64,000 bases of DNA, from NCBI GenBank assembly GCA_913061265.1, contig CAJXVS010000003.1, forward strand, positions 186,001 to 250,000. Direction: 5' to 3'. The notes beneath the pieces were generated by a model. It saw only the letters and a program-made list of their open reading frames with translations. It did not search any database and had not been told where the DNA came from. Source of the stretch: an uncultured Halobacteriovorax sp. (lineage in GTDB: Bacteria; Bdellovibrionota; Bacteriovoracia; Bacteriovoracales; Bacteriovoracaceae). Below, in pieces: positions 1 through 64,000 of this stretch; position 1 is the stretch's first letter; each line of letters begins with the position of its first letter. Made by a program: the position numbers and the translations under genes.

Positions 1-574
1 TGAAGCGTAGTATTTGATTTTCCATTATCACCCCATCCATTTTAATATCATGGGGCTCTGTTGGAATTTCATCTAATAGCTGTTCGCTAGTACATATTCC
101 TATTTTTAAACCGTTATATTTTTCTAAAAACTTATCGTAAAATCCTTTTCCTCTTCCAAGGCGCTCACCTGTTTTCCCAAAAGCTAACCCGGGAATTATA
201 AGCAGATCTGGCATAACTTCCTTAGAACCGGGCGGAGGACTCTTAATCACAACACCAAATTCTCTCAACTCAACCAAATCCTCATACCGAGATTCTAAGA
301 AGATCATCTCTCCTGAATCGTTCGTACTTGGAAAAGCCAATCGTCTGCTATCCTTTAAATCAAGCATCCAATTTACTTCGTCGACCATTGGGGCAAATCC
401 GCCAATAATCAAACTCGATGAATAGTTTGGAAATTCTTTTGGCAAAACTTCATCAAGAAACTTGGAGATGTTTTTAGAAACCCCGAGACTCTTTTTCTGT
501 TTTGTTACTTCAGAAAAACTCTTAAGCAATTGCTTAATTCGTTTTCGGCTTTCGCCCTTTGATTGATAAGACAT
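1..574 (-). CDS. 5-formyltetrahydrofolate cyclo-ligase, 3' end cut by window
   Basis: ATP-dependent conversion of 5-formyl-THF to 5,10-methenyl-THF in cytosolic one-carbon metabolism. The reading frame opens at ATG 572-574 and stays open to base 1, giving about 191 codons, close to the family's usual 180-200 residues, so only a few codons are missing. The diagnostic C-terminal signature GRGKGFYDKF is present, preceded by a LIIPGLAFGKTGERLG stretch that forms the substrate/ATP loop. The N-terminus has the expected basic helix (KRIKQLLK). It sits 7 bases downstream of zapA on the same strand, the same order as zapA-ygfA in E. coli, so it is probably the last gene of an ftsY-zapA-fcl transcript. 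The stop codon is not visible. Confidence 0.9.
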   Translation of the reverse strand, partial: MSYQSKGESRKRIKQLLKSFSEVTKQKKSLGVSKNISKFLDEVLPKEFPNYSSSLIIGGFAPMVDEVNWMLDLKDSRRLAFPSTNDSGEMIFLESRYEDLVELREFGVVIKSPPPGSKEVMPDLLIIPGLAFGKTGERLGRGKGFYDKFLEKYNGLKIGICTSEQLLDEIPTEPHDIKMDGVIMENQILRF

Positions 575-581
575 ATCCTAA

Positions 582-887
582 CTAGTTTGTAGCTGGCGAC
601 ACTTCCTCAATAAACTTAAGCGCATCACCTGCAGTTAACTGCAATTGATTAATGGCATCTTTGCATTCAATTTCCATTGAAACTTTTTCTGATGCAATTT
701 GTAATGCTGCTAATATGGCCACTTGGCCTTGGTCTAAGTGAGGAACCTTATCTTTAATCTTAGAAGCTTCTTCACGAACGTAGTCTACGATTTTTTGCGC
801 AGTACTGCTGTCGGCGAAATGGTCAGGCTTAAAACTAACCTTGAAACCTAAGATATCAAAATCCAAATTTTCTTGTTTACTATTCAT
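582..887 (-). CDS. zapA: Cell division protein ZapA
   Basis: FtsZ-ring stabilising protein that crosslinks FtsZ filaments in the cytoplasm. The 101-residue length and architecture match ZapA: a short N-terminal globular part (residues about 1-55, containing ILGFKVSFK and the Asp-rich turn) followed by a long helix (about 56-95) ending in a coiled-coil-like LQLTAGDALKFIEE segment used for dimerisation. Starts at ATG 885-887. It lies between ftsY (58-base gap) and the folate cyclo-ligase gene (7-base gap). Position next to the cyclo-ligase supports the call, because this pairing is widespread in proteobacteria. ZapA sequences are short and divergent, so the call rests on length, helix pattern and context. 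Confidence 0.85.
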   Translation of the reverse strand: MNSKQENLDFDILGFKVSFKPDHFADSSTAQKIVDYVREEASKIKDKVPHLDQGQVAILAALQIASEKVSMEIECKDAINQLQLTAGDALKFIEEVSPATN

Positions 888-935
888 CTACCAATAGAAT
901 AGTTCAACTAGGGAATACCGTCAATTTAGACGTGC

Positions 936-953
936 CTCATTAGGCCTAGTGAG
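936..953 (-). terminator. Short inverted repeat overlapping the ftsY stop codon
   Basis: CTCATTAGG pairs with CCTAGTGAG, apart from one G-U pair, around the ftsY stop at 946-948. No T-run follows on the minus strand, so it is more likely a 3'-end stabilising hairpin than a true terminator. A second small hairpin (CGTC/GACG around 920-933) follows in the 58-base ftsY-zapA gap. Function is not established. Confidence 0.25.
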
Positions 954-2175
954 TCATGTCCAAGAGCGCCTTCAAATAATCATCTAGATCGAATGCGTTT
1001 AAGTCTTCGACACTCTCACCCACACCAATATAAGCAATTGGGACTTTTAACTGCTGCACTATACCAATTGCTGACCCAGCTTTCGAAGAACCGTCGCACT
1101 TTGTAAATATAAGACCCGTTAAGTCGAGCGCCTTGTTAAACTCTTCCGCTTGCCTCATTGCATTCTGACCAGTGATGGCATCGATGACCAATAAGGTGTG
1201 ATGAGGCGCAGAGTCATCTAGTTTTTTAAGAACATTCTTACTCTTAGTTAATTCAACCATGAGGTTATCTTTAGTATGGAGCCTTCCTGCCGTATCTAGG
1301 ATGCAATAATCGGCTCCCATAGCAATCGCTTTTTGAAGAGCGTCAAAACCAACACCACTTGGATTCGCCCCTTCTTTTGCGCGAACCATCTCAGCACCTG
1401 ACCTCTCACACCACACCTGAAGCTGATCTACAGCAGCGGCCCTGAAAGTATCACAAGCTCCAACAACGACCTTGGCCCCTTGTCTGGTTAGCTTAGTGGA
1501 CAGTTTTCCAATAGTTGTTGTCTTTCCAGCACCATTCACTCCAACAACCATTATGACTTCAGGCTTATTTTTAGAGTCAGCACTAAATTCATATAAGGCC
1601 TTTGGGGTTTCTTTTTGAATGCCTTCCATTTTTTCTGAGAGAAAAGAAAAAAGAAATTCTTTAAATTGCTCTTCTCCAAAACCTTCTTTCTTTAGTTTTT
1701 CTTGAAGCTCATCCATTAATTCTGCCACTGTAGCAGGACCAATATCTGCTCCATAAAGAAGCTCTTCAATTTCCTCAATGGCATCTTCGCTTAAAGAGTT
1801 TCCATTAAATATCTTTCCAAGCTTTCCCCAAACTTCAGAACGTGATCTGCCTAAACCTTTCTTTAGGCGCTCAGACCAAGAAACTTCGGGTTTCGCCGGA
1901 GTGGCAACTACCGCTGGCTTTTCTTCTTCAACTTTTACTTCTTCGGCAACAGGAGCTTCTTCTTTTGGAATGGCTTCTTTTTTCGCTTCAACAGGAATTT
2001 TTACAGGAGTTTCAGGCCTAGCTTCAATTTCTTTCGGGGCCTTATTAGAGTTACCTAAAAGAAGGGCCAGTGAGGCAAATCCTAAATAAATAAGGGAGCC
2101 TAAACCAAACAAATCACCACTATTTACGGGGCCAGAAATATTTAAGAGTTCATATAAAGATTTAATCAGTTCCAT
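946..2175 (-). CDS. ftsY: Signal recognition particle receptor FtsY
   Basis: SRP-receptor GTPase that docks ribosome-nascent-chain/SRP complexes at the inner membrane. The 409-residue chain has a hydrophobic N-terminal segment (about residues 22-41), a charged Pro/Lys/Glu-rich linker (about 45-98), the four-helix N domain (about 100-200) and the GTPase G domain. Visible G motifs are the P-loop GVNGAGKT (212-219), DTAGR (294-298) and TKCDG (358-362), with the SRP-GTPase insertion box between. Unlike E. coli FtsY, which lacks a true membrane span, this one seems to carry an N-terminal transmembrane anchor like actinobacterial and some delta-type FtsY. Starts at ATG 2173-2175 with an AGAGGA ribosome site. 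Divergent from epmA; followed by zapA. Confidence 0.96.
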   Translation of the reverse strand: MELIKSLYELLNISGPVNSGDLFGLGSLIYLGFASLALLLGNSNKAPKEIEARPETPVKIPVEAKKEAIPKEEAPVAEEVKVEEEKPAVVATPAKPEVSWSERLKKGLGRSRSEVWGKLGKIFNGNSLSEDAIEEIEELLYGADIGPATVAELMDELQEKLKKEGFGEEQFKEFLFSFLSEKMEGIQKETPKALYEFSADSKNKPEVIMVVGVNGAGKTTTIGKLSTKLTRQGAKVVVGACDTFRAAAVDQLQVWCERSGAEMVRAKEGANPSGVGFDALQKAIAMGADYCILDTAGRLHTKDNLMVELTKSKNVLKKLDDSAPHHTLLVIDAITGQNAMRQAEEFNKALDLTGLIFTKCDGSSKAGSAIGIVQQLKVPIAYIGVGESVEDLNAFDLDDYLKALLDMTH

Positions 2176-2230
2176 AAGATCCTCTGAAATTAAAAGCCTG
2201 ATAATACGGTCTAGAAAGCGTTTGGCAAGT

Positions 2231-2258
2231 TTGACAGCTTTTCATGCAATGCGATACT
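2231..2258 (+). promoter_or_regulatory. Candidate sigma-70 promoter for epmA
   Basis: TTGACA at 2231-2236 and GATACT at 2253-2258 with a 16-base spacer. The expected transcription start is near 2265, only about two bases before the epmA ATG at 2267, and no Shine-Dalgarno sequence precedes that ATG. Consistent with a leaderless or near-leaderless mRNA. Confidence 0.5.
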
Positions 2259-2266
2259 TATAGCCT

Positions 2267-3187
2267 ATGAATCAACGGCGAAAGCAGCTCTTTACTGGTC
2301 TCAGGGATCTGAAATCTTTTTTTAATAAGAATGGCTTCTTAGAAGTAGTAACGCCCCCTATGGTTCAAAACCCAGGAATGGAAGTCCACATTCACCCCTT
2401 CAAAGTAACAAAGGCCATCAATGACCTTGATACGGATTGGTATCTTCAAACTTCTCCAGAGTTTGCGATGAAGGAACTGTTAAGCGAAGGCTTCGATAAG
2501 ATTTACAATATTTCTTATTGCTTTAGAGACGAGCAAGAGAGTTCAACTCATAGGCCTCAGTTCTTAATGCTAGAGTGGTACCGCGCTCATGAAAATTATC
2601 AAAAGATAAAAGCTGATTGCAACGACCTAGTAACAAATTTTCCAGGTTCAAGATTTAAGTCTGTTGAAGAAGTTAGCGTAGAAGAACTCTTTTTAGAATA
2701 TTGTTCAATGAATATCTTGGACTTCTTAGACACAAACGATCTCTATCAAAAGATTGAAAAAGACTTTCCTCAATTTGGCATTTCAAAAGAGCTGCCCTTT
2801 GAAGATCTCTTCTTTATTCTTTTTTTAAACTTGATAGAGCCACAGTTCAAAAACCACCCGGCCCTAATAGTTGACAAGTATCCGGCGCCGCTTAGTGCCC
2901 TTTCAACAATCAATAAAAAAGACCCAAGAGTTTGTGAGAGATTCGAATTATATTTGAATGGAATTGAAGCCGCCAATTGCTTTAACGAGTTAACAGATCT
3001 CAAAATACAATCGAGCCGTTTTGAAAAAGATGCCCTTCAAAAAAAGAAGGCCTATGGTTACACCCTTCCAAAACCTCAAGTTCTTTATGGTGCTTTAGAA
3101 AAGGGACTTCCCCCATCAGCTGGAATTGCGATGGGAGTTGAACGCTTCTTAATGGCCATGACAAATGAAGAGAATCTCTTCTATTAG
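2267..3187 (+). CDS. epmA: EF-P (R)-beta-lysine ligase EpmA-like (PoxA/GenX)
   Basis: Class II lysyl-tRNA-synthetase paralogue that in E. coli attaches beta-lysine to elongation factor P. At 306 residues it lacks the anticodon-binding domain of LysS and is the usual EpmA length (about 325). Visible class II motifs: motif 1 region EVVTPPMVQNPGME near residue 28, motif 2 with YNISYCFRDEQESSTHRPQF near residue 82 (the R-D-E and HRPQF pattern typical of the family), and motif 3 SAGIAMGVERFLMAM near residue 285. No efp, epmB or epmC gene lies in this window, so the modification chemistry cannot be read here. Starts at ATG 2267, likely leaderless. Its TAG stop interlocks with the stop of the convergent gene at 3184. 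Confidence 0.9.
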   Translation: MNQRRKQLFTGLRDLKSFFNKNGFLEVVTPPMVQNPGMEVHIHPFKVTKAINDLDTDWYLQTSPEFAMKELLSEGFDKIYNISYCFRDEQESSTHRPQFLMLEWYRAHENYQKIKADCNDLVTNFPGSRFKSVEEVSVEELFLEYCSMNILDFLDTNDLYQKIEKDFPQFGISKELPFEDLFFILFLNLIEPQFKNHPALIVDKYPAPLSALSTINKKDPRVCERFELYLNGIEAANCFNELTDLKIQSSRFEKDALQKKKAYGYTLPKPQVLYGALEKGLPPSAGIAMGVERFLMAMTNEENLFY

Positions 3188-3987
3188 ACCTTTAGATGAT
3201 TATAAAGTTGATGAAGCTTAATCATTACTTCTGACTTTATATATTGATTCGGAACTTGTTCTGCCCATTTTTGATGCGCTGACATTTTCTCAATCTTTCT
3301 TAGTTTTGACTTAAAGACCATAGGGTATTTCTTAGCAAGCTCACCAGAGAAGACGGCATACCAAGCGTAAAGCTTTGACGGGTCGTTCTTGAGATACTCA
3401 TCAATAACACTAAGGCAATTTTCAGTTGAAATTCTTTTAAGGGTATAAAAGTTAATTCCTTTTAAAGCCTCTTTCTTAATACTCTTATTAAGAAACCTCG
3501 GAAAGAAGTAGGAAGCGAAGTCCACGACCCGCTCACTTATAGGATTTTTGAAGTTCTCTAGTCCTCGGTAAGTATTATCTAAAACCAAAGCACGATAAAC
3601 GCCTTCTCTTGTCCCCCCTTGGGCCAAGATATTATACCAGCGACCGAGTTGATCCTTATTTCCTTTAGCTCCTCGAGTTGCCAGATAAAGCTCATCTATA
3701 AAGATGTAATTTAGCCGCCCCCTCTTATCCTTTGGAATATTCTTAATCTTTTCGTCTTCTTTTCGTGAATAAACCGAGGCATCAGTGGCGCTATTGTTTA
3801 TCTTCGGGATTTCAGGCAACTCAACAAGCCCTTGTCCTTCCCCTAGAAACTTAACCGCGATGTCCTCACCTAAGTACTTTGTAATAAATGGTCTTAACTT
3901 TTCTTTAAACTCTGAAACTCCCGCGTAACTAGGGTTTCCGTAGAATACAAAACAAAGTCCTATAATGATGGTGATTCTCTTAATCAC
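3184..3987 (-). CDS. Exported protein with DUF4214-like segment, function unknown
   Basis: A 267-residue protein with a clear Sec signal peptide (basic MIKR start, hydrophobic core, likely cleavage after SYA near residue 22), so it is periplasmic or secreted. Around residues 93-150 there is an IDELYLATRGAKG...QLGRWYNIL...GGTREGVYRALVLDN pattern that resembles the DUF4214/phycobilisome-linker-like motif (Ly.R.p...el..W...l..G.sre.v...l..s..y). That resemblance is only by eye. The remainder is helical and basic. Starts with GTG 3985-3987 behind a strong GGAGGGAG ribosome site. Its TAA stop interlocks with the epmA stop in a four-base overlap. No informative neighbours on its own strand, so it appears to be monocistronic. 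Confidence 0.7.
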   Translation of the reverse strand: MIKRITIIIGLCFVFYGNPSYAGVSEFKEKLRPFITKYLGEDIAVKFLGEGQGLVELPEIPKINNSATDASVYSRKEDEKIKNIPKDKRGRLNYIFIDELYLATRGAKGNKDQLGRWYNILAQGGTREGVYRALVLDNTYRGLENFKNPISERVVDFASYFFPRFLNKSIKKEALKGINFYTLKRISTENCLSVIDEYLKNDPSKLYAWYAVFSGELAKKYPMVFKSKLRKIEKMSAHQKWAEQVPNQYIKSEVMIKLHQLYNHLKV

Positions 3988-4067
3988 GACTCCCTCCTCT
4001 ATGTAAGTCCTTTAAATTTAACATTTTATTCACATTTCATGGAGAGGGCAGATAAGTCACTGGTATT

Positions 4068-4084
4068 AAAAGACCGAGTCTTTT
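4068..4084. repeat. Perfect inverted repeat AAAAGAC-CGA-GTCTTTT
   Basis: Seven-base perfect arms with a three-base centre in the 234-base divergent gap between the exported protein (3987) and the giant lipoprotein (4222). A second palindrome, GGCAA-TAT-TTGCC, lies at 4138-4150. Either could be an operator or a small hairpin. Neither is followed by a T-run, apart from the T's within the first arm. Confidence 0.35.
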
Positions 4085-4221
4085 GATCCGCCTCTAAGCA
4101 TAGGCAAATACGTGTGAAGGAATCTTGATATTTAAGCGGCAATATTTGCCTAAATAACTAAAATCGCTCAGGAAATAAAAGTTCCTAAATATTCACTTCA
4201 AACAGGTCGATAATTAGGAGT

Positions 4222-7200
4222 ATGAAAAGTTATACTTTGAAAATTCTTATTCTTATTACTTCACTAACAGTGATCGGCTGTATGCCTGATTCCGCTACGA
4301 AGTTCAAAGAAGACCCTCCAAAGAAAGCTCCCGTTGTTACAAGTGGAGGAACGGTAGAACTACCTGTAGATTTTAATCCTACAACTCCAATCTTTTGCCC
4401 AAGTGGTAACTCAACGGTAACCAATACTTTAGCCTTAGTTGGCCCTGCGGCTATTCCAGCTGTATTTGCAGCAGACGCACGTTTCTTAGTTTCTCCCTTC
4501 ACTTTAGATGGATCTACAAATCCTAATTATGAATTTGTTGTAAGAGGCGACGGAGTAGATGAAATTACAGACCTAACAGGTGATGAAAAAGTTATTTGTA
4601 TTCTTGCTGATGACGAAGCAACACCACTTTTCTACCCTTATGAAGAAGAGCATGCCTTTGAAACCGCTGGCCTCGTTTGGTCCTCTTCACCATCACTTCC
4701 CACTGGAATGGCCTTTGCCACAACAGCTGACGAAGAAGGACAAATCCTAGGTGTAGCAACTGGATATAATGAGCTTCAAGCCTATTCAATTTCAGCCACA
4801 AACCCAATTACGGGAACAGTAGCTACGGGTCAGATAGAGATCGCTTCATCGACTCCATTAAAGTTAATTCTTGACGCTAATACTGGCAATGACGATGAAG
4901 ATGCTTTTTTCTATACACAGTATTCAAGCGCCTCCTTTACTGCTGTCGTTGCAGATGCCAGTAGCCTTTTACCTAATCACTATATTGTTAATCAAGTAGG
5001 AGCATTGGCCCTTATTGAACATATCGATTACTCAAATAATAAAATTCAATTAACTATAAAGACACCCACTGCAGATGTATCGACAAGTTTCTTTGTTGAA
5101 GGCGATAGCATCGATCAGCTAAATCCTGATCAAGTAGCCGCTGCCGCTAGAGTTTTTAACGCTTCCATTACGACTTTAGACAATTTTTATGCTGTTTTTA
5201 AAACAGGATCAAGTATCGGTGGGACTGGTAATGATGACTTTGCCCTTCATTGGGATGCAGCTTCTGGATTTGTCAGTTCAACAGTAGCTGATGGATTAAC
5301 AGCCGCCAACGGTGAAGAGATTGATAAGTGGATCCGTTGTTCATACACTCCTTCAATCGCAGCTTTTGGAATTGATTTTCTAAATGGCGAAGACGCAACA
5401 ATTACTCAATTTACAGACATAGATAACTGGGGAGCTAATATCTCTGGACGCGCAAACTATGTCCTCGGAGCCTTAGATAGAGCCTGTGAATTTAACGGTA
5501 CTGTAACGGCTCCTTTCAATCTGACTCAAGTGACTACTAAGGTTTATACATATTCAGGTGAAGAAGCTACGACTAGCTTTAAGGTTCAAGCTGCTGATAT
5601 TCACCAACCAAGACCTTTGACAAATACTTCTGAAGCCGAAGAAACTAATTTCTTTTTTCATTACCAATACCAAGGGACGAGCGCCTCTGATACAACAAAT
5701 CTAATTATAACTGTTGATGATGTTACCTCATTTAAATACAACTCTCAGACACCTGATGAAAATAAGGTGTCAAATGGAAGAGGTACAAGTGCGGTCATTA
5801 CTTATATTGATGTAACAAACAAAAAGCTCTTCGTTACTATTGAGAACAAGTTCTCTTACGCTTTTGTAGTGGGCGACCGTATTGATAATTCAGGTACCTT
5901 TCTTTCTAGCGAAACAACAGTTGCAGATATTGAATATACATTCGAGCTAGGTAAAGCTGCTGGTTCTACTACATACTTTGAGCCTAAGATCGCCTTAGTA
6001 AAAGCCGTAATGCCTATCGATATTGATGCTACTGGATTAATCATCACTCCTTTTGGGGCCAATGAATTTACTAGTGAATTTCTAAAGCAAATTAATGTCA
6101 ATGGATCATTCTCTATCTTAGGTGATGATGGCTCAGTTCAATCAAGAACAATTTCAGCTGTTGATTTATCAGCTAATGCCCATACAGTTACGGTTTCATC
6201 AGCTTTTACAAATGGTATTCCAAGTAATGTAAGTCAACTTGCTTACGTATCTCCATTTGAAAATGCCTACGAAGCAAGTGCCAACCAAAATGTTGGTTTC
6301 TGTGATGCTGGTGATGTTGGTGCTGGATGCGCCGGCGGAAACTGTCGTACTTTAACAACTAAAGCACTTTGTGAAGCTGATGGTAACTACACTGGATCTG
6401 CTACTGGAATCAGATGGATTTCGGAAAAAGGAAATATTAGCTATTCTATTGATAATTACTCAGGAGTCTCAACAAGTACTTGTGGAACTCGCTGCGATAC
6501 TAATGACCAAGTCCTTGCAGGAACAACAGGAACACCTCAGATTGTTTTCAAGCCAGGTTCAAAGATTACTGATGATAATCATGGCCGAATCGCTATCGTA
6601 AATGATCTAAACACCTTACTTTCATCTCAAGAATTTATCATCACAGCAACTGGCTATTCAGGAAATCAGACTTCGACGAACTTTAAGTTCTCTGTTAGTG
6701 CTCCTCCTGCGAACCTTTCAATGAATAGAAACCTTCTTCTTAATGTTCCAAGTGGATCGGCCTTTCAAATTGGCTCTTATATCTCTAGTAACAATGCCGA
6801 TGCAGGAACAGGGATTATTAAAGATATTATTACTGCTGTAGAAAATGGTTATGATTACTTAGATATTCAAATCATTAAGGGTAAGTTCTCTGAGTTTGAC
6901 GATTTAGATAATAGACCTAATTTTAGCTCACAACAAACCTATGTTTTAGGTGGCGGGGTTATTAAGTACAATGCCGCAGTAGAGCTTGCTTCAATAGCCG
7001 ATGCTCAGGAATTTGATGACGAACTAAAGTGTACTACTAATAAAAGATACAATCGATTCATTGATGGTGAAAATACAGACTTTGATGACGATGCCGCTAA
7101 TGCTGGAACTGCTGCAAGAGGCACAATTGCTTATCAATGGGATAGTTTTTCAGGTGATACAAGTCAGTTAAGACCAACAGCAAATAACAGAGTCTACCTT

Positions 7201-9444
7201 CAAGTAGAAAGAGGTGAGATCAATACTACGGATACAATCAATGCAGCCAATTGTTCAAATGCTGGTGCCTTTGACCAGGGGGCAAATGCTATCTCTGAGA
7301 TCATTGCCGACAATATGTATATTGAATATGCGGCTGATGCAGATTTTATTACTGGTTTAAATATAACTTCTGATGATGGAGCTAATCGCGGTGCAGGTGT
7401 CATTCATAGCACAACGGCTACAAACACAAGAGCTTATATTGGACAGTACTATCATGCTGCTGATGGAATATTCCTTACTACTCAGAACATAGATAATATC
7501 AATCCTTATGTTGGACCTGAACAAGCGATTACTAATACAGGGCTTGATCACACCTTTTATTTATATAGATACGAAGAAGCAAGCATCGAGTTTGATTTAA
7601 GAATTGGACTAGATGCAAACGGAGCAGTTCCAAGTGATACGATCATTGAATTCTTAGAACAAGATGGTGGTGGGTACTGTACTCCTGGAAGTGTTGTAAC
7701 AACTTGTGCTGTTGGAAACGCTGACTGTTCAAGCCATACGACAAGAACTCAATGTGAAAGCGATACTAACTTCACTCTTACATTTCCTGAAGGAACTATA
7801 GGTGGAGTTAAGTGGGTTCCTACAGAAGCGGCTATTGTTCCTACAGGGCTAACCTTTGATACTACAAATGGAAGAATCTTCGGTACTCCTGATGTTAATG
7901 CTGATAAACAAAAATACACCATTAGAGTAACGAATCCTTATGGGTCTGTTGAACATGATTTCTCTCTTAAAGTTTATGATAAGTACGAAGTAACTTTAAC
8001 AAATACTGCACAAGATCCTAAGCCAGACTCTTATTCAATCCATCAAATTGGTTTTGGAATGGCCTCTGTTCCTTGTAGAGTAACTCAAGAAGCCATTGAT
8101 ACTGCAACTGCAGGTCACGTCAATGCCTCTGATGTTATTGACTTAACTTGCGTCCTTGATGCCGGTGAATCTGACTTACACACCTTTGGGCTTAAATTAA
8201 CAATTAACTCTGGTGATGGGATTTGCTCTACTGTTGATCATTATCCAACCAGCTTTTTTACTTATCCATACGTACAAACAGCTTCACAGGTAGTTATCAA
8301 TTCTGGAGACTATACAGAACCACTTTGTGGAGCACAGCCTCAAAACCTAAGAACTGGAACATCTGTTGTAGCAGGAACATATATTTCAAATGCTGCTCCT
8401 CCAGCAACTGCTCAAGACTTTACTTTTGATGGCTATGCGGAATTTGGTGATCTTTGTAAAAGTTCAGCAGTGGGAAGTGATTATACAGATTTAAATGCTG
8501 CTTTTCCAAACTGTGATGATGGTCAAGTTAATCATCCTACTCAGTTATACACGCTCTCACCTTTTCTCTGTGAAGATGGTGGTGGTACTGCAACTGCAGA
8601 TAATACTCCTCAAGACTGTAGAGATAATAATGGAAGTTGTGACAATTCAGACCCTTTAAATTGCGACTCTTCTTGTGCTGCAGATTGCTCCACATGTACT
8701 ACTGAAATTGCTTGCGAAACTGGCGGTACGAATAGTTGGGTCTTTGCTGGTGCTCATAACGACGCTAGTTTTGCCGTACCTGGGGCACTTGCTCCTCTGA
8801 GAGAATGTGTCGTCTCAGCCGTTACGGCCTCTGCAGTTGAACCAACGGCCTGTGGTGGATCCCCAGGTTCATGTATGGCGGGTGCTTCAAAAGATATCTT
8901 TACTGATGAGCAAACCTTTCAAAAGTTTTATCAAGTTCATAGTACTGTTGGTAATACACCTGTAGATATCGTTTATGCTTCTCCTAGCAGTGAGGGCCAT
9001 GCCACCAACTTAAAACTTGCAAACTATTCGAATGAAAACTTGTGTATCACATCTGACTACGCCTTTGATTGGACGAACTTCATTCGAAGTGGAGCCGATA
9101 CTCCTAACGGTGCTGCAAACCCTTTTGCTGGTGGTAGAAATTATTATGAGTATTCATGTAATGGTGGTGCCGGAACAATCGCAAGAATTAGAATGCTCGT
9201 TAGAGACTTTGATAATACTTATAAAGTAACTGATCTCATTGAGAGACTAGATCTTCCAAACGCGGATAATGTAATGGATGATCCTACTGGTGGAACGGAA
9301 TTCTGTTCTTTCCCTGGCTGTAATAATCGCAGTGATTGGGATAACTTCTCTCCCACAAGTTCTTCTTGCGGAAATGCTGACTTAGACTTCGATTTCACAC
9401 AGCCCGATTTATCAGTGGAAAATTTCCCGAGAGAAGCACTCTAA
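4222..9444 (+). CDS. Giant surface lipoprotein with Ig-like and cysteine repeats
   Basis: A 1740-residue lipoprotein: signal peptide with lipobox VIGC and acylated Cys20, then a Pro/Lys-rich tether. The body is Thr/Ala/Asp-rich, beta-type and low in Lys/Arg, as in long surface adhesins. Two He_PIG-like putative Ig modules can be read, one near residues 150-200 (SLPTGMAF...GVATGYNELQAYSISATNP) and a clearer one near 1200-1250 (PTGLTFDTTNGRIFGTP...YTIRVTNPYG). Three cysteine-rich units sharing C...C...C-x-[ST]-TT-x3-C-E-x(n)-W-[IV] occur at about 694-733, 1153-1199 and 1481-1507. The C-terminal 250 residues hold further Cys pairs. ATG 4222 follows a TTAGGAG ribosome site. No catalytic motif recognised. 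An adhesin or structural surface role is inferred only from architecture. It stands alone, convergent with rimO (four-base stop overlap). Confidence 0.8.
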   Translation: MKSYTLKILILITSLTVIGCMPDSATKFKEDPPKKAPVVTSGGTVELPVDFNPTTPIFCPSGNSTVTNTLALVGPAAIPAVFAADARFLVSPFTLDGSTNPNYEFVVRGDGVDEITDLTGDEKVICILADDEATPLFYPYEEEHAFETAGLVWSSSPSLPTGMAFATTADEEGQILGVATGYNELQAYSISATNPITGTVATGQIEIASSTPLKLILDANTGNDDEDAFFYTQYSSASFTAVVADASSLLPNHYIVNQVGALALIEHIDYSNNKIQLTIKTPTADVSTSFFVEGDSIDQLNPDQVAAAARVFNASITTLDNFYAVFKTGSSIGGTGNDDFALHWDAASGFVSSTVADGLTAANGEEIDKWIRCSYTPSIAAFGIDFLNGEDATITQFTDIDNWGANISGRANYVLGALDRACEFNGTVTAPFNLTQVTTKVYTYSGEEATTSFKVQAADIHQPRPLTNTSEAEETNFFFHYQYQGTSASDTTNLIITVDDVTSFKYNSQTPDENKVSNGRGTSAVITYIDVTNKKLFVTIENKFSYAFVVGDRIDNSGTFLSSETTVADIEYTFELGKAAGSTTYFEPKIALVKAVMPIDIDATGLIITPFGANEFTSEFLKQINVNGSFSILGDDGSVQSRTISAVDLSANAHTVTVSSAFTNGIPSNVSQLAYVSPFENAYEASANQNVGFCDAGDVGAGCAGGNCRTLTTKALCEADGNYTGSATGIRWISEKGNISYSIDNYSGVSTSTCGTRCDTNDQVLAGTTGTPQIVFKPGSKITDDNHGRIAIVNDLNTLLSSQEFIITATGYSGNQTSTNFKFSVSAPPANLSMNRNLLLNVPSGSAFQIGSYISSNNADAGTGIIKDIITAVENGYDYLDIQIIKGKFSEFDDLDNRPNFSSQQTYVLGGGVIKYNAAVELASIADAQEFDDELKCTTNKRYNRFIDGENTDFDDDAANAGTAARGTIAYQWDSFSGDTSQLRPTANNRVYLQVERGEINTTDTINAANCSNAGAFDQGANAISEIIADNMYIEYAADADFITGLNITSDDGANRGAGVIHSTTATNTRAYIGQYYHAADGIFLTTQNIDNINPYVGPEQAITNTGLDHTFYLYRYEEASIEFDLRIGLDANGAVPSDTIIEFLEQDGGGYCTPGSVVTTCAVGNADCSSHTTRTQCESDTNFTLTFPEGTIGGVKWVPTEAAIVPTGLTFDTTNGRIFGTPDVNADKQKYTIRVTNPYGSVEHDFSLKVYDKYEVTLTNTAQDPKPDSYSIHQIGFGMASVPCRVTQEAIDTATAGHVNASDVIDLTCVLDAGESDLHTFGLKLTINSGDGICSTVDHYPTSFFTYPYVQTASQVVINSGDYTEPLCGAQPQNLRTGTSVVAGTYISNAAPPATAQDFTFDGYAEFGDLCKSSAVGSDYTDLNAAFPNCDDGQVNHPTQLYTLSPFLCEDGGGTATADNTPQDCRDNNGSCDNSDPLNCDSSCAADCSTCTTEIACETGGTNSWVFAGAHNDASFAVPGALAPLRECVVSAVTASAVEPTACGGSPGSCMAGASKDIFTDEQTFQKFYQVHSTVGNTPVDIVYASPSSEGHATNLKLANYSNENLCITSDYAFDWTNFIRSGADTPNGAANPFAGGRNYYEYSCNGGAGTIARIRMLVRDFDNTYKVTDLIERLDLPNADNVMDDPTGGTEFCSFPGCNNRSDWDNFSPTSSSCGNADLDFDFTQPDLSVENFPREAL

Positions 9445-10838
9445 ACAATACGACCAATCAAATCAAAATCTAAACTTTCGGTGATCTCGACTTTTACGAG
9501 ATCGCCTACGTTTAAGACCTTATCGTTTGTATCGTTGATGATCACTTTCCCATCAATATCAGGAGCCTGTCCCTGATGACGTCCTTGAATAAGAAGCTCA
9601 GTTTCTTCATGCTCCCCTTCAATTAGAACTTCAAGGGTTTGCCCAACGAATTCTTGATTAAGCTCTCTAGAGATTTCTTTTTGAACTGAGAACAAGCGGT
9701 CAAAACGCTCATCAATAACCTCTTGAGAGACCTTATCCTTTAATCTAAAGGCCGGTGTTCCTTCTTCGTCTGAGTAACGAAAGATACCAAGATGGTTAAA
9801 GCGGGCTTTCTCTACTCCATCTAGAAGCTTTTGAAAGTCCTCTTCAGTCTCCCCAGGAAAACCAACAATGATTGAAGTTCTTAAAACTATCCCTGGCACT
9901 TTTTCTCGTAGCCTAGTGATTCTTCTGAGGATCTCTTCCCCTTCAATCTTTCTATTCATTCTCTTAAGAACATTTGTACTAAAATGCTGAACTGGTGAGT
10001 CTAGGTACTTTGTAATCTTCTTAGAGTTAGCTAAGATGTCCATAACTTCTTCAGTTAGTTCATCTGGGTAGAAGTAAAAAAGCCTAACCCAATCAATCTC
10101 TTCGATTGTATCAAGACCTTTTAAAAGCTCTGGAAGATTATTATTCTCATCAAGATCCACTCCGTAGTCAGAAAGATCTTGAGAGATGACATTAACTTCT
10201 CGAACCCCACTTTTTGCAAGAATCTTTGACTCTGCTACTAGAGACTCTACACTTCTCGAACGAAGCCTTCCTCTAATAGTAGGGATGATACAAAAGGTAC
10301 AATTTCTATTACAACCTTCACTTACTTTTAGCCAGGCCATATAAAAAGGAGAAGTATTTAGTCTTGGATCAAATTCTGTGTGAATAAACTTTGGAATCTC
10401 AACATGGCTTTTGGCCTCAAGCCTTCCATCTTCAAATGCTTTAAGAAGCTTAACAATCTTATAATACTCACCAGTGCCAATAATAAGATCGACTTCAGGT
10501 AAGTCTGTCTCTAGATCCTGCGCATATCTTTGGGCCATACAGCCAGAAACGACGAGGGCCTTACAAGATCCTTTGTCGCTATTTTTATAATCCGCTAGGT
10601 CTAAGATGGTTTCAATTGATTCGGCCTTAGCCGCTTCAATAAAAGAACAAGTATTGACCACAATAACTTCTGCCTCTGACGGATCTTCTGAGATCGTAAA
10701 ACCATCGAGTCCCATATAACCAAGCATGACTTGGCTATCGACCAAGTTCTTACTGCAGCCTAGAGAAGTAAAGTGAAGGGTCTTCTTTTGAAAAAGAACC
10801 TCGTTAGAAGTGTCAGTTGTTTCGGTAATATTCATCAT
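9441..10838 (-). CDS. rimO: Ribosomal protein S12 methylthiotransferase RimO
   Basis: Radical-SAM enzyme that adds a methylthio group to the conserved Asp of ribosomal protein S12. The 465 residues contain the N-terminal UPF0004 domain with its three cluster cysteines (SLGCSKNLVDS with Cys28, NTCSF near 64, SGCMAQ near 98), the radical-SAM CxxxCxxC in CNRNCTFC near residue 177, and a C-terminal TRAM domain (about 395-465). The SLGC-x-KN-x-VDS wording distinguishes RimO from MiaB. Two adjacent ATGs (10838 and 10835) can serve as start and no strong ribosome site is visible. The first 19 residues are an extension before the conserved core. Stop overlaps the giant lipoprotein stop by four bases. 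Confidence 0.95.
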   Translation of the reverse strand: MMNITETTDTSNEVLFQKKTLHFTSLGCSKNLVDSQVMLGYMGLDGFTISEDPSEAEVIVVNTCSFIEAAKAESIETILDLADYKNSDKGSCKALVVSGCMAQRYAQDLETDLPEVDLIIGTGEYYKIVKLLKAFEDGRLEAKSHVEIPKFIHTEFDPRLNTSPFYMAWLKVSEGCNRNCTFCIIPTIRGRLRSRSVESLVAESKILAKSGVREVNVISQDLSDYGVDLDENNNLPELLKGLDTIEEIDWVRLFYFYPDELTEEVMDILANSKKITKYLDSPVQHFSTNVLKRMNRKIEGEEILRRITRLREKVPGIVLRTSIIVGFPGETEEDFQKLLDGVEKARFNHLGIFRYSDEEGTPAFRLKDKVSQEVIDERFDRLFSVQKEISRELNQEFVGQTLEVLIEGEHEETELLIQGRHQGQAPDIDGKVIINDTNDKVLNVGDLVKVEITESLDFDLIGRIV

Positions 10839-10968
10839 AAGGGGCTTTGTAGTACAGGAAAGCTACTTTGGCATCTTTATCTGAATATTTTACTCACTCA
10901 AGGCCCTGTTATTCGGTAAATTAAGCCTGTAATTTCAATAAGTTGATTAATGAACTAAACTAAACTTG

Positions 10969-13080
10969 ATGAAACTTTTCTTATTCACTTTTATTTCTCT
11001 TTTTTTAGGCTGCTCGAGCACGAGCCTTACCTCACCCCCTCATCAAGATGATATGAAGGCTTTAGCTAACAAGCTCTCTAGGATAACAAGTTTTGACGCC
11101 CCAGAAGATCACGACAACAGCTCCTATGCCCTACTCTTTCTTAAAGCAAACAGCCTAGTCAGCAAGGGCCAAAATACTGAAGCCTGTCCTTATTATGAAT
11201 TTCTCTCAAAGAATGAAGTCTTTGTTTTACAAAAACTAGCCTGGGTTAGAGCTCTTGGAACCTGTCACTATTCTAAGGATCAGTTAGTTAATACCTGGGA
11301 AAGAGAAGACCTTATTATCCCAAAGTGGCTAAACGAAGAGTATGTAAATACCTCCTACAGCGTGGCTAAGAAAAACAAACTAAGAAAGTACGAGGCCATC
11401 TTTATTTCTAAAAAGTCTCGCTATGAAAAAGTTAAGAAAGAAAGGTTAGAGCTTTTAAAGAATGCCCATAAAATATCAAAGACCGCAGGTGATAGTGAAC
11501 TAGAAGATGAACTCCTTACAAAGATCCATAGACTCGCTCCTAGGCTTATGAACGATATTCACGAAAGTGATCGTTACAAAGTAGGTCGTGACTTTGAAAA
11601 CATAAGAGACTTTGATAGGGCCCGTATGTTTTACCGTAAAATCATAAGAGACCCCTCTGTAAAGTTAAAGACAAAGAAGATGGCCTGGAACCGTTTACGC
11701 CTAAGCTATAAACTTCAAAGACAAAAACCTACCTACGTTCAAAAAACCCTAAAGATGGTTAACTTCTTTAAAAAAAAGCTCATCAATAAGCCTAAAGATA
11801 AAAGAATTAAAAGAATCTGGGTAAACACTTCGATAAAGTACTCTAGAGCGCTTTGGACTCTACATCAACGAGATGAAGGAAGAGCCGTATTAAAGAAGCT
11901 TCTCGCTTTCGGTGTTGAAGACAAAGAACCTCTCGTTCAGATTCATTGGATCCTAGGTAAGATGAAAGCTGAAGAAAAACTCTTTGAAGATGCTATCAAG
12001 CGATTTGAAAAGGCGTCAGATCTAAGAACCTCTAATCAAAATTTCAAAGAGAGAATTGCATGGTCTCTAGGTTGGAACTATTATTTACTCGATCAGTTTC
12101 AAAACACCATCGATTACTTTAATAAGTACATGGATGAAAATGAAGAATCAAGATTCAATCTAAAACTGAAGTTCTGGATGGCGAAGTCATATTTAAAGAT
12201 TGGCAAGAAAGGAAGAAGTCATAAAATTCTGTCTCAAATTGCTAAGAATGACCCTTTCGGATACTACGGAATCATATCAAATATAGAACTTGAAAGAGGC
12301 TTCTCCCCGATTGAAGTCGTCAATCGAGAGAAGCACTATTATGACTCGACTCTTGAATGGCTACTTAGCTTAGGGGAAACTAAGCTTGGTGAGAATTATT
12401 TAAAGTCTATTCAGGGCAAGTTTAGGTCAAAGAATCAAATCACTCAGCTTCTTCCTCTTTATGAAAAGTTAGGCTGGTACGAAGGAGGAATCTTTAAATT
12501 CTTTCGCATCAAATCAAGTGAAAGAAATAGTATCTTAGAAGATCATATCTCTTCAGCCTTCCCTATTCCCTATCAAGATCAATTTGTTAAGGCTGGCCTA
12601 AAGTATAATATTGAGCCAGGAATTCTTTTTTCAATCTCAAGACAAGAGTCAGCTTTTAACCCAGTAATTAGATCCGCTGCCGATGCCTTTGGTCTAATGC
12701 AGCTCATCCCAGAGAGGGCCAAGGAGCTAGCCGTTAGGCATGATATTAACTACAAAGTCTTAGAGGACCTCTATAATCCTGAGATCAATATTTCTCTTGG
12801 AGCGGCTTTATTAAGCGATTTAAAGACAAAATTTAAGAACAACTTTATTCACTTTGTAGCCTCTTATAATGCAAGTGAAAGTGCTGTTAATAATTGGTTT
12901 AGACGCTATTGGAAGGGAGACCCTTATCAATTCATAGAAACAATCCCTTATGAAGAAACACAGAAATACGTAAAGCTCGTCTTCAGGAACTTTATTACCT
13001 ATAAAAGAATGCTAAGTGAAGATGAGTTTGAAATGACCTCAAAGGTATTTACTGATTTAGAGTCTATTGAGAAACCCTAG
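10969..13080 (+). CDS. Lipoprotein soluble-type lytic transglycosylase (SLT domain)
   Basis: Peptidoglycan lytic transglycosylase, cleaving MurNAc-GlcNAc bonds to give 1,6-anhydroMurNAc ends. A short signal peptide ends in a lipobox (LGC, Cys15 from the ATG), so it is a membrane-anchored periplasmic enzyme. A long TPR-like alpha-superhelix (about 40-530), as in Slt70, precedes the SLT domain. The catalytic Glu lies in SRQESAFNP near residue 560, followed by AFGLMQLIP and the SYNASE motif (ASYNASESAVNNW). The frame can be opened one codon earlier at TTG 10966, but ATG 10969 is the natural start (703 residues). No clear ribosome site. Convergent with lolA, with a 17-base overlap. Confidence 0.92.
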   Translation: MKLFLFTFISLFLGCSSTSLTSPPHQDDMKALANKLSRITSFDAPEDHDNSSYALLFLKANSLVSKGQNTEACPYYEFLSKNEVFVLQKLAWVRALGTCHYSKDQLVNTWEREDLIIPKWLNEEYVNTSYSVAKKNKLRKYEAIFISKKSRYEKVKKERLELLKNAHKISKTAGDSELEDELLTKIHRLAPRLMNDIHESDRYKVGRDFENIRDFDRARMFYRKIIRDPSVKLKTKKMAWNRLRLSYKLQRQKPTYVQKTLKMVNFFKKKLINKPKDKRIKRIWVNTSIKYSRALWTLHQRDEGRAVLKKLLAFGVEDKEPLVQIHWILGKMKAEEKLFEDAIKRFEKASDLRTSNQNFKERIAWSLGWNYYLLDQFQNTIDYFNKYMDENEESRFNLKLKFWMAKSYLKIGKKGRSHKILSQIAKNDPFGYYGIISNIELERGFSPIEVVNREKHYYDSTLEWLLSLGETKLGENYLKSIQGKFRSKNQITQLLPLYEKLGWYEGGIFKFFRIKSSERNSILEDHISSAFPIPYQDQFVKAGLKYNIEPGILFSISRQESAFNPVIRSAADAFGLMQLIPERAKELAVRHDINYKVLEDLYNPEINISLGAALLSDLKTKFKNNFIHFVASYNASESAVNNWFRRYWKGDPYQFIETIPYEETQKYVKLVFRNFITYKRMLSEDEFEMTSKVFTDLESIEKP

Positions 13081-13687
13081 TATTCTTAGGTGCCTTGAAA
13101 ACAAAATGACCTTTTTTAAAGCCAGGATTAATCACAATCTTATTTAAGAGTAGCCTAACTTTTGATTTATCACTCTTAGTTAGAACTACGTTTGAGATAT
13201 TCTTAAAGCTGTTTTCACCATTGAATTCTAGATAAGCAGAAAGAATACCGATTCCTTTTTGATTTTCTTTACTGAGAACTAAGTCCATTCCTTTATCTTT
13301 TTTAGAAACACTATAGTGCTTATTAGACTTCATTCCTTTTTTAAGAAGGTCAAAGAACTTAACTAATGAGTTTTTATTCGTCACTGAAATGGTCAACTCT
13401 CCAGGCTCTTCATCATCCCATGGAGCAATATAATACCAACTCTTCTTTGGATTACTTACAAAGATGATCTTATCAGGATGAGTTGCTTCAAACCATAGAT
13501 GCCCAGGGTATCTATAATCGATTCTCCCTTTCATCTTCTTCTCAACACCAGTGACTGATGATTTTATGACTTGAGAGAAATCAGCATTAAAACTTTTAGG
13601 AAGGAAGCTGGTTGTGCGAGCACTTAAATCGTGCCCGCCACCGACTAGAAAACTAAAATAAATAGAAACAGTAAGGATCAATTTCAT
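13064..13687 (-). CDS. lolA: Outer-membrane lipoprotein carrier LolA-like
   Basis: Periplasmic chaperone that ferries lipoproteins from the inner to the outer membrane. A 207-residue exported protein with an N-terminal signal peptide (about residues 1-24). The LolA fold pattern is visible: an amphipathic FNADFSQVIKSS strand/helix, KMKGRIDYRYPGHLWFEATHPDKIIFVSNPKK (the usual G-x-ly..P..frwe...p....l..dg..lw pattern), WYYIAPWDDEE, then later repeated beta strands. No LolB is seen in the window. ATG 13685-13687 overlaps the smc stop by one base (TAATG), so translation is probably coupled to smc. It overlaps the convergent lytic transglycosylase gene by 17 bases. Confidence 0.85.
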   Translation of the reverse strand: MKLILTVSIYFSFLVGGGHDLSARTTSFLPKSFNADFSQVIKSSVTGVEKKMKGRIDYRYPGHLWFEATHPDKIIFVSNPKKSWYYIAPWDDEEPGELTISVTNKNSLVKFFDLLKKGMKSNKHYSVSKKDKGMDLVLSKENQKGIGILSAYLEFNGENSFKNISNVVLTKSDKSKVRLLLNKIVINPGFKKGHFVFKAPKNTRVSQ

Positions 13688-16600
13688 TAGTGAAGTTGAA
13701 CACTTACTGCTTTCGAAACACCAGCCTCTTGCATGGTTACACCATATAGAGTGTCGTTCAATTCCATTGTCTTTTTATTATGGGTAATGAGAATAAACTG
13801 ACTCTCGTTACTCATCTCTCTGAGTAGTTCGTTGAACCTTCCTACATTTGCATCATCTAATGGGGCGTCGACCTCATCGAGAAGACAAAATGGAGAAGGC
13901 TTAACTAAAAAGATTGAGAAGATCAAACTAACAGCAGTTAGAGCTTTCTCTCCACCTGACATCAAGTTGATATTTTGCATCTTCTTGCCAGGAGGCTGGG
14001 CGATAATATCGACACCACATTCAGCATCGTCAAGATCACCCTTCACTTCAAGGCGAGCATTCCCACCACCAAAGATGATAGGGAAAACTTTTTCAAATCT
14101 AGTATTCACTTCATGAAAAGCAACCTTAAATCTCTTTCTTGATTTTTCATCAATATGAGCAATGGCCTTTTCTAAATCTTCAAGTGACATTCTAAGTTCG
14201 TTTTCTTGAATCTTGAGGAAATCAAATCTCATCTTCTGACGATCATAATCTTCAATGGCCTGCCAGTTAATATCACCTAGATTATTGTATTCTTTTTTGT
14301 ATTGCTTATATTTATAAGAGCAGTCTTTTAAGTCCTGCCCATAACGACGGTTAAACTCATATTCATTAGCTGCAATCTTGATCTCACCTTCTTCTGTTTC
14401 CATGACATACATAGAAGAAATATCAGTTAGGTGTTCATAATCAACTGCTTCGTAACCTAAGAAAGTTCCAAGAACTAACCTAAGATCAATTCTATATTTC
14501 TCAAAGATATCTCTAACAATTTGCTCTTCTTCAGTCAGGTAATGCTCTAACTTACCTTGTCTTTGAACAATTTCCTTATCAGTCTTATTAATATCTTGAT
14601 TCAGCTTCTTAACTTCTTCTTCTCTATCTGCCATTCCCTGAAGGAGTACAGCGAGATCATCTTTCATTCCACTAAGAGTTTCTTCTCTAGCGCCAAGATC
14701 TGTTGAAGTATCCATATTTGATTGCTCTAGTTGCTCTAGATCAATCGCAATTTCTTCTACTTCTTTTTGATAAGCAGCAATAGACTCATTAATGGTCTCA
14801 TCTTTTTGAGCAAATCTTTCTAATTGGGCTTCGATATCATCAAGCTGGCTAATAAAGCCTTTCATTCTATCGTTGAAAGAATCTCTCTCAGCTTTCTTTG
14901 CAAGAAAAATATCTCTATCTTCTTCGTACTTAACCTTAAGCTCACTTAGAGTTGAATCTCTCTCTTCTAAATAGGCCTTCTTATCTTCGACTCTTTGATT
15001 ATAGTCACCATGAGACTTAGAGATTTGTTCTTGTTCTTCAAGTAGCTCTAATCTTTCTTTGGAAGTTTCGTTCTTTCTATTCTTAAGAATATCAAGTCTT
15101 GAATTTCCTGTTTGCATTGTATCGAGCTTTGATTCTAGAGCCGATTTTTTTCCTGCTGAATCGGCCATAGCCTCAGAGGCTTCATCTCTTAAAGTCTCAA
15201 GCTCTGACCTTTTTTCAGTTAAAACAACTTCAGCTTCAGTAACCTTAGTTTGCAAGGCATCTACTGTCTCTGTAAGGCTTACTAGTTTAGTATCAAGCTC
15301 AGTTATACGATTGTTTCTCTCAACCACACCTTGAGTCGTATCTTCATCAGAGCCAAGACTTAAGACTTTTGCTCCACCAATATTTTTAACAGCTGTTTTA
15401 CCATCGAAGCTAGAGATAGCTTTAAACCTCATCTCTGGGTTTAATGAATTGAAGATATCGTTATCAATATTATTTGTTAAAAAGTAACCAGAGAAGATTG
15501 AAGTTAAATGCTCATACCCTTCTTCAAGCTGAACAACATCTTTTAGTCCTATTAAATCATTACAACCAGCAAGACTAAGCCTTTCAAGTGATTCTTCTGA
15601 AACCTCAAAAGCAGAACCTGGTTGAAGAAACTCAAGTCCTCCCACCACTTCTTGATTCTTAATCCAATCAAGTAATACTGAAGGACTAACTTCTTTAGAA
15701 ACTAAGGTTTGTAAGAAGTCTCCAAGGAGAGCTTGTACTCCACCAGTGTATTTATCATCACACTTAACAAGTGTTCCTAGTAATTGGTAAGCCTCTGTTT
15801 CAGAGTCTTTAAGAAACTGGGTTGAGCCTTCTGTCACACCTTCAAGGGATCTATTGATCTCTCTTAAAGACTGTAACTTTGATTCCGTTTGAATAAGTTC
15901 TTTAGATTTTTCTCTAGAGTCTTTTTCAAGGTTTTGAAAGTCTTCAGATAAGACTTTCACTTCTTCTTTTAAGCTCGCTTCTTTCTTTGATAACTCTAAG
16001 CTTAATGCTTCAGCCTGAGCAACTGACTCTCTTTCATTGGCAATCTTCGTTGAAAGACCTGAATACTCAGTTTCAACAGATTCAATTTCAGCAGTCCAGT
16101 CTTCAATATTTTTAGAGAATTCTTCTAACTTAGAAGTATTTCTAAACATCTTCTGATCAATATCTTGAAAAGAGTTTCTCATCTCTTCAATCTCTTCTCT
16201 AGCTTGGTCAACTTCTTGATTCGCTAGTAGGTACTGATCTTTTAATTCTTCAACGGCTATTTCATGAGCTTCAAAATCATAGGCTTCATTTTCAGAGGCT
16301 CTGATTTGTTCTAACTCAGCATTAAGCTCAGTTTTTTTACTTAAGCGGTTTTCGATATCATTCTTAAGTTCTTCAAGCTCAATTTGCTTATCTTCAACTA
16401 ATTTTTCTTTTTGTGTAATTGATTCAGCCAAGTGATTCAGGCGTTCTTCGGAAGCCGCAAGAGTTCTTGAAATTTCATTGTATTCTTTTTGAAGAGTATC
16501 TAAGTCAGATGTCTTATCGTCTTTAACAAGCCTCTCATCACCAAGACTTACCTCAAGAGAACTTTTTCTTGTGGTCCAGTTCTCAATATCAAGAGTCTTC

Positions 16601-17367
16601 TCACTAATGAATACTCTGGCTTCTCTAAAGTCTTTTAAGTGCTCAAAGATCTTATGAGAATTAACAACCATCTCATTTCTTTGAATCTTACCCTTAAGTG
16701 TTCTCGCTCTTTCAGCTTTTTCAGCTTGCTTTTGAAGGGCCCTAAGGTTTTTCTCAATCTCTGATTGAAGATCCCCTAACCTGTTAAGGTTTGATTGAGT
16801 CGCCTCAATCTTTCTCATAGACTCTCTCTTACGAATCTTAAATTTGGTAATCCCAGCCACTTCTTCAATCATTGTTCTTCTTTCAACTGGCTTTGCTTGA
16901 ACAAGTCTATTGATCTCACCTTGAGCGATAATCGAATAAGACTTAGCACCCGCACCAGTATCCATAAAAACTTCTTGGATATCTTTTAGTCTGGCAGGCT
17001 CGTTGTTAATTCTGTATTCAGAATCTCCATTTCTATAAAGCTTTCTCGTTAACTGAATCTCAGAAGGAGAAGCTACTTTATTTCCAATATGAATATGTTT
17101 TCCATCTGTATTTTCTAAAACAAGAGAGGCTTCAGCCCATGTAGCGGGATTATACTTTGAAGAACCAGAGAAGATCACGTCCTGCATCTTGCTACCACGA
17201 AGGTGCTTAGCAGACTGTTCGCCCATTACCCAAAAAAGGGCATCTACAATATTTGATTTTCCACAACCATTAGGTCCAACAATACCTGTAATTCCATCAT
17301 CAAATTCAACTACAGTTCTGTCTTTGAAGGATTTGAATCCTTGAATAATTAGTCTCTTTAATTTCAC
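13687..17367 (-). CDS. smc: Chromosome segregation ATPase SMC
   Basis: Structural-maintenance-of-chromosomes ATPase that compacts and resolves sister chromosomes with ScpAB. At 1226 residues it has the full five-part plan: N-terminal Walker A GPNGCGKS (31-38) and Q-loop region, a long coiled coil (about 170-500), hinge (about 505-690), return coiled coil, and C-terminal ABC signature LMSGGEKAL (about 1134) with Walker B FCLLDEVDAPLDDAN (about 1162-1176) and the D-loop/H-loop (ILITHNKKTM). It starts at GTG 17365-17367 behind AAGGGA. No scpA or scpB in the window. It is co-transcribed with lolA through a one-base stop/start overlap, an unusual partner. Confidence 0.97.
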   Translation of the reverse strand: MKLKRLIIQGFKSFKDRTVVEFDDGITGIVGPNGCGKSNIVDALFWVMGEQSAKHLRGSKMQDVIFSGSSKYNPATWAEASLVLENTDGKHIHIGNKVASPSEIQLTRKLYRNGDSEYRINNEPARLKDIQEVFMDTGAGAKSYSIIAQGEINRLVQAKPVERRTMIEEVAGITKFKIRKRESMRKIEATQSNLNRLGDLQSEIEKNLRALQKQAEKAERARTLKGKIQRNEMVVNSHKIFEHLKDFREARVFISEKTLDIENWTTRKSSLEVSLGDERLVKDDKTSDLDTLQKEYNEISRTLAASEERLNHLAESITQKEKLVEDKQIELEELKNDIENRLSKKTELNAELEQIRASENEAYDFEAHEIAVEELKDQYLLANQEVDQAREEIEEMRNSFQDIDQKMFRNTSKLEEFSKNIEDWTAEIESVETEYSGLSTKIANERESVAQAEALSLELSKKEASLKEEVKVLSEDFQNLEKDSREKSKELIQTESKLQSLREINRSLEGVTEGSTQFLKDSETEAYQLLGTLVKCDDKYTGGVQALLGDFLQTLVSKEVSPSVLLDWIKNQEVVGGLEFLQPGSAFEVSEESLERLSLAGCNDLIGLKDVVQLEEGYEHLTSIFSGYFLTNNIDNDIFNSLNPEMRFKAISSFDGKTAVKNIGGAKVLSLGSDEDTTQGVVERNNRITELDTKLVSLTETVDALQTKVTEAEVVLTEKRSELETLRDEASEAMADSAGKKSALESKLDTMQTGNSRLDILKNRKNETSKERLELLEEQEQISKSHGDYNQRVEDKKAYLEERDSTLSELKVKYEEDRDIFLAKKAERDSFNDRMKGFISQLDDIEAQLERFAQKDETINESIAAYQKEVEEIAIDLEQLEQSNMDTSTDLGAREETLSGMKDDLAVLLQGMADREEEVKKLNQDINKTDKEIVQRQGKLEHYLTEEEQIVRDIFEKYRIDLRLVLGTFLGYEAVDYEHLTDISSMYVMETEEGEIKIAANEYEFNRRYGQDLKDCSYKYKQYKKEYNNLGDINWQAIEDYDRQKMRFDFLKIQENELRMSLEDLEKAIAHIDEKSRKRFKVAFHEVNTRFEKVFPIIFGGGNARLEVKGDLDDAECGVDIIAQPPGKKMQNINLMSGGEKALTAVSLIFSIFLVKPSPFCLLDEVDAPLDDANVGRFNELLREMSNESQFILITHNKKTMELNDTLYGVTMQEAGVSKAVSVQLH

Positions 17368-17467
17368 GAGCTCGTCCCTTTGCTGTGTGCGTAATTAAAA
17401 TGCTTTTTTGTGTGTGTTTGCCTTTAAATCGTGTCACAACTGCTTCAAATAGTACAAGATTTTTTCG

Positions 17468-17590
17468 CTCGGTTAGTTGATGTAACTCCCTTTAATATAA
17501 GGCCTTCCGAGCATTCTTACATTTCTAATTGAAGGCCCATTTATACAATTTTTGGCCTTGACATCAAGTGGTTCTGTAGGGGCAACCGAG
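17468..17590. other. Nested inverted repeats in the smc upstream gap (possible structured RNA)
   Basis: The 279-base gap 17368-17646 has no convincing gene. It contains three inverted repeats in nested order: CTCGGTT (17468-17474) with AACCGAG (17584-17590), TTGATG (17477-17482) with CATCAA (17562-17567), and GGCCTTC (17501-17507) with GAAGGCC (17531-17537). Together they could fold into one rod about 120 nt long, in the leader of smc or as a separate RNA. No clear promoter or terminator brackets it, so this is a candidate only. Confidence 0.3.
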
Positions 17591-17646
17591 TATTTTACTT
17601 AGGTATTAATTAGGGAAGGAAAAACAAAGATCGGAAATGCTTATAA

Positions 17647-19341
17647 CTACTTATTAATGAAGAACTCATAGGCATAGACATCTGATTTCAAGATTGAGGA
17701 AATGGTCTCTCTAAGGCTTTGATGCTGCTTAAGCTCATCGGCGAGGCGCGAAACAAATCTAAGATGTGAGCCTTGCTTGGATCCCTCTTTTTTCTTTTCG
17801 ATCTTAACACGATGTCCTGTAAAGAACTCATAATAACGGCTTACGATACAGCTATAAACTTCTGGTACCCCAACTAGGTATTCTCCTAAGTCATTTAAAG
17901 AATCTAGCTTCTTATTGTGTAACCTTCCTTGAAGATCTCTGTAGATAAAAGCTCCCGAAGGTAGCGATAAATGAAAGTCCTTAGAGTCTTCATCATGTAC
18001 TTCAGCTTTTAAGTCTTTGTGATGAAACGACCTCATATGCCGAGAGTGTAGTACTTCTCCAGGAACCTCGAAGCTATTGGTTTGGAAGGATTCAATATTT
18101 CTAAGAAGTCCTGAAAGCGAATCCATTGTGTAGTGGCACATCATGCAATTGGTTTTTCTTTTAAAGGGAATTGTAGAGTTCTTTTTTACAAGACCTAAGA
18201 CATCCTTCTTTCCTATAACAGGGAGGTCTCGGCAAAGAAAATTTGTTAAGATCGACTTTGACCAAGCTCTGTTCATTTTTACTTTTCCATCACTTTTCAC
18301 ACCCATATCTCTATTGGCATAGGCTAAGAGATACTGCTGAGAGCCGAGCACGCCTCCCCCGAAGTGTTTGTGAATCTTGACGTCTTTCTTAATAGCCTTA
18401 GTGGGTCTATGACCTGGAACATAAGCTGAAATTTTATCCCGCTCTATGGGAATTCTTCTTATGCCGATTAACTCTCCCCTTTCTACTAATTGAGGACTCC
18501 AGGGATCATTTATTTTTTTGTCATCTCCAAGCCTCCACTCCCCGCTTTTCTTTTCAAACCTTTGTCCATGAACAAAGGCACTAAAATAAGTGCTTTCAAC
18601 TTTGCTCAATCTTATGCCCTCGAGAGGTTGATTAAACTTAAAAATATCTTTGAAAGAAAAATCTTCATCGAAAAGCGATAGAATATAATAATAGGAAACT
18701 CCATACTGATCGATCACATCTTGAGTGGCCCAATCTTGATTAGCGCGAAAGAAATCAAAGGGGATGAAAAAACTATAATGAAGTCTTGAAAATTGATTAA
18801 TGATCTTTATTTGTTCGTTGCTGTAGTTTATTTTCTTATCAAGTACTAGCTTGGTATTTTTGAACATTTCTAAGCATGAATGAATAGCTTCTTCCCTTGA
18901 ATGAAATTTTTTCTTATTAGTTGGCAGGCTTCCCGTTAAGTGCGAATAGCACCTCATGTAAAGCTCATCAGGTGATATCTTCTTAGGTTGATAATGATTT
19001 TCTAATTGAGATGTTCCACTATCAAGGTCATCGATCCAATACTTTATGGAAAGAACATCATTCCAAGGTAACTTTTCATCAGGCGGCATTTGATCTTTTG
19101 TAAGGTTGGCATAATCTAACACTTTATAGAAAGCTGACTTATCAGAACGACCAGGAACAATCTCACTCGTGGCCAAGAATTGAGCCTCTGAAGAAAGATC
19201 GTAGTCTTTATGACATCTATAACAACTTTCTCTAACTATTCTTTGTACATTTTTAAATGACGAATCAATAGGCTGAACGACTTCTTCTTTTTGACAAGAG
19301 AGTAACAAGAAAAGGAGAATTGTTATTTTTAGTATTGCCAT
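17647..19341 (-). CDS. Exported lipoprotein with two c-type haem motifs (DUF1592/PSCyt-like)
   Basis: A lipoprotein (lipobox LLLSC, Cys16 from ATG 19341) of about 564 residues with CYRCH at residues 40-44 and CMMCH at about 399-403, both c-type haem attachment motifs. The first is followed by DQMPPDE and then IKYWIDD, the Met-ligand and helix pattern of Planctomycete-type cytochrome c. The second, CHYTMDSLSGLLRNIESF, resembles the CHxxMDPLGxxLExF motif of DUF1588, and the C-terminus (VYSCIVSRYYEFFTGHRV) resembles DUF1585. These resemblances are by eye. The frame extends upstream to 19356, but ATG 19341 gives the better signal peptide. It overlaps the preceding gene and ends the three-gene operon. 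A periplasmic redox role is inferred from the haem sites only. Confidence 0.7.
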   Translation of the reverse strand: MAILKITILLFLLLSCQKEEVVQPIDSSFKNVQRIVRESCYRCHKDYDLSSEAQFLATSEIVPGRSDKSAFYKVLDYANLTKDQMPPDEKLPWNDVLSIKYWIDDLDSGTSQLENHYQPKKISPDELYMRCYSHLTGSLPTNKKKFHSREEAIHSCLEMFKNTKLVLDKKINYSNEQIKIINQFSRLHYSFFIPFDFFRANQDWATQDVIDQYGVSYYYILSLFDEDFSFKDIFKFNQPLEGIRLSKVESTYFSAFVHGQRFEKKSGEWRLGDDKKINDPWSPQLVERGELIGIRRIPIERDKISAYVPGHRPTKAIKKDVKIHKHFGGGVLGSQQYLLAYANRDMGVKSDGKVKMNRAWSKSILTNFLCRDLPVIGKKDVLGLVKKNSTIPFKRKTNCMMCHYTMDSLSGLLRNIESFQTNSFEVPGEVLHSRHMRSFHHKDLKAEVHDEDSKDFHLSLPSGAFIYRDLQGRLHNKKLDSLNDLGEYLVGVPEVYSCIVSRYYEFFTGHRVKIEKKKEGSKQGSHLRFVSRLADELKQHQSLRETISSILKSDVYAYEFFINK

Positions 19342-19913
19342 AAACCCGTTTTGCAAACAAACCTAACCATTATGACAAGTTTTTCGTTGCTGTTTAATCT
19401 CTCTATATCATTCACAAATTTCTCAAAGCTTTTCTTATTTATCTTTTTACCAGGATAAAACAATTCAAGAATATCTTGAATCGAATAGTCTTTAGGAAGA
19501 TTTTTCGATATGTAGGAAATGTTCTTTTCATTTTCGACTAGATGATCGCAACTAACTCTTAAGTTCACCTCTCGCAAGAAACTGACTCTTCCTGTTGATA
19601 AAAAAGTTTGATTTAACCTATTAGAGTAACAGTGATCATTAGGGGTTAGAATTCTTGCTTCGCCTCCCTTCTCTTTTTTGTATAAATCACTATATTCATC
19701 GCACGGTCCCCCAAAAAGGGAAACTTTTGAGAGGATAAGCTCGTCTACTATGTCTTTATTATATTTTGATGATCCAAATACTTTTAAGAGCTTCTCAGAA
19801 ACAATAAAACGCGTGTCAGGTCTACTTAAAAACCTTTCACCAGATGAAACCTTCAAGCTTAGAAGGCTCAAGCCTAAGATAATAAAGCTTATCTGTGATC
19901 TAGACATTCTCAC
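19329..19913 (-). CDS. Small exported protein of the DUF1501/haem-lipoprotein operon, unknown
   Basis: Not recognised. A 192-194-residue protein with an N-terminal signal peptide (SQISFIILGLSLLSLKVSSG), so probably periplasmic. The mature part has four cysteines, enough for two disulfides, and a lysine-rich C-terminal half with a PKDYSIQDILELFYPGKKINKKSF segment. Start is GTG 19911-19913 or ATG 19905-19907. Both overlap the end of the upstream DUF1501-like gene (stop 19900-19902). Its 3' end overlaps the start of the haem lipoprotein. The overlaps on both sides imply translational coupling and a shared function in the same exported complex. Confidence 0.65.
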   Translation of the reverse strand: MRMSRSQISFIILGLSLLSLKVSSGERFLSRPDTRFIVSEKLLKVFGSSKYNKDIVDELILSKVSLFGGPCDEYSDLYKKEKGGEARILTPNDHCYSNRLNQTFLSTGRVSFLREVNLRVSCDHLVENEKNISYISKNLPKDYSIQDILELFYPGKKINKKSFEKFVNDIERLNSNEKLVIMVRFVCKTGLWQY

Positions 19914-21606
19914 ACTCGCTTAAGTGAGAGATAACCTTTCCCCCTGCTATTTTCTTTACTAAGCTTTCATCTTTAGGAGTCGAGCTTGGGATTTCCAGAA
20001 TAGAGGCTAGTGAAGAAGCTATATTTCCATAAACAAGATGTTGCCCGTCTAGCTCTTTAATAGTGGCAGACTCTCCCCATGTACCACTATTTTTGAACAT
20101 ATTATCACTTGAATTAATCTTAATATTACCGCGAATATTAAACCCCTCGAACATCCCTGAGATAAGAGTCGAGGTATGGCCATTCCATCCATGCTCAGAG
20201 CCACTTAAGTTAGGATTAGGTTCACGGTCAAACTCCGAAACTAAATGGATAAGGGTTTTATCGAAGACCGAGGAGTTAGAATTAAAGGGTGTTTCTTTTA
20301 ATCGTAAAACGAATTCGCTTAAGCATGAAGCAAAGGTAAACCAAAAGACATTAGCGTATAAGAGATGAGGAACTTCACCTGAGAAGTGAGGGTCTAAATC
20401 AAAGAAATAGTCTTTCTTACTTCCATTGGTTAAGTTGAACTTCTTTCCTTTCGAGTATTTTTCAAAGTCATCTTCAGATAGGCAATTCTCATACTTTAAG
20501 TTTGTTATTGTATTTATCTCTGAAGCGACACAACGGCTCATCCCATTAAGAACGAGAAGCTCTGTCAGTGCAAACTGCTCAGCAAGACTATCAATACGCG
20601 ATGTTTTAAAAGTATCTCTTAGATCTTCTCCACCAAGGTAGTAGTCTTCATTCTGATAGCGCTTGGCAAAATCTGTATCTACTTTCTTTGTTGAATCTAA
20701 TCCTGAGATTTTTTTATCAGTTACGCCCTTAATATTCTTACTTAAGAGGCATTGCTTAATGATTGAATCATATTTTTTAAATATAGCGGGGTACTGAGAG
20801 ATAAGTTGTTCAATCTTACTCTTTGAAAGTTTTCTAATCTTATCTTGATAATTTAGCTGCCTTTTTTGAATATTCTTAGGAGCATTGTATTTTAAGAAAT
20901 CAGAAATTCCATGTTCAACAGCCTCGTTCCAATCATGATGAAGAAAGTTTCCAAAAAGGTCTTTAGCGACATCCCCTTTAGGCATTATATTTATGGGAGG
21001 GACATTATTTTTAGATAAGTATGAAGACAAAGCATTTGAACTTAATTCAGACTGACCGAGTAAGTTTATCGAAGGTAAGGCCCTATCAGAAAAATCTGTT
21101 AAGGTTCCATGGAGTGAAGGAACATTGAGACTAGGCATCATAAGCCTACGGTTATTTATTTCGTGCCCATCTATCCCCATTTTAACACCTCTAAATATGA
21201 GTGAATTATCAAGGAGGTCAGTCATTAAAGGAATATTCTTTTCCCTAGGGCTAATAATCTTCTGAGTCCACAAAGGTGGTATCGAGATTCCTCTATACTT
21301 GGCCCATCCGCGCATAGATTTATAACCTTGAGAACTTACACCTGAAAAATGAGTTGCTGTCATCGGGTTAGACTGGAAAGAGGAGTTCTCTTTTGGCTTT
21401 AAGAATAAGTCGAAGTACCACCGAGGTGGAGCACCAAAGAAATTAAAGTGTACGTAGGTAGGACTATCAAGTTGTTGATCATTAACTGAAGAAAGCACTT
21501 CTGCAGCGCTCTGTGCAACAAGATCTCCAATAAAAGCTTTGCTCGTAAGATAGGTTAAGCCAGCACCCTTCAATGATTTTCTTAGGAATTCCCTTCTCTT
21601 AATCAT
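19900..21606 (-). CDS. Exported DUF1501-like protein with Tat-type signal
   Basis: A 568-residue protein beginning MIKRREFLRKSLKGAG, a twin-arginine-style leader (RREFLRK) followed by a moderately hydrophobic stretch, so probably exported folded by Tat. The C-terminal region holds LIHLVSEFDREPNP, SEHGWNGHTSTLISGM and NIRGN, matching the DUF1501 pattern (vv..SEFGR.p...g...DH...ls.mlaGgGvkGG.vvG), a family related to the sulfatase/alkaline-phosphatase fold. The expected GR is DR here, and metal ligands cannot be assigned with confidence. DUF1501 and DUF1552 proteins usually sit beside exported cytochrome-like proteins, as happens here. First gene of a three-gene overlapping operon. Confidence 0.65.
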   Translation of the reverse strand: MIKRREFLRKSLKGAGLTYLTSKAFIGDLVAQSAAEVLSSVNDQQLDSPTYVHFNFFGAPPRWYFDLFLKPKENSSFQSNPMTATHFSGVSSQGYKSMRGWAKYRGISIPPLWTQKIISPREKNIPLMTDLLDNSLIFRGVKMGIDGHEINNRRLMMPSLNVPSLHGTLTDFSDRALPSINLLGQSELSSNALSSYLSKNNVPPINIMPKGDVAKDLFGNFLHHDWNEAVEHGISDFLKYNAPKNIQKRQLNYQDKIRKLSKSKIEQLISQYPAIFKKYDSIIKQCLLSKNIKGVTDKKISGLDSTKKVDTDFAKRYQNEDYYLGGEDLRDTFKTSRIDSLAEQFALTELLVLNGMSRCVASEINTITNLKYENCLSEDDFEKYSKGKKFNLTNGSKKDYFFDLDPHFSGEVPHLLYANVFWFTFASCLSEFVLRLKETPFNSNSSVFDKTLIHLVSEFDREPNPNLSGSEHGWNGHTSTLISGMFEGFNIRGNIKINSSDNMFKNSGTWGESATIKELDGQHLVYGNIASSLASILEIPSSTPKDESLVKKIAGGKVISHLSECENV

Positions 21607-21687
21607 AAATAAAATCTTATCACAGCAAGTGTGTAAAATTTAAGCTCATTTACTGAAAAACTGAAAGTTAAGAGGGATGTTTAAAAA

Positions 21688-21764
21688 TGGTCGGAGCGAC
21701 TGGATTCGAACCAGCGACCCCCTGCTCCCAAAGCAGGTGCGCTACCAAGCTGCGCTACGCTCCG
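21688..21764 (-). tRNA. tRNA-Pro (anticodon TGG), CCA encoded
   Basis: Read on the minus strand, a full cloverleaf: acceptor CGGAGCG with CGCTCCG, D arm GCGC with GCGC, anticodon arm CCTGC-TTTGGGA-GCAGG with anticodon TGG, and a T arm with the TTCGAAT loop. Discriminator A, then an encoded CCA at 21690-21688. It has 77 nt including CCA. Five T's follow the CCA and may help end transcription. It stands alone between the DUF1501 operon and rdgB. Confidence 0.97.
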
Positions 21765-21820
21765 ACGAATGATCTTGGGACCTACAAACTAATGAATATT
21801 AAGAGAATTGGCAATTAATT

Positions 21821-22399
21821 TCATGCTCTTGAGGCAAAGAATTGCTGAGCTATCTTTACGGCCTTAGCCCTGTGGGAATTCTTCATCTTCCACTCAGGAT
21901 TTTGGGCAAAACTACCTTTAGCATTGGCATTTTCCGGAATAAATACAGGGTCATAGCCAAATCCATCCAAGCCTAAGGCCTTATCAGAGATCTCTCCAAA
22001 ACATCTACCTTCGAAGAAAAAGACTTCTTCAGGGTTTAGGTAACAACATAGGACACAGATAAAATGGGCCTTACGGTTAGGCTCAGATTCGAGATTCTTG
22101 AGCAGATGCTCATAGCGCTCGATGTCAGAGAGACCCTCTCCTCCATACCTAGCAGTCTTAATACCAAGCTCTCCAGGAAGAGCTTCAACAACTAAGCCTG
22201 AATCATCAGAGAGGATAGGGGCTTTAAATTCTTTATAATAGGCTTCTGCTTTTTTAAAAGCATTCTCTTGAAAGCTATCTCCATCTTCAACTACTTCAAT
22301 TTTTTTAGAAGCAGCTTCTACACTGAGATATTTTTTATCAAAAAGTTCCGCGAACTCTTCTGCTTTATGTGAATTTCCAGAAGCCAGGATTAAGTTCAT
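21821..22399 (-). CDS. rdgB: Non-canonical purine NTP pyrophosphatase RdgB/HAM1
   Basis: House-cleaning enzyme hydrolysing dITP, ITP and XTP to monophosphates, preventing their incorporation into DNA. The 192-residue protein shows the family signatures: N-terminal LILASGNSHKAEEF nucleotide-binding motif, the central LSDDSGLVVEAL motif with catalytic acidic residues, ARYGGEG near residue 80, and C-terminal DGFGYDPVFIPE and SHRAKAVK substrate-recognition motifs. ATG 22397-22399 overlaps the rph stop by one base (TAATG), so translation follows RNase PH. An rph-rdgB pair is common in proteobacteria and Gram-positives, which supports both calls. Confidence 0.96.
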   Translation of the reverse strand: MNLILASGNSHKAEEFAELFDKKYLSVEAASKKIEVVEDGDSFQENAFKKAEAYYKEFKAPILSDDSGLVVEALPGELGIKTARYGGEGLSDIERYEHLLKNLESEPNRKAHFICVLCCYLNPEEVFFFEGRCFGEISDKALGLDGFGYDPVFIPENANAKGSFAQNPEWKMKNSHRAKAVKIAQQFFASRA

Positions 22400-23103
22400 T
22401 AATTTAATACTTTCTCTTGAGCCGCGAAAACTGTTTTCAATGACTCAGCAGCACAATCTAAGAGTGCTTGAAGTTGTTCACCAGTAAAAGGCTTTTCTTC
22501 AGCTGTTCCTTGAACCTCAACAAATTTACCACTTTTAGTCATAACGATGTTCATATCTGTTTCACAAGTTGAGTCTTCTTCATAATTAAGGTCGGCTATA
22601 ATCTTTCCGTTCCTATTGATTCCGACACTAATCGCTCCTAGAACTTCAGTAAGTGGATTTTCTTTTAAATCCCCTGAGTCCATTAGTTTTTTAATGGCCA
22701 TGCTTAAAGCAACATAAGCGCCACTAATTGAAGTTGTTCTAGTTCCGCCGTCTGCGACTAAAACATCACAATCAACAACAATACTTCTTTCACCTAATTT
22801 TTCTAAGTCAACAACGGCCCTTAGGCTTCGCGCTATTAATCTTTGTATTTCGTAAGTTCGACCGCCTACTTTAGATCTTTCTCTTCTCATTCTTTCATGA
22901 GTTGAAGAAGGTAACATATTATATTCAGCTGTAACCCAGCCTTTACCAGTATCTTTTAACCAACGAGGAACACCTTTTTCTACTACGGCCGTAATATGCA
23001 CTTTAGTATTTCCAAATTCAGCAATTACACTTCCTTCAGCATAAGGATTCATTCCCGTTGTAAACTTTACTTCTCTTGGCGTATTTCTTTCGATTAAACT
23101 CAT
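22399..23103 (-). CDS. rph: Ribonuclease PH
   Basis: Phosphorolytic 3'-5' exoribonuclease that trims tRNA precursors and other RNA 3' ends. At 234 residues it is full length (E. coli 238). Visible are the RNase PH landmarks [20 protein letters not shown], the [20 protein letters not shown] phosphate-binding region (Arg-rich, near residue 70-90), [20 protein letters not shown] (near 105-123) and [22 protein letters not shown]. Start ATG 23101-23103. Co-transcribed with rdgB. Divergent from birA across a 51-base gap that must contain both promoters. Confidence 0.97.
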
Positions 23104-23154
23104 TGATAGCTCCCACTTGTCATTTGCTCTCGAACATACAATAAATGACTAACT

Positions 23155-23865
23155 ATGGAAATTAACCATCTTAAATTCGAATCATTGGACTCAACGCAAA
23201 TATGGCTAAAAGAAAATATTATTAGCCACTTAGGCAGTAATACTCTTGTCTCTACGCGCATTCAATCGAAGGGTACGGGTAGACTAGGCAACCGATGGAA
23301 TCAGTTTGGGGCTTCGCTAGCCTTCTCTCTTCTCTTAAAGCCTTGTGATCCTTTAACCCTAACCTCTCTTGAGATAGGCATTCACTTAGCCAGTTTTCTG
23401 AACTCAATGGATCAAAAGGTCCTTCTAAAGTGGCCTAATGATATTCTCATTAAGGAAGGTAATGGTTTTAAGAAAGTTGGAGGGATTCTTTCTCACTATC
23501 AAGGCCCTGAGGTTTTGATCGTAGGAATTGGTCTTAATTTGGAACTTTCTAAAGACGAAAGTTTTCAGGACAAAGATTTTAAGTTTCCCCCTGGCGCCTT
23601 AAACATGGACCTTTCAAGGCTTAAAGATTTCTATCACTCACTTCCTTATAAGTTTTATGAATATATTTTAAACAATCGTCTTCAATCAGATGACATCATA
23701 TCTAAGTGGAATCAACTCTGTGCTCATAAAGATTTAACCGTAAAGATTGTAGATGGAAAGAGTTCTTACTCTGGTACCTTTGAAGGCATAGGTCCAAATG
23801 GAGAGGCCCTGGTTAAAGGGCCTAGTGAGTCTAAGAAATTTATTTCTGGTTCATTACTCTTTTAA
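23155..23865 (+). CDS. birA: Biotin-[acetyl/propionyl-CoA carboxylase] ligase, BirA catalytic type
   Basis: Attaches biotin to the carrier lysine of biotin-dependent carboxylases, here presumably the AccB-like subunit at 56672-57184. A 236-residue monofunctional (class I) ligase without the N-terminal DNA-binding domain of E. coli BirA. Core motifs: FESLDSTQIWLKE, STRIQSKGTGRLGNRWNQ (the GRGR-type biotinyl-AMP loop, here GTGRLGNRW), LKWPNDILI with the catalytic lysine context near residue 98, and KVGGILSHY. The C-terminal SH3-like domain (about 190-236) is present. Start ATG 23155. The TAA stop interlocks with the convergent receiver gene stop (four-base overlap). Confidence 0.93.
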   Translation: MEINHLKFESLDSTQIWLKENIISHLGSNTLVSTRIQSKGTGRLGNRWNQFGASLAFSLLLKPCDPLTLTSLEIGIHLASFLNSMDQKVLLKWPNDILIKEGNGFKKVGGILSHYQGPEVLIVGIGLNLELSKDESFQDKDFKFPPGALNMDLSRLKDFYHSLPYKFYEYILNNRLQSDDIISKWNQLCAHKDLTVKIVDGKSSYSGTFEGIGPNGEALVKGPSESKKFISGSLLF

Positions 23866-25232
23866 AGAGACTGACTATTTTCTTTGATGTCTTTTATTTC
23901 ACTTCTAATTAGGTTTTCAGCAAGGTCAGGAATGATCTGCCAGGCTACGTTTTCAATAGTTTCGATACAATGCTTTTCAATCAATTCACTAATCAGAGGC
24001 TTTATATCTTCAATGATCTTAGCAACAAGCTCATCTTTATTTATTTCAGATGAATTATTTGAACTAATGTTTTCCTCAAGTGGGGATTCAATATTTAAGG
24101 GCTCATACTCTCTAGTTTCTTTTTGAGGCTCAAGTGACATTCCCTCTAGAATGACTTCATCAGTCTGTCCCTCATCAGGCTCAGCGTGAAACTCTTCTTC
24201 ATGTTCATCTTCTATATCATCTGCAAGACTAAGCTCTTCTCCAGAAGATTCGTCAGCTGCCCAAAAGTCATCAACTTCTTCTTCATCTTCTACGGCAGTG
24301 CTTAACTCTTCTGTTGGTAAAGTGAACTGTGGGTCTGTTTTTTCTAAATACTCTTCTTCATCGTCAGCTTCGTCTAAATTGAACTCATCTGTCGTTAAGA
24401 AAGCACTAGTAGGCTTATGATCTATTTCTTTTGAAACGTTTTGTTCAACGGCCTCTATTTCCCCTAGATCTGGGTAATCAAGGTCACTACCTAGTGGGAG
24501 GTTTTTTTCTTCTTCATGAACAATCTCAAAACCTTCTGAAGATACTGAAGATGAAACCTTCGGAGAAACAATCACTCCAGGTAAATCCATATCCATTTCA
24601 TTTTGCTCATTACCTATTGGTCCAGGAACATTCATTCCCCACCCTTCTAAACTAGCAGCTAAAGGATTTTCAATTGTTTCTTTAGAGCCTTGAGAAAAAG
24701 AATCCCAAGATTCAGAGCTTTTATCAACGGGAGATGGGCTATCAACAACCCAACCATCACCATTTGAGTTATCTTCAATATCACTAAGGGTTATTTCTTC
24801 TAAATCATTTTCTAAAAAGTTTGATTCTGTCTCACCACTAAAAATTGATGCTGTTTCTTCACTAGCACTTGATTCTAAAAGTGTTTGAATTTTTTGAATA
24901 AATGAACTGCTCTCAAAAGGCTTAACAATTCGATCTGATAGACCAGAGTCATTGAACTTCTCTTCATCAACAGAGTCGAAAGTCCCTAAAAGTAGGATAA
25001 TAGGAAGATCTGGAAATTGTTTCTTAGCTTCTTTAGCTACCTGGTAACCAGACTTAGATTCAGAAAGGTTCAGATCAAGAAGAAGGAGACTAGCTCCCCC
25101 TATAATCAATTGTTCATTTAATTGAGATTCGTCCTTACATTCAATTAGTTCATAATCATGGCTAGCTAAAGTAATGCTAACCACTTTTTGAACTGTAAGA
25201 CTGTCATCTGCTACTAAAATTCTCTGGGTCAT
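23862..25232 (-). CDS. Receiver-domain protein with long acidic linker and C-terminal helical domain
   Basis: A 456-residue CheY-like receiver (residues 1-120) fused to a very acidic Glu/Asp/Ser linker (about 125-385) and a conserved helical C-terminal segment (about 395-456). Receiver residues are intact: acidic pair in VADDS, phospho-acceptor Asp in LLLLDLNL near residue 58, and the Lys in DRIVKPF near 106. The C-terminal block with ETIENVAWQIIPDLAENLI resembles the tail of delta-proteobacterial response regulators (AWEVVPDLAE-type). No DNA-binding or kinase domain. It lies 56 bases downstream of the PP2C gene on the same strand, so it may belong to the FHA/PP2C cluster. A 20-base palindrome sits immediately before its ATG. 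Confidence 0.8.
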   Translation of the reverse strand: MTQRILVADDSLTVQKVVSITLASHDYELIECKDESQLNEQLIIGGASLLLLDLNLSESKSGYQVAKEAKKQFPDLPIILLLGTFDSVDEEKFNDSGLSDRIVKPFESSSFIQKIQTLLESSASEETASIFSGETESNFLENDLEEITLSDIEDNSNGDGWVVDSPSPVDKSSESWDSFSQGSKETIENPLAASLEGWGMNVPGPIGNEQNEMDMDLPGVIVSPKVSSSVSSEGFEIVHEEEKNLPLGSDLDYPDLGEIEAVEQNVSKEIDHKPTSAFLTTDEFNLDEADDEEEYLEKTDPQFTLPTEELSTAVEDEEEVDDFWAADESSGEELSLADDIEDEHEEEFHAEPDEGQTDEVILEGMSLEPQKETREYEPLNIESPLEENISSNNSSEINKDELVAKIIEDIKPLISELIEKHCIETIENVAWQIIPDLAENLIRSEIKDIKENSQSL

Positions 25233-25233
25233 T

Positions 25234-25253
25234 TATTCCAAACCTTTGGAATA
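25234..25253 (-). promoter_or_regulatory. Perfect 20-bp palindrome at the receiver gene start
   Basis: TATTCCAAA-CC-TTTGGAATA, nine-base perfect arms around a two-base centre, ending two bases before ATG 25232-25230. On the minus strand the second arm contains GGAATA, the only plausible Shine-Dalgarno (GGA), so the hairpin would sequester it. Alternatively this is an operator for a dimeric regulator. Confidence 0.55.
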
Positions 25254-25288
25254 TTTTCACCTATTTAGGCACAGTTCGGCAACCCAGA

Positions 25289-26026
25289 TTAATACTGGAG
25301 AAGAATAGTAGATTGATTATCCATATTCCCGCGGCTATTCGCCAACTTGAATAGTTCCTTAACTTTCTGTCCGTCACTTGGGCGCTTTCTCTCAAGAGTA
25401 AACTTGATTTCTTCGGGGCTTAGACGAGAGTATACTCCATCAGTTAGCAAGATAAGAACATCCTCTTCTTTAATGCGAACTTCAGAGACTTTAAAATGAA
25501 GATCGTCAAAAAGGCCAAATCCGCTCATAGGCATTGATAGAAAGTGTTTCAAGTATTCATCTTGACCTAAAAACTCCATATTATCTGGAGACATGACTTG
25601 GCTTATATGACCATTTCTATAGAGAAATCCACTACAATTTCCAGTCCCAACGATGGTCAGAATGTTTTCAGATTGGGCCACTGCAATACAAGAAGCCCCA
25701 CCTCTTTCATTCATCTCAGCTTTCGTGTTCTTATTCTTCAATTCTTCATGGGCATAAACCATCGCATTTACTAAGGCATTGCCTTCAATTAAATACTTCT
25801 GGCTAAAATAAAAGGGCAATGTCGCATCGGGATCGCCCCCAATCTTAGTATAGAAATTTTTTATGGTTTGTTTGATCTCTTGAACGGCCTTATCACCAAT
25901 GGAGCTTCCACCAAAACCATCAAAGATAATATAAAGCTGATTGATTAAATCTATTTCAACATCGTCCTCATTGATTTGTAGATGGGGACCTTGATGGGTG
26001 TGGGCGGAATAACTTTTAAGCTTCAT
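25289..26026 (-). CDS. PP2C-family protein phosphatase
   Basis: Metal-dependent Ser/Thr protein phosphatase, cytosolic, of 245 residues (the catalytic core alone). PP2C motifs: NEDD (Glu20, Asp21) near the start, FDGFGG (Asp36-Gly37) as the metal-binding DGMGG equivalent, GASCIAVA, GNCSGFLYRNG (the GDSRAYLYRNG equivalent), ILLTDGVYSRL with the third metal Asp, and MDNQSTILL at the C-terminus. The first-motif Arg is not evident (Thr-His-Gln-Gly precedes NEDD), and GNCS replaces the common GDSR. The gene follows three FHA-domain genes with a 7-base gap, so it probably removes phospho-Thr marks that those FHA domains read. No Ser/Thr kinase lies in the cluster. Confidence 0.85.
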   Translation of the reverse strand: MKLKSYSAHTHQGPHLQINEDDVEIDLINQLYIIFDGFGGSSIGDKAVQEIKQTIKNFYTKIGGDPDATLPFYFSQKYLIEGNALVNAMVYAHEELKNKNTKAEMNERGGASCIAVAQSENILTIVGTGNCSGFLYRNGHISQVMSPDNMEFLGQDEYLKHFLSMPMSGFGLFDDLHFKVSEVRIKEEDVLILLTDGVYSRLSPEEIKFTLERKRPSDGQKVKELFKLANSRGNMDNQSTILLQY

Positions 26027-26033
26027 GCTTACC

Positions 26034-28301
26034 TCAGTCTAAATAATCTTTTAGTTTTTCTGATGCCTTTTTATAGTATTCGCTATCACTAGGAGAAACC
26101 TGCTGAACTTCTTGAAATTTTTCCTTGGCATCTTCAAAAAGACTCAAAGATTCAGCAATGATGGCCTCTCTATATATTTTCTTACTTCTATTTTTTAATC
26201 GTTCTCTAATTTCATTGCTCTCATCTAAGGCCTCTGCATTAGAAGGATCAGAGTTCATGATCTCAATGTATATTTCATAGGCACCTTTTAGATCTTGTCC
26301 TTCTTTTAAGCTTCGCGCCTTTCCTAAAAGAGGTCCTACAATATTTGAGAGCTTATCTTTAGATTCTGAAAGCATATTAGAACCCTCAGTCATAAGATCT
26401 TCATCAATATTTCTTTTTCTAACAAAGTCTTTTAATTTTTGAATCGCCTTGTACCATTCTTTATTCAGATAGAAGTTCTTACCAGGAGATAGAAGTTCTA
26501 CTTGCCTCTTTCTTTCTGATTCAGCTTCTGCTTTTTTTAACGCAGCCGCTTGCTCTTTTCTTTCAAACTCTTCAATTCTTTGTTTCAAAATAGGAACATC
26601 AAAGTTCTCAGGATCTAAACTTAAGATGGTATCAAAGGTCGACCTAGCTCTTATGGCCTGATTATTATCTACAGCTTCTTTTGCAACAGCTACTAAAGTC
26701 TTAACTTTCTCATCTCTCAATTTTTTGGCAATCTCTTCTTTTCTCTTCTTTTCTTGCTCTTCTAGTTTCTTTAAACCATCTTTAGATAATTGGTATAATT
26801 GTCCCGAGCTTTTATAATCTTCTATTAATACAAAGATCTTATCGAATTCAGTAACCGCATCTCTATAGTTCCCAACCTCGAATTGCTCTTTTGCGAGCAA
26901 GTACTGAGCTTCAACGTATTCTATTTGTTCAGGAGTAAGCTTCTTTAGAAGCTTCTTCTTTTTAGAATTAGGATCATCTTTTTTATTATTCAAAAGGTTA
27001 GATTTTGTTACTGCCTTTTTTACTTTCTTCTTCTTAGTTTCATCACCCGAAAAGAGAAAAAGACAAACTATAAAAAGGACAACTCCGTAAATCAGATACT
27101 TTTTACGTAATTCAGGAGGCAAATTCTTAAAGTTTTTAAGATCTGCAACTAGGCCTTGGCTTTCAGTAGTTCCTTCTGCAACTTCTCCGAGTTCACCTTC
27201 AAAGTCTGCATCAACTTCTACAATTTCTTCGACTTCTACCATTTGATTTTCTTCAACAGGCATTAGGCGTTGCTGTTCTTCTTGAAGAAAGTCTGAACTA
27301 ATCTTTACCGTTAGAGTTGTACCACCAATGATGATTTCATCATTATTAGTTAAGACTGATTTATTGATCCTCTCTCCATTGAGTAAGGTACCATTACCAG
27401 AATCCTGATCCTCTATAAAACAAGTGATATTATTCTTCTTTAAAATGGCATGAACACCAGAGACTTCAGCATCATTAAGAACAATCTGACATTTTTCAGG
27501 ATCTCGTCCAATGCGTACTTCTGCCGTATCAATGACATATTTTTCATAGGGAGCGTGCTCGCCAAATAGTTCAAGTTCTATCTTTGCAAAAGCCTGAATG
27601 ACACGCGTACTTTCGTCACCATCATCTTCATCATCATCATATGAATCAATTGCGTAATCATCGTCATTATTATCGTCAAAAGATGTTTCTGAATCATCAC
27701 TATCACCAAAGAGCTCATCTTCATCTGAGCCTTCTTCTATTTCACTAACATCGGATTCAAAAGATTCATCATCTGAAGAAAAGTCATCTTCACTCGATTC
27801 AAAGCCTTCTTCAGAAAAGTCTTCTTCGCCTGCTTCATCACCTAGTTCACTTACTTCATTTGAATCAAGGGCTACGGTTTCTTCGTCGAAATCATCTAAG
27901 AGTTCCGTTTCATCAGAGAGTTCTGGTCCTTCATCAACTTCTTCATCAGCTTCAACTGGGATATCTTCCGGTGTTTCGGGAGCTACTAATGTAGGGATAT
28001 TTACATTTAAAACATAAGGTCCAACAGTAATGATATCACCACTTTCAAGTATCTTATTTTCGTACGGAGTTCCATTAACTATCACTTTAGAGAATGGACT
28101 AAGTTGCTTTATATTCCAGGCTCCACTAATAAAGGAAACCTCTGCATGTTCTCTTGAGATCTGCTTATCATCTAAATGAACGTGGCAATCCGGCGATCTT
28201 CCTAAAAAGAACGTTGCATCGGAATCTAAGTTTCCAATTACCTCTGTACCGAGATTTACCTCTATTACAGATTGATTGTCTTTAAAAACACTTATGTTCA
28301 C
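26034..28301 (-). CDS. Membrane protein with two FHA domains, acidic linker and TPR-like C-terminus
   Basis: A 755-residue protein. FHA domain 1 (about 20-95; LGRSPDCHVHL, ISREHAEVSF) lacks the usual GS-x-NG and has FSKVIVNGTPY. A Glu/Asp/Ser-rich linker (about 105-245) follows. FHA domain 2 (about 255-330) has IGRDPEKCQIVL, VSGVHA and DSGNGTLLNGE. Then comes a single transmembrane helix (about 402-420), followed by basic residues, and a helical, TPR-like C-terminal half (about 435-755; YLLAKEQFEVGNYRDAVTEF). The topology of basic flank and linker suggests the FHA part is cytosolic and the TPR part periplasmic. Starts at GTG 28299-28301, overlapping the previous gene by 20 bases. Phosphothreonine-binding scaffold inferred. 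Confidence 0.85.
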   Translation of the reverse strand: MNISVFKDNQSVIEVNLGTEVIGNLDSDATFFLGRSPDCHVHLDDKQISREHAEVSFISGAWNIKQLSPFSKVIVNGTPYENKILESGDIITVGPYVLNVNIPTLVAPETPEDIPVEADEEVDEGPELSDETELLDDFDEETVALDSNEVSELGDEAGEEDFSEEGFESSEDDFSSDDESFESDVSEIEEGSDEDELFGDSDDSETSFDDNNDDDYAIDSYDDDEDDGDESTRVIQAFAKIELELFGEHAPYEKYVIDTAEVRIGRDPEKCQIVLNDAEVSGVHAILKKNNITCFIEDQDSGNGTLLNGERINKSVLTNNDEIIIGGTTLTVKISSDFLQEEQQRLMPVEENQMVEVEEIVEVDADFEGELGEVAEGTTESQGLVADLKNFKNLPPELRKKYLIYGVVLFIVCLFLFSGDETKKKKVKKAVTKSNLLNNKKDDPNSKKKKLLKKLTPEQIEYVEAQYLLAKEQFEVGNYRDAVTEFDKIFVLIEDYKSSGQLYQLSKDGLKKLEEQEKKRKEEIAKKLRDEKVKTLVAVAKEAVDNNQAIRARSTFDTILSLDPENFDVPILKQRIEEFERKEQAAALKKAEAESERKRQVELLSPGKNFYLNKEWYKAIQKLKDFVRKRNIDEDLMTEGSNMLSESKDKLSNIVGPLLGKARSLKEGQDLKGAYEIYIEIMNSDPSNAEALDESNEIRERLKNRSKKIYREAIIAESLSLFEDAKEKFQEVQQVSPSDSEYYKKASEKLKDYLD

Positions 28302-29280
28302 CTTTTTCCATTCCTAGTTTCTCTTCTACAAAGAAAATATTTTGTTCTGCTTCGTCTAACCTTAAGTCTTCCTTTCCAGCTTTTTTCACTTCATCTAAAA
28401 GCCTAACCACTGCACAATACTCAATGAGAGCGGCTTTATATTTAAGAGAGTCCACATCAATCTTAGCTTTCTCAAAATGCTGCCGAATTGTTTCATCGAA
28501 GCTTTGTTTTGCTTTACGCTCTAAGAAACTACAATAACCATGATTAGGAGCCAGTATTAGACAAAGGTTCAATTCTTCAATGGCCCTAAAATAGTTTCCT
28601 TCCCTATATTCCCTTCTCGCTCTATGAATAAAGGTATCTACCTTATCTCTCGTGTCTTTATCTTCAATCTTCTTTTGATCGTTATAAACCATATTAAGAG
28701 CTTCAGTTACTTCTTGAAGATTCTCTGTAGATTTCTTTTTCTTTTTCACTCCAGGATCACTTCCATCTAAGACAAAATAAACAAGAGCAAGGACTCCAAT
28801 TAAGACAAAGAGTCTCTTCCTGCTTTTCTTTTCTTTCTCTTTTGATTTTGCTTTCTTAGATGATTTAACCTCTTCGTATTCATCATCGTCATCATCCTCA
28901 TCATCTTCTTCAATGACACTTAAAGCCTTATTGTTATGAACACTGTATTTGTAAACAGTTTGCCCAATGATGATCTTATCTCCATCTATCAATTGATGCT
29001 GAGTAACCTTAAGATCGTTTATGATAATCCCATTTTGACTGCCAAGATCGGTGACAACATATTTCGCACCCACTTTCTTAAGCTCAGCATGGGCTCGGGA
29101 AGATTTCGCATCTAAAACTTGAACATCAGCTTCATCGCCTCTTCCCATTACGGCTCGTTTTCCACTGAGATAATAGGAAATACCTTTATTTTTACCCGTT
29201 AAACAAAGCAGACGGTAGTGCATACCTTCTTTAGAAGGTACGCTTAGGTCTTTAGAAATTTTAACCGCACTGCTTTTCAT
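28282..29280 (-). CDS. Membrane protein with one FHA domain and TPR-like C-terminus
   Basis: A 332-residue protein with the same plan as its downstream neighbour but shorter. One FHA domain (about 30-105; VMGRGDEADVQV, SSRAHAELKK, DLGSQNGIIIND) carries the Arg, Ser-x-x-His and Asn expected for phospho-Thr binding. An acidic then lysine-rich linker (about 120-150), one transmembrane helix (about 153-172; VLIGVLALVYFVLDG), a basic stretch and a TPR-like region (about 205-330; ARREYREGNYFRAIEELNLC) follow. ATG 29278-29280. It lies 5 bases after the preceding FHA gene and overlaps the following one, so the three FHA genes are one transcript. Probably a paralogue of the 755-residue protein. Confidence 0.85.
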   Translation of the reverse strand: MKSSAVKISKDLSVPSKEGMHYRLLCLTGKNKGISYYLSGKRAVMGRGDEADVQVLDAKSSRAHAELKKVGAKYVVTDLGSQNGIIINDLKVTQHQLIDGDKIIIGQTVYKYSVHNNKALSVIEEDDEDDDDDEYEEVKSSKKAKSKEKEKKSRKRLFVLIGVLALVYFVLDGSDPGVKKKKKSTENLQEVTEALNMVYNDQKKIEDKDTRDKVDTFIHRARREYREGNYFRAIEELNLCLILAPNHGYCSFLERKAKQSFDETIRQHFEKAKIDVDSLKYKAALIEYCAVVRLLDEVKKAGKEDLRLDEAEQNIFFVEEKLGMEKGEHKCF

Positions 29281-29285
29281 TTTAT

Positions 29286-30848
29286 TTACTCATCTTTAAC
29301 AAAGGTAATATAGAATGCTTTGGCAAAGCCATCTTTACCCATAAGGGAAGCAACATGAACTTGATGGGGTTGTCCCGTCAGCTCGTACTCACCTTCTTGA
29401 TTAGTTCCTGCATTACTAGCTGAGTTTTCACAAAGATCTAGAACAGTAGCTGCAAAACCTTGCTCTCTAGCAACATCAAGCAGACTCATGCCTTCTGCAG
29501 CTGACTCTCGAATCCCTGTTAAATCTTCGGCCATCATATTTATGCTAATGACATTTTTCTCACTATTTAGAATCATCGCACCGCCATTCGCTCCTCTTAA
29601 GAACTCCTTCAAGGTAGCGATATAAGCTTCATCATCTTCTTCTTCTACAAAATCACCTTCTCCTCCCTCACTACTAAGTTCTCTCACCCGCTGCAAGACC
29701 GAGTTAATAGAATCTCTAAGTGGATCTAGAGATGACATCAGGTATTCGGATTCAAGGTTTTTTCTTTTTCCTCTGAGTGCTTCTTCAATTTGTAAACGAA
29801 GTTCTTCTAATGGTCTTTGAGTCATATAATAAACGATCCCAAAAAAGATAAGGGCCACGATCCCAGAAGTCACGAGGGACTCTAGATATAGCTTTGTACT
29901 TCTCTTTGCTTCTTTTACCAATGATTCTGGGTTGAATTTAATGGCAATGATTCCGACAGCTTTTCTTTGCCCAATCTTTGCATCGAAGGCCATAATCTTT
30001 TTACCAATACCAATTGATCCGTCTTTCAATCTTCTTGCGTGAAGACTTTTTTTCTTCTTTGGATTCATCAAGGCTTCTTTAGCTTCTGCGGAAAAAGCAT
30101 CTCTTGAATATTCATTTAACTGAGTGATAGGACGGACAATTCTCAAACTTGGATCAAAAAGCTCATAGGAGCTAACACCATCTTCTTTATCTAAGAAAGC
30201 TGTATCAACTCTCTCTAGTCTATTATCTTCTAGAGCCTGGGCATTGATTCGAGCAATTTCTTCAGCATAATGACTTCCCCTCTTCGCAATTTCCGAATAA
30301 AGGATTTCTCTACTGTCTCTTAAGACAGGAATAATTGTTAATGTTATTGTGGCTACAGAAAAGAGTGATAAAAGGATCCCAAAAAGATGACTCCATTCAT
30401 ATTCTTCATTTACGCCGTGAACGACGGGCATGATTTTCCATTTAAAGGCCCAGAGCAGCTTTCCTAAGATATTTTCCGGCATAGGATCAGGTCTGAATAA
30501 CTCATCATCATCTTCATCTTCTTCGTCTGTGACAGCTTTTTTTACAATTATTTTTTTCTCTTCTACATAAACGACCTGCATAATAAGATCGGGTAGAGCA
30601 ATCTTGTCTCCATTTTCAGCTGTCGCTCTTTTAATGATTTTTCCGTTTAAGAATGTTCCATTTGATGAGCCAAGATCATTTATATAACAGACATCATCAG
30701 TAACGGTGACTGCCATATGTTTCTTAGAAATACCTTGAACAGAAAGATGGACATCACAACCTGAATCACGACCGCAAATATTTTCGCCATCATGAAGTTC
30801 AAATTCTTGACCTCTCAATTTACCTGCTACTGCTACTAATTTGTACAT
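29286..30848 (-). CDS. FHA-domain transmembrane sensor with HAMP/PAS-like regions, no kinase
   Basis: A 520-residue protein: FHA domain (about 20-95; ICGRDSGCDVHLS, ISKKHMAVTV, DLGSSNGTFLNG), an acidic linker, two transmembrane helices (about 153-178 and 318-340) enclosing a roughly 140-residue extracytoplasmic sensor region, a HAMP-like linker (RPLEELRLQIEEALRG) and a PAS-like domain (about 410-490; GGAMILNSEKNVISINMMAEDL). There is no histidine kinase, cyclase or methyl-accepting domain after the PAS, so output must be through the FHA domain or protein contacts. ATG 30846-30848 overlaps the DUF192 gene by 13 bases. First of three consecutive FHA genes. Confidence 0.82.
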   Translation of the reverse strand: MYKLVAVAGKLRGQEFELHDGENICGRDSGCDVHLSVQGISKKHMAVTVTDDVCYINDLGSSNGTFLNGKIIKRATAENGDKIALPDLIMQVVYVEEKKIIVKKAVTDEEDEDDDELFRPDPMPENILGKLLWAFKWKIMPVVHGVNEEYEWSHLFGILLSLFSVATITLTIIPVLRDSREILYSEIAKRGSHYAEEIARINAQALEDNRLERVDTAFLDKEDGVSSYELFDPSLRIVRPITQLNEYSRDAFSAEAKEALMNPKKKKSLHARRLKDGSIGIGKKIMAFDAKIGQRKAVGIIAIKFNPESLVKEAKRSTKLYLESLVTSGIVALIFFGIVYYMTQRPLEELRLQIEEALRGKRKNLESEYLMSSLDPLRDSINSVLQRVRELSSEGGEGDFVEEEDDEAYIATLKEFLRGANGGAMILNSEKNVISINMMAEDLTGIRESAAEGMSLLDVAREQGFAATVLDLCENSASNAGTNQEGEYELTGQPHQVHVASLMGKDGFAKAFYITFVKDE

Positions 30849-31180
30849 ATTACCTCTAACTTATCGCCTTCAAGAATTCGTTGATCAAGGCTCCCGCCAT
30901 TCAACTCTAAAACTTGATGAGCTCTTAAGTACATCCGTGTCATCCTCCATGGGCGGAGGTTCCTTTTTATCTTTATAATTTCCATCTCTTTATTTAAAAA
31001 TAAAACGTCAATGGGGTAGTTCATAAAAAAAGTATGAATTGAATTACACGGCTTAATAAATAGTCCATCAAACCCCACCATCTCTCTAGAGAACATGAGT
31101 CCCTTCATACGCGAAAGCATACTAGATGCTTCTTTAGCATTTGCTGCAACCTCAATTTTATTTTGGTTTTGAACCACCAT
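30836..31180 (-). CDS. DUF192 family protein
   Basis: A 114-residue protein of the DUF192 family: MIKPCNSIHTFFMNYPIDVLFL (seen here as FIKPCNSIHTFFMNYPID), preceded by MLSRMKGLMFSREM and followed by RNLRPWRM, the typical family landmarks. Family function is unknown. Most members are exported, but no signal peptide is visible here, so this one appears cytosolic. ATG 31178-31180. It lies 9 bases after tadC and overlaps the first FHA gene, so it is embedded in the operon, which suggests a role with the TadC/FHA proteins. A small nucleotide- or ligand-binding role has been proposed for the fold, but nothing here tests that. Confidence 0.8.
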   Translation of the reverse strand: MVVQNQNKIEVAANAKEASSMLSRMKGLMFSREMVGFDGLFIKPCNSIHTFFMNYPIDVLFLNKEMEIIKIKRNLRPWRMTRMYLRAHQVLELNGGSLDQRILEGDKLEVICTN

Positions 31181-31189
31181 TTAATACCT

Positions 31190-32092
31190 TTATTTTCCTG
31201 ACATAAAGCCCAACACCATGGGCGCCATTACGATCAATACAACCGCAGGCATAATTAAAAAAATCATTGGGAATAAAATTTTTGTTGCTGCTGTAGCACC
31301 TGCCTTTTCAGCTTCAGCAGATTTCTTTTGTCTAATCTCTGCACTTAGTGCTTTTAGGATAGGACCAATAGAAGCACCAACTGAATCTGCAGCAATAAGA
31401 GTTGCGCAAAATGAAGCAATTGAAACAAGGTCAATTCTCCATGACATATTTCGAAGAGCTTCTGCTCTACTCGCACCAATCTTTACTTCTTTAAGTAAGA
31501 TTTCAAATTCTTCATTAAGAGCACTAGGCTTTGCTTTCTCTACAACCTTTGTCATTGCGGCCATAAAATCAAGGCCAGCTTCAACAGAGAGGGCCAACAT
31601 ATCAACAGCAAAAGGCATGTTCTGCATGACTTCTTTTTGTCTCTCGGTAATCTTTCCCTTGATCCAAAAATCAGGGTACATAAATCCAAAGATTGCTATG
31701 ATAGGAATGGAGGATAAAGGCCAAGTTTCCTCTAAGAAAGCTCGAATACCTAGAAAGGCTATAGGAAATCCAATAATTAAAAAGAGCTTAAAGGAGAAGA
31801 ATTCTTCGGGGGTTAAAATCTCTGTCAGACCTGCACTCGCTAAAGGTCTTTTATATTTTTCTCGGATCTTCTTTTTACTCTTCATGGTCGAGACGATTGG
31901 GGCAACATACCTTCGAAAGAATGGCCTAGAAGCTCTTAGAACAATCCCCTGTTCCTTTAACTTATCGCTGCCTCTAGCAGCTCCCTCTTCGATTTTCTCG
32001 CCGGCCTTAAATTCTTCTTCTTCTTGGAACATCATATTGGTTACGATGAACACGGCGACAAAAATTAATATAGTTGCTGCAATAGCGAGCAT
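31190..32092 (-). CDS. tadC: TadC-like type II secretion F-domain membrane protein
   Basis: Inner-membrane platform protein of Tad/Flp pilus or type II secretion-like machines. The 300 residues hold an N-terminal membrane helix (residues 1-20), a cytoplasmic basic segment, two helices near 100-145, and a T2SSF domain (about 160-285) with MPFAVDMLALSVEAGLDFMAAM, SIASFCATLIAADSVGASIG and the C-terminal hydrophobic pair ending MVLGFMSGK. Tad systems use a TadB-TadC pair with the ATPase TadA. Neither tadA nor tadB lies beside it: the upstream gene is nagZ, across a 133-base gap holding a candidate promoter. It heads the DUF192-FHA-PP2C operon. Confidence 0.85.
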   Translation of the reverse strand: MLAIAATILIFVAVFIVTNMMFQEEEEFKAGEKIEEGAARGSDKLKEQGIVLRASRPFFRRYVAPIVSTMKSKKKIREKYKRPLASAGLTEILTPEEFFSFKLFLIIGFPIAFLGIRAFLEETWPLSSIPIIAIFGFMYPDFWIKGKITERQKEVMQNMPFAVDMLALSVEAGLDFMAAMTKVVEKAKPSALNEEFEILLKEVKIGASRAEALRNMSWRIDLVSIASFCATLIAADSVGASIGPILKALSAEIRQKKSAEAEKAGATAATKILFPMIFLIMPAVVLIVMAPMVLGFMSGK

Positions 32093-32142
32093 TAATCTCT
32101 CCTTAAAATACTGTAACTATAGGATATCAAAGGAGTGGAGGT

Positions 32143-32169
32143 ATTATAGCGTGGGGCAATAAAGTCCCC
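32143..32169 (-). promoter_or_regulatory. Candidate promoter -10 and inverted repeat upstream of tadC
   Basis: On the minus strand a perfect TATAAT (32148-32143) lies 51 bases before the tadC ATG. A GGGG/CCCC inverted repeat (32153-32156 with 32166-32169) fills the spacer. TTGAGG about 19 bases upstream is a weak -35. The repeat may be an operator, or the remnant of a nagZ terminator lacking a T-run. Confidence 0.4.
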
Positions 32170-32225
32170 TCAAAATACGTAATTTCAATTAGTTAGATCT
32201 TTATACAAATGCCTGAAAATTGGGG

Positions 32226-33296
32226 CTAGGCCTGGCTAAGTTGCTTATTTAAGTCTTCAATAAACAACTGACTTTGTCGGGAATTAATCTTCTTTTCTAA
32301 TTCTGGGATATAAACCGGAGTGTAATCGGCCAAATTATTTTTCTTACTTGTTAATATTCTCTGCGCTCTATCTTGAACAACACTATTTTTTAACTTCTTT
32401 GTTTTGAGAGCTTCTTTCATTCCGGCCAAGGCAGTCTTTGAGTTTTCAAAATCTCGGTACTCAATAATATCTGAACCAGCATTGATTGCCATAACCGCAG
32501 ATTCTTCAATTGAAAAATTATCTGTAATAGCTTTCATTTGCATATCATCAGAGATGATCAACTTACTAAACTTTAACTCGTTCCTTAAGTATTCGTGTGC
32601 TGCCGGACTTAAAGTACACGGTCTTTCTTTATCAAAAGCATCCACAACCAAATGGGCCATCATAACAAACTCGACTCTACTTTTTATGGCTTTAATAAAA
32701 GGTTGAATCTCTTCCTTTTGAAGTTCTTCTAAACTCTTCGTTATATAAGGAAGATCAAAATGAGAATCCTTAGTCGTTGAACCATGTCCTGGAAAATGTT
32801 TCGCGCATGCCTGAATCCCTTCAGTTTGGAACCCTCGAATGGCGCTAGAAACGTACTTAGATACAGATTCTGGGTCACGACCAAAAGCCCTATCACCAAT
32901 GACTTTATTAGAATCATTCGTCAGAATGTCACAAACAGGAGCTAGGTTTAAATTGATTCCGCAGGCCTTAAGCTCTCTGGCCATAATGGCAGAAACTTCA
33001 TAACAAAGTTTTGGTGAACCAAGTGAGGCCACTTCCATCATTGGCGGAAACTGAGTAAAATATTTTCTAAAGCGGCATACTCTCCCGCCTTCATGATCAA
33101 CTGTTATATAAAGAGGATATTCATCTCTAAGTTTTTGAATTGAATTGATGAGTTCTGCTAACTGAGCAGGAGTTTCAAAGTTCTCAGCAAAAAGAACGAT
33201 TCCACCAATATTTTCTTTTTCTATAAATTCAGCTTCTTCTTCAGTTAGGCTAATTCCGCTAATACCAGTGAATATCAATTGTCCTAAATCTTTCAT
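32226..33296 (-). CDS. nagZ: Beta-N-acetylglucosaminidase NagZ (GH3)
   Basis: Cytosolic GH3 enzyme that removes GlcNAc from GlcNAc-anhydroMurNAc peptides during peptidoglycan recycling. The 356 residues carry the GH3 landmarks: GGIVLFAENF (31-40), TVDHEGGRVCRF (65-76), the KHFPGHG catalytic-loop motif with His (166-172) and the nucleophile in IISDDMQMKAI (Asp250). ATG 33294-33296, 13 bases after the dppC-like gene. Last gene of the mreB operon. Pairing NagZ with oligopeptide-type permeases and MreB points to import and recycling of muropeptides, possibly prey-derived. No AmpG, AmpD or MurQ seen in the window. Confidence 0.92.
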   Translation of the reverse strand: MKDLGQLIFTGISGISLTEEEAEFIEKENIGGIVLFAENFETPAQLAELINSIQKLRDEYPLYITVDHEGGRVCRFRKYFTQFPPMMEVASLGSPKLCYEVSAIMARELKACGINLNLAPVCDILTNDSNKVIGDRAFGRDPESVSKYVSSAIRGFQTEGIQACAKHFPGHGSTTKDSHFDLPYITKSLEELQKEEIQPFIKAIKSRVEFVMMAHLVVDAFDKERPCTLSPAAHEYLRNELKFSKLIISDDMQMKAITDNFSIEESAVMAINAGSDIIEYRDFENSKTALAGMKEALKTKKLKNSVVQDRAQRILTSKKNNLADYTPVYIPELEKKINSRQSQLFIEDLNKQLSQA

Positions 33297-33309
33297 CTAT
33301 AAAACCCTT

Positions 33310-34146
33310 TCAACTCTTTGGATCTAAGTAATCTCTTAAACCATCACCTACTAAATTTAATCCAATTATCAAGCCTGCCATCACTAAACTTAAAACGACT
33401 CCCATGTAAGGAGCCTCTAATAAAACGGTCTTAGCACTCGATAAAAGAGCTCCCCAAGAATATTCAGAACCACCTAAGCCTAAGAATCCTAAAGAAGCTT
33501 CTGAAATGATAACACCACTAATGCCTAAAACGATATGAACTAAGAGAAAAGGTAAGATTGCGGGTAAAACAATCTTGGCAAAGAGTCTAAATGGCCCCAC
33601 CCCTATGGCTTTAGCACTTTCTACATAGGTCAAACCCATGACACGTAATGTTTCACCGCGGGAAATCCTTGCATACCCAGGCCATCCTGTTACGACTAGC
33701 GCAAAAACTAACCCACTAAAAGACTGACCAGTAAGAGACATGACAAGAATTGCAATGAGGATCGAAGGAAAAATAAAAATTAAGTTCGTCACCAACTCAC
33801 TAGCAGCCTTTACAGACCTAGGGCCGACTACTGACAAATAACCAATGACGATTCCAATCCCTGCACTAAGAAAACTAATAGTCAGCCCGATACCTAATGA
33901 ATAAAAAAGCCCAGCACTTAAGACTTGAAATAAACTTCTTCCATAAAGATCGGTTCCTAAAAGGTAACCATCTTGTAGGGGCGAGAAGAGTTCTTTTTTT
34001 ATATCACTTGCGGGAAAATAAGGAGAAGAGAAGCTTCCTTCATAGATGTAGCTATAGAAAAACCAAGAGAGGGCCCATAAAAAGTATGTCCCTAATAAAA
34101 GGGATCCAATCTTAATCTCTGTATTGATCTTGCTCCTTTTACTCAC
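33310..34146 (-). CDS. ABC transporter permease, OppC/DppC type
   Basis: Inner-membrane permease of an oligopeptide/dipeptide importer, 278 residues, with about six membrane helices. The EAA loop is visible as ARISRGETLRVMGLTYVESAKAIGVG...LFAKIVLPAILP, and the N-terminal OppC extension reads LGTDLYGRSLFQVLSAG, both typical of OppC/DppC. It starts with GTG (34144-34146), overlapping the OppB-type gene stop by one base. No ATPase (OppD/F) or substrate-binding protein is adjacent. The gene before the OppB-type permease is an unrelated lipoprotein, so ATP-binding subunits must be encoded elsewhere. Probable cargo peptides, perhaps murein peptides given NagZ downstream. Confidence 0.88.
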   Translation of the reverse strand: MSKRSKINTEIKIGSLLLGTYFLWALSWFFYSYIYEGSFSSPYFPASDIKKELFSPLQDGYLLGTDLYGRSLFQVLSAGLFYSLGIGLTISFLSAGIGIVIGYLSVVGPRSVKAASELVTNLIFIFPSILIAILVMSLTGQSFSGLVFALVVTGWPGYARISRGETLRVMGLTYVESAKAIGVGPFRLFAKIVLPAILPFLLVHIVLGISGVIISEASLGFLGLGGSEYSWGALLSSAKTVLLEAPYMGVVLSLVMAGLIIGLNLVGDGLRDYLDPKS

Positions 34147-35057
34147 TAGCTTTTAATCCTTGGGTCAATAATTTCATTTAAGTAATCAACGATAAAATAA
34201 ACCAACATATAAATAACAGTTGAATAGATTATCACTCCTTGAACTACGGGATAGTCTCTATTTTGAATTCCTTCAAATAGAAGCATCCCCATTCCCGGAA
34301 TATCAAAGATCGTTTCGGTGATCATAGTTCCTGCTAGAACTACTGATAGTTGAATGGCAACCACGTTTAAGATTGTAGGCAAGCAAACCTTCGTCACTCT
34401 CAGTAAGATCTGAATAGAACTTAACCCCTTAGCCTCAAGAACTTGAACCCAAGGAACATTAACTTCTTCAAGATACTTATTCCTAGAAACTCTCATCAAT
34501 ACTGCTGAAAGAGGTATCACAAGAGTTAGAGTTGGAAGTATGACATGTTTTAAACTTCCCCATTCTGAAACAGGAAGAATATTTAATTTTATTGAAAAGA
34601 TTAGGACCAATAGTGGCGCTAACGAAAAGATGGGAAAAGAGAGGGCGAATAAACTAATGATCCGTCCCGCATTATCAAAGGTCTTCTTTTTCTTAAAACC
34701 TGCCCAAATACCTAGGAAAGTTCCAATAAAGGCGGATAAAGTTATCGAGGTAAAGGCCAAGATAACTGTCGCGGGCATATGGGCTGAGAGAAGAGAAGAT
34801 ACGGATTTTTTCTTGAATAAAGATTCTCCAAACTCTCCTTTCAAAATATTTATCATAAAGTTTGAGTATTGAGCGATCAATGACTGATCTAATCCTAATT
34901 GCGCCCTTAGATCACTAATCTCTACTGCACTAGCTTCTGCTCCAAGGATCTTTTCAACAGGATCTCCTGGGGCAAGACGAATTATAAAAAAGAGAGCCGA
35001 GACGGCCAAGACTATAGTAAATAAAGAATAAAGAAATTTCTTTATTAACTTTTCCAT
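34146..35057 (-). CDS. ABC transporter permease, OppB/DppB type
   Basis: Partner permease of the OppC-type protein, 303 residues with six predicted membrane helices. Typical OppB N-terminus (KKFLYSLFTIVLAVSALFFI, then RLAPGDPVEKILG) and EAA loop (MRVSRNKYLEEVNVPWVQVLEAKGLS...VTKVCLPTILN). It ends with the conserved DPRIKS tail. ATG 35055-35057 directly follows the TGA of the lipoprotein upstream with no gap, implying re-initiation. The pair forms the transmembrane channel only. Substrate-binding and ATPase components are not in this window. Confidence 0.9.
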   Translation of the reverse strand: MEKLIKKFLYSLFTIVLAVSALFFIIRLAPGDPVEKILGAEASAVEISDLRAQLGLDQSLIAQYSNFMINILKGEFGESLFKKKSVSSLLSAHMPATVILAFTSITLSAFIGTFLGIWAGFKKKKTFDNAGRIISLFALSFPIFSLAPLLVLIFSIKLNILPVSEWGSLKHVILPTLTLVIPLSAVLMRVSRNKYLEEVNVPWVQVLEAKGLSSIQILLRVTKVCLPTILNVVAIQLSVVLAGTMITETIFDIPGMGMLLFEGIQNRDYPVVQGVIIYSTVIYMLVYFIVDYLNEIIDPRIKS

Positions 35058-35843
35058 TCAGATATCACTAGCGACCATTGATAAGCCTTGAGTGATCCAA
35101 AACTTTTTAACAAATTTATTTTTCTTATCAAGCAAGAAGAAAACCACTTGACCACCAAACTTTAAAGAAAATCTAGAATCACCGAGCTTATTCTTTCCGT
35201 CATAATTAAACTGAGCTTTTGAAAAAAGAGAGTTTGGAACATTTAAGTACTGCTCTTGAAAGTATGGATATCCATCCCAAATGATATAAAAGTTCATTTG
35301 CCCGCGTTTTTTCTCTAATACTCTTGAAAAGTAACCAGTGATGGCCGCACATTCTAGAACCTGTGAAAAGAAACAATAGATTGATTTCGAATCAGGAAAT
35401 GGAAAGGACTGTGTACCATTCCACTGTTTTTCAGGACTCTTTAATTTCACATCGAGTTTTCTCGTTTTTTCATCTAGAGACATATTCGTTTGATATTTCT
35501 TACCGTCAAACCAAACTGAGTATTGCGCCTTATATGGCCTCATGATCTTAAAGTTCTTTCCAACGGCTCCAATCTTAGAGATGGCAATTCCCTGCTCTAA
35601 AACTTTAGATTTATCATCATCAAATGGGAGAACTTCTCTTTTAGATATAAAACTACTGCTGCTACGCCCATTCTCTCTATAGACAACAAACTCTCCCGAT
35701 TTATCAGTTAACTTAAAACGAGTCTTTGAGTTTTCAACCAGAGAAGAAGTATCATTTCCGCCAGTCTTTCCACTACCACGTTTCAAAAATGAACAGCTTG
35801 ATAGTAAAAGAAAAGTTAAAGTGAAGAGGAGGTATTTATTCAT
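35058..35843 (-). CDS. Lipoprotein of unknown function before OppBC-type permeases
   Basis: Not recognised. A 261-residue lipoprotein: signal peptide with lipobox LLSSC (Cys17 counted from ATG 35843), then a Gly/Ser-rich tether. The mature part is beta-rich with regularly spaced basic and aromatic residues, including MNFYIIWDGYPYFQEQYLNVP and KLGDSRFSLKFGGQVVFFLLDKK. An upstream in-frame TTG (35858) gives a longer start, but the ATG has a better signal peptide and a GAAGAG ribosome site. It overlaps the PilZ-like gene by 8 bases and abuts the OppB-type gene. It might be the binding component for the permeases, but the sequence does not look like an OppA-type binding protein (too short). Confidence 0.7.
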   Translation of the reverse strand: MNKYLLFTLTFLLLSSCSFLKRGSGKTGGNDTSSLVENSKTRFKLTDKSGEFVVYRENGRSSSSFISKREVLPFDDDKSKVLEQGIAISKIGAVGKNFKIMRPYKAQYSVWFDGKKYQTNMSLDEKTRKLDVKLKSPEKQWNGTQSFPFPDSKSIYCFFSQVLECAAITGYFSRVLEKKRGQMNFYIIWDGYPYFQEQYLNVPNSLFSKAQFNYDGKNKLGDSRFSLKFGGQVVFFLLDKKNKFVKKFWITQGLSMVASDI

Positions 35844-36708
35844 CAACAAACTCTTCAAAGTCGTGACGAACGGTTTGAAGGATAGTTGAACTATCTAGGG
35901 CATTTTTTAATCTTAAGCTTAGTTCCTCGTGAGTATCAAATTTGATCCCAAGCTTAAAAACCTGATTTTCACCGGGGTTACCACTGACATAATCAACATT
36001 ATAAATAAGGAGACCATTTTTAAGAGAATAGGTTTCTCCATCGAACATTAAAAGAAAGGTATCAAAGATACGCTCTTCCATAAAAAATTGTTTTTGAGCA
36101 TCATTGGCCAAGAAAGAGATTCCATTGTTGGCCAAGTCTAACACTCTAAAGCCTACAACTTCCTCATTCTCACCAGCTTCTAGTTCAGCTGACTGGATAG
36201 TACCAGTCTCACTCATTCTATCGAAGCCTTTCTTTTCTGACTTAGCTTTAGACTTTAAGTCGGCAAGACTAATGACATTATCTAATTCTTCTTTTATTTC
36301 TGTGATCTTAAAATAGGAATACACCTGGTGATGAGGAAAAGTTAAGAGGCGCTCACTCCCTCGTTTTTCTGATCTAAAGATAGTGGTCCCGAGTTTAACA
36401 GAGATAAATTCTGCCCCCTCTTCTTTTGTAAATGAACCTTCTCCAAAGTAATCAACATTCATGACAGAAAAGCTTATTAAGATTTCTTTTCCAATAAAGT
36501 CTTCATCTTTTTCTTCAGAGAACATCTTAAGAATAACAAATTTCCCACTGCTATCGTCAATATGCTCTATTTCATTAGCACGGTAATCAACCGACGATTC
36601 ACCTTTATTCCATATACTAACGTCCCCCTTATCTGAAGAGAGACGTTTTAACTTAGTAACCATTTCATTGGTTTCAATCTTAATAAAATTTGTTCCGAGT
36701 CCTTGCAT
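35836..36708 (-). CDS. PilZ-like domain protein
   Basis: A 290-residue cytosolic protein with PilZ hallmarks in degenerate form. RSEKRGSER near residue 112-120 resembles the RxxxR c-di-GMP contact. DLANNGISF near residue 190 resembles D-x-S-x-x-G, but with Ala in place of Ser. An acidic, low-complexity linker lies between them. The N-terminal part has repeated beta strands and is unidentified. c-di-GMP binding is plausible but not assured, because one core position is changed. ATG 36706-36708 lies 3 bases after mreB, so it is transcribed with it, which may link envelope morphogenesis to c-di-GMP or to another signal. Confidence 0.55.
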   Translation of the reverse strand: MQGLGTNFIKIETNEMVTKLKRLSSDKGDVSIWNKGESSVDYRANEIEHIDDSSGKFVILKMFSEEKDEDFIGKEILISFSVMNVDYFGEGSFTKEEGAEFISVKLGTTIFRSEKRGSERLLTFPHHQVYSYFKITEIKEELDNVISLADLKSKAKSEKKGFDRMSETGTIQSAELEAGENEEVVGFRVLDLANNGISFLANDAQKQFFMEERIFDTFLLMFDGETYSLKNGLLIYNVDYVSGNPGENQVFKLGIKFDTHEELSLRLKNALDSSTILQTVRHDFEEFVDE

Positions 36709-36711
36709 AGC

Positions 36712-37749
36712 TTATGAAAGGGTTGTCACCTGTCGTAAGAGATGAATCTCTTCAAGGGCCTTACCACAGCCACGAACAACACTTGTTAAAGGATCTTCTG
36801 CTAACGAAACAGGAAGACCCGTTTTTTCTTTAATAAGAACATCCAAGTTTGCAAGAAGTGATCCCCCACCAGCTAAGATGATTCCATTATCCACAATATC
36901 AGCAGCTAATTCGGGAGGTGTCTTCTCTAATGAGATTTTTATCGCTTCAACAACTTCACTAATAGGGTCAGAAAGTGCATCTCTGATCTCATCTGAAGTG
37001 ACTTCGATAATCTTAGGAGCTCCAGCAATCAAATCACGTCCCTTAACTTCAAAAGTTTTAACTTCATCGTCAAATGGATAAGCATTCCCGATACTGATTT
37101 TTATAGCTTCGGCAGTTCTCTCACCAATGAGGAGAGAGTACTTCTTTTTAATATACTGAGTAATCGCTTCATCAAATTTATCACCAGCAACCCTTACTGA
37201 TTTAGAAAAGACAATACCTCCGAGAGAGATAACCGCCACTTCAGTAGTTCCTCCACCAATATCAACAATCATATTTCCAGATGGCTCAGTGATAGGAAGA
37301 CCTGCACCAATCGCTGCCGCCATTGGTTCCTCGATGAGATAAACTTCTCTAGCTCCTGCTTGCTCAGCAGATTCCTTTACAGCTCTTTTCTCAACTTGAG
37401 TAATTCCAAAAGGAATACAAATTATAATTCTTGGCTTGATCAGTTTTGAACCGGCCATAGATTTTTGAATAAAGTAACGAAGCATGGCTTGGGTGACTTC
37501 AAAGTCAGCAATAACCCCATCTTTCATAGGTCTAATAGCTTTAATAGAACCAGGCGTACGACCAAGCATTTGCTTTGCTTCTGTCCCAACCGCTAGAACT
37601 TTATTAACACCCTTAACTCCTTGGTGAACAGCAACAACCGAAGGCTCATTAACTATAATACCTCTGTCTTTTGCATAAACTAAACAGTTCGCTGTACCTA
37701 AGTCGATGGCCAAGTCATTTGAAAACCAATCAAGTATCTTTTTAAACAT
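36712..37749 (-). CDS. mreB: Rod shape-determining protein MreB
   Basis: Actin-like filament protein that positions the elongasome for lateral peptidoglycan synthesis. The 345-residue sequence is typical. The N-terminus starts with an amphipathic membrane-binding segment ([11 protein letters not shown]), followed by the phosphate-1 motif [10 protein letters not shown], the [12 protein letters not shown] connect region, phosphate-2 ([18 protein letters not shown]) and the adenosine motif ([14 protein letters not shown]). ATG 37747-37749 with an upstream AAGGAA ribosome site. It lacks the usual mreC-mreD followers. Downstream are the PilZ-like gene, a lipoprotein, permeases and NagZ. Upstream, across 20 bases, is the AMP nucleosidase-like gene. 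Confidence 0.97.
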
Positions 37750-37769
37750 GCTTTATTCCTTTCTTACTC

Positions 37770-38729
37770 TTACCAAGTATAGTGTCTAATTTTTTCACCT
37801 CGGTCTGCAATATCCGCCATTGCTTGTATCCCGAGTTCAATATGAATATCCGTGTATTTCTTAAAAACTGCTGAAGCAGATTTTTTAGTTTTGATTCCAC
37901 CTTTTTTCATTGGGCAGTCACTAATTAAAAGCAAGGCTCCCATATTAACTTTACTTACAAAAGCAGAAGTAAATAATGCAGCTGTTTCCATTTCGACGGC
38001 GAGAACTCTTTCTTCAATTAAGTTTCTTTTGAATTTCTCATCAAATTCCCAGAAACGGTAATCCGTTGAATGAATCGTACCGGTTCTATACTCTAATTCA
38101 TGCTCAACAAGAATCTGAGAAATGAATTTTTGAATCTTAAAAGTTGGAAGTGCAGGTACTTGTCTCGGAAGAAAGTGCCTCGACACACCTTCTGCTCTAA
38201 TCGATGCAATAGGTAGAACGAAGTCCCCTACTTTAAGCGACTTATGAACAGCCCCCGCTAATCCTAGAAATAGAACCGCTTTGGGTTCAACAACTGCGAG
38301 TAGTTCACCAATAAGAGCTGCCATAGCTGCTCCTACTCCAAACTCAATAATAGTTACTTTAGCTTTCTTAGAGCTTGAGGCCTGAAAAGCAGATCCTCTT
38401 GTATGCTTACTATCTTCTAAAATGGCGTTGAATCTTTCTGTATAATAATGAAAGTTTGTTAAAATAATCTGCTTCTGAAAATCCTTAAAATCGTGGCCCG
38501 TATAGCGCTCAAGCATATCCGTGGCAATTCTCTTTTTTTCCGCATTTCCATGAATCCGCTTTGAGGCAAGTGCCTGCTTATACGGATGGGTGGAATAGAA
38601 GACAGGGTCAGATTCAATTATCTTTTCAAAACTTTTGGTTTCTTTGGCTGATGTCGTAGAAGTTGGTTTCTTTTTCTTAGAAACCTTGGTTTTCTTCTTA
38701 GACGTCTTTCCTTTGACGCTCTTTGGCAA
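37770..38729 (-). CDS. amn: AMP nucleosidase-like nucleoside phosphorylase
   Basis: Member of the PNP/UDP nucleosidase superfamily, probably AMP nucleosidase (AMP to adenine and ribose 5-phosphate). A lysine-rich N-terminal tail (residues about 2-40) precedes the core. Within it, the MLERYTGHDFKDFQKQIILT-NFHYYTERF signature of the short AMP nucleosidase type is clear, followed by the EFGVGAAMAALI, LFLGLAGAVHKSLKVGDFV, AVEMETAALF (purine and ribose site) and LLISDCP motifs. It starts with TTG 38729-38727 behind GGAGGAG with only a few bases of spacing. No ATG fits the frame upstream. The first gene before mreB, 20 bases away, so co-transcription is likely. Confidence 0.8.
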   Translation of the reverse strand: MPKSVKGKTSKKKTKVSKKKKPTSTTSAKETKSFEKIIESDPVFYSTHPYKQALASKRIHGNAEKKRIATDMLERYTGHDFKDFQKQIILTNFHYYTERFNAILEDSKHTRGSAFQASSSKKAKVTIIEFGVGAAMAALIGELLAVVEPKAVLFLGLAGAVHKSLKVGDFVLPIASIRAEGVSRHFLPRQVPALPTFKIQKFISQILVEHELEYRTGTIHSTDYRFWEFDEKFKRNLIEERVLAVEMETAALFTSAFVSKVNMGALLLISDCPMKKGGIKTKKSASAVFKKYTDIHIELGIQAMADIADRGEKIRHYTW

Positions 38730-38824
38730 AACTCCTCCATGAAGCTGTTTGATCCCGTAAAATTTACCACTTACGGACTAATACTATCAACAAAAGAATC
38801 AGTTTAATCAATATTTCAAAACTA

Positions 38825-38853
38825 CCCTATCCCTTGTCAGGAGAGGGTTTTTT
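38825..38853 (+). terminator. Rho-independent terminator with no upstream plus-strand gene
   Basis: CCCTaTCC pairs with GGAgAGGG (one mismatch) around a CTTGTCA loop, followed by six T's at 38848-38853, oriented on the plus strand. The plus-strand gene that follows starts at 38908. Upstream on this strand there is only the antisense of amn. So it marks the end of an unseen plus-strand RNA, or an attenuator in the leader of the small basic gene. Confidence 0.6.
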
Positions 38854-38907
38854 ATCTAATATCCGTTCTCAAAGCTTTTGAATTATTCAAAGCACAAAGG
38901 ATTAGTA

Positions 38908-39015
38908 ATGGGTAAAGGTCGTAAAAAAACTGAAAAGAAAATGAGTAGAAAAAAAGGTCAAGCTAAGAAAAAAGCTCGTATCTTAAAGAGAATTGCTGCT
39001 GGTAAAAACAAGTAG
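38908..39015 (+). CDS. Small highly basic protein, 35 residues, unknown
   Basis: Unrecognised 35-residue protein starting MGKGRKKTEKK, with 17 Lys/Arg and a C-terminal IAAGKNK. ATG 38908-38910 follows an AAAGGA ribosome site at good spacing, and the TAG stop is at 39013-39015. The gene stands alone in a 424-base inter-operon region. The composition (pI very high, no hydrophobic core) suggests nucleic-acid or ribosome association, in the manner of small ribosomal proteins such as Thx (which also starts MGKG), but no family match can be claimed. It is too short for ordinary ORF cut-offs. The good ribosome site and isolated position argue it is real. Confidence 0.6.
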   Translation: MGKGRKKTEKKMSRKKGQAKKKARILKRIAAGKNK

Positions 39016-39094
39016 TTAACTTAGTTCTTCTTATTTTTTCGCTAAATAATCCGAATTTCTTGAGGGTTATGACTCTAATAAATATAAAACAATA

Positions 39095-39112
39095 AGACTG
39101 CTTAGGCAGTCT
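39095..39112 (-). terminator. Perfect stem-loop between the small basic gene and LpoA-like gene
   Basis: AGACTGC-TTAG-GCAGTCT, seven perfect base pairs with a tetraloop. On the minus strand it is followed by TTATTGTTTTA, making it a plausible terminator for the minus-strand gene that ends at 39154 (42 bases upstream). It may also end plus-strand transcription from the small basic gene. Confidence 0.55.
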
Positions 39113-39153
39113 GCTTTCTGCTGTCCGCGTTACTTAGATTGATAATGCTTATC

Positions 39154-41163
39154 TTATTGGGTGACCGGAGTTGCCTCTGCACCAGCCTGAATTTCTTCAA
39201 CCTTGCCTTTATAAAGCTTTAAGAAAGCCATTTCCTTGATCCAAACACCATCAGACATCTTCCAGTCTCCTGTAACACCAGAGAGACGTTCTTTGCCTCT
39301 AATATGAATATCAAGTTCATTCCTACTCTGAAACTCTGAAGTTTCTAGAGCTGAGATAGCAATTCCAAGAGCATCATTAGAGCGCATCTCAATGATCCTT
39401 GGTTTTTGTCCAAACCTACTCACAAAGTCGTTACTAAATTTATCCGCTTCAGCTCCAACATGATCCCCAACAAAAAAGAGGCTTCCAAGTTTATAACTTT
39501 CATCAAAGATGGCCTTACTTCTCCAGCTTGGCCCACCAATGATATTTAACCTAAAAGCATCAAAGTAAGAAAAACTAGGGATAAGCTGCAAGGTCTCTCT
39601 CGGAAGTGAGGGAACAAAGATCCAATCAAAGTCCACTTGAGGCTTTAGAGTCTGGATTCTTCTAGCTGACTTATTTTTTTCTAATGAATGAATCTCCGTC
39701 AGTATTTCTAATTCCTCTTGTCTCTCACGTGTAAACTTGAGACCTAAAAGATTCTTAACGGGTTCTCTAAAGTCCATCTGCTTCTTATCATAAGAGACAA
39801 TTCCACCAAGATCGATTCCAGATAGTTTAGATCGCCTCCAGAACTCATCAACATAGGCTTTTCCTCTAGGAGTCGACGGATATAGGATAGCTGCTCGTTT
39901 CCCGAACTTTTCTGCAACATTATTAGAAAAAATTTCTTGTAAGTGCGATTCTACAGAGCCAGGAATCTCTAAGAGTAGATGGTCTTTTTCTTCTTTAGGT
40001 AAATAGACCTGACTTAAGCTTATAAAAAAGACGCCATACTTCTTAGCTTCTAAATATTCCTTAATAGCTTCTTGAGGAAATAATCCTCCAACAATAACGG
40101 CCACATGATGCTTATCTATTAATTCTTTAACTCGATAACTTCCTACAGCTCCGCTTCCAGCGGAATCTAAAACATGCAGTTGAAAAGGAAGCTTTCCTTC
40201 CGGAAGAGTTCTGCCAATTTTTTCTCTAAGAGCATGATCAATCCCAAGCATGGCCCTTTTCCCAAAAGAAGCCTTTGGCCCAGTCATCGGGAGAACAATT
40301 CCAATAGAAGTAGGATCTATCTTTGCGTAGTTCTCTAGTCTAAAGAAAAATCCTTTCACTAATGAGTCTATCTCGTTATTTTCTGCGTACTTCTTCTCAA
40401 CCCAATCAAGAAGCTCCGTCGCTTCTTCTTTTTCTCCACGGTAATAGAGTTTTTCAGCTTGAAGGTAAGCGAGGTAACCAACACTTAAGGGTAAGCCATT
40501 TGCATGATCTTCTAGCACTCTAACTTTTTCTCTTTTATTTAGTGAAAAGAAACTAGATATTAGTTTTTCAAAAAGGGGTTCTGATTTAAGATCACTTAAA
40601 CTTTTCATATCCCCTAGGTAAAGAATAAGAGAGCTTAATTGATCTTGATCTTTTCCAAGTTCTTTAGAGAGCTTGTATTTAAGTTTGTAAAAAGTTTTCT
40701 GCTCAGCCTTAGACAAGACTTTAGGGTCTCCCTGACTTAAAACAGCATAAGACTTATCCATAAAACCTAATTTAAAATAGCTACTGGCTAAGTTTAATTG
40801 GATTTGTGAAGTTAAAGCGGGATCTAACCTTGAAGTATTTAAAGCGAGATCAAAATTAAAGATCGCTTGTTCAAAATTATTTTCAGAGAAGAAGATAACG
40901 CCCATTAAATTTCGTCTTAATGATCTCTCAGCTGGTAAGAGTGTCTCTTCAGGGATTTGCTTTAACGATTGAAGAGCCGCTTTATTATGACCCTGCTTAT
41001 ATTCAGTCTTAATCTTAGAGATTTTCTTTATAAAATCCTTTCTATAAAGATCACTGCGACTTGATCCACCATTAATCATGGAGATACCGCCGCAGCCTAC
41101 AACTACACTTAAAATTAAAACGAGGAAGATCCTCTTTATGAACACTTTTTTAGACATCATCAT
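39154..41163 (-). CDS. LpoA/LppC-like outer-membrane lipoprotein (PBP activator family)
   Basis: A 669-residue lipoprotein (lipobox VVGC, Cys24) with a helical TPR-like N-terminal half (about 30-270) and a C-terminal periplasmic-binding-protein type I fold (about 285-655). The first strand, IGIVLPMTGPKASFGKRAMLGIDHAL, is typical of Peripla_BP_6/LppC. This is the architecture of LpoA, the activator of penicillin-binding protein 1A in gamma-proteobacteria, and of its more divergent relatives. The role here is inferred by architecture. Three consecutive ATGs precede SKK. The third (41157) is best placed for the AAAGGA ribosome site. It ends at 39154 before a hairpin. Upstream, across 67 bases, is dnaJ. 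Confidence 0.8.
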   Translation of the reverse strand: MMMSKKVFIKRIFLVLILSVVVGCGGISMINGGSSRSDLYRKDFIKKISKIKTEYKQGHNKAALQSLKQIPEETLLPAERSLRRNLMGVIFFSENNFEQAIFNFDLALNTSRLDPALTSQIQLNLASSYFKLGFMDKSYAVLSQGDPKVLSKAEQKTFYKLKYKLSKELGKDQDQLSSLILYLGDMKSLSDLKSEPLFEKLISSFFSLNKREKVRVLEDHANGLPLSVGYLAYLQAEKLYYRGEKEEATELLDWVEKKYAENNEIDSLVKGFFFRLENYAKIDPTSIGIVLPMTGPKASFGKRAMLGIDHALREKIGRTLPEGKLPFQLHVLDSAGSGAVGSYRVKELIDKHHVAVIVGGLFPQEAIKEYLEAKKYGVFFISLSQVYLPKEEKDHLLLEIPGSVESHLQEIFSNNVAEKFGKRAAILYPSTPRGKAYVDEFWRRSKLSGIDLGGIVSYDKKQMDFREPVKNLLGLKFTRERQEELEILTEIHSLEKNKSARRIQTLKPQVDFDWIFVPSLPRETLQLIPSFSYFDAFRLNIIGGPSWRSKAIFDESYKLGSLFFVGDHVGAEADKFSNDFVSRFGQKPRIIEMRSNDALGIAISALETSEFQSRNELDIHIRGKERLSGVTGDWKMSDGVWIKEMAFLKLYKGKVEEIQAGAEATPVTQ

Positions 41164-41230
41164 TCCTTTGACCTATCGTGACAATATTTTACTCGTAGCC
41201 CGCGATTCGGTAAAGGAATGATAGTTTAAA

Positions 41231-42361
41231 TTAATGAAATAAATCTTTTACTTTTTCAAAAAAACCACGACTCATAGGGTTACTTTTCCCTTCGAGCTCA
41301 GCTAACTTTTGAAAGAATTCTTTTTGCTCAGCATTGAGATGAGTTGGAGTCTCTACATGGATTTCAATTATCTGGTCACCGTTACCATAGCCACCAAGTT
41401 TTTGAATTCCTTTACCCTTAAGCCTCATCTTTCTTCCGGCCTGAGTTCCCTCTGGCACTGTCACTGCAACCTTTCCGTCTAAGGTTGGTACTTCAAGTTC
41501 ATCCCCTAAAGCTGCCTGACTAAAACTAATCGGAACGGTACAGTAAATATTAAAGCCTTCTCTTTCAAAGATTTCATGATCTTCAACTTGGATAACAACA
41601 TATAAGTCTCCAGATGGTCCGCCCATTGTTCCGACGTCACCTTCATTAGATAACTTTAATCTTTGCCCAGTATCAATTCCAGCAGGAACCTTTACGGCCA
41701 AGTCTACTTTCTTTCTCTTAGTTCCTTCACCACGGCAACCACCGCAAGGATCAGAAACCATTTGGCCGCTTCCCTGACACTTAGGACAAGTTGAAGCCAC
41801 AGTAAAAAAGCCTTGCTGTCTTCTTACTTCACCCATGCCATTACACATGTCGCAGCCAACAGGCTTACTTCCATCTTTCCCACCTGTTCCACTACAGTCA
41901 GTACAGGCTACGCTTCTATTGATTGAAATATTCTTTTCGATACCAAAGGCTGCATCGTGAAAATTTACATTGATGGCCATTTGAAGATCATTTCCTGCAC
42001 GTCCTCTAGAACGGCGTCCACCACCTCTTCTTCCACCACCTAGGATGTCACCAAAGATATCTCCAAAGATATCTCCTAGATCACCAAAGTCTTGGCCACC
42101 ACCGCCAAAGCCACCGCCACCAAAGCCGGACTGACCATCGACACCGGCATGACCGAATTGATCATAACGACTCTTTTTCTCTTCATTTAAAAGGACTTCT
42201 GCTGCTTCAGAGGCTTCTTTAAATTTAGCTTCCGCTGCAGGATTATCAGGGTTCTTATCGGGGTGATTCTTAATCGCCAGCTTTCTATAGGCTTTCTTAA
42301 TCTCGTCTTTACTCGCGCCCTTATCAACACCTAAGGTTTCGTAATAATCTCTTTTACTCAT
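41231..42361 (-). CDS. dnaJ: Chaperone DnaJ
   Basis: Hsp40 co-chaperone that delivers substrates to DnaK and stimulates its ATPase. Read from ATG 42361 the protein is 376 residues: J domain with HPD (KNHPDKNPDNP), Gly/Phe-rich region (FGGGGFGGGGQDFGD), four CxxCxGxG zinc motifs (CTDCSGTG, CDMCNGMG, CPKCQGSG, CGGCRGEG) and a C-terminal peptide-binding domain. The frame is open further upstream to 42388, but those codons run into the dnaK terminator hairpin, and MSKRDYYETLG is the canonical start. It follows dnaK but is separated by a strong terminator, so it probably has its own promoter or relies on read-through. Confidence 0.96.
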   Translation of the reverse strand: MSKRDYYETLGVDKGASKDEIKKAYRKLAIKNHPDKNPDNPAAEAKFKEASEAAEVLLNEEKKSRYDQFGHAGVDGQSGFGGGGFGGGGQDFGDLGDIFGDIFGDILGGGRRGGGRRSRGRAGNDLQMAINVNFHDAAFGIEKNISINRSVACTDCSGTGGKDGSKPVGCDMCNGMGEVRRQQGFFTVASTCPKCQGSGQMVSDPCGGCRGEGTKRKKVDLAVKVPAGIDTGQRLKLSNEGDVGTMGGPSGDLYVVIQVEDHEIFEREGFNIYCTVPISFSQAALGDELEVPTLDGKVAVTVPEGTQAGRKMRLKGKGIQKLGGYGNGDQIIEIHVETPTHLNAEQKEFFQKLAELEGKSNPMSRGFFEKVKDLFH

Positions 42362-42378
42362 TAATGATCCAATATAAA

Positions 42379-42414
42379 AAACCCCCATCGAACGAATTGG
42401 CTCGATGGGGGTTT
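42379..42414 (-). terminator. Rho-independent terminator between dnaK and dnaJ
   Basis: A perfect 13-bp stem, AAACCCCCATCGA with TCGATGGGGGTTT, and a 10-base loop. On the minus strand it is followed by a T-run (continuing to 42373). It lies 18 bases after the dnaK stop and 17 bases before the dnaJ ATG. Very strong and nearly symmetric, so it could work in both directions. Confidence 0.85.
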
Positions 42415-42432
42415 GCTAAAAATAATATTTAA

Positions 42433-44349
42433 TTAAACTTCTTTGAAATCAGCATCGACAACATCGTCGTCATCTTTTTTCTCACTCTCAGCTCCAGCAG
42501 AAGGACCAGGTCCTGCTTCAGCACCTGGCTGCTGATCTCCACCAGCTTCTTGGTACATATCAGTAGCTATCTTATGAGAAATAGTTTGAACCGTTTCCAT
42601 TGCTGCTTTTAACTCTTCAAGAACTTCACTTTCCAGTTTAGATTTTCCTTCAGTAATAGCATCTTCAAGTTCTTTTTTCTGATCATCAGAGATTTTACCT
42701 TCTCCTTCTTTAATCATTTTTTCAGCAGCTAAGATAAGAGCGTCTAGCTGATTTCTTGTATCAACAACTTCTCTTCTTTTAGAATCTGCTTCTCTATTTT
42801 CTTCACCATCACGAACCATTTGTTGAATTTCTTCATCAGATAGACCTGAACCGGCAGTGATCTTAACTTCCTGGGCCTTACCAGTAGCTTTATCAGTAGC
42901 AGAAACATTCACAATACCATTGGCATCAATATCAAATTGAACTTCAATCTGAGGAACGCCTCTTGGAGCTGGATTGATTCCTGAAAGGTCAAACTTTCCT
43001 AGAGTCTTATTATCATTTGAAAATTCACGCTCACCTTGAAGGACGTGAATACTAACAGCAGGTTGATTATCTTGAGCTGTTGAGAAAACCTGAGATTTCT
43101 TAGTAGGAATTGTAGTATTTTTCTCAATAATCTTAGTCATAACTCCACCAAGAGTTTCAATACCAAGAGAAAGAGGGGTTACATCAAGAAGAAGAACATC
43201 TTTAACGTCTCCAGCTAAAACTCCACCTTGAATAGCGGCACCAGCAGCAACAACCTCATCAGGGTTAACACCCTTAGAAGGCTCTTTACCAAAGATTGCT
43301 TTTACTTTTTCTTGAACAAGAGGAATACGAGTCGACCCACCAACTAGAACAACTTCATGAATCTCATCTTTACTTAAACCAGAGTCAGCAATAGCTGTTT
43401 CACATGGGTTTGTTACACGGTCTAAAAGTTCGCCAATCAAAGACTCAAACTTGGCTCTCGAAAGATTTAAGTTTAAATGCTTAGGCCCTGAAGCGTCAGC
43501 AGTGATGAATGGTAAGTTAATATCTGTGCTCGTAACATTAGAAAGTTCATGTTTTGCTTTTTCAGCAGCTTCTTTAAGCCTTTGAAGTGCCATTTGATCA
43601 GATCTTAGATCAACACCATTTTCATTTTTAAATTCGTCAGCAAGCCAGTTGATGATTGATTCATCAAAATCTTCCCCACCTAGAAAAGTATCACCGTTAG
43701 TTGCTTTAACTTCAAAAACACCATCAGCTGTAATCTCTAGAACAGAGATATCAAATGTCCCACCACCAAGGTCGAAAACAGCAATGTTTTTGTCTTGTTT
43801 AGCTTCTAGCCCGTAGGCAAGTGCTGCAGCAGTAGGCTCGTTAATAATTCTTTTAACTTCAAGTCCAGCAATACGACCGGCATCTTTAGTTGCTTGTCTT
43901 TGAGCATCGTTAAAGTAGGCAGGAACTGTAATAACAGCTTCAGTTACAGATTCACCTAAGTAATCTTCAGCTGCTTTCTTTAATTTCTCTAAAACAATTG
44001 CTGAGATCTCTTGAGGAGATAGCTCTTTACCATCAACCTTTACCCAAGCATCTCCATTTTTATTAGCGAAGATCTCAAAAGGAGCTACTTTCTTAAATTT
44101 AGCTACTTCAGGAGCGTCAGCTTTTCTACCCATGAGACGCTTGATCCCATATAGAGTTTTTCCTGGATTAGTGACAGCTTGTCTTTTAGCAACCTGACCA
44201 ACCATTTTTTCATCATTTTTACCAAAACCAATAACTGAAGGAGTTGTATTATGCCCTTCCTCGTTAGCGATGATCTTGTATTTTCCATTTTCTAAGACTG
44301 CAACACATGAGTTTGTAGTTCCTAGGTCAATTCCAATAATTTTTCCCAT
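42433..44349 (-). CDS. dnaK: Molecular chaperone DnaK
   Basis: Hsp70 chaperone with an ATPase domain (about 1-385) and substrate-binding and lid domains (about 390-610). Textbook motifs: [14 protein letters not shown] (residues 5-18), [18 protein letters not shown] (near 143), [15 protein letters not shown] (near 192), [13 protein letters not shown] (near 336), the [14 protein letters not shown] linker region (near 385), and the acidic tail ending VVDADFKEV. The 638-residue length is normal. ATG 44347-44349 with a GGAGAAA ribosome site. Preceded by grpE (25-base gap) and followed by dnaJ past a terminator. Confidence 0.98.
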
Positions 44350-44374
44350 AATTTTTCTCCTATTTTATTTTAAT

Positions 44375-44941
44375 TTAGTTTTTTACGACAACAACTTTAG
44401 CGGCTCTAAGTAATCTTCCATTGAGGATATAACCCTTTTGAAAAACTGAGAGCACTTCCTGATCTTCCTTCCCTTCAGATGGCTGCTGAGCCAAGGCTTC
44501 GTGAAAATTTGGATCGAACTCTTTTCCTAATGCTTCAACTTCTTCTAATCCATTCTTTGTAAGAACTTCCATGAATTGGCTTCTCACCATATCAAGACCC
44601 GTCACTATATTTTTAATCTTCTCATCTTCTTCACCAGACACTGCTTCGATTGAGCGGTCTAGATTATCAACGACATCAAGAAGACCAGAGAGAACTTTTT
44701 CATTACCGAATTTAATAAGTCCTTCTTTTTCCCTTTCGTAGCGGCGTCTCATGTTTTCCATTTCTGCAGCAAGATACATGAACTTACTTTTAAAATCCTC
44801 TTCAACTATCGGCTCTACATTATCAAGAGCTGGTTCGACAGATTCATCAGAATCCTGCGCTTCGGCCTGGGCCTCAGCCTCACCTTCAGTTACTACTTCA
44901 GGCTCAATACCTTCTTCTACTTTCTCTTCAGATTCATTCAT
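44375..44941 (-). CDS. grpE: Nucleotide-exchange factor GrpE
   Basis: DnaK nucleotide-exchange factor, 188 residues. A Glu-rich disordered N-terminus (about 1-45) leads into the long coiled-coil helix (about 50-110, FLYLAAEMENMRRRYEREKE) and the C-terminal beta domain with GLEEVEALGKEFDPNFHEAL and VFQKGYILNGRLLRAAKVVV, the standard GrpE signature. ATG 44939-44941. Upstream, the 108-base gap to hemW contains TTGACA on the minus strand (45005-45000), but no CIRCE-like inverted repeat (TTAGCACTC/GAGTGCTAA), and no hrcA gene is adjacent. So heat-shock control here is not the HrcA/CIRCE type by local evidence. Confidence 0.95.
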   Translation of the reverse strand: MNESEEKVEEGIEPEVVTEGEAEAQAEAQDSDESVEPALDNVEPIVEEDFKSKFMYLAAEMENMRRRYEREKEGLIKFGNEKVLSGLLDVVDNLDRSIEAVSGEEDEKIKNIVTGLDMVRSQFMEVLTKNGLEEVEALGKEFDPNFHEALAQQPSEGKEDQEVLSVFQKGYILNGRLLRAAKVVVVKN

Positions 44942-45049
44942 TTCTTAACCTTTAATCTTATAAGTTTTTCTACCTTTAAGATGGTATGGCTGGGCCGAGT
45001 GTCAACGTTCCTTAGAAAATAAAATTTTAATAGCTATAAGTAATTAATA

Positions 45050-46177
45050 TTATAGTGTTTTAAGATGGCTAAAAGCTTCATCCATCAGACTGTCCATGAG
45101 TAAGTAGCCACGTGGCGTTAAAATGACACCTCCACTAGTCAACTCACATAGCCCTCTGTCTTTCCAAGACTCGGCTAAAGAGCGTGAATTCTTCAATTCT
45201 TCACCAGAGAAGAACTCTCCTAGATCAATACCTTTATTAGTTCTCAGGTTTAAATAGAAACTTTCCATCCTAATTTCATTCTCTGTTAAGTTTTCAGAAT
45301 CAAACTCAGCAGCGTAAGGTTTCCACTTATAACGAACGCCTGTTTTTTGAATATATCCTGTTGCAGATGGCCCTAAAGCGCAGATCGACTCTCCACTCCA
45401 GTACCTAGAGTTATGAATCGACTCTTTACCGGGAAGAGAAAAGTTTGAAACTTCATAGTGCAGAAAACCTCGCTCCCTAAGATAAGTCGACACCTGTAAG
45501 AATTCTTTTTCAATCCACTCTTCATCTGGAAGAGCCTCATGAAAAACATAGTTATCTTTCACTGTAAGAATGTAGAGGCTAATATGAGAAGGGTTGTAAC
45601 TTAAGATCTGATCAAGCTCTTCTTTGATATTACGTTTGTACTCCTTAGAAAAGGGGAGACCAAGCATAAAGTCCACGGAGAAGTTTGCGTCCATAGAATT
45701 AAACTTCTCTAGAGTATTAACGACTTCTTCGTGCCTATGAACTCGGTCTAGTTTTTCTAAGAAATCATTTCGAGTGGATTGAACCCCTAAAGAAAAACGA
45801 TTAAAGCCAAGATTGCTGAAAGCCTCAAGGCCTTCATCGGTCCATGTTCCAGGGTTAACCTCTAAAGTCATTTCACATTGATCACTAATTGAAATATTGT
45901 TTTCTTCAAAGAAAGATTTTAAAAAACGAACACCTTCTTCTCCCCAAAGTGAAGGAGTTCCTCCCCCAATATAAATTGTTTTTAATTCACCAAGAGTAAC
46001 TTCATTTTTTTCAAAAAAGTTCTTTAGTCGGTCAATCGAGAGGTCCAACATTTTATGATACTCAGGTATCTTAGCCGATCTCTCAATTGCGCTAGGCGCA
46101 GACTTAAAAAAATCGCAGTAATTGCAGAGGTGTCTGCAATAGGGAAAATGAATATATAAAGAGCTGATAATATCCAT
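45050..46177 (-). CDS. hemW: HemW-type radical SAM haem chaperone
   Basis: A 375-residue radical-SAM protein related to coproporphyrinogen III dehydrogenase HemN. The cluster motif is YIHFPYCRHLCNYCDF (CxxxCxxC), without the fourth cysteine of HemN's CxxxCxxCxC, which is the feature that distinguishes HemW. Further landmarks are TIYIGGGTPSLWGEEGV near residue 70 and the FSLGVQSTRNDFLEKLDRVH motif near 130. HemW proteins bind haem and aid its insertion into respiratory enzymes. ATG 46175-46177. Upstream is a divergent start of the M16 gene 68 bases away. Downstream, across 108 bases, is grpE. Confidence 0.92.
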   Translation of the reverse strand: MDIISSLYIHFPYCRHLCNYCDFFKSAPSAIERSAKIPEYHKMLDLSIDRLKNFFEKNEVTLGELKTIYIGGGTPSLWGEEGVRFLKSFFEENNISISDQCEMTLEVNPGTWTDEGLEAFSNLGFNRFSLGVQSTRNDFLEKLDRVHRHEEVVNTLEKFNSMDANFSVDFMLGLPFSKEYKRNIKEELDQILSYNPSHISLYILTVKDNYVFHEALPDEEWIEKEFLQVSTYLRERGFLHYEVSNFSLPGKESIHNSRYWSGESICALGPSATGYIQKTGVRYKWKPYAAEFDSENLTENEIRMESFYLNLRTNKGIDLGEFFSGEELKNSRSLAESWKDRGLCELTSGGVILTPRGYLLMDSLMDEAFSHLKTL

Positions 46178-46245
46178 ACTTTAACCTGTTATTCTCGGTG
46201 GTATCTTCTATAATTATAATTTCATTGTGACAAATAGAGGACTCT

Positions 46246-48801
46246 ATGAATAAAGACCAAGTCGTTTTAAAGAATAATCTTAATACTGTATTTATCGATT
46301 CACCTGGAGCCACTTCAGCTTCAGTTCAAATTTGGTTTAGAGCAGGAAGTGCACTCGAAGAAGAAAAGGACTTTGGAATTGCTCACTTTTTAGAGCATAT
46401 GTTTTTCAAAGGGACACCCAAAAGACCTGGCGCTGAAATTGCTCACTCAGTTGAGTCTTTTGGTGGGGAGCTTAATGCATTTACCTCGTTTGATTACACT
46501 TGTTACTATATCAATACTCCTGTGAATCACTTGAATGAGACAGTTGAGATCTTAATGGATATGGTTTCAAACCCTCAATTCAAACAAGAAGATCTTGAAC
46601 CAGAACGTGAGGTCGTCTTTGAAGAATATAGAAGATCTCAAGACAATCCAGGCCAGCTTAGTTTTCAAAAGCTTCAGAGCCTCTGTTTTAAGAATGGCTA
46701 TGATCATCCTATTCTTGGTAATGAAGAAACAATTAAGAGTTTTTCTCGTGAGCAACTCAAGAACTTTAGAGAGACTTATTATAATACTTCTAACAGCTTC
46801 CTCGTTGTTGCCGGAGATCTTAAAGAAAAAAGTAAGATTGAAGAGACCATCACTAAGTTTCAACTTCCTGAAGGTCCAAAAAGTGTTTTTCCAAAGTTTG
46901 AGTTAAACACTAAGAGCTCTTTCGCCATTCATAAGAAAGATGTTCACCTTTGCCAAATGTATATTACGATCCAAGCACCAAATATAAACGACAAAAAGTC
47001 TCCAGCAGAAGACCTTGCCTTAAACTGCTTAGGTCATGGCGAGACTTCTAGGTTCTACAAAGACCTTGTTCTTAACGATAGCTTAGCGAACTCTAGTGGT
47101 GGCTCGACAATGTTTATGAGTGATGGTGGCCTTCATATTGCGAGAGTTACCTTCCCAGAAGAGAATCTGACTAAGATCTTAGATCAATTACAGAAGACCT
47201 TACTTGATGCGAAAACGACTGGTATGTCTAATAAAGAAGTTACCAAGATCAAGAATCAATATATAGCTTCTAAGGTTTTTGAAATGGAAACGGTGGAATC
47301 TTTTTCTTTTTCAGTTGGTCATAATTACGCTCAAACAGGTGATTTAGATTTTGATGAAAAATTCTTGTCCCGCCTGAGAGGAACCTCAGTAACGGAAGTA
47401 AATGCGGCTTTAAAAGAAATCCTAAGTTCCCCTGTTCATCTAAGCCTTCAAATGCCTGATCAATGCGACGAAAAAAAGGCTTCAAAAGAGTTAAAAAGAT
47501 TCCTCACGGAATTTGATAAAAATAAAAAAACTAGATCAAAAACACTCAAGAAAGAAGCTGCCATTACTTCTAAGTTTGATCCTCAAGTTCAAATCATCAA
47601 ACTCAAAGAGGGAATTTCACTCCTTCACAGAAAAAATGAAATCAATCCGACTTTTGTCATGCAAGCTTACCTAAGAGGTGGCCTAACTGAAGAGAGTAAA
47701 GCGACCAATGGGATCTTTCATCTCCTAACGGCCAACTTAACTAAAGGTTATAAGGGAATGCCTTATGACGACTTAAAACAAGATTTAGAAGACCGCTCTG
47801 CTTCTTTAAATGGTTTTGCAGGTAAGAATGCATATGGTCTTAGTATGCATGGTCTTTCCGATCACTATACTTCTCTTTTAGATCATTTCTTTGGAACACT
47901 AAAGTCTCCCCTTTTAGGTGCGAAGTTTATCAATCACGAAAAGAAAGTTACCTCTAGAGTCATTACGAGTATGAAAACAGATCCAACAAAAATCTGCTTT
48001 GACGAAGTTTCAAAGATATTTTTTGGAACTCATCCTTATTCAAGACCAGTTCTTGGAACAAAAGAATCTCTAAAAAAGATGAATAGCACTTCTTTAGCTA
48101 AGCTTCATAATAGTAAGGTAAGAAATTCTGATATCCTAATCACCTACTGTGGAGATCTAGATATAGATGAGGTTAAAGAATTGGTTCTAGAAAGGATTGA
48201 AGATTTAAAACCAAGGAAACCTAAGACAAACAAAAATAAACTTATTAAGTACAAGCCTAAAGATACTCGAATCAGCTTTGATAGAGAGCAAACGCAAATT
48301 TTCACTGGTATAACAACTGATAAATTAGGCTCAAAAGAAAACCTTTATTTAAAGATGATAACAACTTTCCTATCAGGTCAAAGTTCTGAACTCTTTGTAG
48401 AAGTTCGTGATAGACAGGGACTTTGTTACGCAACCCAACCAGTACATTTCAACGCTCTAGAAGGCGGGTACTGGGGAATATATATTGCCTCTGGATACGA
48501 TAAAGTCGATGCCGCCTTAAAAGCTATTCAAGATATTATTAAGAAGATCAAAGATAATGGACTGAGCAGGGATGAGTTTGAAAGGATTAAGAAGATGATC
48601 GAAGGTCAAACCTTACTTAACATCCAAACTAATGATGACTACTCAAGTCTATACTCAGTACCAGTATTTCAAAACTTAGGAATTGATTATCCTCACGAAA
48701 GAAACGTCGAAATCAATAAATTGAAATATGAGGACTTCAATAAGGGCATAAAGAAAGCTCTTGGGAAAAAATTTAGTACAATTATTGTAGGTAGAGACTA
48801 A
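46246..48801 (+). CDS. M16 family zinc metalloprotease, two-domain single chain
   Basis: An 851-residue M16 (pitrilysin/processing-peptidase type) peptidase. The N-terminal half has the zinc-binding inverted motif HFLEH (His47, Glu50, His51), with the downstream acidic ligand region (LEPEREVVFEEYRRSQDNP) near residue 125. The second M16 half (about 430-851) lacks HxxEH but has VEVRDRQGLCYATQP, the Arg/Tyr region of the inactive half. So one chain holds a whole catalytic clamshell. There is no signal peptide, so it appears cytosolic, which is unusual for substrates outside the cell. Single gene, ATG 46246. Convergent stop overlap (four bases) with the next gene. Confidence 0.9.
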   Translation: MNKDQVVLKNNLNTVFIDSPGATSASVQIWFRAGSALEEEKDFGIAHFLEHMFFKGTPKRPGAEIAHSVESFGGELNAFTSFDYTCYYINTPVNHLNETVEILMDMVSNPQFKQEDLEPEREVVFEEYRRSQDNPGQLSFQKLQSLCFKNGYDHPILGNEETIKSFSREQLKNFRETYYNTSNSFLVVAGDLKEKSKIEETITKFQLPEGPKSVFPKFELNTKSSFAIHKKDVHLCQMYITIQAPNINDKKSPAEDLALNCLGHGETSRFYKDLVLNDSLANSSGGSTMFMSDGGLHIARVTFPEENLTKILDQLQKTLLDAKTTGMSNKEVTKIKNQYIASKVFEMETVESFSFSVGHNYAQTGDLDFDEKFLSRLRGTSVTEVNAALKEILSSPVHLSLQMPDQCDEKKASKELKRFLTEFDKNKKTRSKTLKKEAAITSKFDPQVQIIKLKEGISLLHRKNEINPTFVMQAYLRGGLTEESKATNGIFHLLTANLTKGYKGMPYDDLKQDLEDRSASLNGFAGKNAYGLSMHGLSDHYTSLLDHFFGTLKSPLLGAKFINHEKKVTSRVITSMKTDPTKICFDEVSKIFFGTHPYSRPVLGTKESLKKMNSTSLAKLHNSKVRNSDILITYCGDLDIDEVKELVLERIEDLKPRKPKTNKNKLIKYKPKDTRISFDREQTQIFTGITTDKLGSKENLYLKMITTFLSGQSSELFVEVRDRQGLCYATQPVHFNALEGGYWGIYIASGYDKVDAALKAIQDIIKKIKDNGLSRDEFERIKKMIEGQTLLNIQTNDDYSSLYSVPVFQNLGIDYPHERNVEINKLKYEDFNKGIKKALGKKFSTIIVGRD

Positions 48802-49355
48802 GAGGCTTTAATTTTTTTATCGTCTGTAATGATAAGATAGGCCATCTCATTCATGTCGTTAGCGAAAACATCTTTAGAGATTATACTAATGAGATTTGAA
48901 AGTGAGTTGAACCTATCTGACATACATTCAAAGAACTTTGGAACTTCATAGGCTTGGGGAATGATGTTACTTAATCTTCTATAAGCGATTTGCCCTAAGT
49001 TTTCATAGTAACCAACATCTATCAATTTAGAATTTAAAGATTCGTGAAAATACCCGCAAACAAACAGCGCCGTATCACCAATTTCTCTTAGGCTTCTCTT
49101 TCTTTGTGATTCACTTTGCTGAGAAGTTTCAAGAAGCTTCATCCCTAGCATCTTCTCTTTAGGCTTCCCTTCTTCCTCATCAAAGAACTTTTTAGATTCT
49201 CCAAATTGATCGAGAACAATACTTAAGTAAAATATTTCTTGGTTAGAAGCAGGTCTAGTTGATTTCTTATTAATCTCTTGTAACTTATCAAAGAAGAAAC
49301 TTTGAAGGCTACTCTCGAGGATCAAATTGGCTGTTTTAGAATCTTGATTTTCCAT
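48798..49355 (-). CDS. Conserved-looking cytosolic protein, unknown
   Basis: Not recognised. A 185-residue, mostly helical protein without signal peptide or membrane segment. The central RSLREIGDTALFVCGYFHESL region and YENLGQIAYRRLSNIIPQ look like conserved helix-turn-helix-packed helices, with no known catalytic motif. Starts at ATG 49353-49355 behind GGGAAGGGAG. A perfect TATAAT at 49376-49371 (minus strand) is a likely -10, giving a very short leader. It stands alone between the convergent M16 gene (four-base stop overlap) and the divergent mutase operon. Confidence 0.65.
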   Translation of the reverse strand: MENQDSKTANLILESSLQSFFFDKLQEINKKSTRPASNQEIFYLSIVLDQFGESKKFFDEEEGKPKEKMLGMKLLETSQQSESQRKRSLREIGDTALFVCGYFHESLNSKLIDVGYYENLGQIAYRRLSNIIPQAYEVPKFFECMSDRFNSLSNLISIISKDVFANDMNEMAYLIITDDKKIKAS

Positions 49356-49370
49356 AAACTCCCTTCCCTT

Positions 49371-49376
49371 ATTATA
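49371..49376 (-). promoter_or_regulatory. Candidate -10 TATAAT for the unknown gene at 48798
   Basis: Perfect TATAAT on the minus strand 16-21 bases before ATG 49355. The best -35 (TTAAGT, 18-base spacer) is weak. The ribosome site GGGAAGGGAG lies directly after it. Confidence 0.4.
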
Positions 49377-49532
49377 TAACGAACCTGGCTATTTACTTAA
49401 TTCCCCGAAAAAACTGCCCTAGTAGAGTATTAATCCATGTAATATTAAACACTTAACTAGCTATAACTAGCGAAACAAGGGGCCTTTTGATAAGCTGAGG
49501 CGAATTTTAAGAAACCTAAGAAGGAAGACCCA

Positions 49533-51668
49533 ATGACCAAGTTTACTGTTAAAGACTGGGAAGAATTAGCACTCAAAGAAACTAAGGGTAAAGCCTTAGA
49601 AAACTTAGTCACTAATACCGCTGAAGGCATCGCCTTAAAGCCTCTTTACACAAATGAAGATACAAAAAATTTAGAAAATACAGATACCATGCCAGGTCTT
49701 GAACCTTTCATTAGAGGGCCAAGAGCCACTATGTATACAGGTAGGCCTTGGACTATTAGACAGTACGCAGGATTTTCAACGGCTGAAGAATCAAACCGCT
49801 TTTACAGAAAAACCTTAGCAGCTGGTGGCCAAGGAGTATCAGTCGCTTTTGATCTCGCTACACACAGAGGATATGATTCTGATCATCCAAGAGTTATGGG
49901 AGATGTAGGTAAAGCTGGAGTTGCCATTGATTCAGTAGAGGATATGAAGATTCTCTTTGATTCAATTCCTTTAGAAAAAGTTTCTGTTTCAATGACAATG
50001 AATGGAGCTGTTCTCCCTATCCTAGCCAATTATATAGTGGCAGCAGAAGAACAAGGCGTTGACCTTAAAGATCTTAAAGGAACTATTCAAAACGATATCC
50101 TTAAAGAGTTCATGGTTCGAAATACTTATATCTTTCCACCAGAGCCAAGCATTAAAGCTATTGCTGATATCTTTAGTTACACCTCTAAGAATATGCCTAA
50201 ATATAATTCAATTTCTATCAGTGGATATCATATTCAAGAAGCCGGTGCTGATGCCGCCTTAGAGCTAGCTTATACTTTAGCTGATGGTAAAGAATATGTT
50301 GAGACCGCTATTAAGAGTGGTTTAAAGATTGATGAGTTTGCTCCTCGCCTTTCATTCTTCTTTGGAATAGGAATGAACTTTTATATGGAGATTGCAAAAC
50401 TAAGAGCCGCTAGGCTTTTATGGTCAGAAATTATCTCTAAGTACAATCCGACTAATATTAAATCTAAGATGCTCCGAACTCATTGCCAAACTTCCGGTTG
50501 GTCACTAACTGAACAAGATCCTTATAACAATGTGATCCGAACAACAGTCGAAGCGATGGCCGCTGTCTTTGGAGGAACTCAGTCTCTTCATACAAATGCC
50601 CTTGATGAGGCGGTTGCCTTGCCAACAGAGTTCTCCGCTAGAATTGCCCGAAACACTCAAATTGTTCTTCAAGAAGAAACAGGAATTACAAATGTAGTTG
50701 ACCCTTGGGGTGGAAGCTACATGATGGAATCATTAACAAATGAAATTGCAGAGAAAGCTAGAACTATAATCTCTGAAGTTGATAAACTTGGTGGAATGGC
50801 CAAGGCTATCGAATCAGGAGTTCCAAAGCTAAAGATTGAAGCTGCTGCTGCTTCAAAGCAGGCAAAGATAGATAGCGGTCAGGATACGATTGTTGGGGTT
50901 AATAAATACAAATTAGATAAAGAAGATGATCTCGACATCTTGGACATAGACAACGATGCCGTTAGAAAGTCTCAGTTGAAAAGATTAGCCGAAGTAAAAA
51001 AGAATAGAGATAATAAGGAAGTCGAATCTGCCCTTGCTAACTTAACCAAGTACGCAAAGACAGGTGAAGGCAATGGTCTAGAGCTTTCCGTCATAGCGGC
51101 AAGAGCTCGTTGCACAGTTGGCGAGATAACAAGTGCTCTTGAATCAGAATGGGGAAGATACCAAGCTCAAACTCATACAGTAAGTGGCGTCTACGGTAAC
51201 TCCTTTCAAGATAATAGTGGTTGGAATATGTTAAAAGAAAGAATTGATAAATTTGAAATTGATAACGGAAGACGTCCCCGTATCTTAGTCGCCAAAATGG
51301 GACAAGATGGACATGACCGTGGAGCAAAGGTTGTAGCCACAGCTTTTGCAGATGCTGGTTTTGATGTTGATCTCGCTCCTCTTTTTTCAACGCCTGAAGA
51401 AGTCGCCAAACAGGCCATCGAAAATGATGTGCACGCCATTGGTGTTTCTAGTCTAGCGGCTGGTCACAAGACACTGGTCCCTGCTTTAATTGATGAGTTA
51501 AAAAATCTTAAGGCTCTAGATATTAAAGTTATTGTAGGTGGAGTCATTCCAAAACAAGATTATAAGTTCTTAGAAGAAAAAGGTGTTTCAGCCATTTTTG
51601 GTCCAGGAACACCAATCCCAGAATGTGTCGAAAAAGTTCTCGATGCCTTTGAGGCAGATAAGAAGTGA
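49533..51668 (+). CDS. mcm: Methylmalonyl-CoA mutase, single-chain
   Basis: Adenosylcobalamin-dependent isomerase interconverting methylmalonyl-CoA and succinyl-CoA, the last step of propionyl-CoA catabolism. The 711-residue chain has the TIM-barrel catalytic domain (about 1-555; [20 protein letters not shown] near 65, [18 protein letters not shown] near 105, [14 protein letters not shown] near 228) and a C-terminal B12-binding domain (about 580-711) with DGHDRG (near 591, cobalamin-ligand His), VSSLAAGH and GGVIP. Length equals the E. coli Sbm-type homomeric enzyme. ATG 49533 with AAGGAAG ribosome site. Overlaps meaB by four bases (GTGA). Confidence 0.97.
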
Positions 51669-52627
51669 TCAATAGCAAAGATATTCTAAAAGGAGACCGC
51701 CGAGCTCTCGCAAAGGCCATTACTCTAGTTGAGTCTTCTAAAGCTGAACACAGAGAAGAAGCACATAAGCTTCTTGAAGAGATCCTTCCTCATACGGGAA
51801 ATAGTTACCGAATAGGTATCACAGGAACTCCAGGTGTCGGGAAATCAACCTTTATAGAAACCTTTGGGGAATACCTAATCTCCCTTGGTAAAAAGGTCGC
51901 TGTTTTAGCTGTCGATCCTACCTCTCCTATGACTGGGGGATCCATTCTGGGTGACAAGACTAGAATGGAGAAGCTATCAAATAATGAAAGCGCTTATATC
52001 CGCCCAAGCCCAAGCAGTGGGCACCTTGGTGGAGTTGCTTTTCATACGAGAGAAACTATTCTTCTTTGTGAAGCAGCTGGATTTGATACTATTTTGGTAG
52101 AAACAGTTGGTGTCGGGCAAAGTGAAATTCAAGTTTCTCAAATGGTCGACTTCTTTATGGTTCTCCTCCTTCCTAATGCAGGAGATGAACTACAGGGAAT
52201 TAAAAAAGGAATCCTAGAACTCGCTGATGGAATTATCATCAATAAGGCCGATGGAAAAACTAAAGACCTAGCGAACTTAGCTAAATCACAATATGAATCC
52301 GCCATAACTCTCTTTCATAATAGAGGGTTCTGGATCCCTAAGGTTTTGACTTGCTCAGCGACTAAGAATGAAGGAATCCTTGAGATTCACTCACTCTTAA
52401 ATGAATATCAAGAATGCTCAATTAAAGAAAAGAACTGGGAAGAAAAGCGAGTGGATCAATTAAAGAAATGGTTCAAAGGATCTTTAGAATTTGAACTTAG
52501 TTCAAGAATTCAAAAAAACTCTGTTTATAAAGAAAAGTTTGCTGAATATGAGAAAGAGATATTGAACTTAAAGAAAACACCGGGTTCGGCTGCAGATAGT
52601 ATTGCATCCCTCATCTTTAAAGCTTAA
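51665..52627 (+). CDS. meaB: MeaB/ArgK-type GTPase chaperone of methylmalonyl-CoA mutase
   Basis: P-loop GTPase (G3E family) that protects and reactivates methylmalonyl-CoA mutase by gating cobalamin exchange. In the 320-residue protein: Walker A GTPGVGKS (about residues 56-63), [20 protein letters not shown] (base-binding and Mg region), ETVGVGQSE (switch region, near 155), and INKADG (guanine-specificity motif, near 195). GTG start at 51665, coupled to the mutase stop by a four-base GTGA overlap, as in many mcm-meaB operons. Its 3' end overlaps the convergent exported-protein gene by 11 bases. Confidence 0.96.
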
Positions 52628-54605
52628 TTTTAATTAACCCGTCTTCAAAGAAAATCTTCTCGCTTGCTAGGTTCTTTTTTAAGAAATACATCAAGATTTT
52701 CTTAGACTTACTAAGTGGAAGCTTAGCTTTCTTAACATTTATAGTAATCAGCTCTTTATCTCTATCAAGATGGATATCACCTTCGGCCCTTACTGTTAGA
52801 TTCGCTCCTAAGAACTTAATCTCAAGATCAATCTTCAACCAATTATTGTCAATATTTACCCTGATATCTCTAACAAAAGCATCTTTTGATCTGATAAGAG
52901 AAATAGGATCAATGTCTTTGCCATTAAGGATCTCTGTATAAAGAGAATATATCCCTTTGGTCTCTTTTCTTTTCTTATTCTTTTCACTAACAATCTTATC
53001 TATATACGCTTTTGAGTGAGAGAAGCAATCTTCAATTACATCTAAGATATCAAACAGATCTTTTTCATAGCTTTTCTTACACTTTAAGCTAGTGTTTAGA
53101 AGTGTTATGTTCGTCTCTTTATCAACTAACTGAAACCCGGGAGCTACAAGTGAAAGAATCCCATTTTCTATGTTTAAAAATTCAGATTTAAGGAAGTACT
53201 TGGATTTCTTAGCATCAACTTTATTATCGATAACAAGTTTCGGAAAAGTAAAGCGGCCATTAGATTTACAATCTTTTAAGACAGAGTCCATATCGAGGTC
53301 TTCACCGATTTTTTTCTTATAGCAGTCGACATAAAGAGTTTTAAACTTATAAAGATATTCATCATTTTGATCTATTTCAAATGAGCTTGAATCAAAGATT
53401 AAATTACTCTGAGTTACCTTTAGTTCTTTTAATAAACTACTGATCTTTAAGACTGTTCTTTGGTTAGTCTCTTCATTTATACCAGTAATATCCATTCCCA
53501 TTTTCATGACGGGTTTATCAGTAGAAGGAATCAAAGTTGAGTTGTTATACCAGCTAACTAAATAGTCACTAAAATCTTGAGGCTTAAATTCCTTAATTTT
53601 CTTTGTAAGTAAGCGCCCACCGTTCAATTCAAAAGAGATGTCTTCACTTTCGAAACGAAGTTTATCTGTCTCTACTTCGATTTCATCACCTGTTAAGGAT
53701 ATTTTTGGATTAGTGAATTTATAATCCTTAACCATCAAAGATCTATCCACTATAGCAAAGAGATCAGAGTTCATCGTTAAGTTAGATAAACAAGGAGTAA
53801 GAACAGATTCAGACGTTATATCTATTAGATCCTCTTGCTTTTCACATTCAACCACCATATCTGATGAGATAAGCTTAACTCCATTTTCAAAGATCAATTC
53901 TGAATCATTTGTATGACCTTTAAAACTTTTTTGACCAATGAGAATCTCTGAAATACTTGAATTAAAAGTGATTTCACTAGCATCTTTATCTTCTTCAATA
54001 AACTGATAAGAGACATTGATACCTTTAGATTTATTGATAGGCATGATGGTCGCCATATTCAAACAACCAGCAAGAAACCCCTTACTATTGTTTTCTAAAA
54101 AATTGGCGTGACGATCACAATCCCAAGAGAAGTTCTCTAAACCTAGAATCGTTTTTGGCTTTCGAATTTGATAATACTCACCGCTAAGACTAATTTGTTC
54201 CTTTTCCATTAAGAGTCTAGTCGACTTAATCTTGGCCCATTGAAAAGTATGCAAGTACTCTGCATCGACTTGCGCTAAGTTATATGAAAACCTTGCATAG
54301 GGGCCTTTTACGCCGATGAATTTATCTTTTATATAAACAGTTGAATCAAAAATATTGTCTTGGTTTTCTAGAAAGACACTGGAATTTGGTGTTATGAAAT
54401 GAAACCTTTTGAACTTAAATGTCCCTGCCTTTCCAGCCCCTGACTCTGGTCTAATAAAATCCAGGGAGTCGACTATTATATCAACCTTACTGTCTGAGTC
54501 TGACTGAAACTCATCAAAGAAATCTAGCTCACTTGCCTTTGAAGTGATGCTAGTTAGGCCTAAGAGGGCAAGGCCGAGAATGATAAGACAAAGAGTTCTT
54601 TCCAA
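52617..54605 (-). CDS. Large exported beta-rich protein, unknown
   Basis: Not recognised. A 662-residue protein with a signal peptide (LCLIILGLALLGLTSITSKASE, cleavage after SKA near residue 25), hence periplasmic or outer-membrane. The mature sequence alternates short charged and hydrophobic strands throughout, with repeated F-x-x-P-x-I-x-L-T-G-D-E-I-E-V-type units (near 292-310) that recall the OstA/LptC-like or AsmA-like beta repeat, but no family can be asserted. The C-terminal 80 residues (IRVNIDNNWLKIDLEIKFLG, KLPLSKSKKILMYFLKK) look like a lipid-binding-type beta sheet plus helix. Starts at TTG 54605, since the signal peptide begins there and no ATG precedes. Convergent with meaB. Confidence 0.65.
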   Translation of the reverse strand: MERTLCLIILGLALLGLTSITSKASELDFFDEFQSDSDSKVDIIVDSLDFIRPESGAGKAGTFKFKRFHFITPNSSVFLENQDNIFDSTVYIKDKFIGVKGPYARFSYNLAQVDAEYLHTFQWAKIKSTRLLMEKEQISLSGEYYQIRKPKTILGLENFSWDCDRHANFLENNSKGFLAGCLNMATIMPINKSKGINVSYQFIEEDKDASEITFNSSISEILIGQKSFKGHTNDSELIFENGVKLISSDMVVECEKQEDLIDITSESVLTPCLSNLTMNSDLFAIVDRSLMVKDYKFTNPKISLTGDEIEVETDKLRFESEDISFELNGGRLLTKKIKEFKPQDFSDYLVSWYNNSTLIPSTDKPVMKMGMDITGINEETNQRTVLKISSLLKELKVTQSNLIFDSSSFEIDQNDEYLYKFKTLYVDCYKKKIGEDLDMDSVLKDCKSNGRFTFPKLVIDNKVDAKKSKYFLKSEFLNIENGILSLVAPGFQLVDKETNITLLNTSLKCKKSYEKDLFDILDVIEDCFSHSKAYIDKIVSEKNKKRKETKGIYSLYTEILNGKDIDPISLIRSKDAFVRDIRVNIDNNWLKIDLEIKFLGANLTVRAEGDIHLDRDKELITINVKKAKLPLSKSKKILMYFLKKNLASEKIFFEDGLIKIKL

Positions 54606-54708
54606 GTTATGTTCCGTTGTTAATGCAGTGCAACAATAACATAACCCCTGTAATTAACTAGGTACTCAGTACTAATTACAGGGATGAAACATTCATAAAA
54701 TCAGCTAC

Positions 54709-55689
54709 TTAGTTGTTAGACTTAAGAAACCTTAGAAATTCACTATCACTACTTAAAAGGTAACGGGCATTAGTCCCAAGAGAGCTCTTATAGGCCTCCA
54801 TAGACCTGATAAAGCTATAAAACTTAGGATCCTTTCCTAGAGAATTGGCATAAATCGCTGAAGCTTTAGCTTCGGCCTTACCGCGAATAATCTGTGAAGT
54901 CTTATAGGCCTCAGAGCGAATTCTTCTAAGCTCTTTAATTCTCTTACCCTCAATCTTAGCTTTTTCACCTTGGCCGATAGAGCGAATTTTTTGAGCAATT
55001 CTAGTTCTTTCAGAAATCATTCTTTCATAAACTTTTTTCTCAACACTTTTTGCATAAGAGATTCGGCGAAGCTGAACATCGATCAACTTAATACCAAGTT
55101 TATTCAATTCTTTATCTGCAAGAACGGCAATCTTAGAACTGAGCTCTTCTCTGCCGGTTTCAATATTCTCAATATCGACAGTGATCTCTTCTTCTAAGAT
55201 GGGCTCACCTTTTTCTCTCTTAGCTTTAATCTCTAATCTCTTAGCTTCAGTCTTTTCGATAATAGCGTTTGAGTTTCTAACCGCTTCAACCAAGCGCTCA
55301 TTAGAGATAACATCTCTAGTAATAGAATCTAAAATAGTATCAAGTCTAGTTTTAGCACCGATTTCATTACGAACTGTCTGGATAAAAGTAAGAGCATCAA
55401 TGACTTTCCATCTCGCTGTCGTATCTACCTTAATGTATTTTTTATCCTTAGTAGGAATCTCATTAGGATCTCCATCCCAACTAAGAATTCTCTTATCAAC
55501 AAAACGAGCTTCTTCTAAGAATGGTTTCTTAAAATGAAGTCCCGCCTCAGTAATAGGGTTACCAATTGGTTTACCAAATCTAGTGATGATTGCTTGACGC
55601 CCTTCTTTAACAATAAAGTAAGAACCTTTAACGACAATCGCCACAATAATAATGAGAGGAATAATCCCCGCTTTTAATCCATTTTTCAT
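54709..55689 (-). CDS. hflC: HflC, SPFH membrane protein
   Basis: Stomatin/prohibitin-type membrane protein that with HflK forms a large cage around FtsH protease. A 326-residue SPFH protein with one N-terminal membrane helix (about 6-26), a SPFH domain (about 27-215; RQAIITRFGKPIGN, AGLHFKKPF) and a coiled-coil tail (KIEGKRIKELRRIRSEAYK). The C-terminal LGKDPKFYSFIRSMEAYKSS segment is characteristic of HflC. Its ATG overlaps the hflK TGA (ATGA). It is the last gene of the carboxylase-hflKC operon, 103 bases before the exported-protein gene. No ftsH in the window. Confidence 0.93.
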   Translation of the reverse strand: MKNGLKAGIIPLIIIVAIVVKGSYFIVKEGRQAIITRFGKPIGNPITEAGLHFKKPFLEEARFVDKRILSWDGDPNEIPTKDKKYIKVDTTARWKVIDALTFIQTVRNEIGAKTRLDTILDSITRDVISNERLVEAVRNSNAIIEKTEAKRLEIKAKREKGEPILEEEITVDIENIETGREELSSKIAVLADKELNKLGIKLIDVQLRRISYAKSVEKKVYERMISERTRIAQKIRSIGQGEKAKIEGKRIKELRRIRSEAYKTSQIIRGKAEAKASAIYANSLGKDPKFYSFIRSMEAYKSSLGTNARYLLSSDSEFLRFLKSNN

Positions 55690-56666
55690 TTTACAACCTT
55701 AGATGCAACTTCATCTTTACCAAAAATTGGTAACAATCCTTTAACCTTCGAATCAACGATCGTTAGGTTTTCCATTCTTCTAAAGATCTTTTCCATAGTT
55801 TCAATATAGATACGCTTTCTAGTAATTAGCGGCGCTCTTTTATATTCTTTTAAGATCGCCGTAAACTTTGCAGCATCACCTTCAGACTCATTAACCAGAC
55901 CTTCAGCATAACCTTCAGCTTCACTGATCATCTTTTCAGCCTTACCCTTAGCTTCAGGAATCACTTTGTTATAAGCTTGCTCAGCTTGATTAATCACTTT
56001 TTCTTGCTCTTGCTTAGCTTCGTTAACTTCGTTAAAGCTTGGCTTTACTTCGTTTGGAGGATTCACATCCTGTAACTTAACAGTCACAATCTTGATTCCC
56101 ATATCATAACGATCAAGCACACCTTGCATTAGCTTTTGAGCATCAATAGCAATCTCAACTCTACCTGTTGTTAGAACTTCAGTAACAGACCTGTCCCCAA
56201 CAACTCTCCTCATGATCGACTCTGACACATCACGAACATTGATAGTTGGATTACTGGTTTGAAAGATATACTTGAAAGGATCTGAAATTTGATACTGAAC
56301 AACCCACTCAACTTCAGCAACGTTTAAGTCTCCTGTAAGCATAAGTGATTCATGATCAAAACTCTTTCTAGAATATTCAGTTCTTCTGTTAGCCGTACTT
56401 TTAGTTCTAAATCCAAATTCTTCTTGAAGTACTCTTTTAGTCTTAACAAAGAAAACTTCATCAATTCCAACTGGCATCTTAAAGTGAAGACCTGGAGGAT
56501 AAGTACCAATAAACTTTCCAAATCTAATAACTACTGCTTCTTCATCTGGCTCTACGGTATAAAATGTAGACTTCCCTAGAACAACTAGGACCAAAATAAT
56601 AACGACCGCGGCAATCCCCTTTATGTTCTTAAGGATATCCCCAACAGCCTTCTCAAATTCATTCAT
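55686..56666 (-). CDS. hflK: HflK, SPFH membrane protein
   Basis: Partner of HflC in the FtsH-regulating SPFH complex. A 326-residue chain: a membrane helix (about 17-35), SPFH domain with DEEAVVIRFGKFIGTYPPGLHFKMP, and a coiled-coil region (EQEKVINQAEQAYNKVIPEA). The glycine-rich N-terminal extension of E. coli HflK is absent. ATG 56664-56666 lies five bases after the biotin-carrier gene, and its TGA overlaps the hflC ATG. It is therefore transcribed with the carboxylase genes, an unusual placement (hflK usually follows hflX or tusA-type genes). Confidence 0.93.
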   Translation of the reverse strand: MNEFEKAVGDILKNIKGIAAVVIILVLVVLGKSTFYTVEPDEEAVVIRFGKFIGTYPPGLHFKMPVGIDEVFFVKTKRVLQEEFGFRTKSTANRRTEYSRKSFDHESLMLTGDLNVAEVEWVVQYQISDPFKYIFQTSNPTINVRDVSESIMRRVVGDRSVTEVLTTGRVEIAIDAQKLMQGVLDRYDMGIKIVTVKLQDVNPPNEVKPSFNEVNEAKQEQEKVINQAEQAYNKVIPEAKGKAEKMISEAEGYAEGLVNESEGDAAKFTAILKEYKRAPLITRKRIYIETMEKIFRRMENLTIVDSKVKGLLPIFGKDEVASKVVK

Positions 56667-56671
56667 TTTTC

Positions 56672-57184
56672 CTACTTTGCTACTATTTCAAGCATTAGAA
56701 CGCCTTGATCTAAGGCATCGCCTTCTTTTACATGTATTTCTTTAACAATACCGTCTACAGCAGATTTGATTTCATTTTCCATCTTCATGGCCTCTAAAAT
56801 AATAACTGTTTCACCTGCTTTAACTTCTTGCTCATTCTTCACTAATATTTTTACGACTTTTCCAGGCATTTGAGTCTTTAACTCACCGTCATCTCCACCA
56901 GAGAGTCCTGAAGGCTTATAGCCCCTAAAAACTTTATATATCTGATCAACATTCAGAATATGAGTCGGAAGGTTTTGTTTAGCTAAACGAGTCCAACGCT
57001 TATTATCGTTGGAAGCGAAATATCTACCCGCTAACTTTCTCACAAAGATCTGCTCTCGTTGAACAACTTCATTTTCTTGAACTGCGCTGTACTCAAACTC
57101 AACTAATTCATGTGAGTGAACTCTCGTGCGAGTAAGATCAATTATAATTTCATTATTATCATTATCTATAAGGTAGGTTCTCAT
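56672..57184 (-). CDS. Biotin carboxyl carrier subunit of acyl-CoA carboxylase
   Basis: Carrier subunit whose lysine holds the carboxybiotin swung between the biotin carboxylase and the carboxyltransferase. A 170-residue protein with the biotinyl domain in the last 70 residues: MPGKVVKILVKNEQEVKAGE, then EAMKMENEIK with biotinylated Lys134, the canonical AMKM motif. The N-terminal half is a separate 100-residue domain, larger than in the simple AccB type and comparable to the BT-like linker of alpha-chain carboxylases. In human PccA, biotin carboxylase and carrier are fused; here they are separate genes. ATG overlaps the biotin carboxylase TGA by four bases. Substrate of the BirA at 23155. 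Confidence 0.9.
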   Translation of the reverse strand: MRTYLIDNDNNEIIIDLTRTRVHSHELVEFEYSAVQENEVVQREQIFVRKLAGRYFASNDNKRWTRLAKQNLPTHILNVDQIYKVFRGYKPSGLSGGDDGELKTQMPGKVVKILVKNEQEVKAGETVIILEAMKMENEIKSAVDGIVKEIHVKEGDALDQGVLMLEIVAK

Positions 57185-58638
57185 AATCCCATCCTGTTAG
57201 CTTCGATTCCAGCTAAAGTGTTAAAGATTCGCATAAAATCAAAATCTTTCTTCACCATATCTTGAGGTTTAATCTTCCCAATATAATCAGTCGAATAAAC
57301 ACCATTAATAAAATTTTCTTCTCTTAAAATAACTTTATGAAGTGGAATATTAGTCTTTAGTCCTTCAATATGAAGACCATCAAGAGCACATATCATCTTT
57401 CTGATAGCAATCTTTCTATTGATTCCTTTAGTAATCAACTTACCAATCATAGGATCAAAATCAGGCGTCACTTCTAAGTCTTTAAAGATACAGTTATCAA
57501 AACGAGTTCCCTGAGGAAAGTTCGTCTCAAATCCTGTAACGATTCCAGGAGATGGAAGCATAGTGATAGGGTCTTCAGCACAAATCCTACACTCAATGGC
57601 ATGACCTGACCTTTTAATAAATTCTTGATTCGGAATACCCAAATCTTCACCAAAAGCCGACTGAATCATGCAAACAAGAAGATCAATCCCTGTTATCTCT
57701 TCAGTAATAGGATGTTCAACCTGAATACGAGTATTCATCTCTAAGAAGTAAAAACTCTTATCTTGGGCCATAATAAATTCAACTGTTCCAGCTGAATCAT
57801 AATCGACGGATTTTGCGAGTCTTACTGCTGTATCACAAATATCTTGTCTTACAGCTTCATCTTCACCAATAAAAGGTGATGGTGCTTCTTCGATTACTTT
57901 CTGATGTCTTCTTTGAATCGAACATTCTCTTTCAAAAAAGTGAAATACATTTCCACGCTTATCAGCAAGAATCTGAACTTCAATATGTCTTGGATTAACA
58001 ATTAGTTTTTCAACAAGAAGGTCACCATTACCAAATGCTGCTGCAGACTCTCTTTGAACAACTTCAAAGTTTGCTTTTACTTCAGCTTCATCAGCACATG
58101 CCCTCATTCCACGACCACCACCACCAGCGACGGCCTTCAAGAGAACAGGGTAACCAATTTCTTTAGAAATCTTTAGAGCTTCAGGAATAGTTTCAACTGC
58201 TGCGCTACTTCCAGGCACAACCGGAATTCCGGCTTCTTTGGCCAAAGTCTTAGAGGTGGCTTTATCACCCATGATTCTAATGGCCTTAGCGTGAGGAGCG
58301 ATAAAAACAACACCGTTTTTTTCAAGCTCATCTGCAAAGTCAGCATTCTCAGATAAAAATCCATAACCAGGATGAACGGCATCTACTTTATTATCTTTGA
58401 TAACTTTAAGAATATTCGGAATATTCAAATAAGTTTCAGCATTACTGCTACCTTCAAGGTGAACCCATTCGTCGCAAAACTCTAAGTGCCGCGCATGGAT
58501 TTCATTATCAGTCCAAATGCCAATGGCCGTATGACCAAGCTCTCTACAAGCCTTTGCAACTCTACTGGCAATCTCTCCCCTATTCGCTATCAAAATTCGC
58601 TTAGGAGAAGTTGTCTTTCCTACTTGTTCATTTGTCAT
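57181..58638 (-). CDS. Biotin carboxylase subunit (acyl-CoA carboxylase)
   Basis: ATP-dependent carboxylation of biotin on the carrier subunit. The 485-residue chain shows the biotin carboxylase ATP-grasp fold: N-terminal RILIANRGEIASRVAKACRE, VDAVHPGYGFLSENADFA near residue 90, the Gly-rich ATP loop KAVAGGGGRGMRACADE near 168, FHFFERECSIQRRHQKVIEEAP near 222, VEFIMAQDKSFYFLEMNTRI near 290 with the catalytic Glu/Arg, and the Asn-X-Arg-x-QVEH motif. The C-terminal domain is present, and no biotinyl domain follows. Overlaps pccB and the carrier gene by four bases each (ATGA), so the three are coupled. Assigned to propionyl-CoA from the context of PccB and the mutase. Confidence 0.94.
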   Translation of the reverse strand: MTNEQVGKTTSPKRILIANRGEIASRVAKACRELGHTAIGIWTDNEIHARHLEFCDEWVHLEGSSNAETYLNIPNILKVIKDNKVDAVHPGYGFLSENADFADELEKNGVVFIAPHAKAIRIMGDKATSKTLAKEAGIPVVPGSSAAVETIPEALKISKEIGYPVLLKAVAGGGGRGMRACADEAEVKANFEVVQRESAAAFGNGDLLVEKLIVNPRHIEVQILADKRGNVFHFFERECSIQRRHQKVIEEAPSPFIGEDEAVRQDICDTAVRLAKSVDYDSAGTVEFIMAQDKSFYFLEMNTRIQVEHPITEEITGIDLLVCMIQSAFGEDLGIPNQEFIKRSGHAIECRICAEDPITMLPSPGIVTGFETNFPQGTRFDNCIFKDLEVTPDFDPMIGKLITKGINRKIAIRKMICALDGLHIEGLKTNIPLHKVILREENFINGVYSTDYIGKIKPQDMVKKDFDFMRIFNTLAGIEANRMGL

Positions 58639-60197
58639 AACTGAATATTCCCATGTTTACGTTTAGGAAGAACGACTTTTTTATCTTTCAAGACTCTTAA
58701 GTATTCATAAAGCCTCTGTCTTGTTTCTTCAGGTAAGATGACAGCATCAATATATCCAAGTTCAGCCGCACGATAAGGATTATTAAATCTTTCTTCGTAG
58801 TTCTTAACAAGTTCAGCTTTCTTCTTATCAAAAGCTTCTCCTTCAAGTCCTTTAAGCTCATGCCTAAAAATAATATTAACAGCGCCCTCAGCTCCCATCA
58901 CAGCAATTTCAGCAGTTGGATAGGCTAAGTTAACATCTGCCCTAATATGCTTTGATGCCATAACATCATAAGCCCCACCATAAGACTTTCTCGTAATAAG
59001 AGTAATTGTCGGTACGGTCGCTTCAGCATAGGCATAAAGTAATTTTGATCCGTGCTTAATGATCCCGCCATATTCTTGAACTGTACCAGGTAAGAAACCA
59101 GGAACATCAACAAGTGTCACAATAGGAACATCAAAGGCATCACAAAAACGAATAAATCTCGCAGCCTTAACAGAAGCATCAATATCTAAAACACCAGCAA
59201 GGATTGAAGGTTGATTGGCAATAACACCAATTTTAATTCCACCAATACTAGCAAAGCCTACAATAATATTCTTAGCATAATCCTGATGTACTTCTAAAAA
59301 GTGAGAATCATCAACGACATCAAGAATAATCTCTTTCATGTCATATGGTTTCTTAGGATTCGCAGGAACTACTGACTTTATTTTTGTGTTATCTCTATAG
59401 ATAGGATCTGATGTAAACTTTGGAGTTTGTTCTCTAAAATTTGATGCTGGAATATAAGCAAGTAATTCTCTTACTCTCTCAAAGCAATCATCTTCGTCTT
59501 TGCATTTAAAGTTTGAGACACCAGAAGTTTCAGAGTGAGTCGTTGCTCCTCCTAACTCTTCTTTAGTCACTTCTTCGTGAGTAACAGTCTTAATAACATC
59601 AGGTCCAGTTACAAACATATAAGAAGTTTTATCAACCATGAAGATAAAGTCTGTAATAGCAGGAGAATAAACAGCTCCACCAGCACATGGCCCCATGATG
59701 AGTGAGATCTGAGGAATAACACCAGAAGCTTTTACATTTCTATAAAAGATCTCAGCATAACCACCAAGAGCATCCACACCCTCTTGAATTCTAGCTCCAC
59801 CGGAATCATTGATTCCAATAATAGGTATTCTATTTTCTAGTGCGAAGTCCATGATCTTGCATATCTTCTTAGCGTGAGCAGCCCCTAAGGCCCCACCCCA
59901 ACAAGTAAAGTCCTGAGAAAAAAGAGCAATCTTCTGCCCATTGATTTCCCCAATTCCTGTAATGACTCCATCACCTAAGAACTTTGTCTCTTGCATATTA
60001 AAATCTGTACACCTGTGGGTAACAAATCTATCAAACTCAATAAAAGTTCCTGGATCAATCAATCGATTGACTCTCTCTCTTGCGGTAAATTTACCTTGAG
60101 CATGTTGTTTTTCTATTTTGGCGGAACCGCCACCTTGTTCAGCTTGCTCCCGTAATTGGATGAGCAGATTTCTCTTTTCTTCTAAAATTTCAGACAT
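58635..60197 (-). CDS. pccB: Propionyl-CoA carboxylase beta-type carboxyltransferase
   Basis: Transfers CO2 from carboxybiotin to acyl-CoA, most probably propionyl-CoA giving methylmalonyl-CoA. The 520-residue protein has the full-length crotonase-like double carboxyltransferase fold: KFTARERVNRLIDPGTFIEF, GGALGAAHAKKICKIMDFAL, NDSGGARIQEGVDALGGYAEI, GPCAGGAVYSPAITDF, VDVPGFLPGTVQEYGGIIKHG, and RKSYGGAYDVMASKHI. The Asp in GGAYDVM is the residue class reported to favour propionyl- over acetyl-CoA in PccB-type subunits (recalled from the family, not tested). The start ATG 60195-60197 is preceded by AGGAGG inside a hairpin. First gene of the operon, with the sigma-54 regulator upstream. Confidence 0.92.
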   Translation of the reverse strand: MSEILEEKRNLLIQLREQAEQGGGSAKIEKQHAQGKFTARERVNRLIDPGTFIEFDRFVTHRCTDFNMQETKFLGDGVITGIGEINGQKIALFSQDFTCWGGALGAAHAKKICKIMDFALENRIPIIGINDSGGARIQEGVDALGGYAEIFYRNVKASGVIPQISLIMGPCAGGAVYSPAITDFIFMVDKTSYMFVTGPDVIKTVTHEEVTKEELGGATTHSETSGVSNFKCKDEDDCFERVRELLAYIPASNFREQTPKFTSDPIYRDNTKIKSVVPANPKKPYDMKEIILDVVDDSHFLEVHQDYAKNIIVGFASIGGIKIGVIANQPSILAGVLDIDASVKAARFIRFCDAFDVPIVTLVDVPGFLPGTVQEYGGIIKHGSKLLYAYAEATVPTITLITRKSYGGAYDVMASKHIRADVNLAYPTAEIAVMGAEGAVNIIFRHELKGLEGEAFDKKKAELVKNYEERFNNPYRAAELGYIDAVILPEETRQRLYEYLRVLKDKKVVLPKRKHGNIQL

Positions 60198-60251
60198 AAA
60201 AAAGCCTCCTAAAAACCTTGTGTATTCTACTTTTTTGGTTCCTAGGAGGCT
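60198..60251 (-). promoter_or_regulatory. Hairpin with buried Shine-Dalgarno and T-run before pccB
   Basis: On the minus strand a long stem pairs 60251-60237 with 60217-60203 (15 pairs, two A-C mismatches, 19-base loop) and is followed by T6 directly before the pccB ATG. The 3' arm holds AGGAGG, the pccB ribosome site. It looks like an intrinsic terminator or ribosome-site-sequestering switch for read-through from the sigma-54 regulator. A TAGAAT at 60229-60224 inside the loop could be a -10 giving a pccB transcript lacking the 5' arm. Confidence 0.7.
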
Positions 60252-60278
60252 ATTACTTTACTGAATTTGTGCTGTGCT

Positions 60279-61856
60279 CTATTCTTCTCCAGCCGCCTTT
60301 TTACGCTTATCTAGGCCATATTTTTCGACTTTCATGATTAGTGACGCACGACTTACACCAAGTTCTTTAGATAGCTTGGATTTATTAAAGTTGCACCGCT
60401 TCAATCCTTCTCGAATCATAAGCGCTTCTAGCTCTTCAAGAGCTGCTTTTAATCCACCATTGGTATTAATGCCTCTAGTGTTTCCACTTGAAGGTGCTTC
60501 ACCATGGTCCAGGATCCTTGCGCTTAAGTTATCTGGAGTAATATTTTTCTCATCGCCTGCTAAGACAACAAGTCTTTCAACTTCGTTTTCTAGTTCTCTC
60601 ACGTTTCCAGGCCATGGGTAATCAAGCATTTTTTCCATACATTTCTTAGAAAATGTTTTCATAGGAACACCTGATTCATCACATCTCTTTTTAAGAAAGT
60701 GATCCATCAATACTGGAATATCATCATTACGCTCTCTAAGTGGAGGTAAGTTAACATTAATAACGTTAATTCTATAAAAAAGATCTTCTCTAAACTCACC
60801 CTTCGCCATCATCTCTTTAACTGGCTTATTTGTGGCAGCTACGATTCTAACGTCAGCTTTCTTCGGCGTAGTCGCCCCCACAGGAAGATAGGTTCCCTCT
60901 TGAAGAACTCTTAGAAGCTTAACTTGCATAGATAAACTTGTGTCTCCGATTTCATCTAAGAACATCGTTCCACCATTTGCACTTTCGAATAATCCCTTCT
61001 TATCTTTAACAGCACCCGTAAAAGCACCTTTAACGTGACCAAAGAGTTCTGAATCTAATAAGTTGTCGTTAAAAGCTGAGCAGTTAACGGCCAAGAACAT
61101 ATTATCTTTTCTAGGTGAAGAAAAATGAACTGCTTTAGCTACAAGTTCCTTACCTGTTCCATTTTCACCTTGAATAAAAACACTCGACTCAGAAGTTGAT
61201 ACTTTCTCCAGTAAACTATAGATAGCCTGCATCTTCTTCGATTTACCAATCATAGAATGGTAACGATACTTATCTCCAAGCTCAGAGTTAAGCTCATGAA
61301 TTCTAGCTTCTCTTTTTGAGATCTCTGAATGAAAAGTAACTACTTCATCAGAGACAAGATCAACAAGCTCCGAGAAATAGTCAATATCAGCTGAGCTCAT
61401 TCTTTTTAAATGCTCAATAGCTGCAACGGCATCAGCTTCCACTGAACCACATTCAATCATCTGTTTCTTTAATTCTTCAGAGTCAGCTTCCGTAAAAGAA
61501 TCCATAATAAAAGGATAAGCAAAAACAGTTCCGAGGTACTCACCGTCGACAACAACCTTACTCGCAACACCTTTTACATGTTTAAAGAATGAATCAAAGA
61601 CCACATGGGATCCTGTATTCTCATGAAGACCATCCGTCACTTTCTCAACATCTTGTCCCATATACTCATAGCCATAGCTCATTCCGAACTGGACTTTCAT
61701 AAAATGATTCTTAAAACTATAGTCTTTATCTAGGTGTTTAGAGCGAATCTTATAATGAAGGTCAGTCCAAAACATTTCGACTCCCCACCACTTGTTAAGA
61801 ATCTCTTCTAGTTTTGCAATAACATGCAGATCACCCATTTCTTTCCAGTCAATCAT
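60279..61856 (-). CDS. Sigma-54-dependent transcriptional activator with novel N-terminal domain
   Basis: A 525-residue bacterial enhancer-binding protein: AAA+ domain (about 205-440) with Walker A GENGTGKE near residue 232, the sigma-54-contacting loop GAFTGA near 277, Walker B GGTMFLDEIGD near 298 and the arginine-finger region, then a C-terminal Fis-type HTH (about 480-515; SKLSKELGVSRASLIMKVEKYG). The N-terminal 200 residues are not a CheY receiver or recognisable PAS/GAF. They include HENTGSHVVFDSFFKHVKG...FAYPFIMDSF and a helical SSADIDYFSELVDLVSDEVVTF coupling segment. It is probably a ligand-sensing domain of unknown kind. Stop at 60279 is 28 bases before the pccB hairpin. Target genes unknown. 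Confidence 0.9.
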   Translation of the reverse strand: MIDWKEMGDLHVIAKLEEILNKWWGVEMFWTDLHYKIRSKHLDKDYSFKNHFMKVQFGMSYGYEYMGQDVEKVTDGLHENTGSHVVFDSFFKHVKGVASKVVVDGEYLGTVFAYPFIMDSFTEADSEELKKQMIECGSVEADAVAAIEHLKRMSSADIDYFSELVDLVSDEVVTFHSEISKREARIHELNSELGDKYRYHSMIGKSKKMQAIYSLLEKVSTSESSVFIQGENGTGKELVAKAVHFSSPRKDNMFLAVNCSAFNDNLLDSELFGHVKGAFTGAVKDKKGLFESANGGTMFLDEIGDTSLSMQVKLLRVLQEGTYLPVGATTPKKADVRIVAATNKPVKEMMAKGEFREDLFYRINVINVNLPPLRERNDDIPVLMDHFLKKRCDESGVPMKTFSKKCMEKMLDYPWPGNVRELENEVERLVVLAGDEKNITPDNLSARILDHGEAPSSGNTRGINTNGGLKAALEELEALMIREGLKRCNFNKSKLSKELGVSRASLIMKVEKYGLDKRKKAAGEE

Positions 61857-62072
61857 CTGAAAACTCCTATCAGTTTTTTAAAAAAGTATGTAACCTGACG
61901 GCCACTAACTCGAATTACTGTTTAACTTTTCGGCACACTGTCTAAATTCTTAAGGTTTCAGGGATAAAAAGTGATGAAAATCTTTACAGGTAAGTGCCCA
62001 AAATTATTTCAATTTTGAGAATAAGCCTTAATTTTCGGTAGATTAGGGGTGTATAGATATTAACTGAGTATT
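61857..62072. other. Gap between tlpA-like and sigma-54 regulator genes; one inverted repeat
   Basis: This 216-base gap shows no gene. It contains the inverted repeat CAAAATT-ATTTC-AATTTTG (61999-62017) and A/T-rich segments suitable for a promoter, but no good -35/-10 pair could be identified by eye. A GGGCACTTACCTGT run resembles a sigma-54 -24/-12 element but has GT instead of GC at -12. Confidence 0.35.
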
Positions 62073-62690
62073 TTAGTGTGACTCAACTTTTTTCATTTTA
62101 TTAAGGCTTGTTGCTTCAACAAGCTTTAAAACTCGATCAAAGTAACTGCGATGTTCCCAGTCTTGTGGCCCAACAAATTTTTCTAAATGCCTTAGTTTAC
62201 TAGAAAAAAGGTAGGTTTCAGGAACCTTAACTGATCCATATAAAGGAAGGGTCAAACCTTCTTTATCAATGCCAAATAGAACATTATTTGGTCGATTCTT
62301 AGAATATCTTTTGAGGTATTTTTTTACAGCCTTTAACTCATCGTTAACTGCCAGGATGAGAACTGTTATATTCTTCTCCTCCATCTTCTTGGCAAATTTC
62401 ATAAAAGAAGGAAGCTCTGCTTCGCAAGGAGCACACCATGTTCCCCAAAAATGAACCATCACAGCCTTATTAGCACCAACAAAACTTTCCTTAGAGATTG
62501 GTTCATTGGTATCAACATCTACTGCAGTAAAGTCAGGCATCTCTTTAAGAATTAAGCTCGGTGCTTTATTAACAAACTGGTCGTATTTACTTTTTTCGTA
62601 AGAAGAATAAAGAAAGGTTGCCGCTAGAACAGCAATGATAATAAAGATCTTCTGCGCAAATGTTAAATAAGGTGCTTTAGTCTTTTCCAT
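62073..62690 (-). CDS. TlpA-like thiol:disulfide oxidoreductase, membrane-anchored
   Basis: Thioredoxin-fold protein, 205 residues, with an N-terminal uncleaved membrane helix (about 12-29) and a periplasmic thioredoxin/AhpC-TSA-like domain (about 45-195). The active site is WCAPC (Cys86, Cys89) within VHFWGTWCAPCEAELPSF, and the cis-Pro region reads KVPETYLF near residue 163. It probably keeps cytochrome c cysteines or other envelope proteins reduced, as ResA or CcmG do. A haem lipoprotein and HemW occur elsewhere in the window but are not adjacent. ATG 62688-62690 with a GAAGG ribosome site, just past the rplQ terminator. Confidence 0.88.
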   Translation of the reverse strand: MEKTKAPYLTFAQKIFIIIAVLAATFLYSSYEKSKYDQFVNKAPSLILKEMPDFTAVDVDTNEPISKESFVGANKAVMVHFWGTWCAPCEAELPSFMKFAKKMEEKNITVLILAVNDELKAVKKYLKRYSKNRPNNVLFGIDKEGLTLPLYGSVKVPETYLFSSKLRHLEKFVGPQDWEHRSYFDRVLKLVEATSLNKMKKVESH

Positions 62691-62703
62691 AGGCCTTCAA
62701 AAT

Positions 62704-62739
62704 AAAAAAAGCCTTCCTATTCTTACGAAGCAGGAAGGC
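62704..62739 (-). terminator. Rho-independent terminator after rplQ
   Basis: GCCTTCCT pairs with AGGAAGGC (62711-62718 with 62732-62739), an eight-base perfect stem with a 13-base loop. On the minus strand it is followed by seven T's (62710-62704). It closes the rpoA-rplQ transcript 28 bases after the rplQ stop and separates it from the TlpA-like gene. Confidence 0.85.
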
Positions 62740-62766
62740 CGTATTTAATTTTTTAAAATAAATCTA

Positions 62767-63123
62767 CTAATCTACAAGAGCGATATAAGCCATTTTCGCA
62801 TTATCACCGACACGTCCGTCAGCAAGTTTCATAATACGAGTATAACCACCGTTTCTCTCTTTAAATTTAGGTCCTACTTCTGCAAATAATTTCTGAACAG
62901 CCGCTTTATTATTTAATTTTGAAGCCGCTAGTCTTCTGTTTGCTACAGTATCGTTTTTACCTATAGTAATTAGCTTCTCTACATAAGGACGAATAGCCTG
63001 ACATTTTGTGAATGTCGTCTTAATTTGTCCATGGTCAATTACTTCTACAGCAAGGTTACGTAGTAAACTTTTTCTGTGTGCAGCACATGTACCAATTCTA
63101 TGTTTAATTTTACCGTGTCTCAT
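62767..63123 (-). CDS. rplQ: 50S ribosomal protein L17
   Basis: Large-subunit ribosomal protein at the peptide exit tunnel region. The 118-residue length and N-terminal MRHGKIKHRIGTCAAHRKSLLRN (a form of the MRHRxxxxKLxRxxxHRxAMxRN signature) identify L17. It continues with QAIRPYVEKLITIGK and RNGGYTRIMKL near the C-terminus. ATG 63121-63123, 22 bases after rpoA. The standard end of the alpha operon, followed by a strong terminator. Confidence 0.97.
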   Translation of the reverse strand: MRHGKIKHRIGTCAAHRKSLLRNLAVEVIDHGQIKTTFTKCQAIRPYVEKLITIGKNDTVANRRLAASKLNNKAAVQKLFAEVGPKFKERNGGYTRIMKLADGRVGDNAKMAYIALVD

Positions 63124-63145
63124 TGTTTCTCCTAAGAGTCAGTAC

Positions 63146-64000
63146 TTACTGACCGTCCTCTTTGAGGTCTTTCATGATGCTATCAACTTTCATTCCAAGA
63201 CCTAATCCCATGTTCGTAAGGATCTCTTTAATTTCATTAAGAGACTTACGTCCAAAGTTTTTAGTTCTAAGCATTTCGCCTTCAGTCTTAGAAACTAATT
63301 CATAGATGTATTTAATATTTGCATTCTGAAGACAGTTTGCAGATCTAACAGAAAGCTCAAGTTCAGAAACAGGCTTAAGTAAAGCGTTGTTCTGTGGGCT
63401 TTGTGCTTGAGCTGGCTTGCTCTCCATTCTTGCGATTTCTTCTTCGTCTTCGAAGTTTAAGAAAACTGCTAGTTGGTCTCTAAGAATCTTTGCTGCATAA
63501 GCAACAGTATCTTGAGGCTCAATACCAGAGTTAGTCCATACTTCTAGAGTAAGCTTATCAAAATCGGTTCTTTTCCCAACTCTTGCATTAGTAACTGCAA
63601 AGTTCACTCTGTGAACAGGTGAGAAAAGTGAATCAAGATAAATCCAACCTACAGGAAGGTCATACTCTTCTTTATTATCAAGAGCAGTAACATAACCTTT
63701 TCCACGAGCAACTTTTAATTCCATTCTGATAGATCCACCAGAAGAGATGTTAGCAATAACATGGTCAGGGTTAAGTACTTCAACATTAGCACTTTCTGCA
63801 ATATTTCCTGCAGTAATAGGGCCTTCTCCACTCTTTTCAAGAGTTAAGATAACGTCTTCTTTTTGGTTAAGCTTGAAATGAACTTCTTTAAGGTTAAGGA
63901 TGATTTCTGAAACCTCTTCCTTAACGTTATTAATAGTTCCAAATTCGTGCTCAACACCTTCGATACGAATAGCAACAATACCTGCACCCTGAAGCGAAGA
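63146..64000 (-). CDS. rpoA: RNA polymerase alpha subunit, 5' end cut by window
   Basis: Alpha subunit that assembles RNA polymerase and contacts UP elements and activators. The frame is open from 64000 down to the TGA at 63146, about 284 codons, so roughly 45-50 N-terminal residues are missing. Visible are the N-terminal-domain motifs [23 protein letters not shown] and PDHVIANIS, then [12 protein letters not shown] and [27 protein letters not shown], and the alpha-CTD (about the last 75 residues) with [17 protein letters not shown], the helix that contacts UP-element DNA, and [15 protein letters not shown]. Linker between domains is polar. An internal in-frame ATG (63724) is not the real start. 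Upstream ribosomal genes lie outside the window. Confidence 0.97.

Follow-up and report, generated by a model that had tools for sequence, protein, structure and literature searches.

Why would a bacterial gene cluster hold a pilus platform protein together with readers and an eraser of phosphothreonine (pThr), and neither a Ser/Thr kinase nor TadA/TadB? This question is raised by a 64,000-nucleotide stretch of Halobacteriovorax DNA (the window), in which a sequence-only reading described an array of seven genes and took it for a candidate new signalling/secretion module. The array itself is real. All seven ORFs were recovered on the minus strand, to which the window coordinates below refer, with unchanged positions, and Pfam confirmed most of the domains. 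The genes for TadC, a DUF192 protein, FHA1, FHA2, FHA3, and PP2C form a single tight operon with successive gaps of 9, -13, 5, -20, and 7 nt, and a receiver gene lies 56 nt behind. A promoter scan was uninformative, with 18 found against 20.8 expected.

TadC (31190..32092, 300 aa) is an inner-membrane platform protein that matches Pfam T2SSF at 57.1 bits (cut-off 25.2). It is the single TadC match in its genome, and the clade TadC is present in 96 of 97 genomes of the phylum sample, from 20 families. The DUF192 protein (30836..31180, 114 aa; PF02643, 63.0 bits, cut-off 27) is encoded immediately after TadC in almost all relatives. The same genome carries Flp, TadV, CpaB, CpaC, TadZA, and TadB at C3:557-565 kb, about 340 kb from the window's block, and this tad locus is without a TadC. 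TadV, CpaB, CpaC, TadZA, and TadB score above their Pfam cut-offs (L040:4704-12048). With TadC coming from the window, the part set of a tad/Flp (type IVc) pilus is complete, the Flp pilin having a class III signal match only, below cut-off. The ATPase is a ParA/TadZ-like fusion of CbiA/ParA and T2SSE domains. Since the tad locus elsewhere is incomplete, the window's TadC is its missing partner and not a spare, which rules out a redundant copy. The reported absence of TadA and TadB holds for the block itself but not for the genome, where both occur elsewhere.

The two halves are found together in other families. The block runs straight into Flp-TadF-CpaB-CpaC-TadZA-TadB as one contiguous locus in G060 (L237), and it adjoins the Flp-to-TadB half in G025 (L057) and G021 (L059+L068). 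In G037 (L238), it lies 4.6 kb from that half on the same strand. The block recurs throughout the phylum, and four other families have it next to the remaining tad genes or at most about 5 kb away. The window therefore carries the TadC half of the lineage's single tad (Kil-like, Flp) pilus locus, separated from the Flp-TadV-TadE/F-CpaB-CpaC-TadZA-TadB half. A candidate new module is not supported, all the more since the operon of Bdellovibrio bacteriovorus, Bd0470-Bd0475, had already been described in pieces (PMC6561027, PMC12034629).

The seven-gene order is identical in 58 of 63 related Bacteriovoracia loci with enough flank. In nearly all readable loci of other families, TadC-DUF192-FHA1-FHA2-FHA3 is kept, usually with the PP2C slot. 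The association is therefore not due to chance, and the order is indeed conserved in other Bdellovibrionota. In one scan of genome contigs that reached beyond the phylum, the best 80 loci were all of Bdellovibrionota type. The identity of the locus, its conservation, its residues, and the gene locations are direct observations. The receiver-domain protein (23862..25232; PF00072, 45.4 bits, cut-off 30.2) has a long acidic tail and a conserved C-terminal motif. Its gene follows PP2C in the same 58 of 63 Bacteriovoracia loci and was not seen in the loci of other families. Its membership in the array thus stands within the window's family but not beyond, and it is probably an add-on limited to that family.

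Three FHA membrane proteins with four FHA domains are encoded, as first described. Pfam FHA scores are 56.0 and 52.7 bits for the single-domain proteins and 106.3 bits for the two-domain protein (cut-off 20.7). Hydropathy places two TM helices in FHA1, one in FHA2 (157-175), and one in FHA3. FHA1 (29286..30848, 520 aa) comprises an FHA domain, a TM helix, a periplasmic sensor domain, a second TM helix, a HAMP-like region, and a PAS domain, according to Pfam, AlphaFold, and Foldseek. The AlphaFold model (mean pLDDT 82) shows the HAMP-like and PAS parts claimed earlier, but the PAS domain reaches only 18.0 bits in Pfam (cut-off 22.6), and its assignment rests on the model. A Foldseek search with the model placed a WalK model on top, followed by FHA structures including DgcB. 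By its predicted structure, FHA1 is a WalK-like sensor in which an FHA domain replaces the kinase domain. FHA2 (28282..29280, 332 aa), the orthologue of Bd0473, consists of an FHA domain, a TM helix, and a TPR-like exported part (Pfam, hydropathy). FHA3 (26034..28301, 755 aa, GTG start), the orthologue of Bd0474, contains a first FHA domain, an acidic disordered linker, a second FHA domain, a TM helix, and a TPR-like domain (Pfam, hydropathy, AlphaFold). The TPR-like exported halves are seen in AlphaFold and match TPR structures by profile, but Pfam TPR stays under its cut-off.

Alignments locate a predicted pThr site of Arg, Ser, and Asn in FHA1, FHA2, and the second domain of FHA3. Outside the family, residues were counted in 42 sequences from 13 other families. 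In the FHA domain of FHA1 (30564..30848, aa 1-95), R27, S41, and N63 are kept in 71, 72, and 72 of 72 family members and in 42/42 each outside. R47, S61, and N83 of FHA2 are kept in 67/67 each in the family, and in 42, 42, and 41 of 42 outside. In the second FHA domain of FHA3 (27297..27584, aa 240-335), R266, S281, and N303 are each found in 61/62 Bacteriovoracia sequences and in 42, 42, and 40 of 42 outside. The putative pThr-binding residues are thus essentially invariant in three of the four FHA domains, which is a new observation. The first FHA domain of FHA3 (27999..28301, aa 1-101) keeps the Arg and Ser without the Asn-Gly of the site, and by its residues it is a divergent reader.

A candidate ligand lies in FHA3 itself. 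Thr232 (codon 27606..27608), which corresponds to Thr133 of Bd0474, is located in the linker 33 aa N-terminal of the Gly in the GR motif of the second FHA domain. It is a Thr in 61/62 Bacteriovoracia sequences and in 42/42 sequences of 13 other families, within a linker of 18% mean identity. Outside the family, a linker Thr at the best common offset was found in 39/42 sequences, versus at most 22 in 300 shuffles. The surrounding motif is [DE]-[KS]-T-x-[VI]-hydrophobic. It reads E-K-T-M-I-G in Bd0474 of strain HD100, versus E-K-T14-S-I-V in DgcB. A crystal structure shows the phosphorylated DgcB tail bound in the FHA domain of that protein (PMC6733907). We report this near-invariant Thr, with its DgcB-like motif, as a new candidate phospho-acceptor. 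AlphaFold models this part of FHA3 as disordered, with a pLDDT of about 35-45, and the model is therefore uninformative on docking.

The PP2C-type phosphatase of the array (25289..26026, 245 aa) is barely above the cut-offs of PF13672 (PP2C_2, 24.6 against 24) and PF07228 (SpoIIE, 25.3 against 25), and it scores 67.7 bits with the Stp1 family model, below that model's cut-off. The metal-binding Asp residues of the PP2C (PPM) type are present, which upholds the assignment. In Bacteriovoracia, Asp21 and Asp36 are kept in 62/62 sequences, and Asp196 and Asp236 in 58/62. Bdellovibrio-type copies have lost them. The Bd0475-type protein is related to the window's PP2C by profile (hhalign 96.6%, E 7e-10) but is without these ligands and has no Pfam match, so that an active PP2C across the phylum is ruled out. 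Judged by these residues, the phosphatase looks catalytically intact in the window's family and degenerate in Bdellovibrio. Among the other families whose loci were read, several have a degenerate PP2C slot and in one family no phosphatase was found; a reversible switch is therefore not universal.

The array was said to lack a Ser/Thr kinase. This is true of the locus, and no kinase gene was found in the block or flanks of the best 80 loci, including any kinase adjoining the block in relatives. However, the genome is not without one: a single strong PF00069 match, one Hanks kinase, is encoded at C9, far from the block. HD100 likewise has one strong PF00069 match, and a relative of the kinase is present in 77 of 80 good-quality genomes of the phylum. 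In 8 of 10 inspected genomes of the window's family, the kinase gene lies a few kb from the DgcB gene. The juxtamembrane threonines of the kinase were considered as a conserved site and rejected, as they are not conserved. Insertion in the kinase gene Bd3148 impairs predation, according to work cited in PMC6733907. G046 keeps the Hanks kinase without a TadC, which indicates that the kinase has further work.

The B. bacteriovorus genes Bd0470-Bd0475 (type IVb/Tad pilus, predation) are gene-for-gene orthologous to the window's block. We take G086 to be the HD100 genome. Its FHA2 gene has 387 codons versus 386 aa for Bd0473, and its FHA3 (674 aa from an internal ATG) and PP2C slot (228 aa) both match published sizes (PMC12034629). 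Two differences are found: Bd0475, "hypothetical" in print, is PP2C-derived and lacks the metal-binding Asp residues that the window copy retains, and the receiver gene is missing. A tadC (Bd0470) transposon insertion abolishes prey attachment (PMC6561027). The Bd0474 insertion mutant still attaches, but prey is neither killed nor rounded (PMC6561027), so the orthologue of FHA3 does have a predation phenotype.

Given the conserved order, the non-redundant TadC, and this mutant phenotype (PMC6561027), the best reading keeps one part of the original interpretation, a phospho-switch linked to an envelope-spanning apparatus, and gives up the free-standing module. We consider it probable that the block works as a phospho-switch by which prey contact controls a Tad/Kil-like pilus, with the three FHA membrane proteins as a pThr-operated control layer on the inner-membrane platform. 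Phosphorylation, binding pairs, signal, and direction of effect are what we infer. The membrane Hanks kinase, the genome's only one, encoded near the FHA-GGDEF protein DgcB, would be triggered, probably by prey contact, and would phosphorylate FHA3 on Thr232 of the acidic linker. Phospho-Thr232 may then be bound in trans by the canonical FHA domain of FHA1 or FHA2, or alternatively by the second FHA domain of FHA3, as in GarA, OdhI, and DgcB. Once Thr232 is bound, the FHA proteins would gather or rearrange around TadC/TadB and the periplasmic TPR domains. The pilus would thereby be licensed to assemble where the predator touches its prey. A second input, periplasmic or PAS-borne, may come from FHA1. 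In the window's family, PP2C would reset the switch. In Bdellovibrio, another enzyme may do so, or the metal-ligand-free, phosphatase-derived protein may serve as a scaffold. The unlinked kinase gene counts against a phospho-switch, as does the possibility that FHA-TM-TPR proteins are mainly structural, like SctD/YscD. The signal may also be something other than prey contact, since almost the entire phylum has TadC, including lineages not known as predators.

More tentatively, and with less than even confidence, the single-copy Hanks kinase may be a prey-contact master switch in Bdellovibrionota that phosphorylates both the FHA3 linker and the DgcB tail via the shared [DE]-[KS]-T-x-[VI] motif. 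If so, the FHA3 mark would fire the Tad/Kil-like pilus and the DgcB mark would start c-di-GMP-driven invasion; the same mark would license the attachment machinery and the commitment to invade. The switching-on of the pilus at prey contact and the identity of the DgcB kinase were questions that earlier papers raised and did not settle (PMC8460266, PMC6733907). The locus now offers candidates for the phosphorylated site (Thr133 of Bd0474, Thr232 in the window's protein), for its readers, and for a single kinase. It would also account for any difference in how the phosphatase slot behaves between Bdellovibrio and the Halobacteriovorax group. A long-suspected chemical switch that may fire the pilus becomes directly testable.

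The module might instead be a sensory output, in which FHA1 reports pilus contact or retraction, via the shared kinase and T-motif, to DgcB and the c-di-GMP commitment to invasion. We regard this as possible but somewhat unlikely. The sensor architecture of FHA1, the T-motif common to the DgcB tail and the FHA3 linker, and the neighbouring kinase and DgcB genes in the window's family point to it. The Bd0474 mutant attaches and stalls, as a commitment signal predicts (PMC6561027), and DgcB is required for invasion (PMC6733907). However, the tadC insertion already stops attachment (PMC6561027), although effects on downstream genes are possible, and no direct contact of FHA1 with the kinase or DgcB is known. 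It is less likely that the main role of the FHA proteins is structural, in the base of the pilus, with little or no part for phosphorylation. They would then resemble the FHA-like inner-membrane ring proteins SctD/YscD, with cytoplasmic FHA, one TM helix, and periplasmic repeats bridging to the secretin. This would suit the FHA-TM-periplasmic architecture, the Pfam Yop-YscD_cpl matches of the block's FHA proteins (46-88 bits), the constancy of the block in the tad locus, and the dispensable "eraser". The SctD model TIGR02500 also grazes FHA1, at 20.2 bits against a cut-off of 86, an FHA-like fold alone being in common. SctD FHA folds are known not to bind pThr, whereas three FHA domains of the block hold the pThr-site Arg, Ser, and Asn with hardly an exception in 13 further families, and a near-invariant Thr stands in the otherwise unconserved FHA3 linker. 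A new secretion/signalling system unrelated to Tad pili, with a merely borrowed T2SSF protein, would suit the lack of TadA/TadB in the locus and its distance of about 340 kb from them but is highly improbable, as synteny in G021, G025, G037, and G060 and the genome's sole TadC contradict it.

Returning to the proposed phospho-switch on the pilus, several known systems resemble it. The Tad-like Kil pilus of Myxococcus xanthus also has a Tad platform, a secretin, a single ATPase, two gene clusters, and many FHA proteins, and the FHA-rich Tad locus in two clusters is found likewise in the window's genome. Bdellovibrionales homologues are grouped with Kil by phylogeny (PMC8460266). The Kil ATPase KilF has an N-terminal FHA domain, whereas the ATPase here has no FHA match. 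Contact-dependent killing may be a further likeness, represented here by the mutant phenotypes of the B. bacteriovorus orthologues only (PMC6561027). For Kil, no publication describing the gene order DUF192-FHA-FHA-FHA-PP2C was found. The threonine phosphorylation pathway of type VI secretion (PpkA-PppA-Fha) similarly combines pThr readers, a PP2C, and a contact-fired envelope machine, and one of the weak PDB matches to the window's PP2C is PppA. In contrast to this pathway, which has a PpkA-type kinase in its cluster, the block contains no kinase and the one of the genome is encoded at C9, its machine is a Tad pilus, and its FHA proteins span the membrane with TPR or sensor parts. The Fha/TagH model TIGR03354 gives at best 72.8 bits with block proteins, far below its cut-off of 120.25. 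If the switch exists, pThr control, known from type VI secretion, would extend to Tad pili. In the tail-FHA switches GarA, OdhI, and DgcB, as in the proposal for FHA3, the acceptor Thr precedes a canonical FHA domain by a few tens of residues, and the DgcB tail has the same local T-motif as the FHA3 linker. FHA3 differs from them in an extra FHA domain ahead of the tail and in its membrane anchor, and self-binding of FHA3 is a proposal only. A looser T pattern also occurs in the tad-half proteins, at residues 130 and 209 of TadZA, and at two further sites in FHA3.

The genes for TadC, a DUF192 protein, three FHA membrane proteins (FHA1, FHA2 and FHA3) and a PP2C phosphatase run on the minus strand from 32092 down to 25289, with gaps of at most 9 nt or overlaps. 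A nagZ-like gene lies 133 nt upstream of TadC, and 56 nt separate the block from the downstream receiver-domain gene. Pfam upheld the identity given to each of these genes, PP2C barely above its cut-offs; the NCBIfam Stp1 model matches PP2C with a score under its own cut-off. A 314-codon open frame antisense to TadC (31218-32162, plus strand) shows nothing that points to a gene.

FHA1 has two TM helices, and FHA2 and FHA3 have one each. In an AlphaFold model built from a 47-sequence alignment, FHA1 consists of an FHA domain, a TM helix, a periplasmic alpha/beta sensor domain, a second TM helix, HAMP-like helices and a PAS domain. The top Foldseek match of this model is a WalK model, and FHA1 looks like a WalK-type sensor in which an FHA domain replaces the histidine kinase. 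The FHA3 model (40-sequence alignment) comprises an FHA domain, an acidic disordered linker, a second FHA domain, a TM helix and a helical TPR-like domain. The TPR, PAS and HAMP assignments are drawn from models, with no Pfam match above cut-off.

It is virtually certain that the block is the TadC half of a tad locus. Elsewhere on this contig (C3:557-565 kb), the genome of the window (3.97 Mb in 12 contigs) has another tad cluster, encoding a Flp-like pilin, TadV peptidase, TadE/F-like proteins, CpaB, the secretin CpaC, a fused ParA-TadA ATPase and TadB. Of the tadA, tadB and flp genes suggested as search targets, the first two are present there, along with a gene for the Flp-like pilin. The worry that such a locus would make the window's TadC redundant is not borne out: the cluster contains no TadC, and the window's copy is the single one found in the genome. 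Other families of the phylum have both halves side by side or close by. In G060 (L237), the six genes continue directly into Flp...TadF-CpaB-CpaC-TadZA-TadB. The two halves adjoin in G025 (L057) and G021 (L059, L068), and are separated by three opposite-strand genes in G037 (L238). G086, which we take to be the B. bacteriovorus HD100 chromosome, has TadZA at 99.8 kb and TadC at 440 kb. The simplest reading is one ancestral locus, later split in the window's family and in Bdellovibrio, with adjacency alone leaving the direction unproven. A single 919-aa open frame of G021 (L068:1 onward, G021:C6:277783-280236) appears to join the TadA-type ATPase to TadB. Directly behind TadB, several families carry a conserved gene of ~540-560 aa (L040:12139-13767; L195, L196, L237, L240) starting with an NGNYY...VRTYNSRS-like, RHS/YD-repeat-like stretch; its position suggests that it may correspond to Bd0109 in the HD100 hit locus. 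G073 has two TadC copies of equal score (C1:119177 and C7:51530), which may be an assembly duplicate.

Orthologs were assigned with our own ORF caller, plus labels from blastp or HMMs, in relatives within the phylum whose genomes are mostly metagenome-assembled. The clade TadC is found in 96 of 97 genomes sampled over 20 families. Conservation of gene order, proposed earlier as a check, is confirmed: 58 of the 63 Bacteriovoracia loci with enough flank have the exact seven-gene order including the receiver, and the TadC-to-FHA3 order recurs in nearly all readable loci of other families, a few being interrupted by contig ends or misassigned by the ORF caller. The PP2C slot is present in most of these loci and missing in family f3. 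The receiver gene follows PP2C only in the window's family. Its product (23862-25232, minus strand) has a variable, very acidic middle and a C-terminal motif, VAWQIIPDLAENLI, strikingly conserved across Bacteriovoracia.

The G086 block encodes proteins that match Bd0473, Bd0474 and Bd0475 in published size (PMC12034629). According to Duncan et al. (PMC6561027), insertion in Bd0470 (tadC) abolishes attachment, and insertion in Bd0474 (FHA3) keeps attachment and abolishes killing and rounding; these mutants support a need for the Bd0470-Bd0475 operon in predation. Bd0474 interacts with Bd0075 in two-hybrid assays, and Bd0473-Bd0475 binding is a prediction (PMC12034629). The related Kil system of Myxococcus also has many FHA proteins, proposed as a signaling cascade (Seef et al., PMC8460266). 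FHA signaling on this machine is thus an earlier idea; the residue-level and gene-level evidence is new here.

Gene content, order, split and residues are observed directly, and a phosphothreonine switch working via Thr232 of the FHA3 linker and the FHA domains appears probable. Thr232 would be phosphorylated and bound by an FHA domain, pilus assembly would come under control of this switch, and prey contact would be the signal. The block may instead report pilus contact rather than receive a signal, which overlaps with the switch. The main rival, that the FHA proteins are structural, is unlikely. The Arg, Ser and Asn residues of FHA domains contact phosphothreonine. They are conserved in FHA1 (71/72, 72/72 and 72/72; 42/42 each outside the family), FHA2 (67/67 each; 42/42, 42/42 and 41/42) and the second FHA domain of FHA3 (61/62 each; 42/42, 42/42 and 40/42), which speaks against a purely structural fold and argues for real phosphothreonine reading. 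The first FHA domain of FHA3 has Arg and Ser and lacks Asn-Gly.

The candidate acceptor of the switch, Thr232 (Thr133 of Bd0474), lies in a long, acidic linker with a mean identity of 18%. It is kept in 61/62 Bacteriovoracia sequences and 42/42 from 13 other families. In all 104 sequences, a Thr falls within the 11-residue span that covers positions 31-41 ahead of Gly-Arg in the FHA domain, versus 4-16 of 26-42 and 12-23 of 62 sequences in neighboring spans. The best common Thr position reaches 39/42 and 62/62, versus at most 22/42 and 29/62 in 300 shuffles, a statement of conservation rather than probability, since the sequences are related and not independent. Around this Thr, the motif has acidic residues at -3/-2, Lys or Ser directly before it at -1, and Val/Ile at +2. 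The tail of DgcB follows this pattern, reading E-K-T14-S-I-V in HD100 and D-S-T-V-V-I in the genome of the window, and the phosphorylated HD100 tail was crystallized within the DgcB FHA domain (PMC6733907).

The block lacks a Ser/Thr kinase, as first read, but the genome does not: it has exactly one strong Hanks kinase match elsewhere, a 677-aa protein with HRD and DFG motifs in the kinase domain and a hydrophobic stretch. Of the 80 good-quality genomes from the phylum, 77 encode a relative at E <= 1e-50. HD100 also has one strong match, with a UbiB-like match under cut-off. Judged from its position at 3.06 Mb, the HD100 kinase is probably Bd3148, which was proposed as the kinase for DgcB (PMC6733907). 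In eight genomes of the window's family (G000, G001, G004, G006, G010, G011, G015 and G017), a few kb separate the kinase gene from that of the DgcB ortholog, which is not the case in G013 or G018. That the same kinase marks DgcB as well is a tentative idea. It is not dedicated to the pilus, because G046 keeps it without TadC. Bacteriovoracia retain the metal-binding Asp residues of PP2C (D21 and D36, 62/62; D196 and D236, 58/62), and the phosphatase should therefore be active in the window's family. Bdellovibrio-type copies, still homologous to PP2C in profile comparison, have lost them; Bd0475 is thus probably a pseudophosphatase. A further FHA protein of 657 aa (L194:5237-7210, G000:C4:361925) is encoded beside TolQ/TolR-like and TPR genes, in what may be a gliding-motility (Glt-like) cluster.
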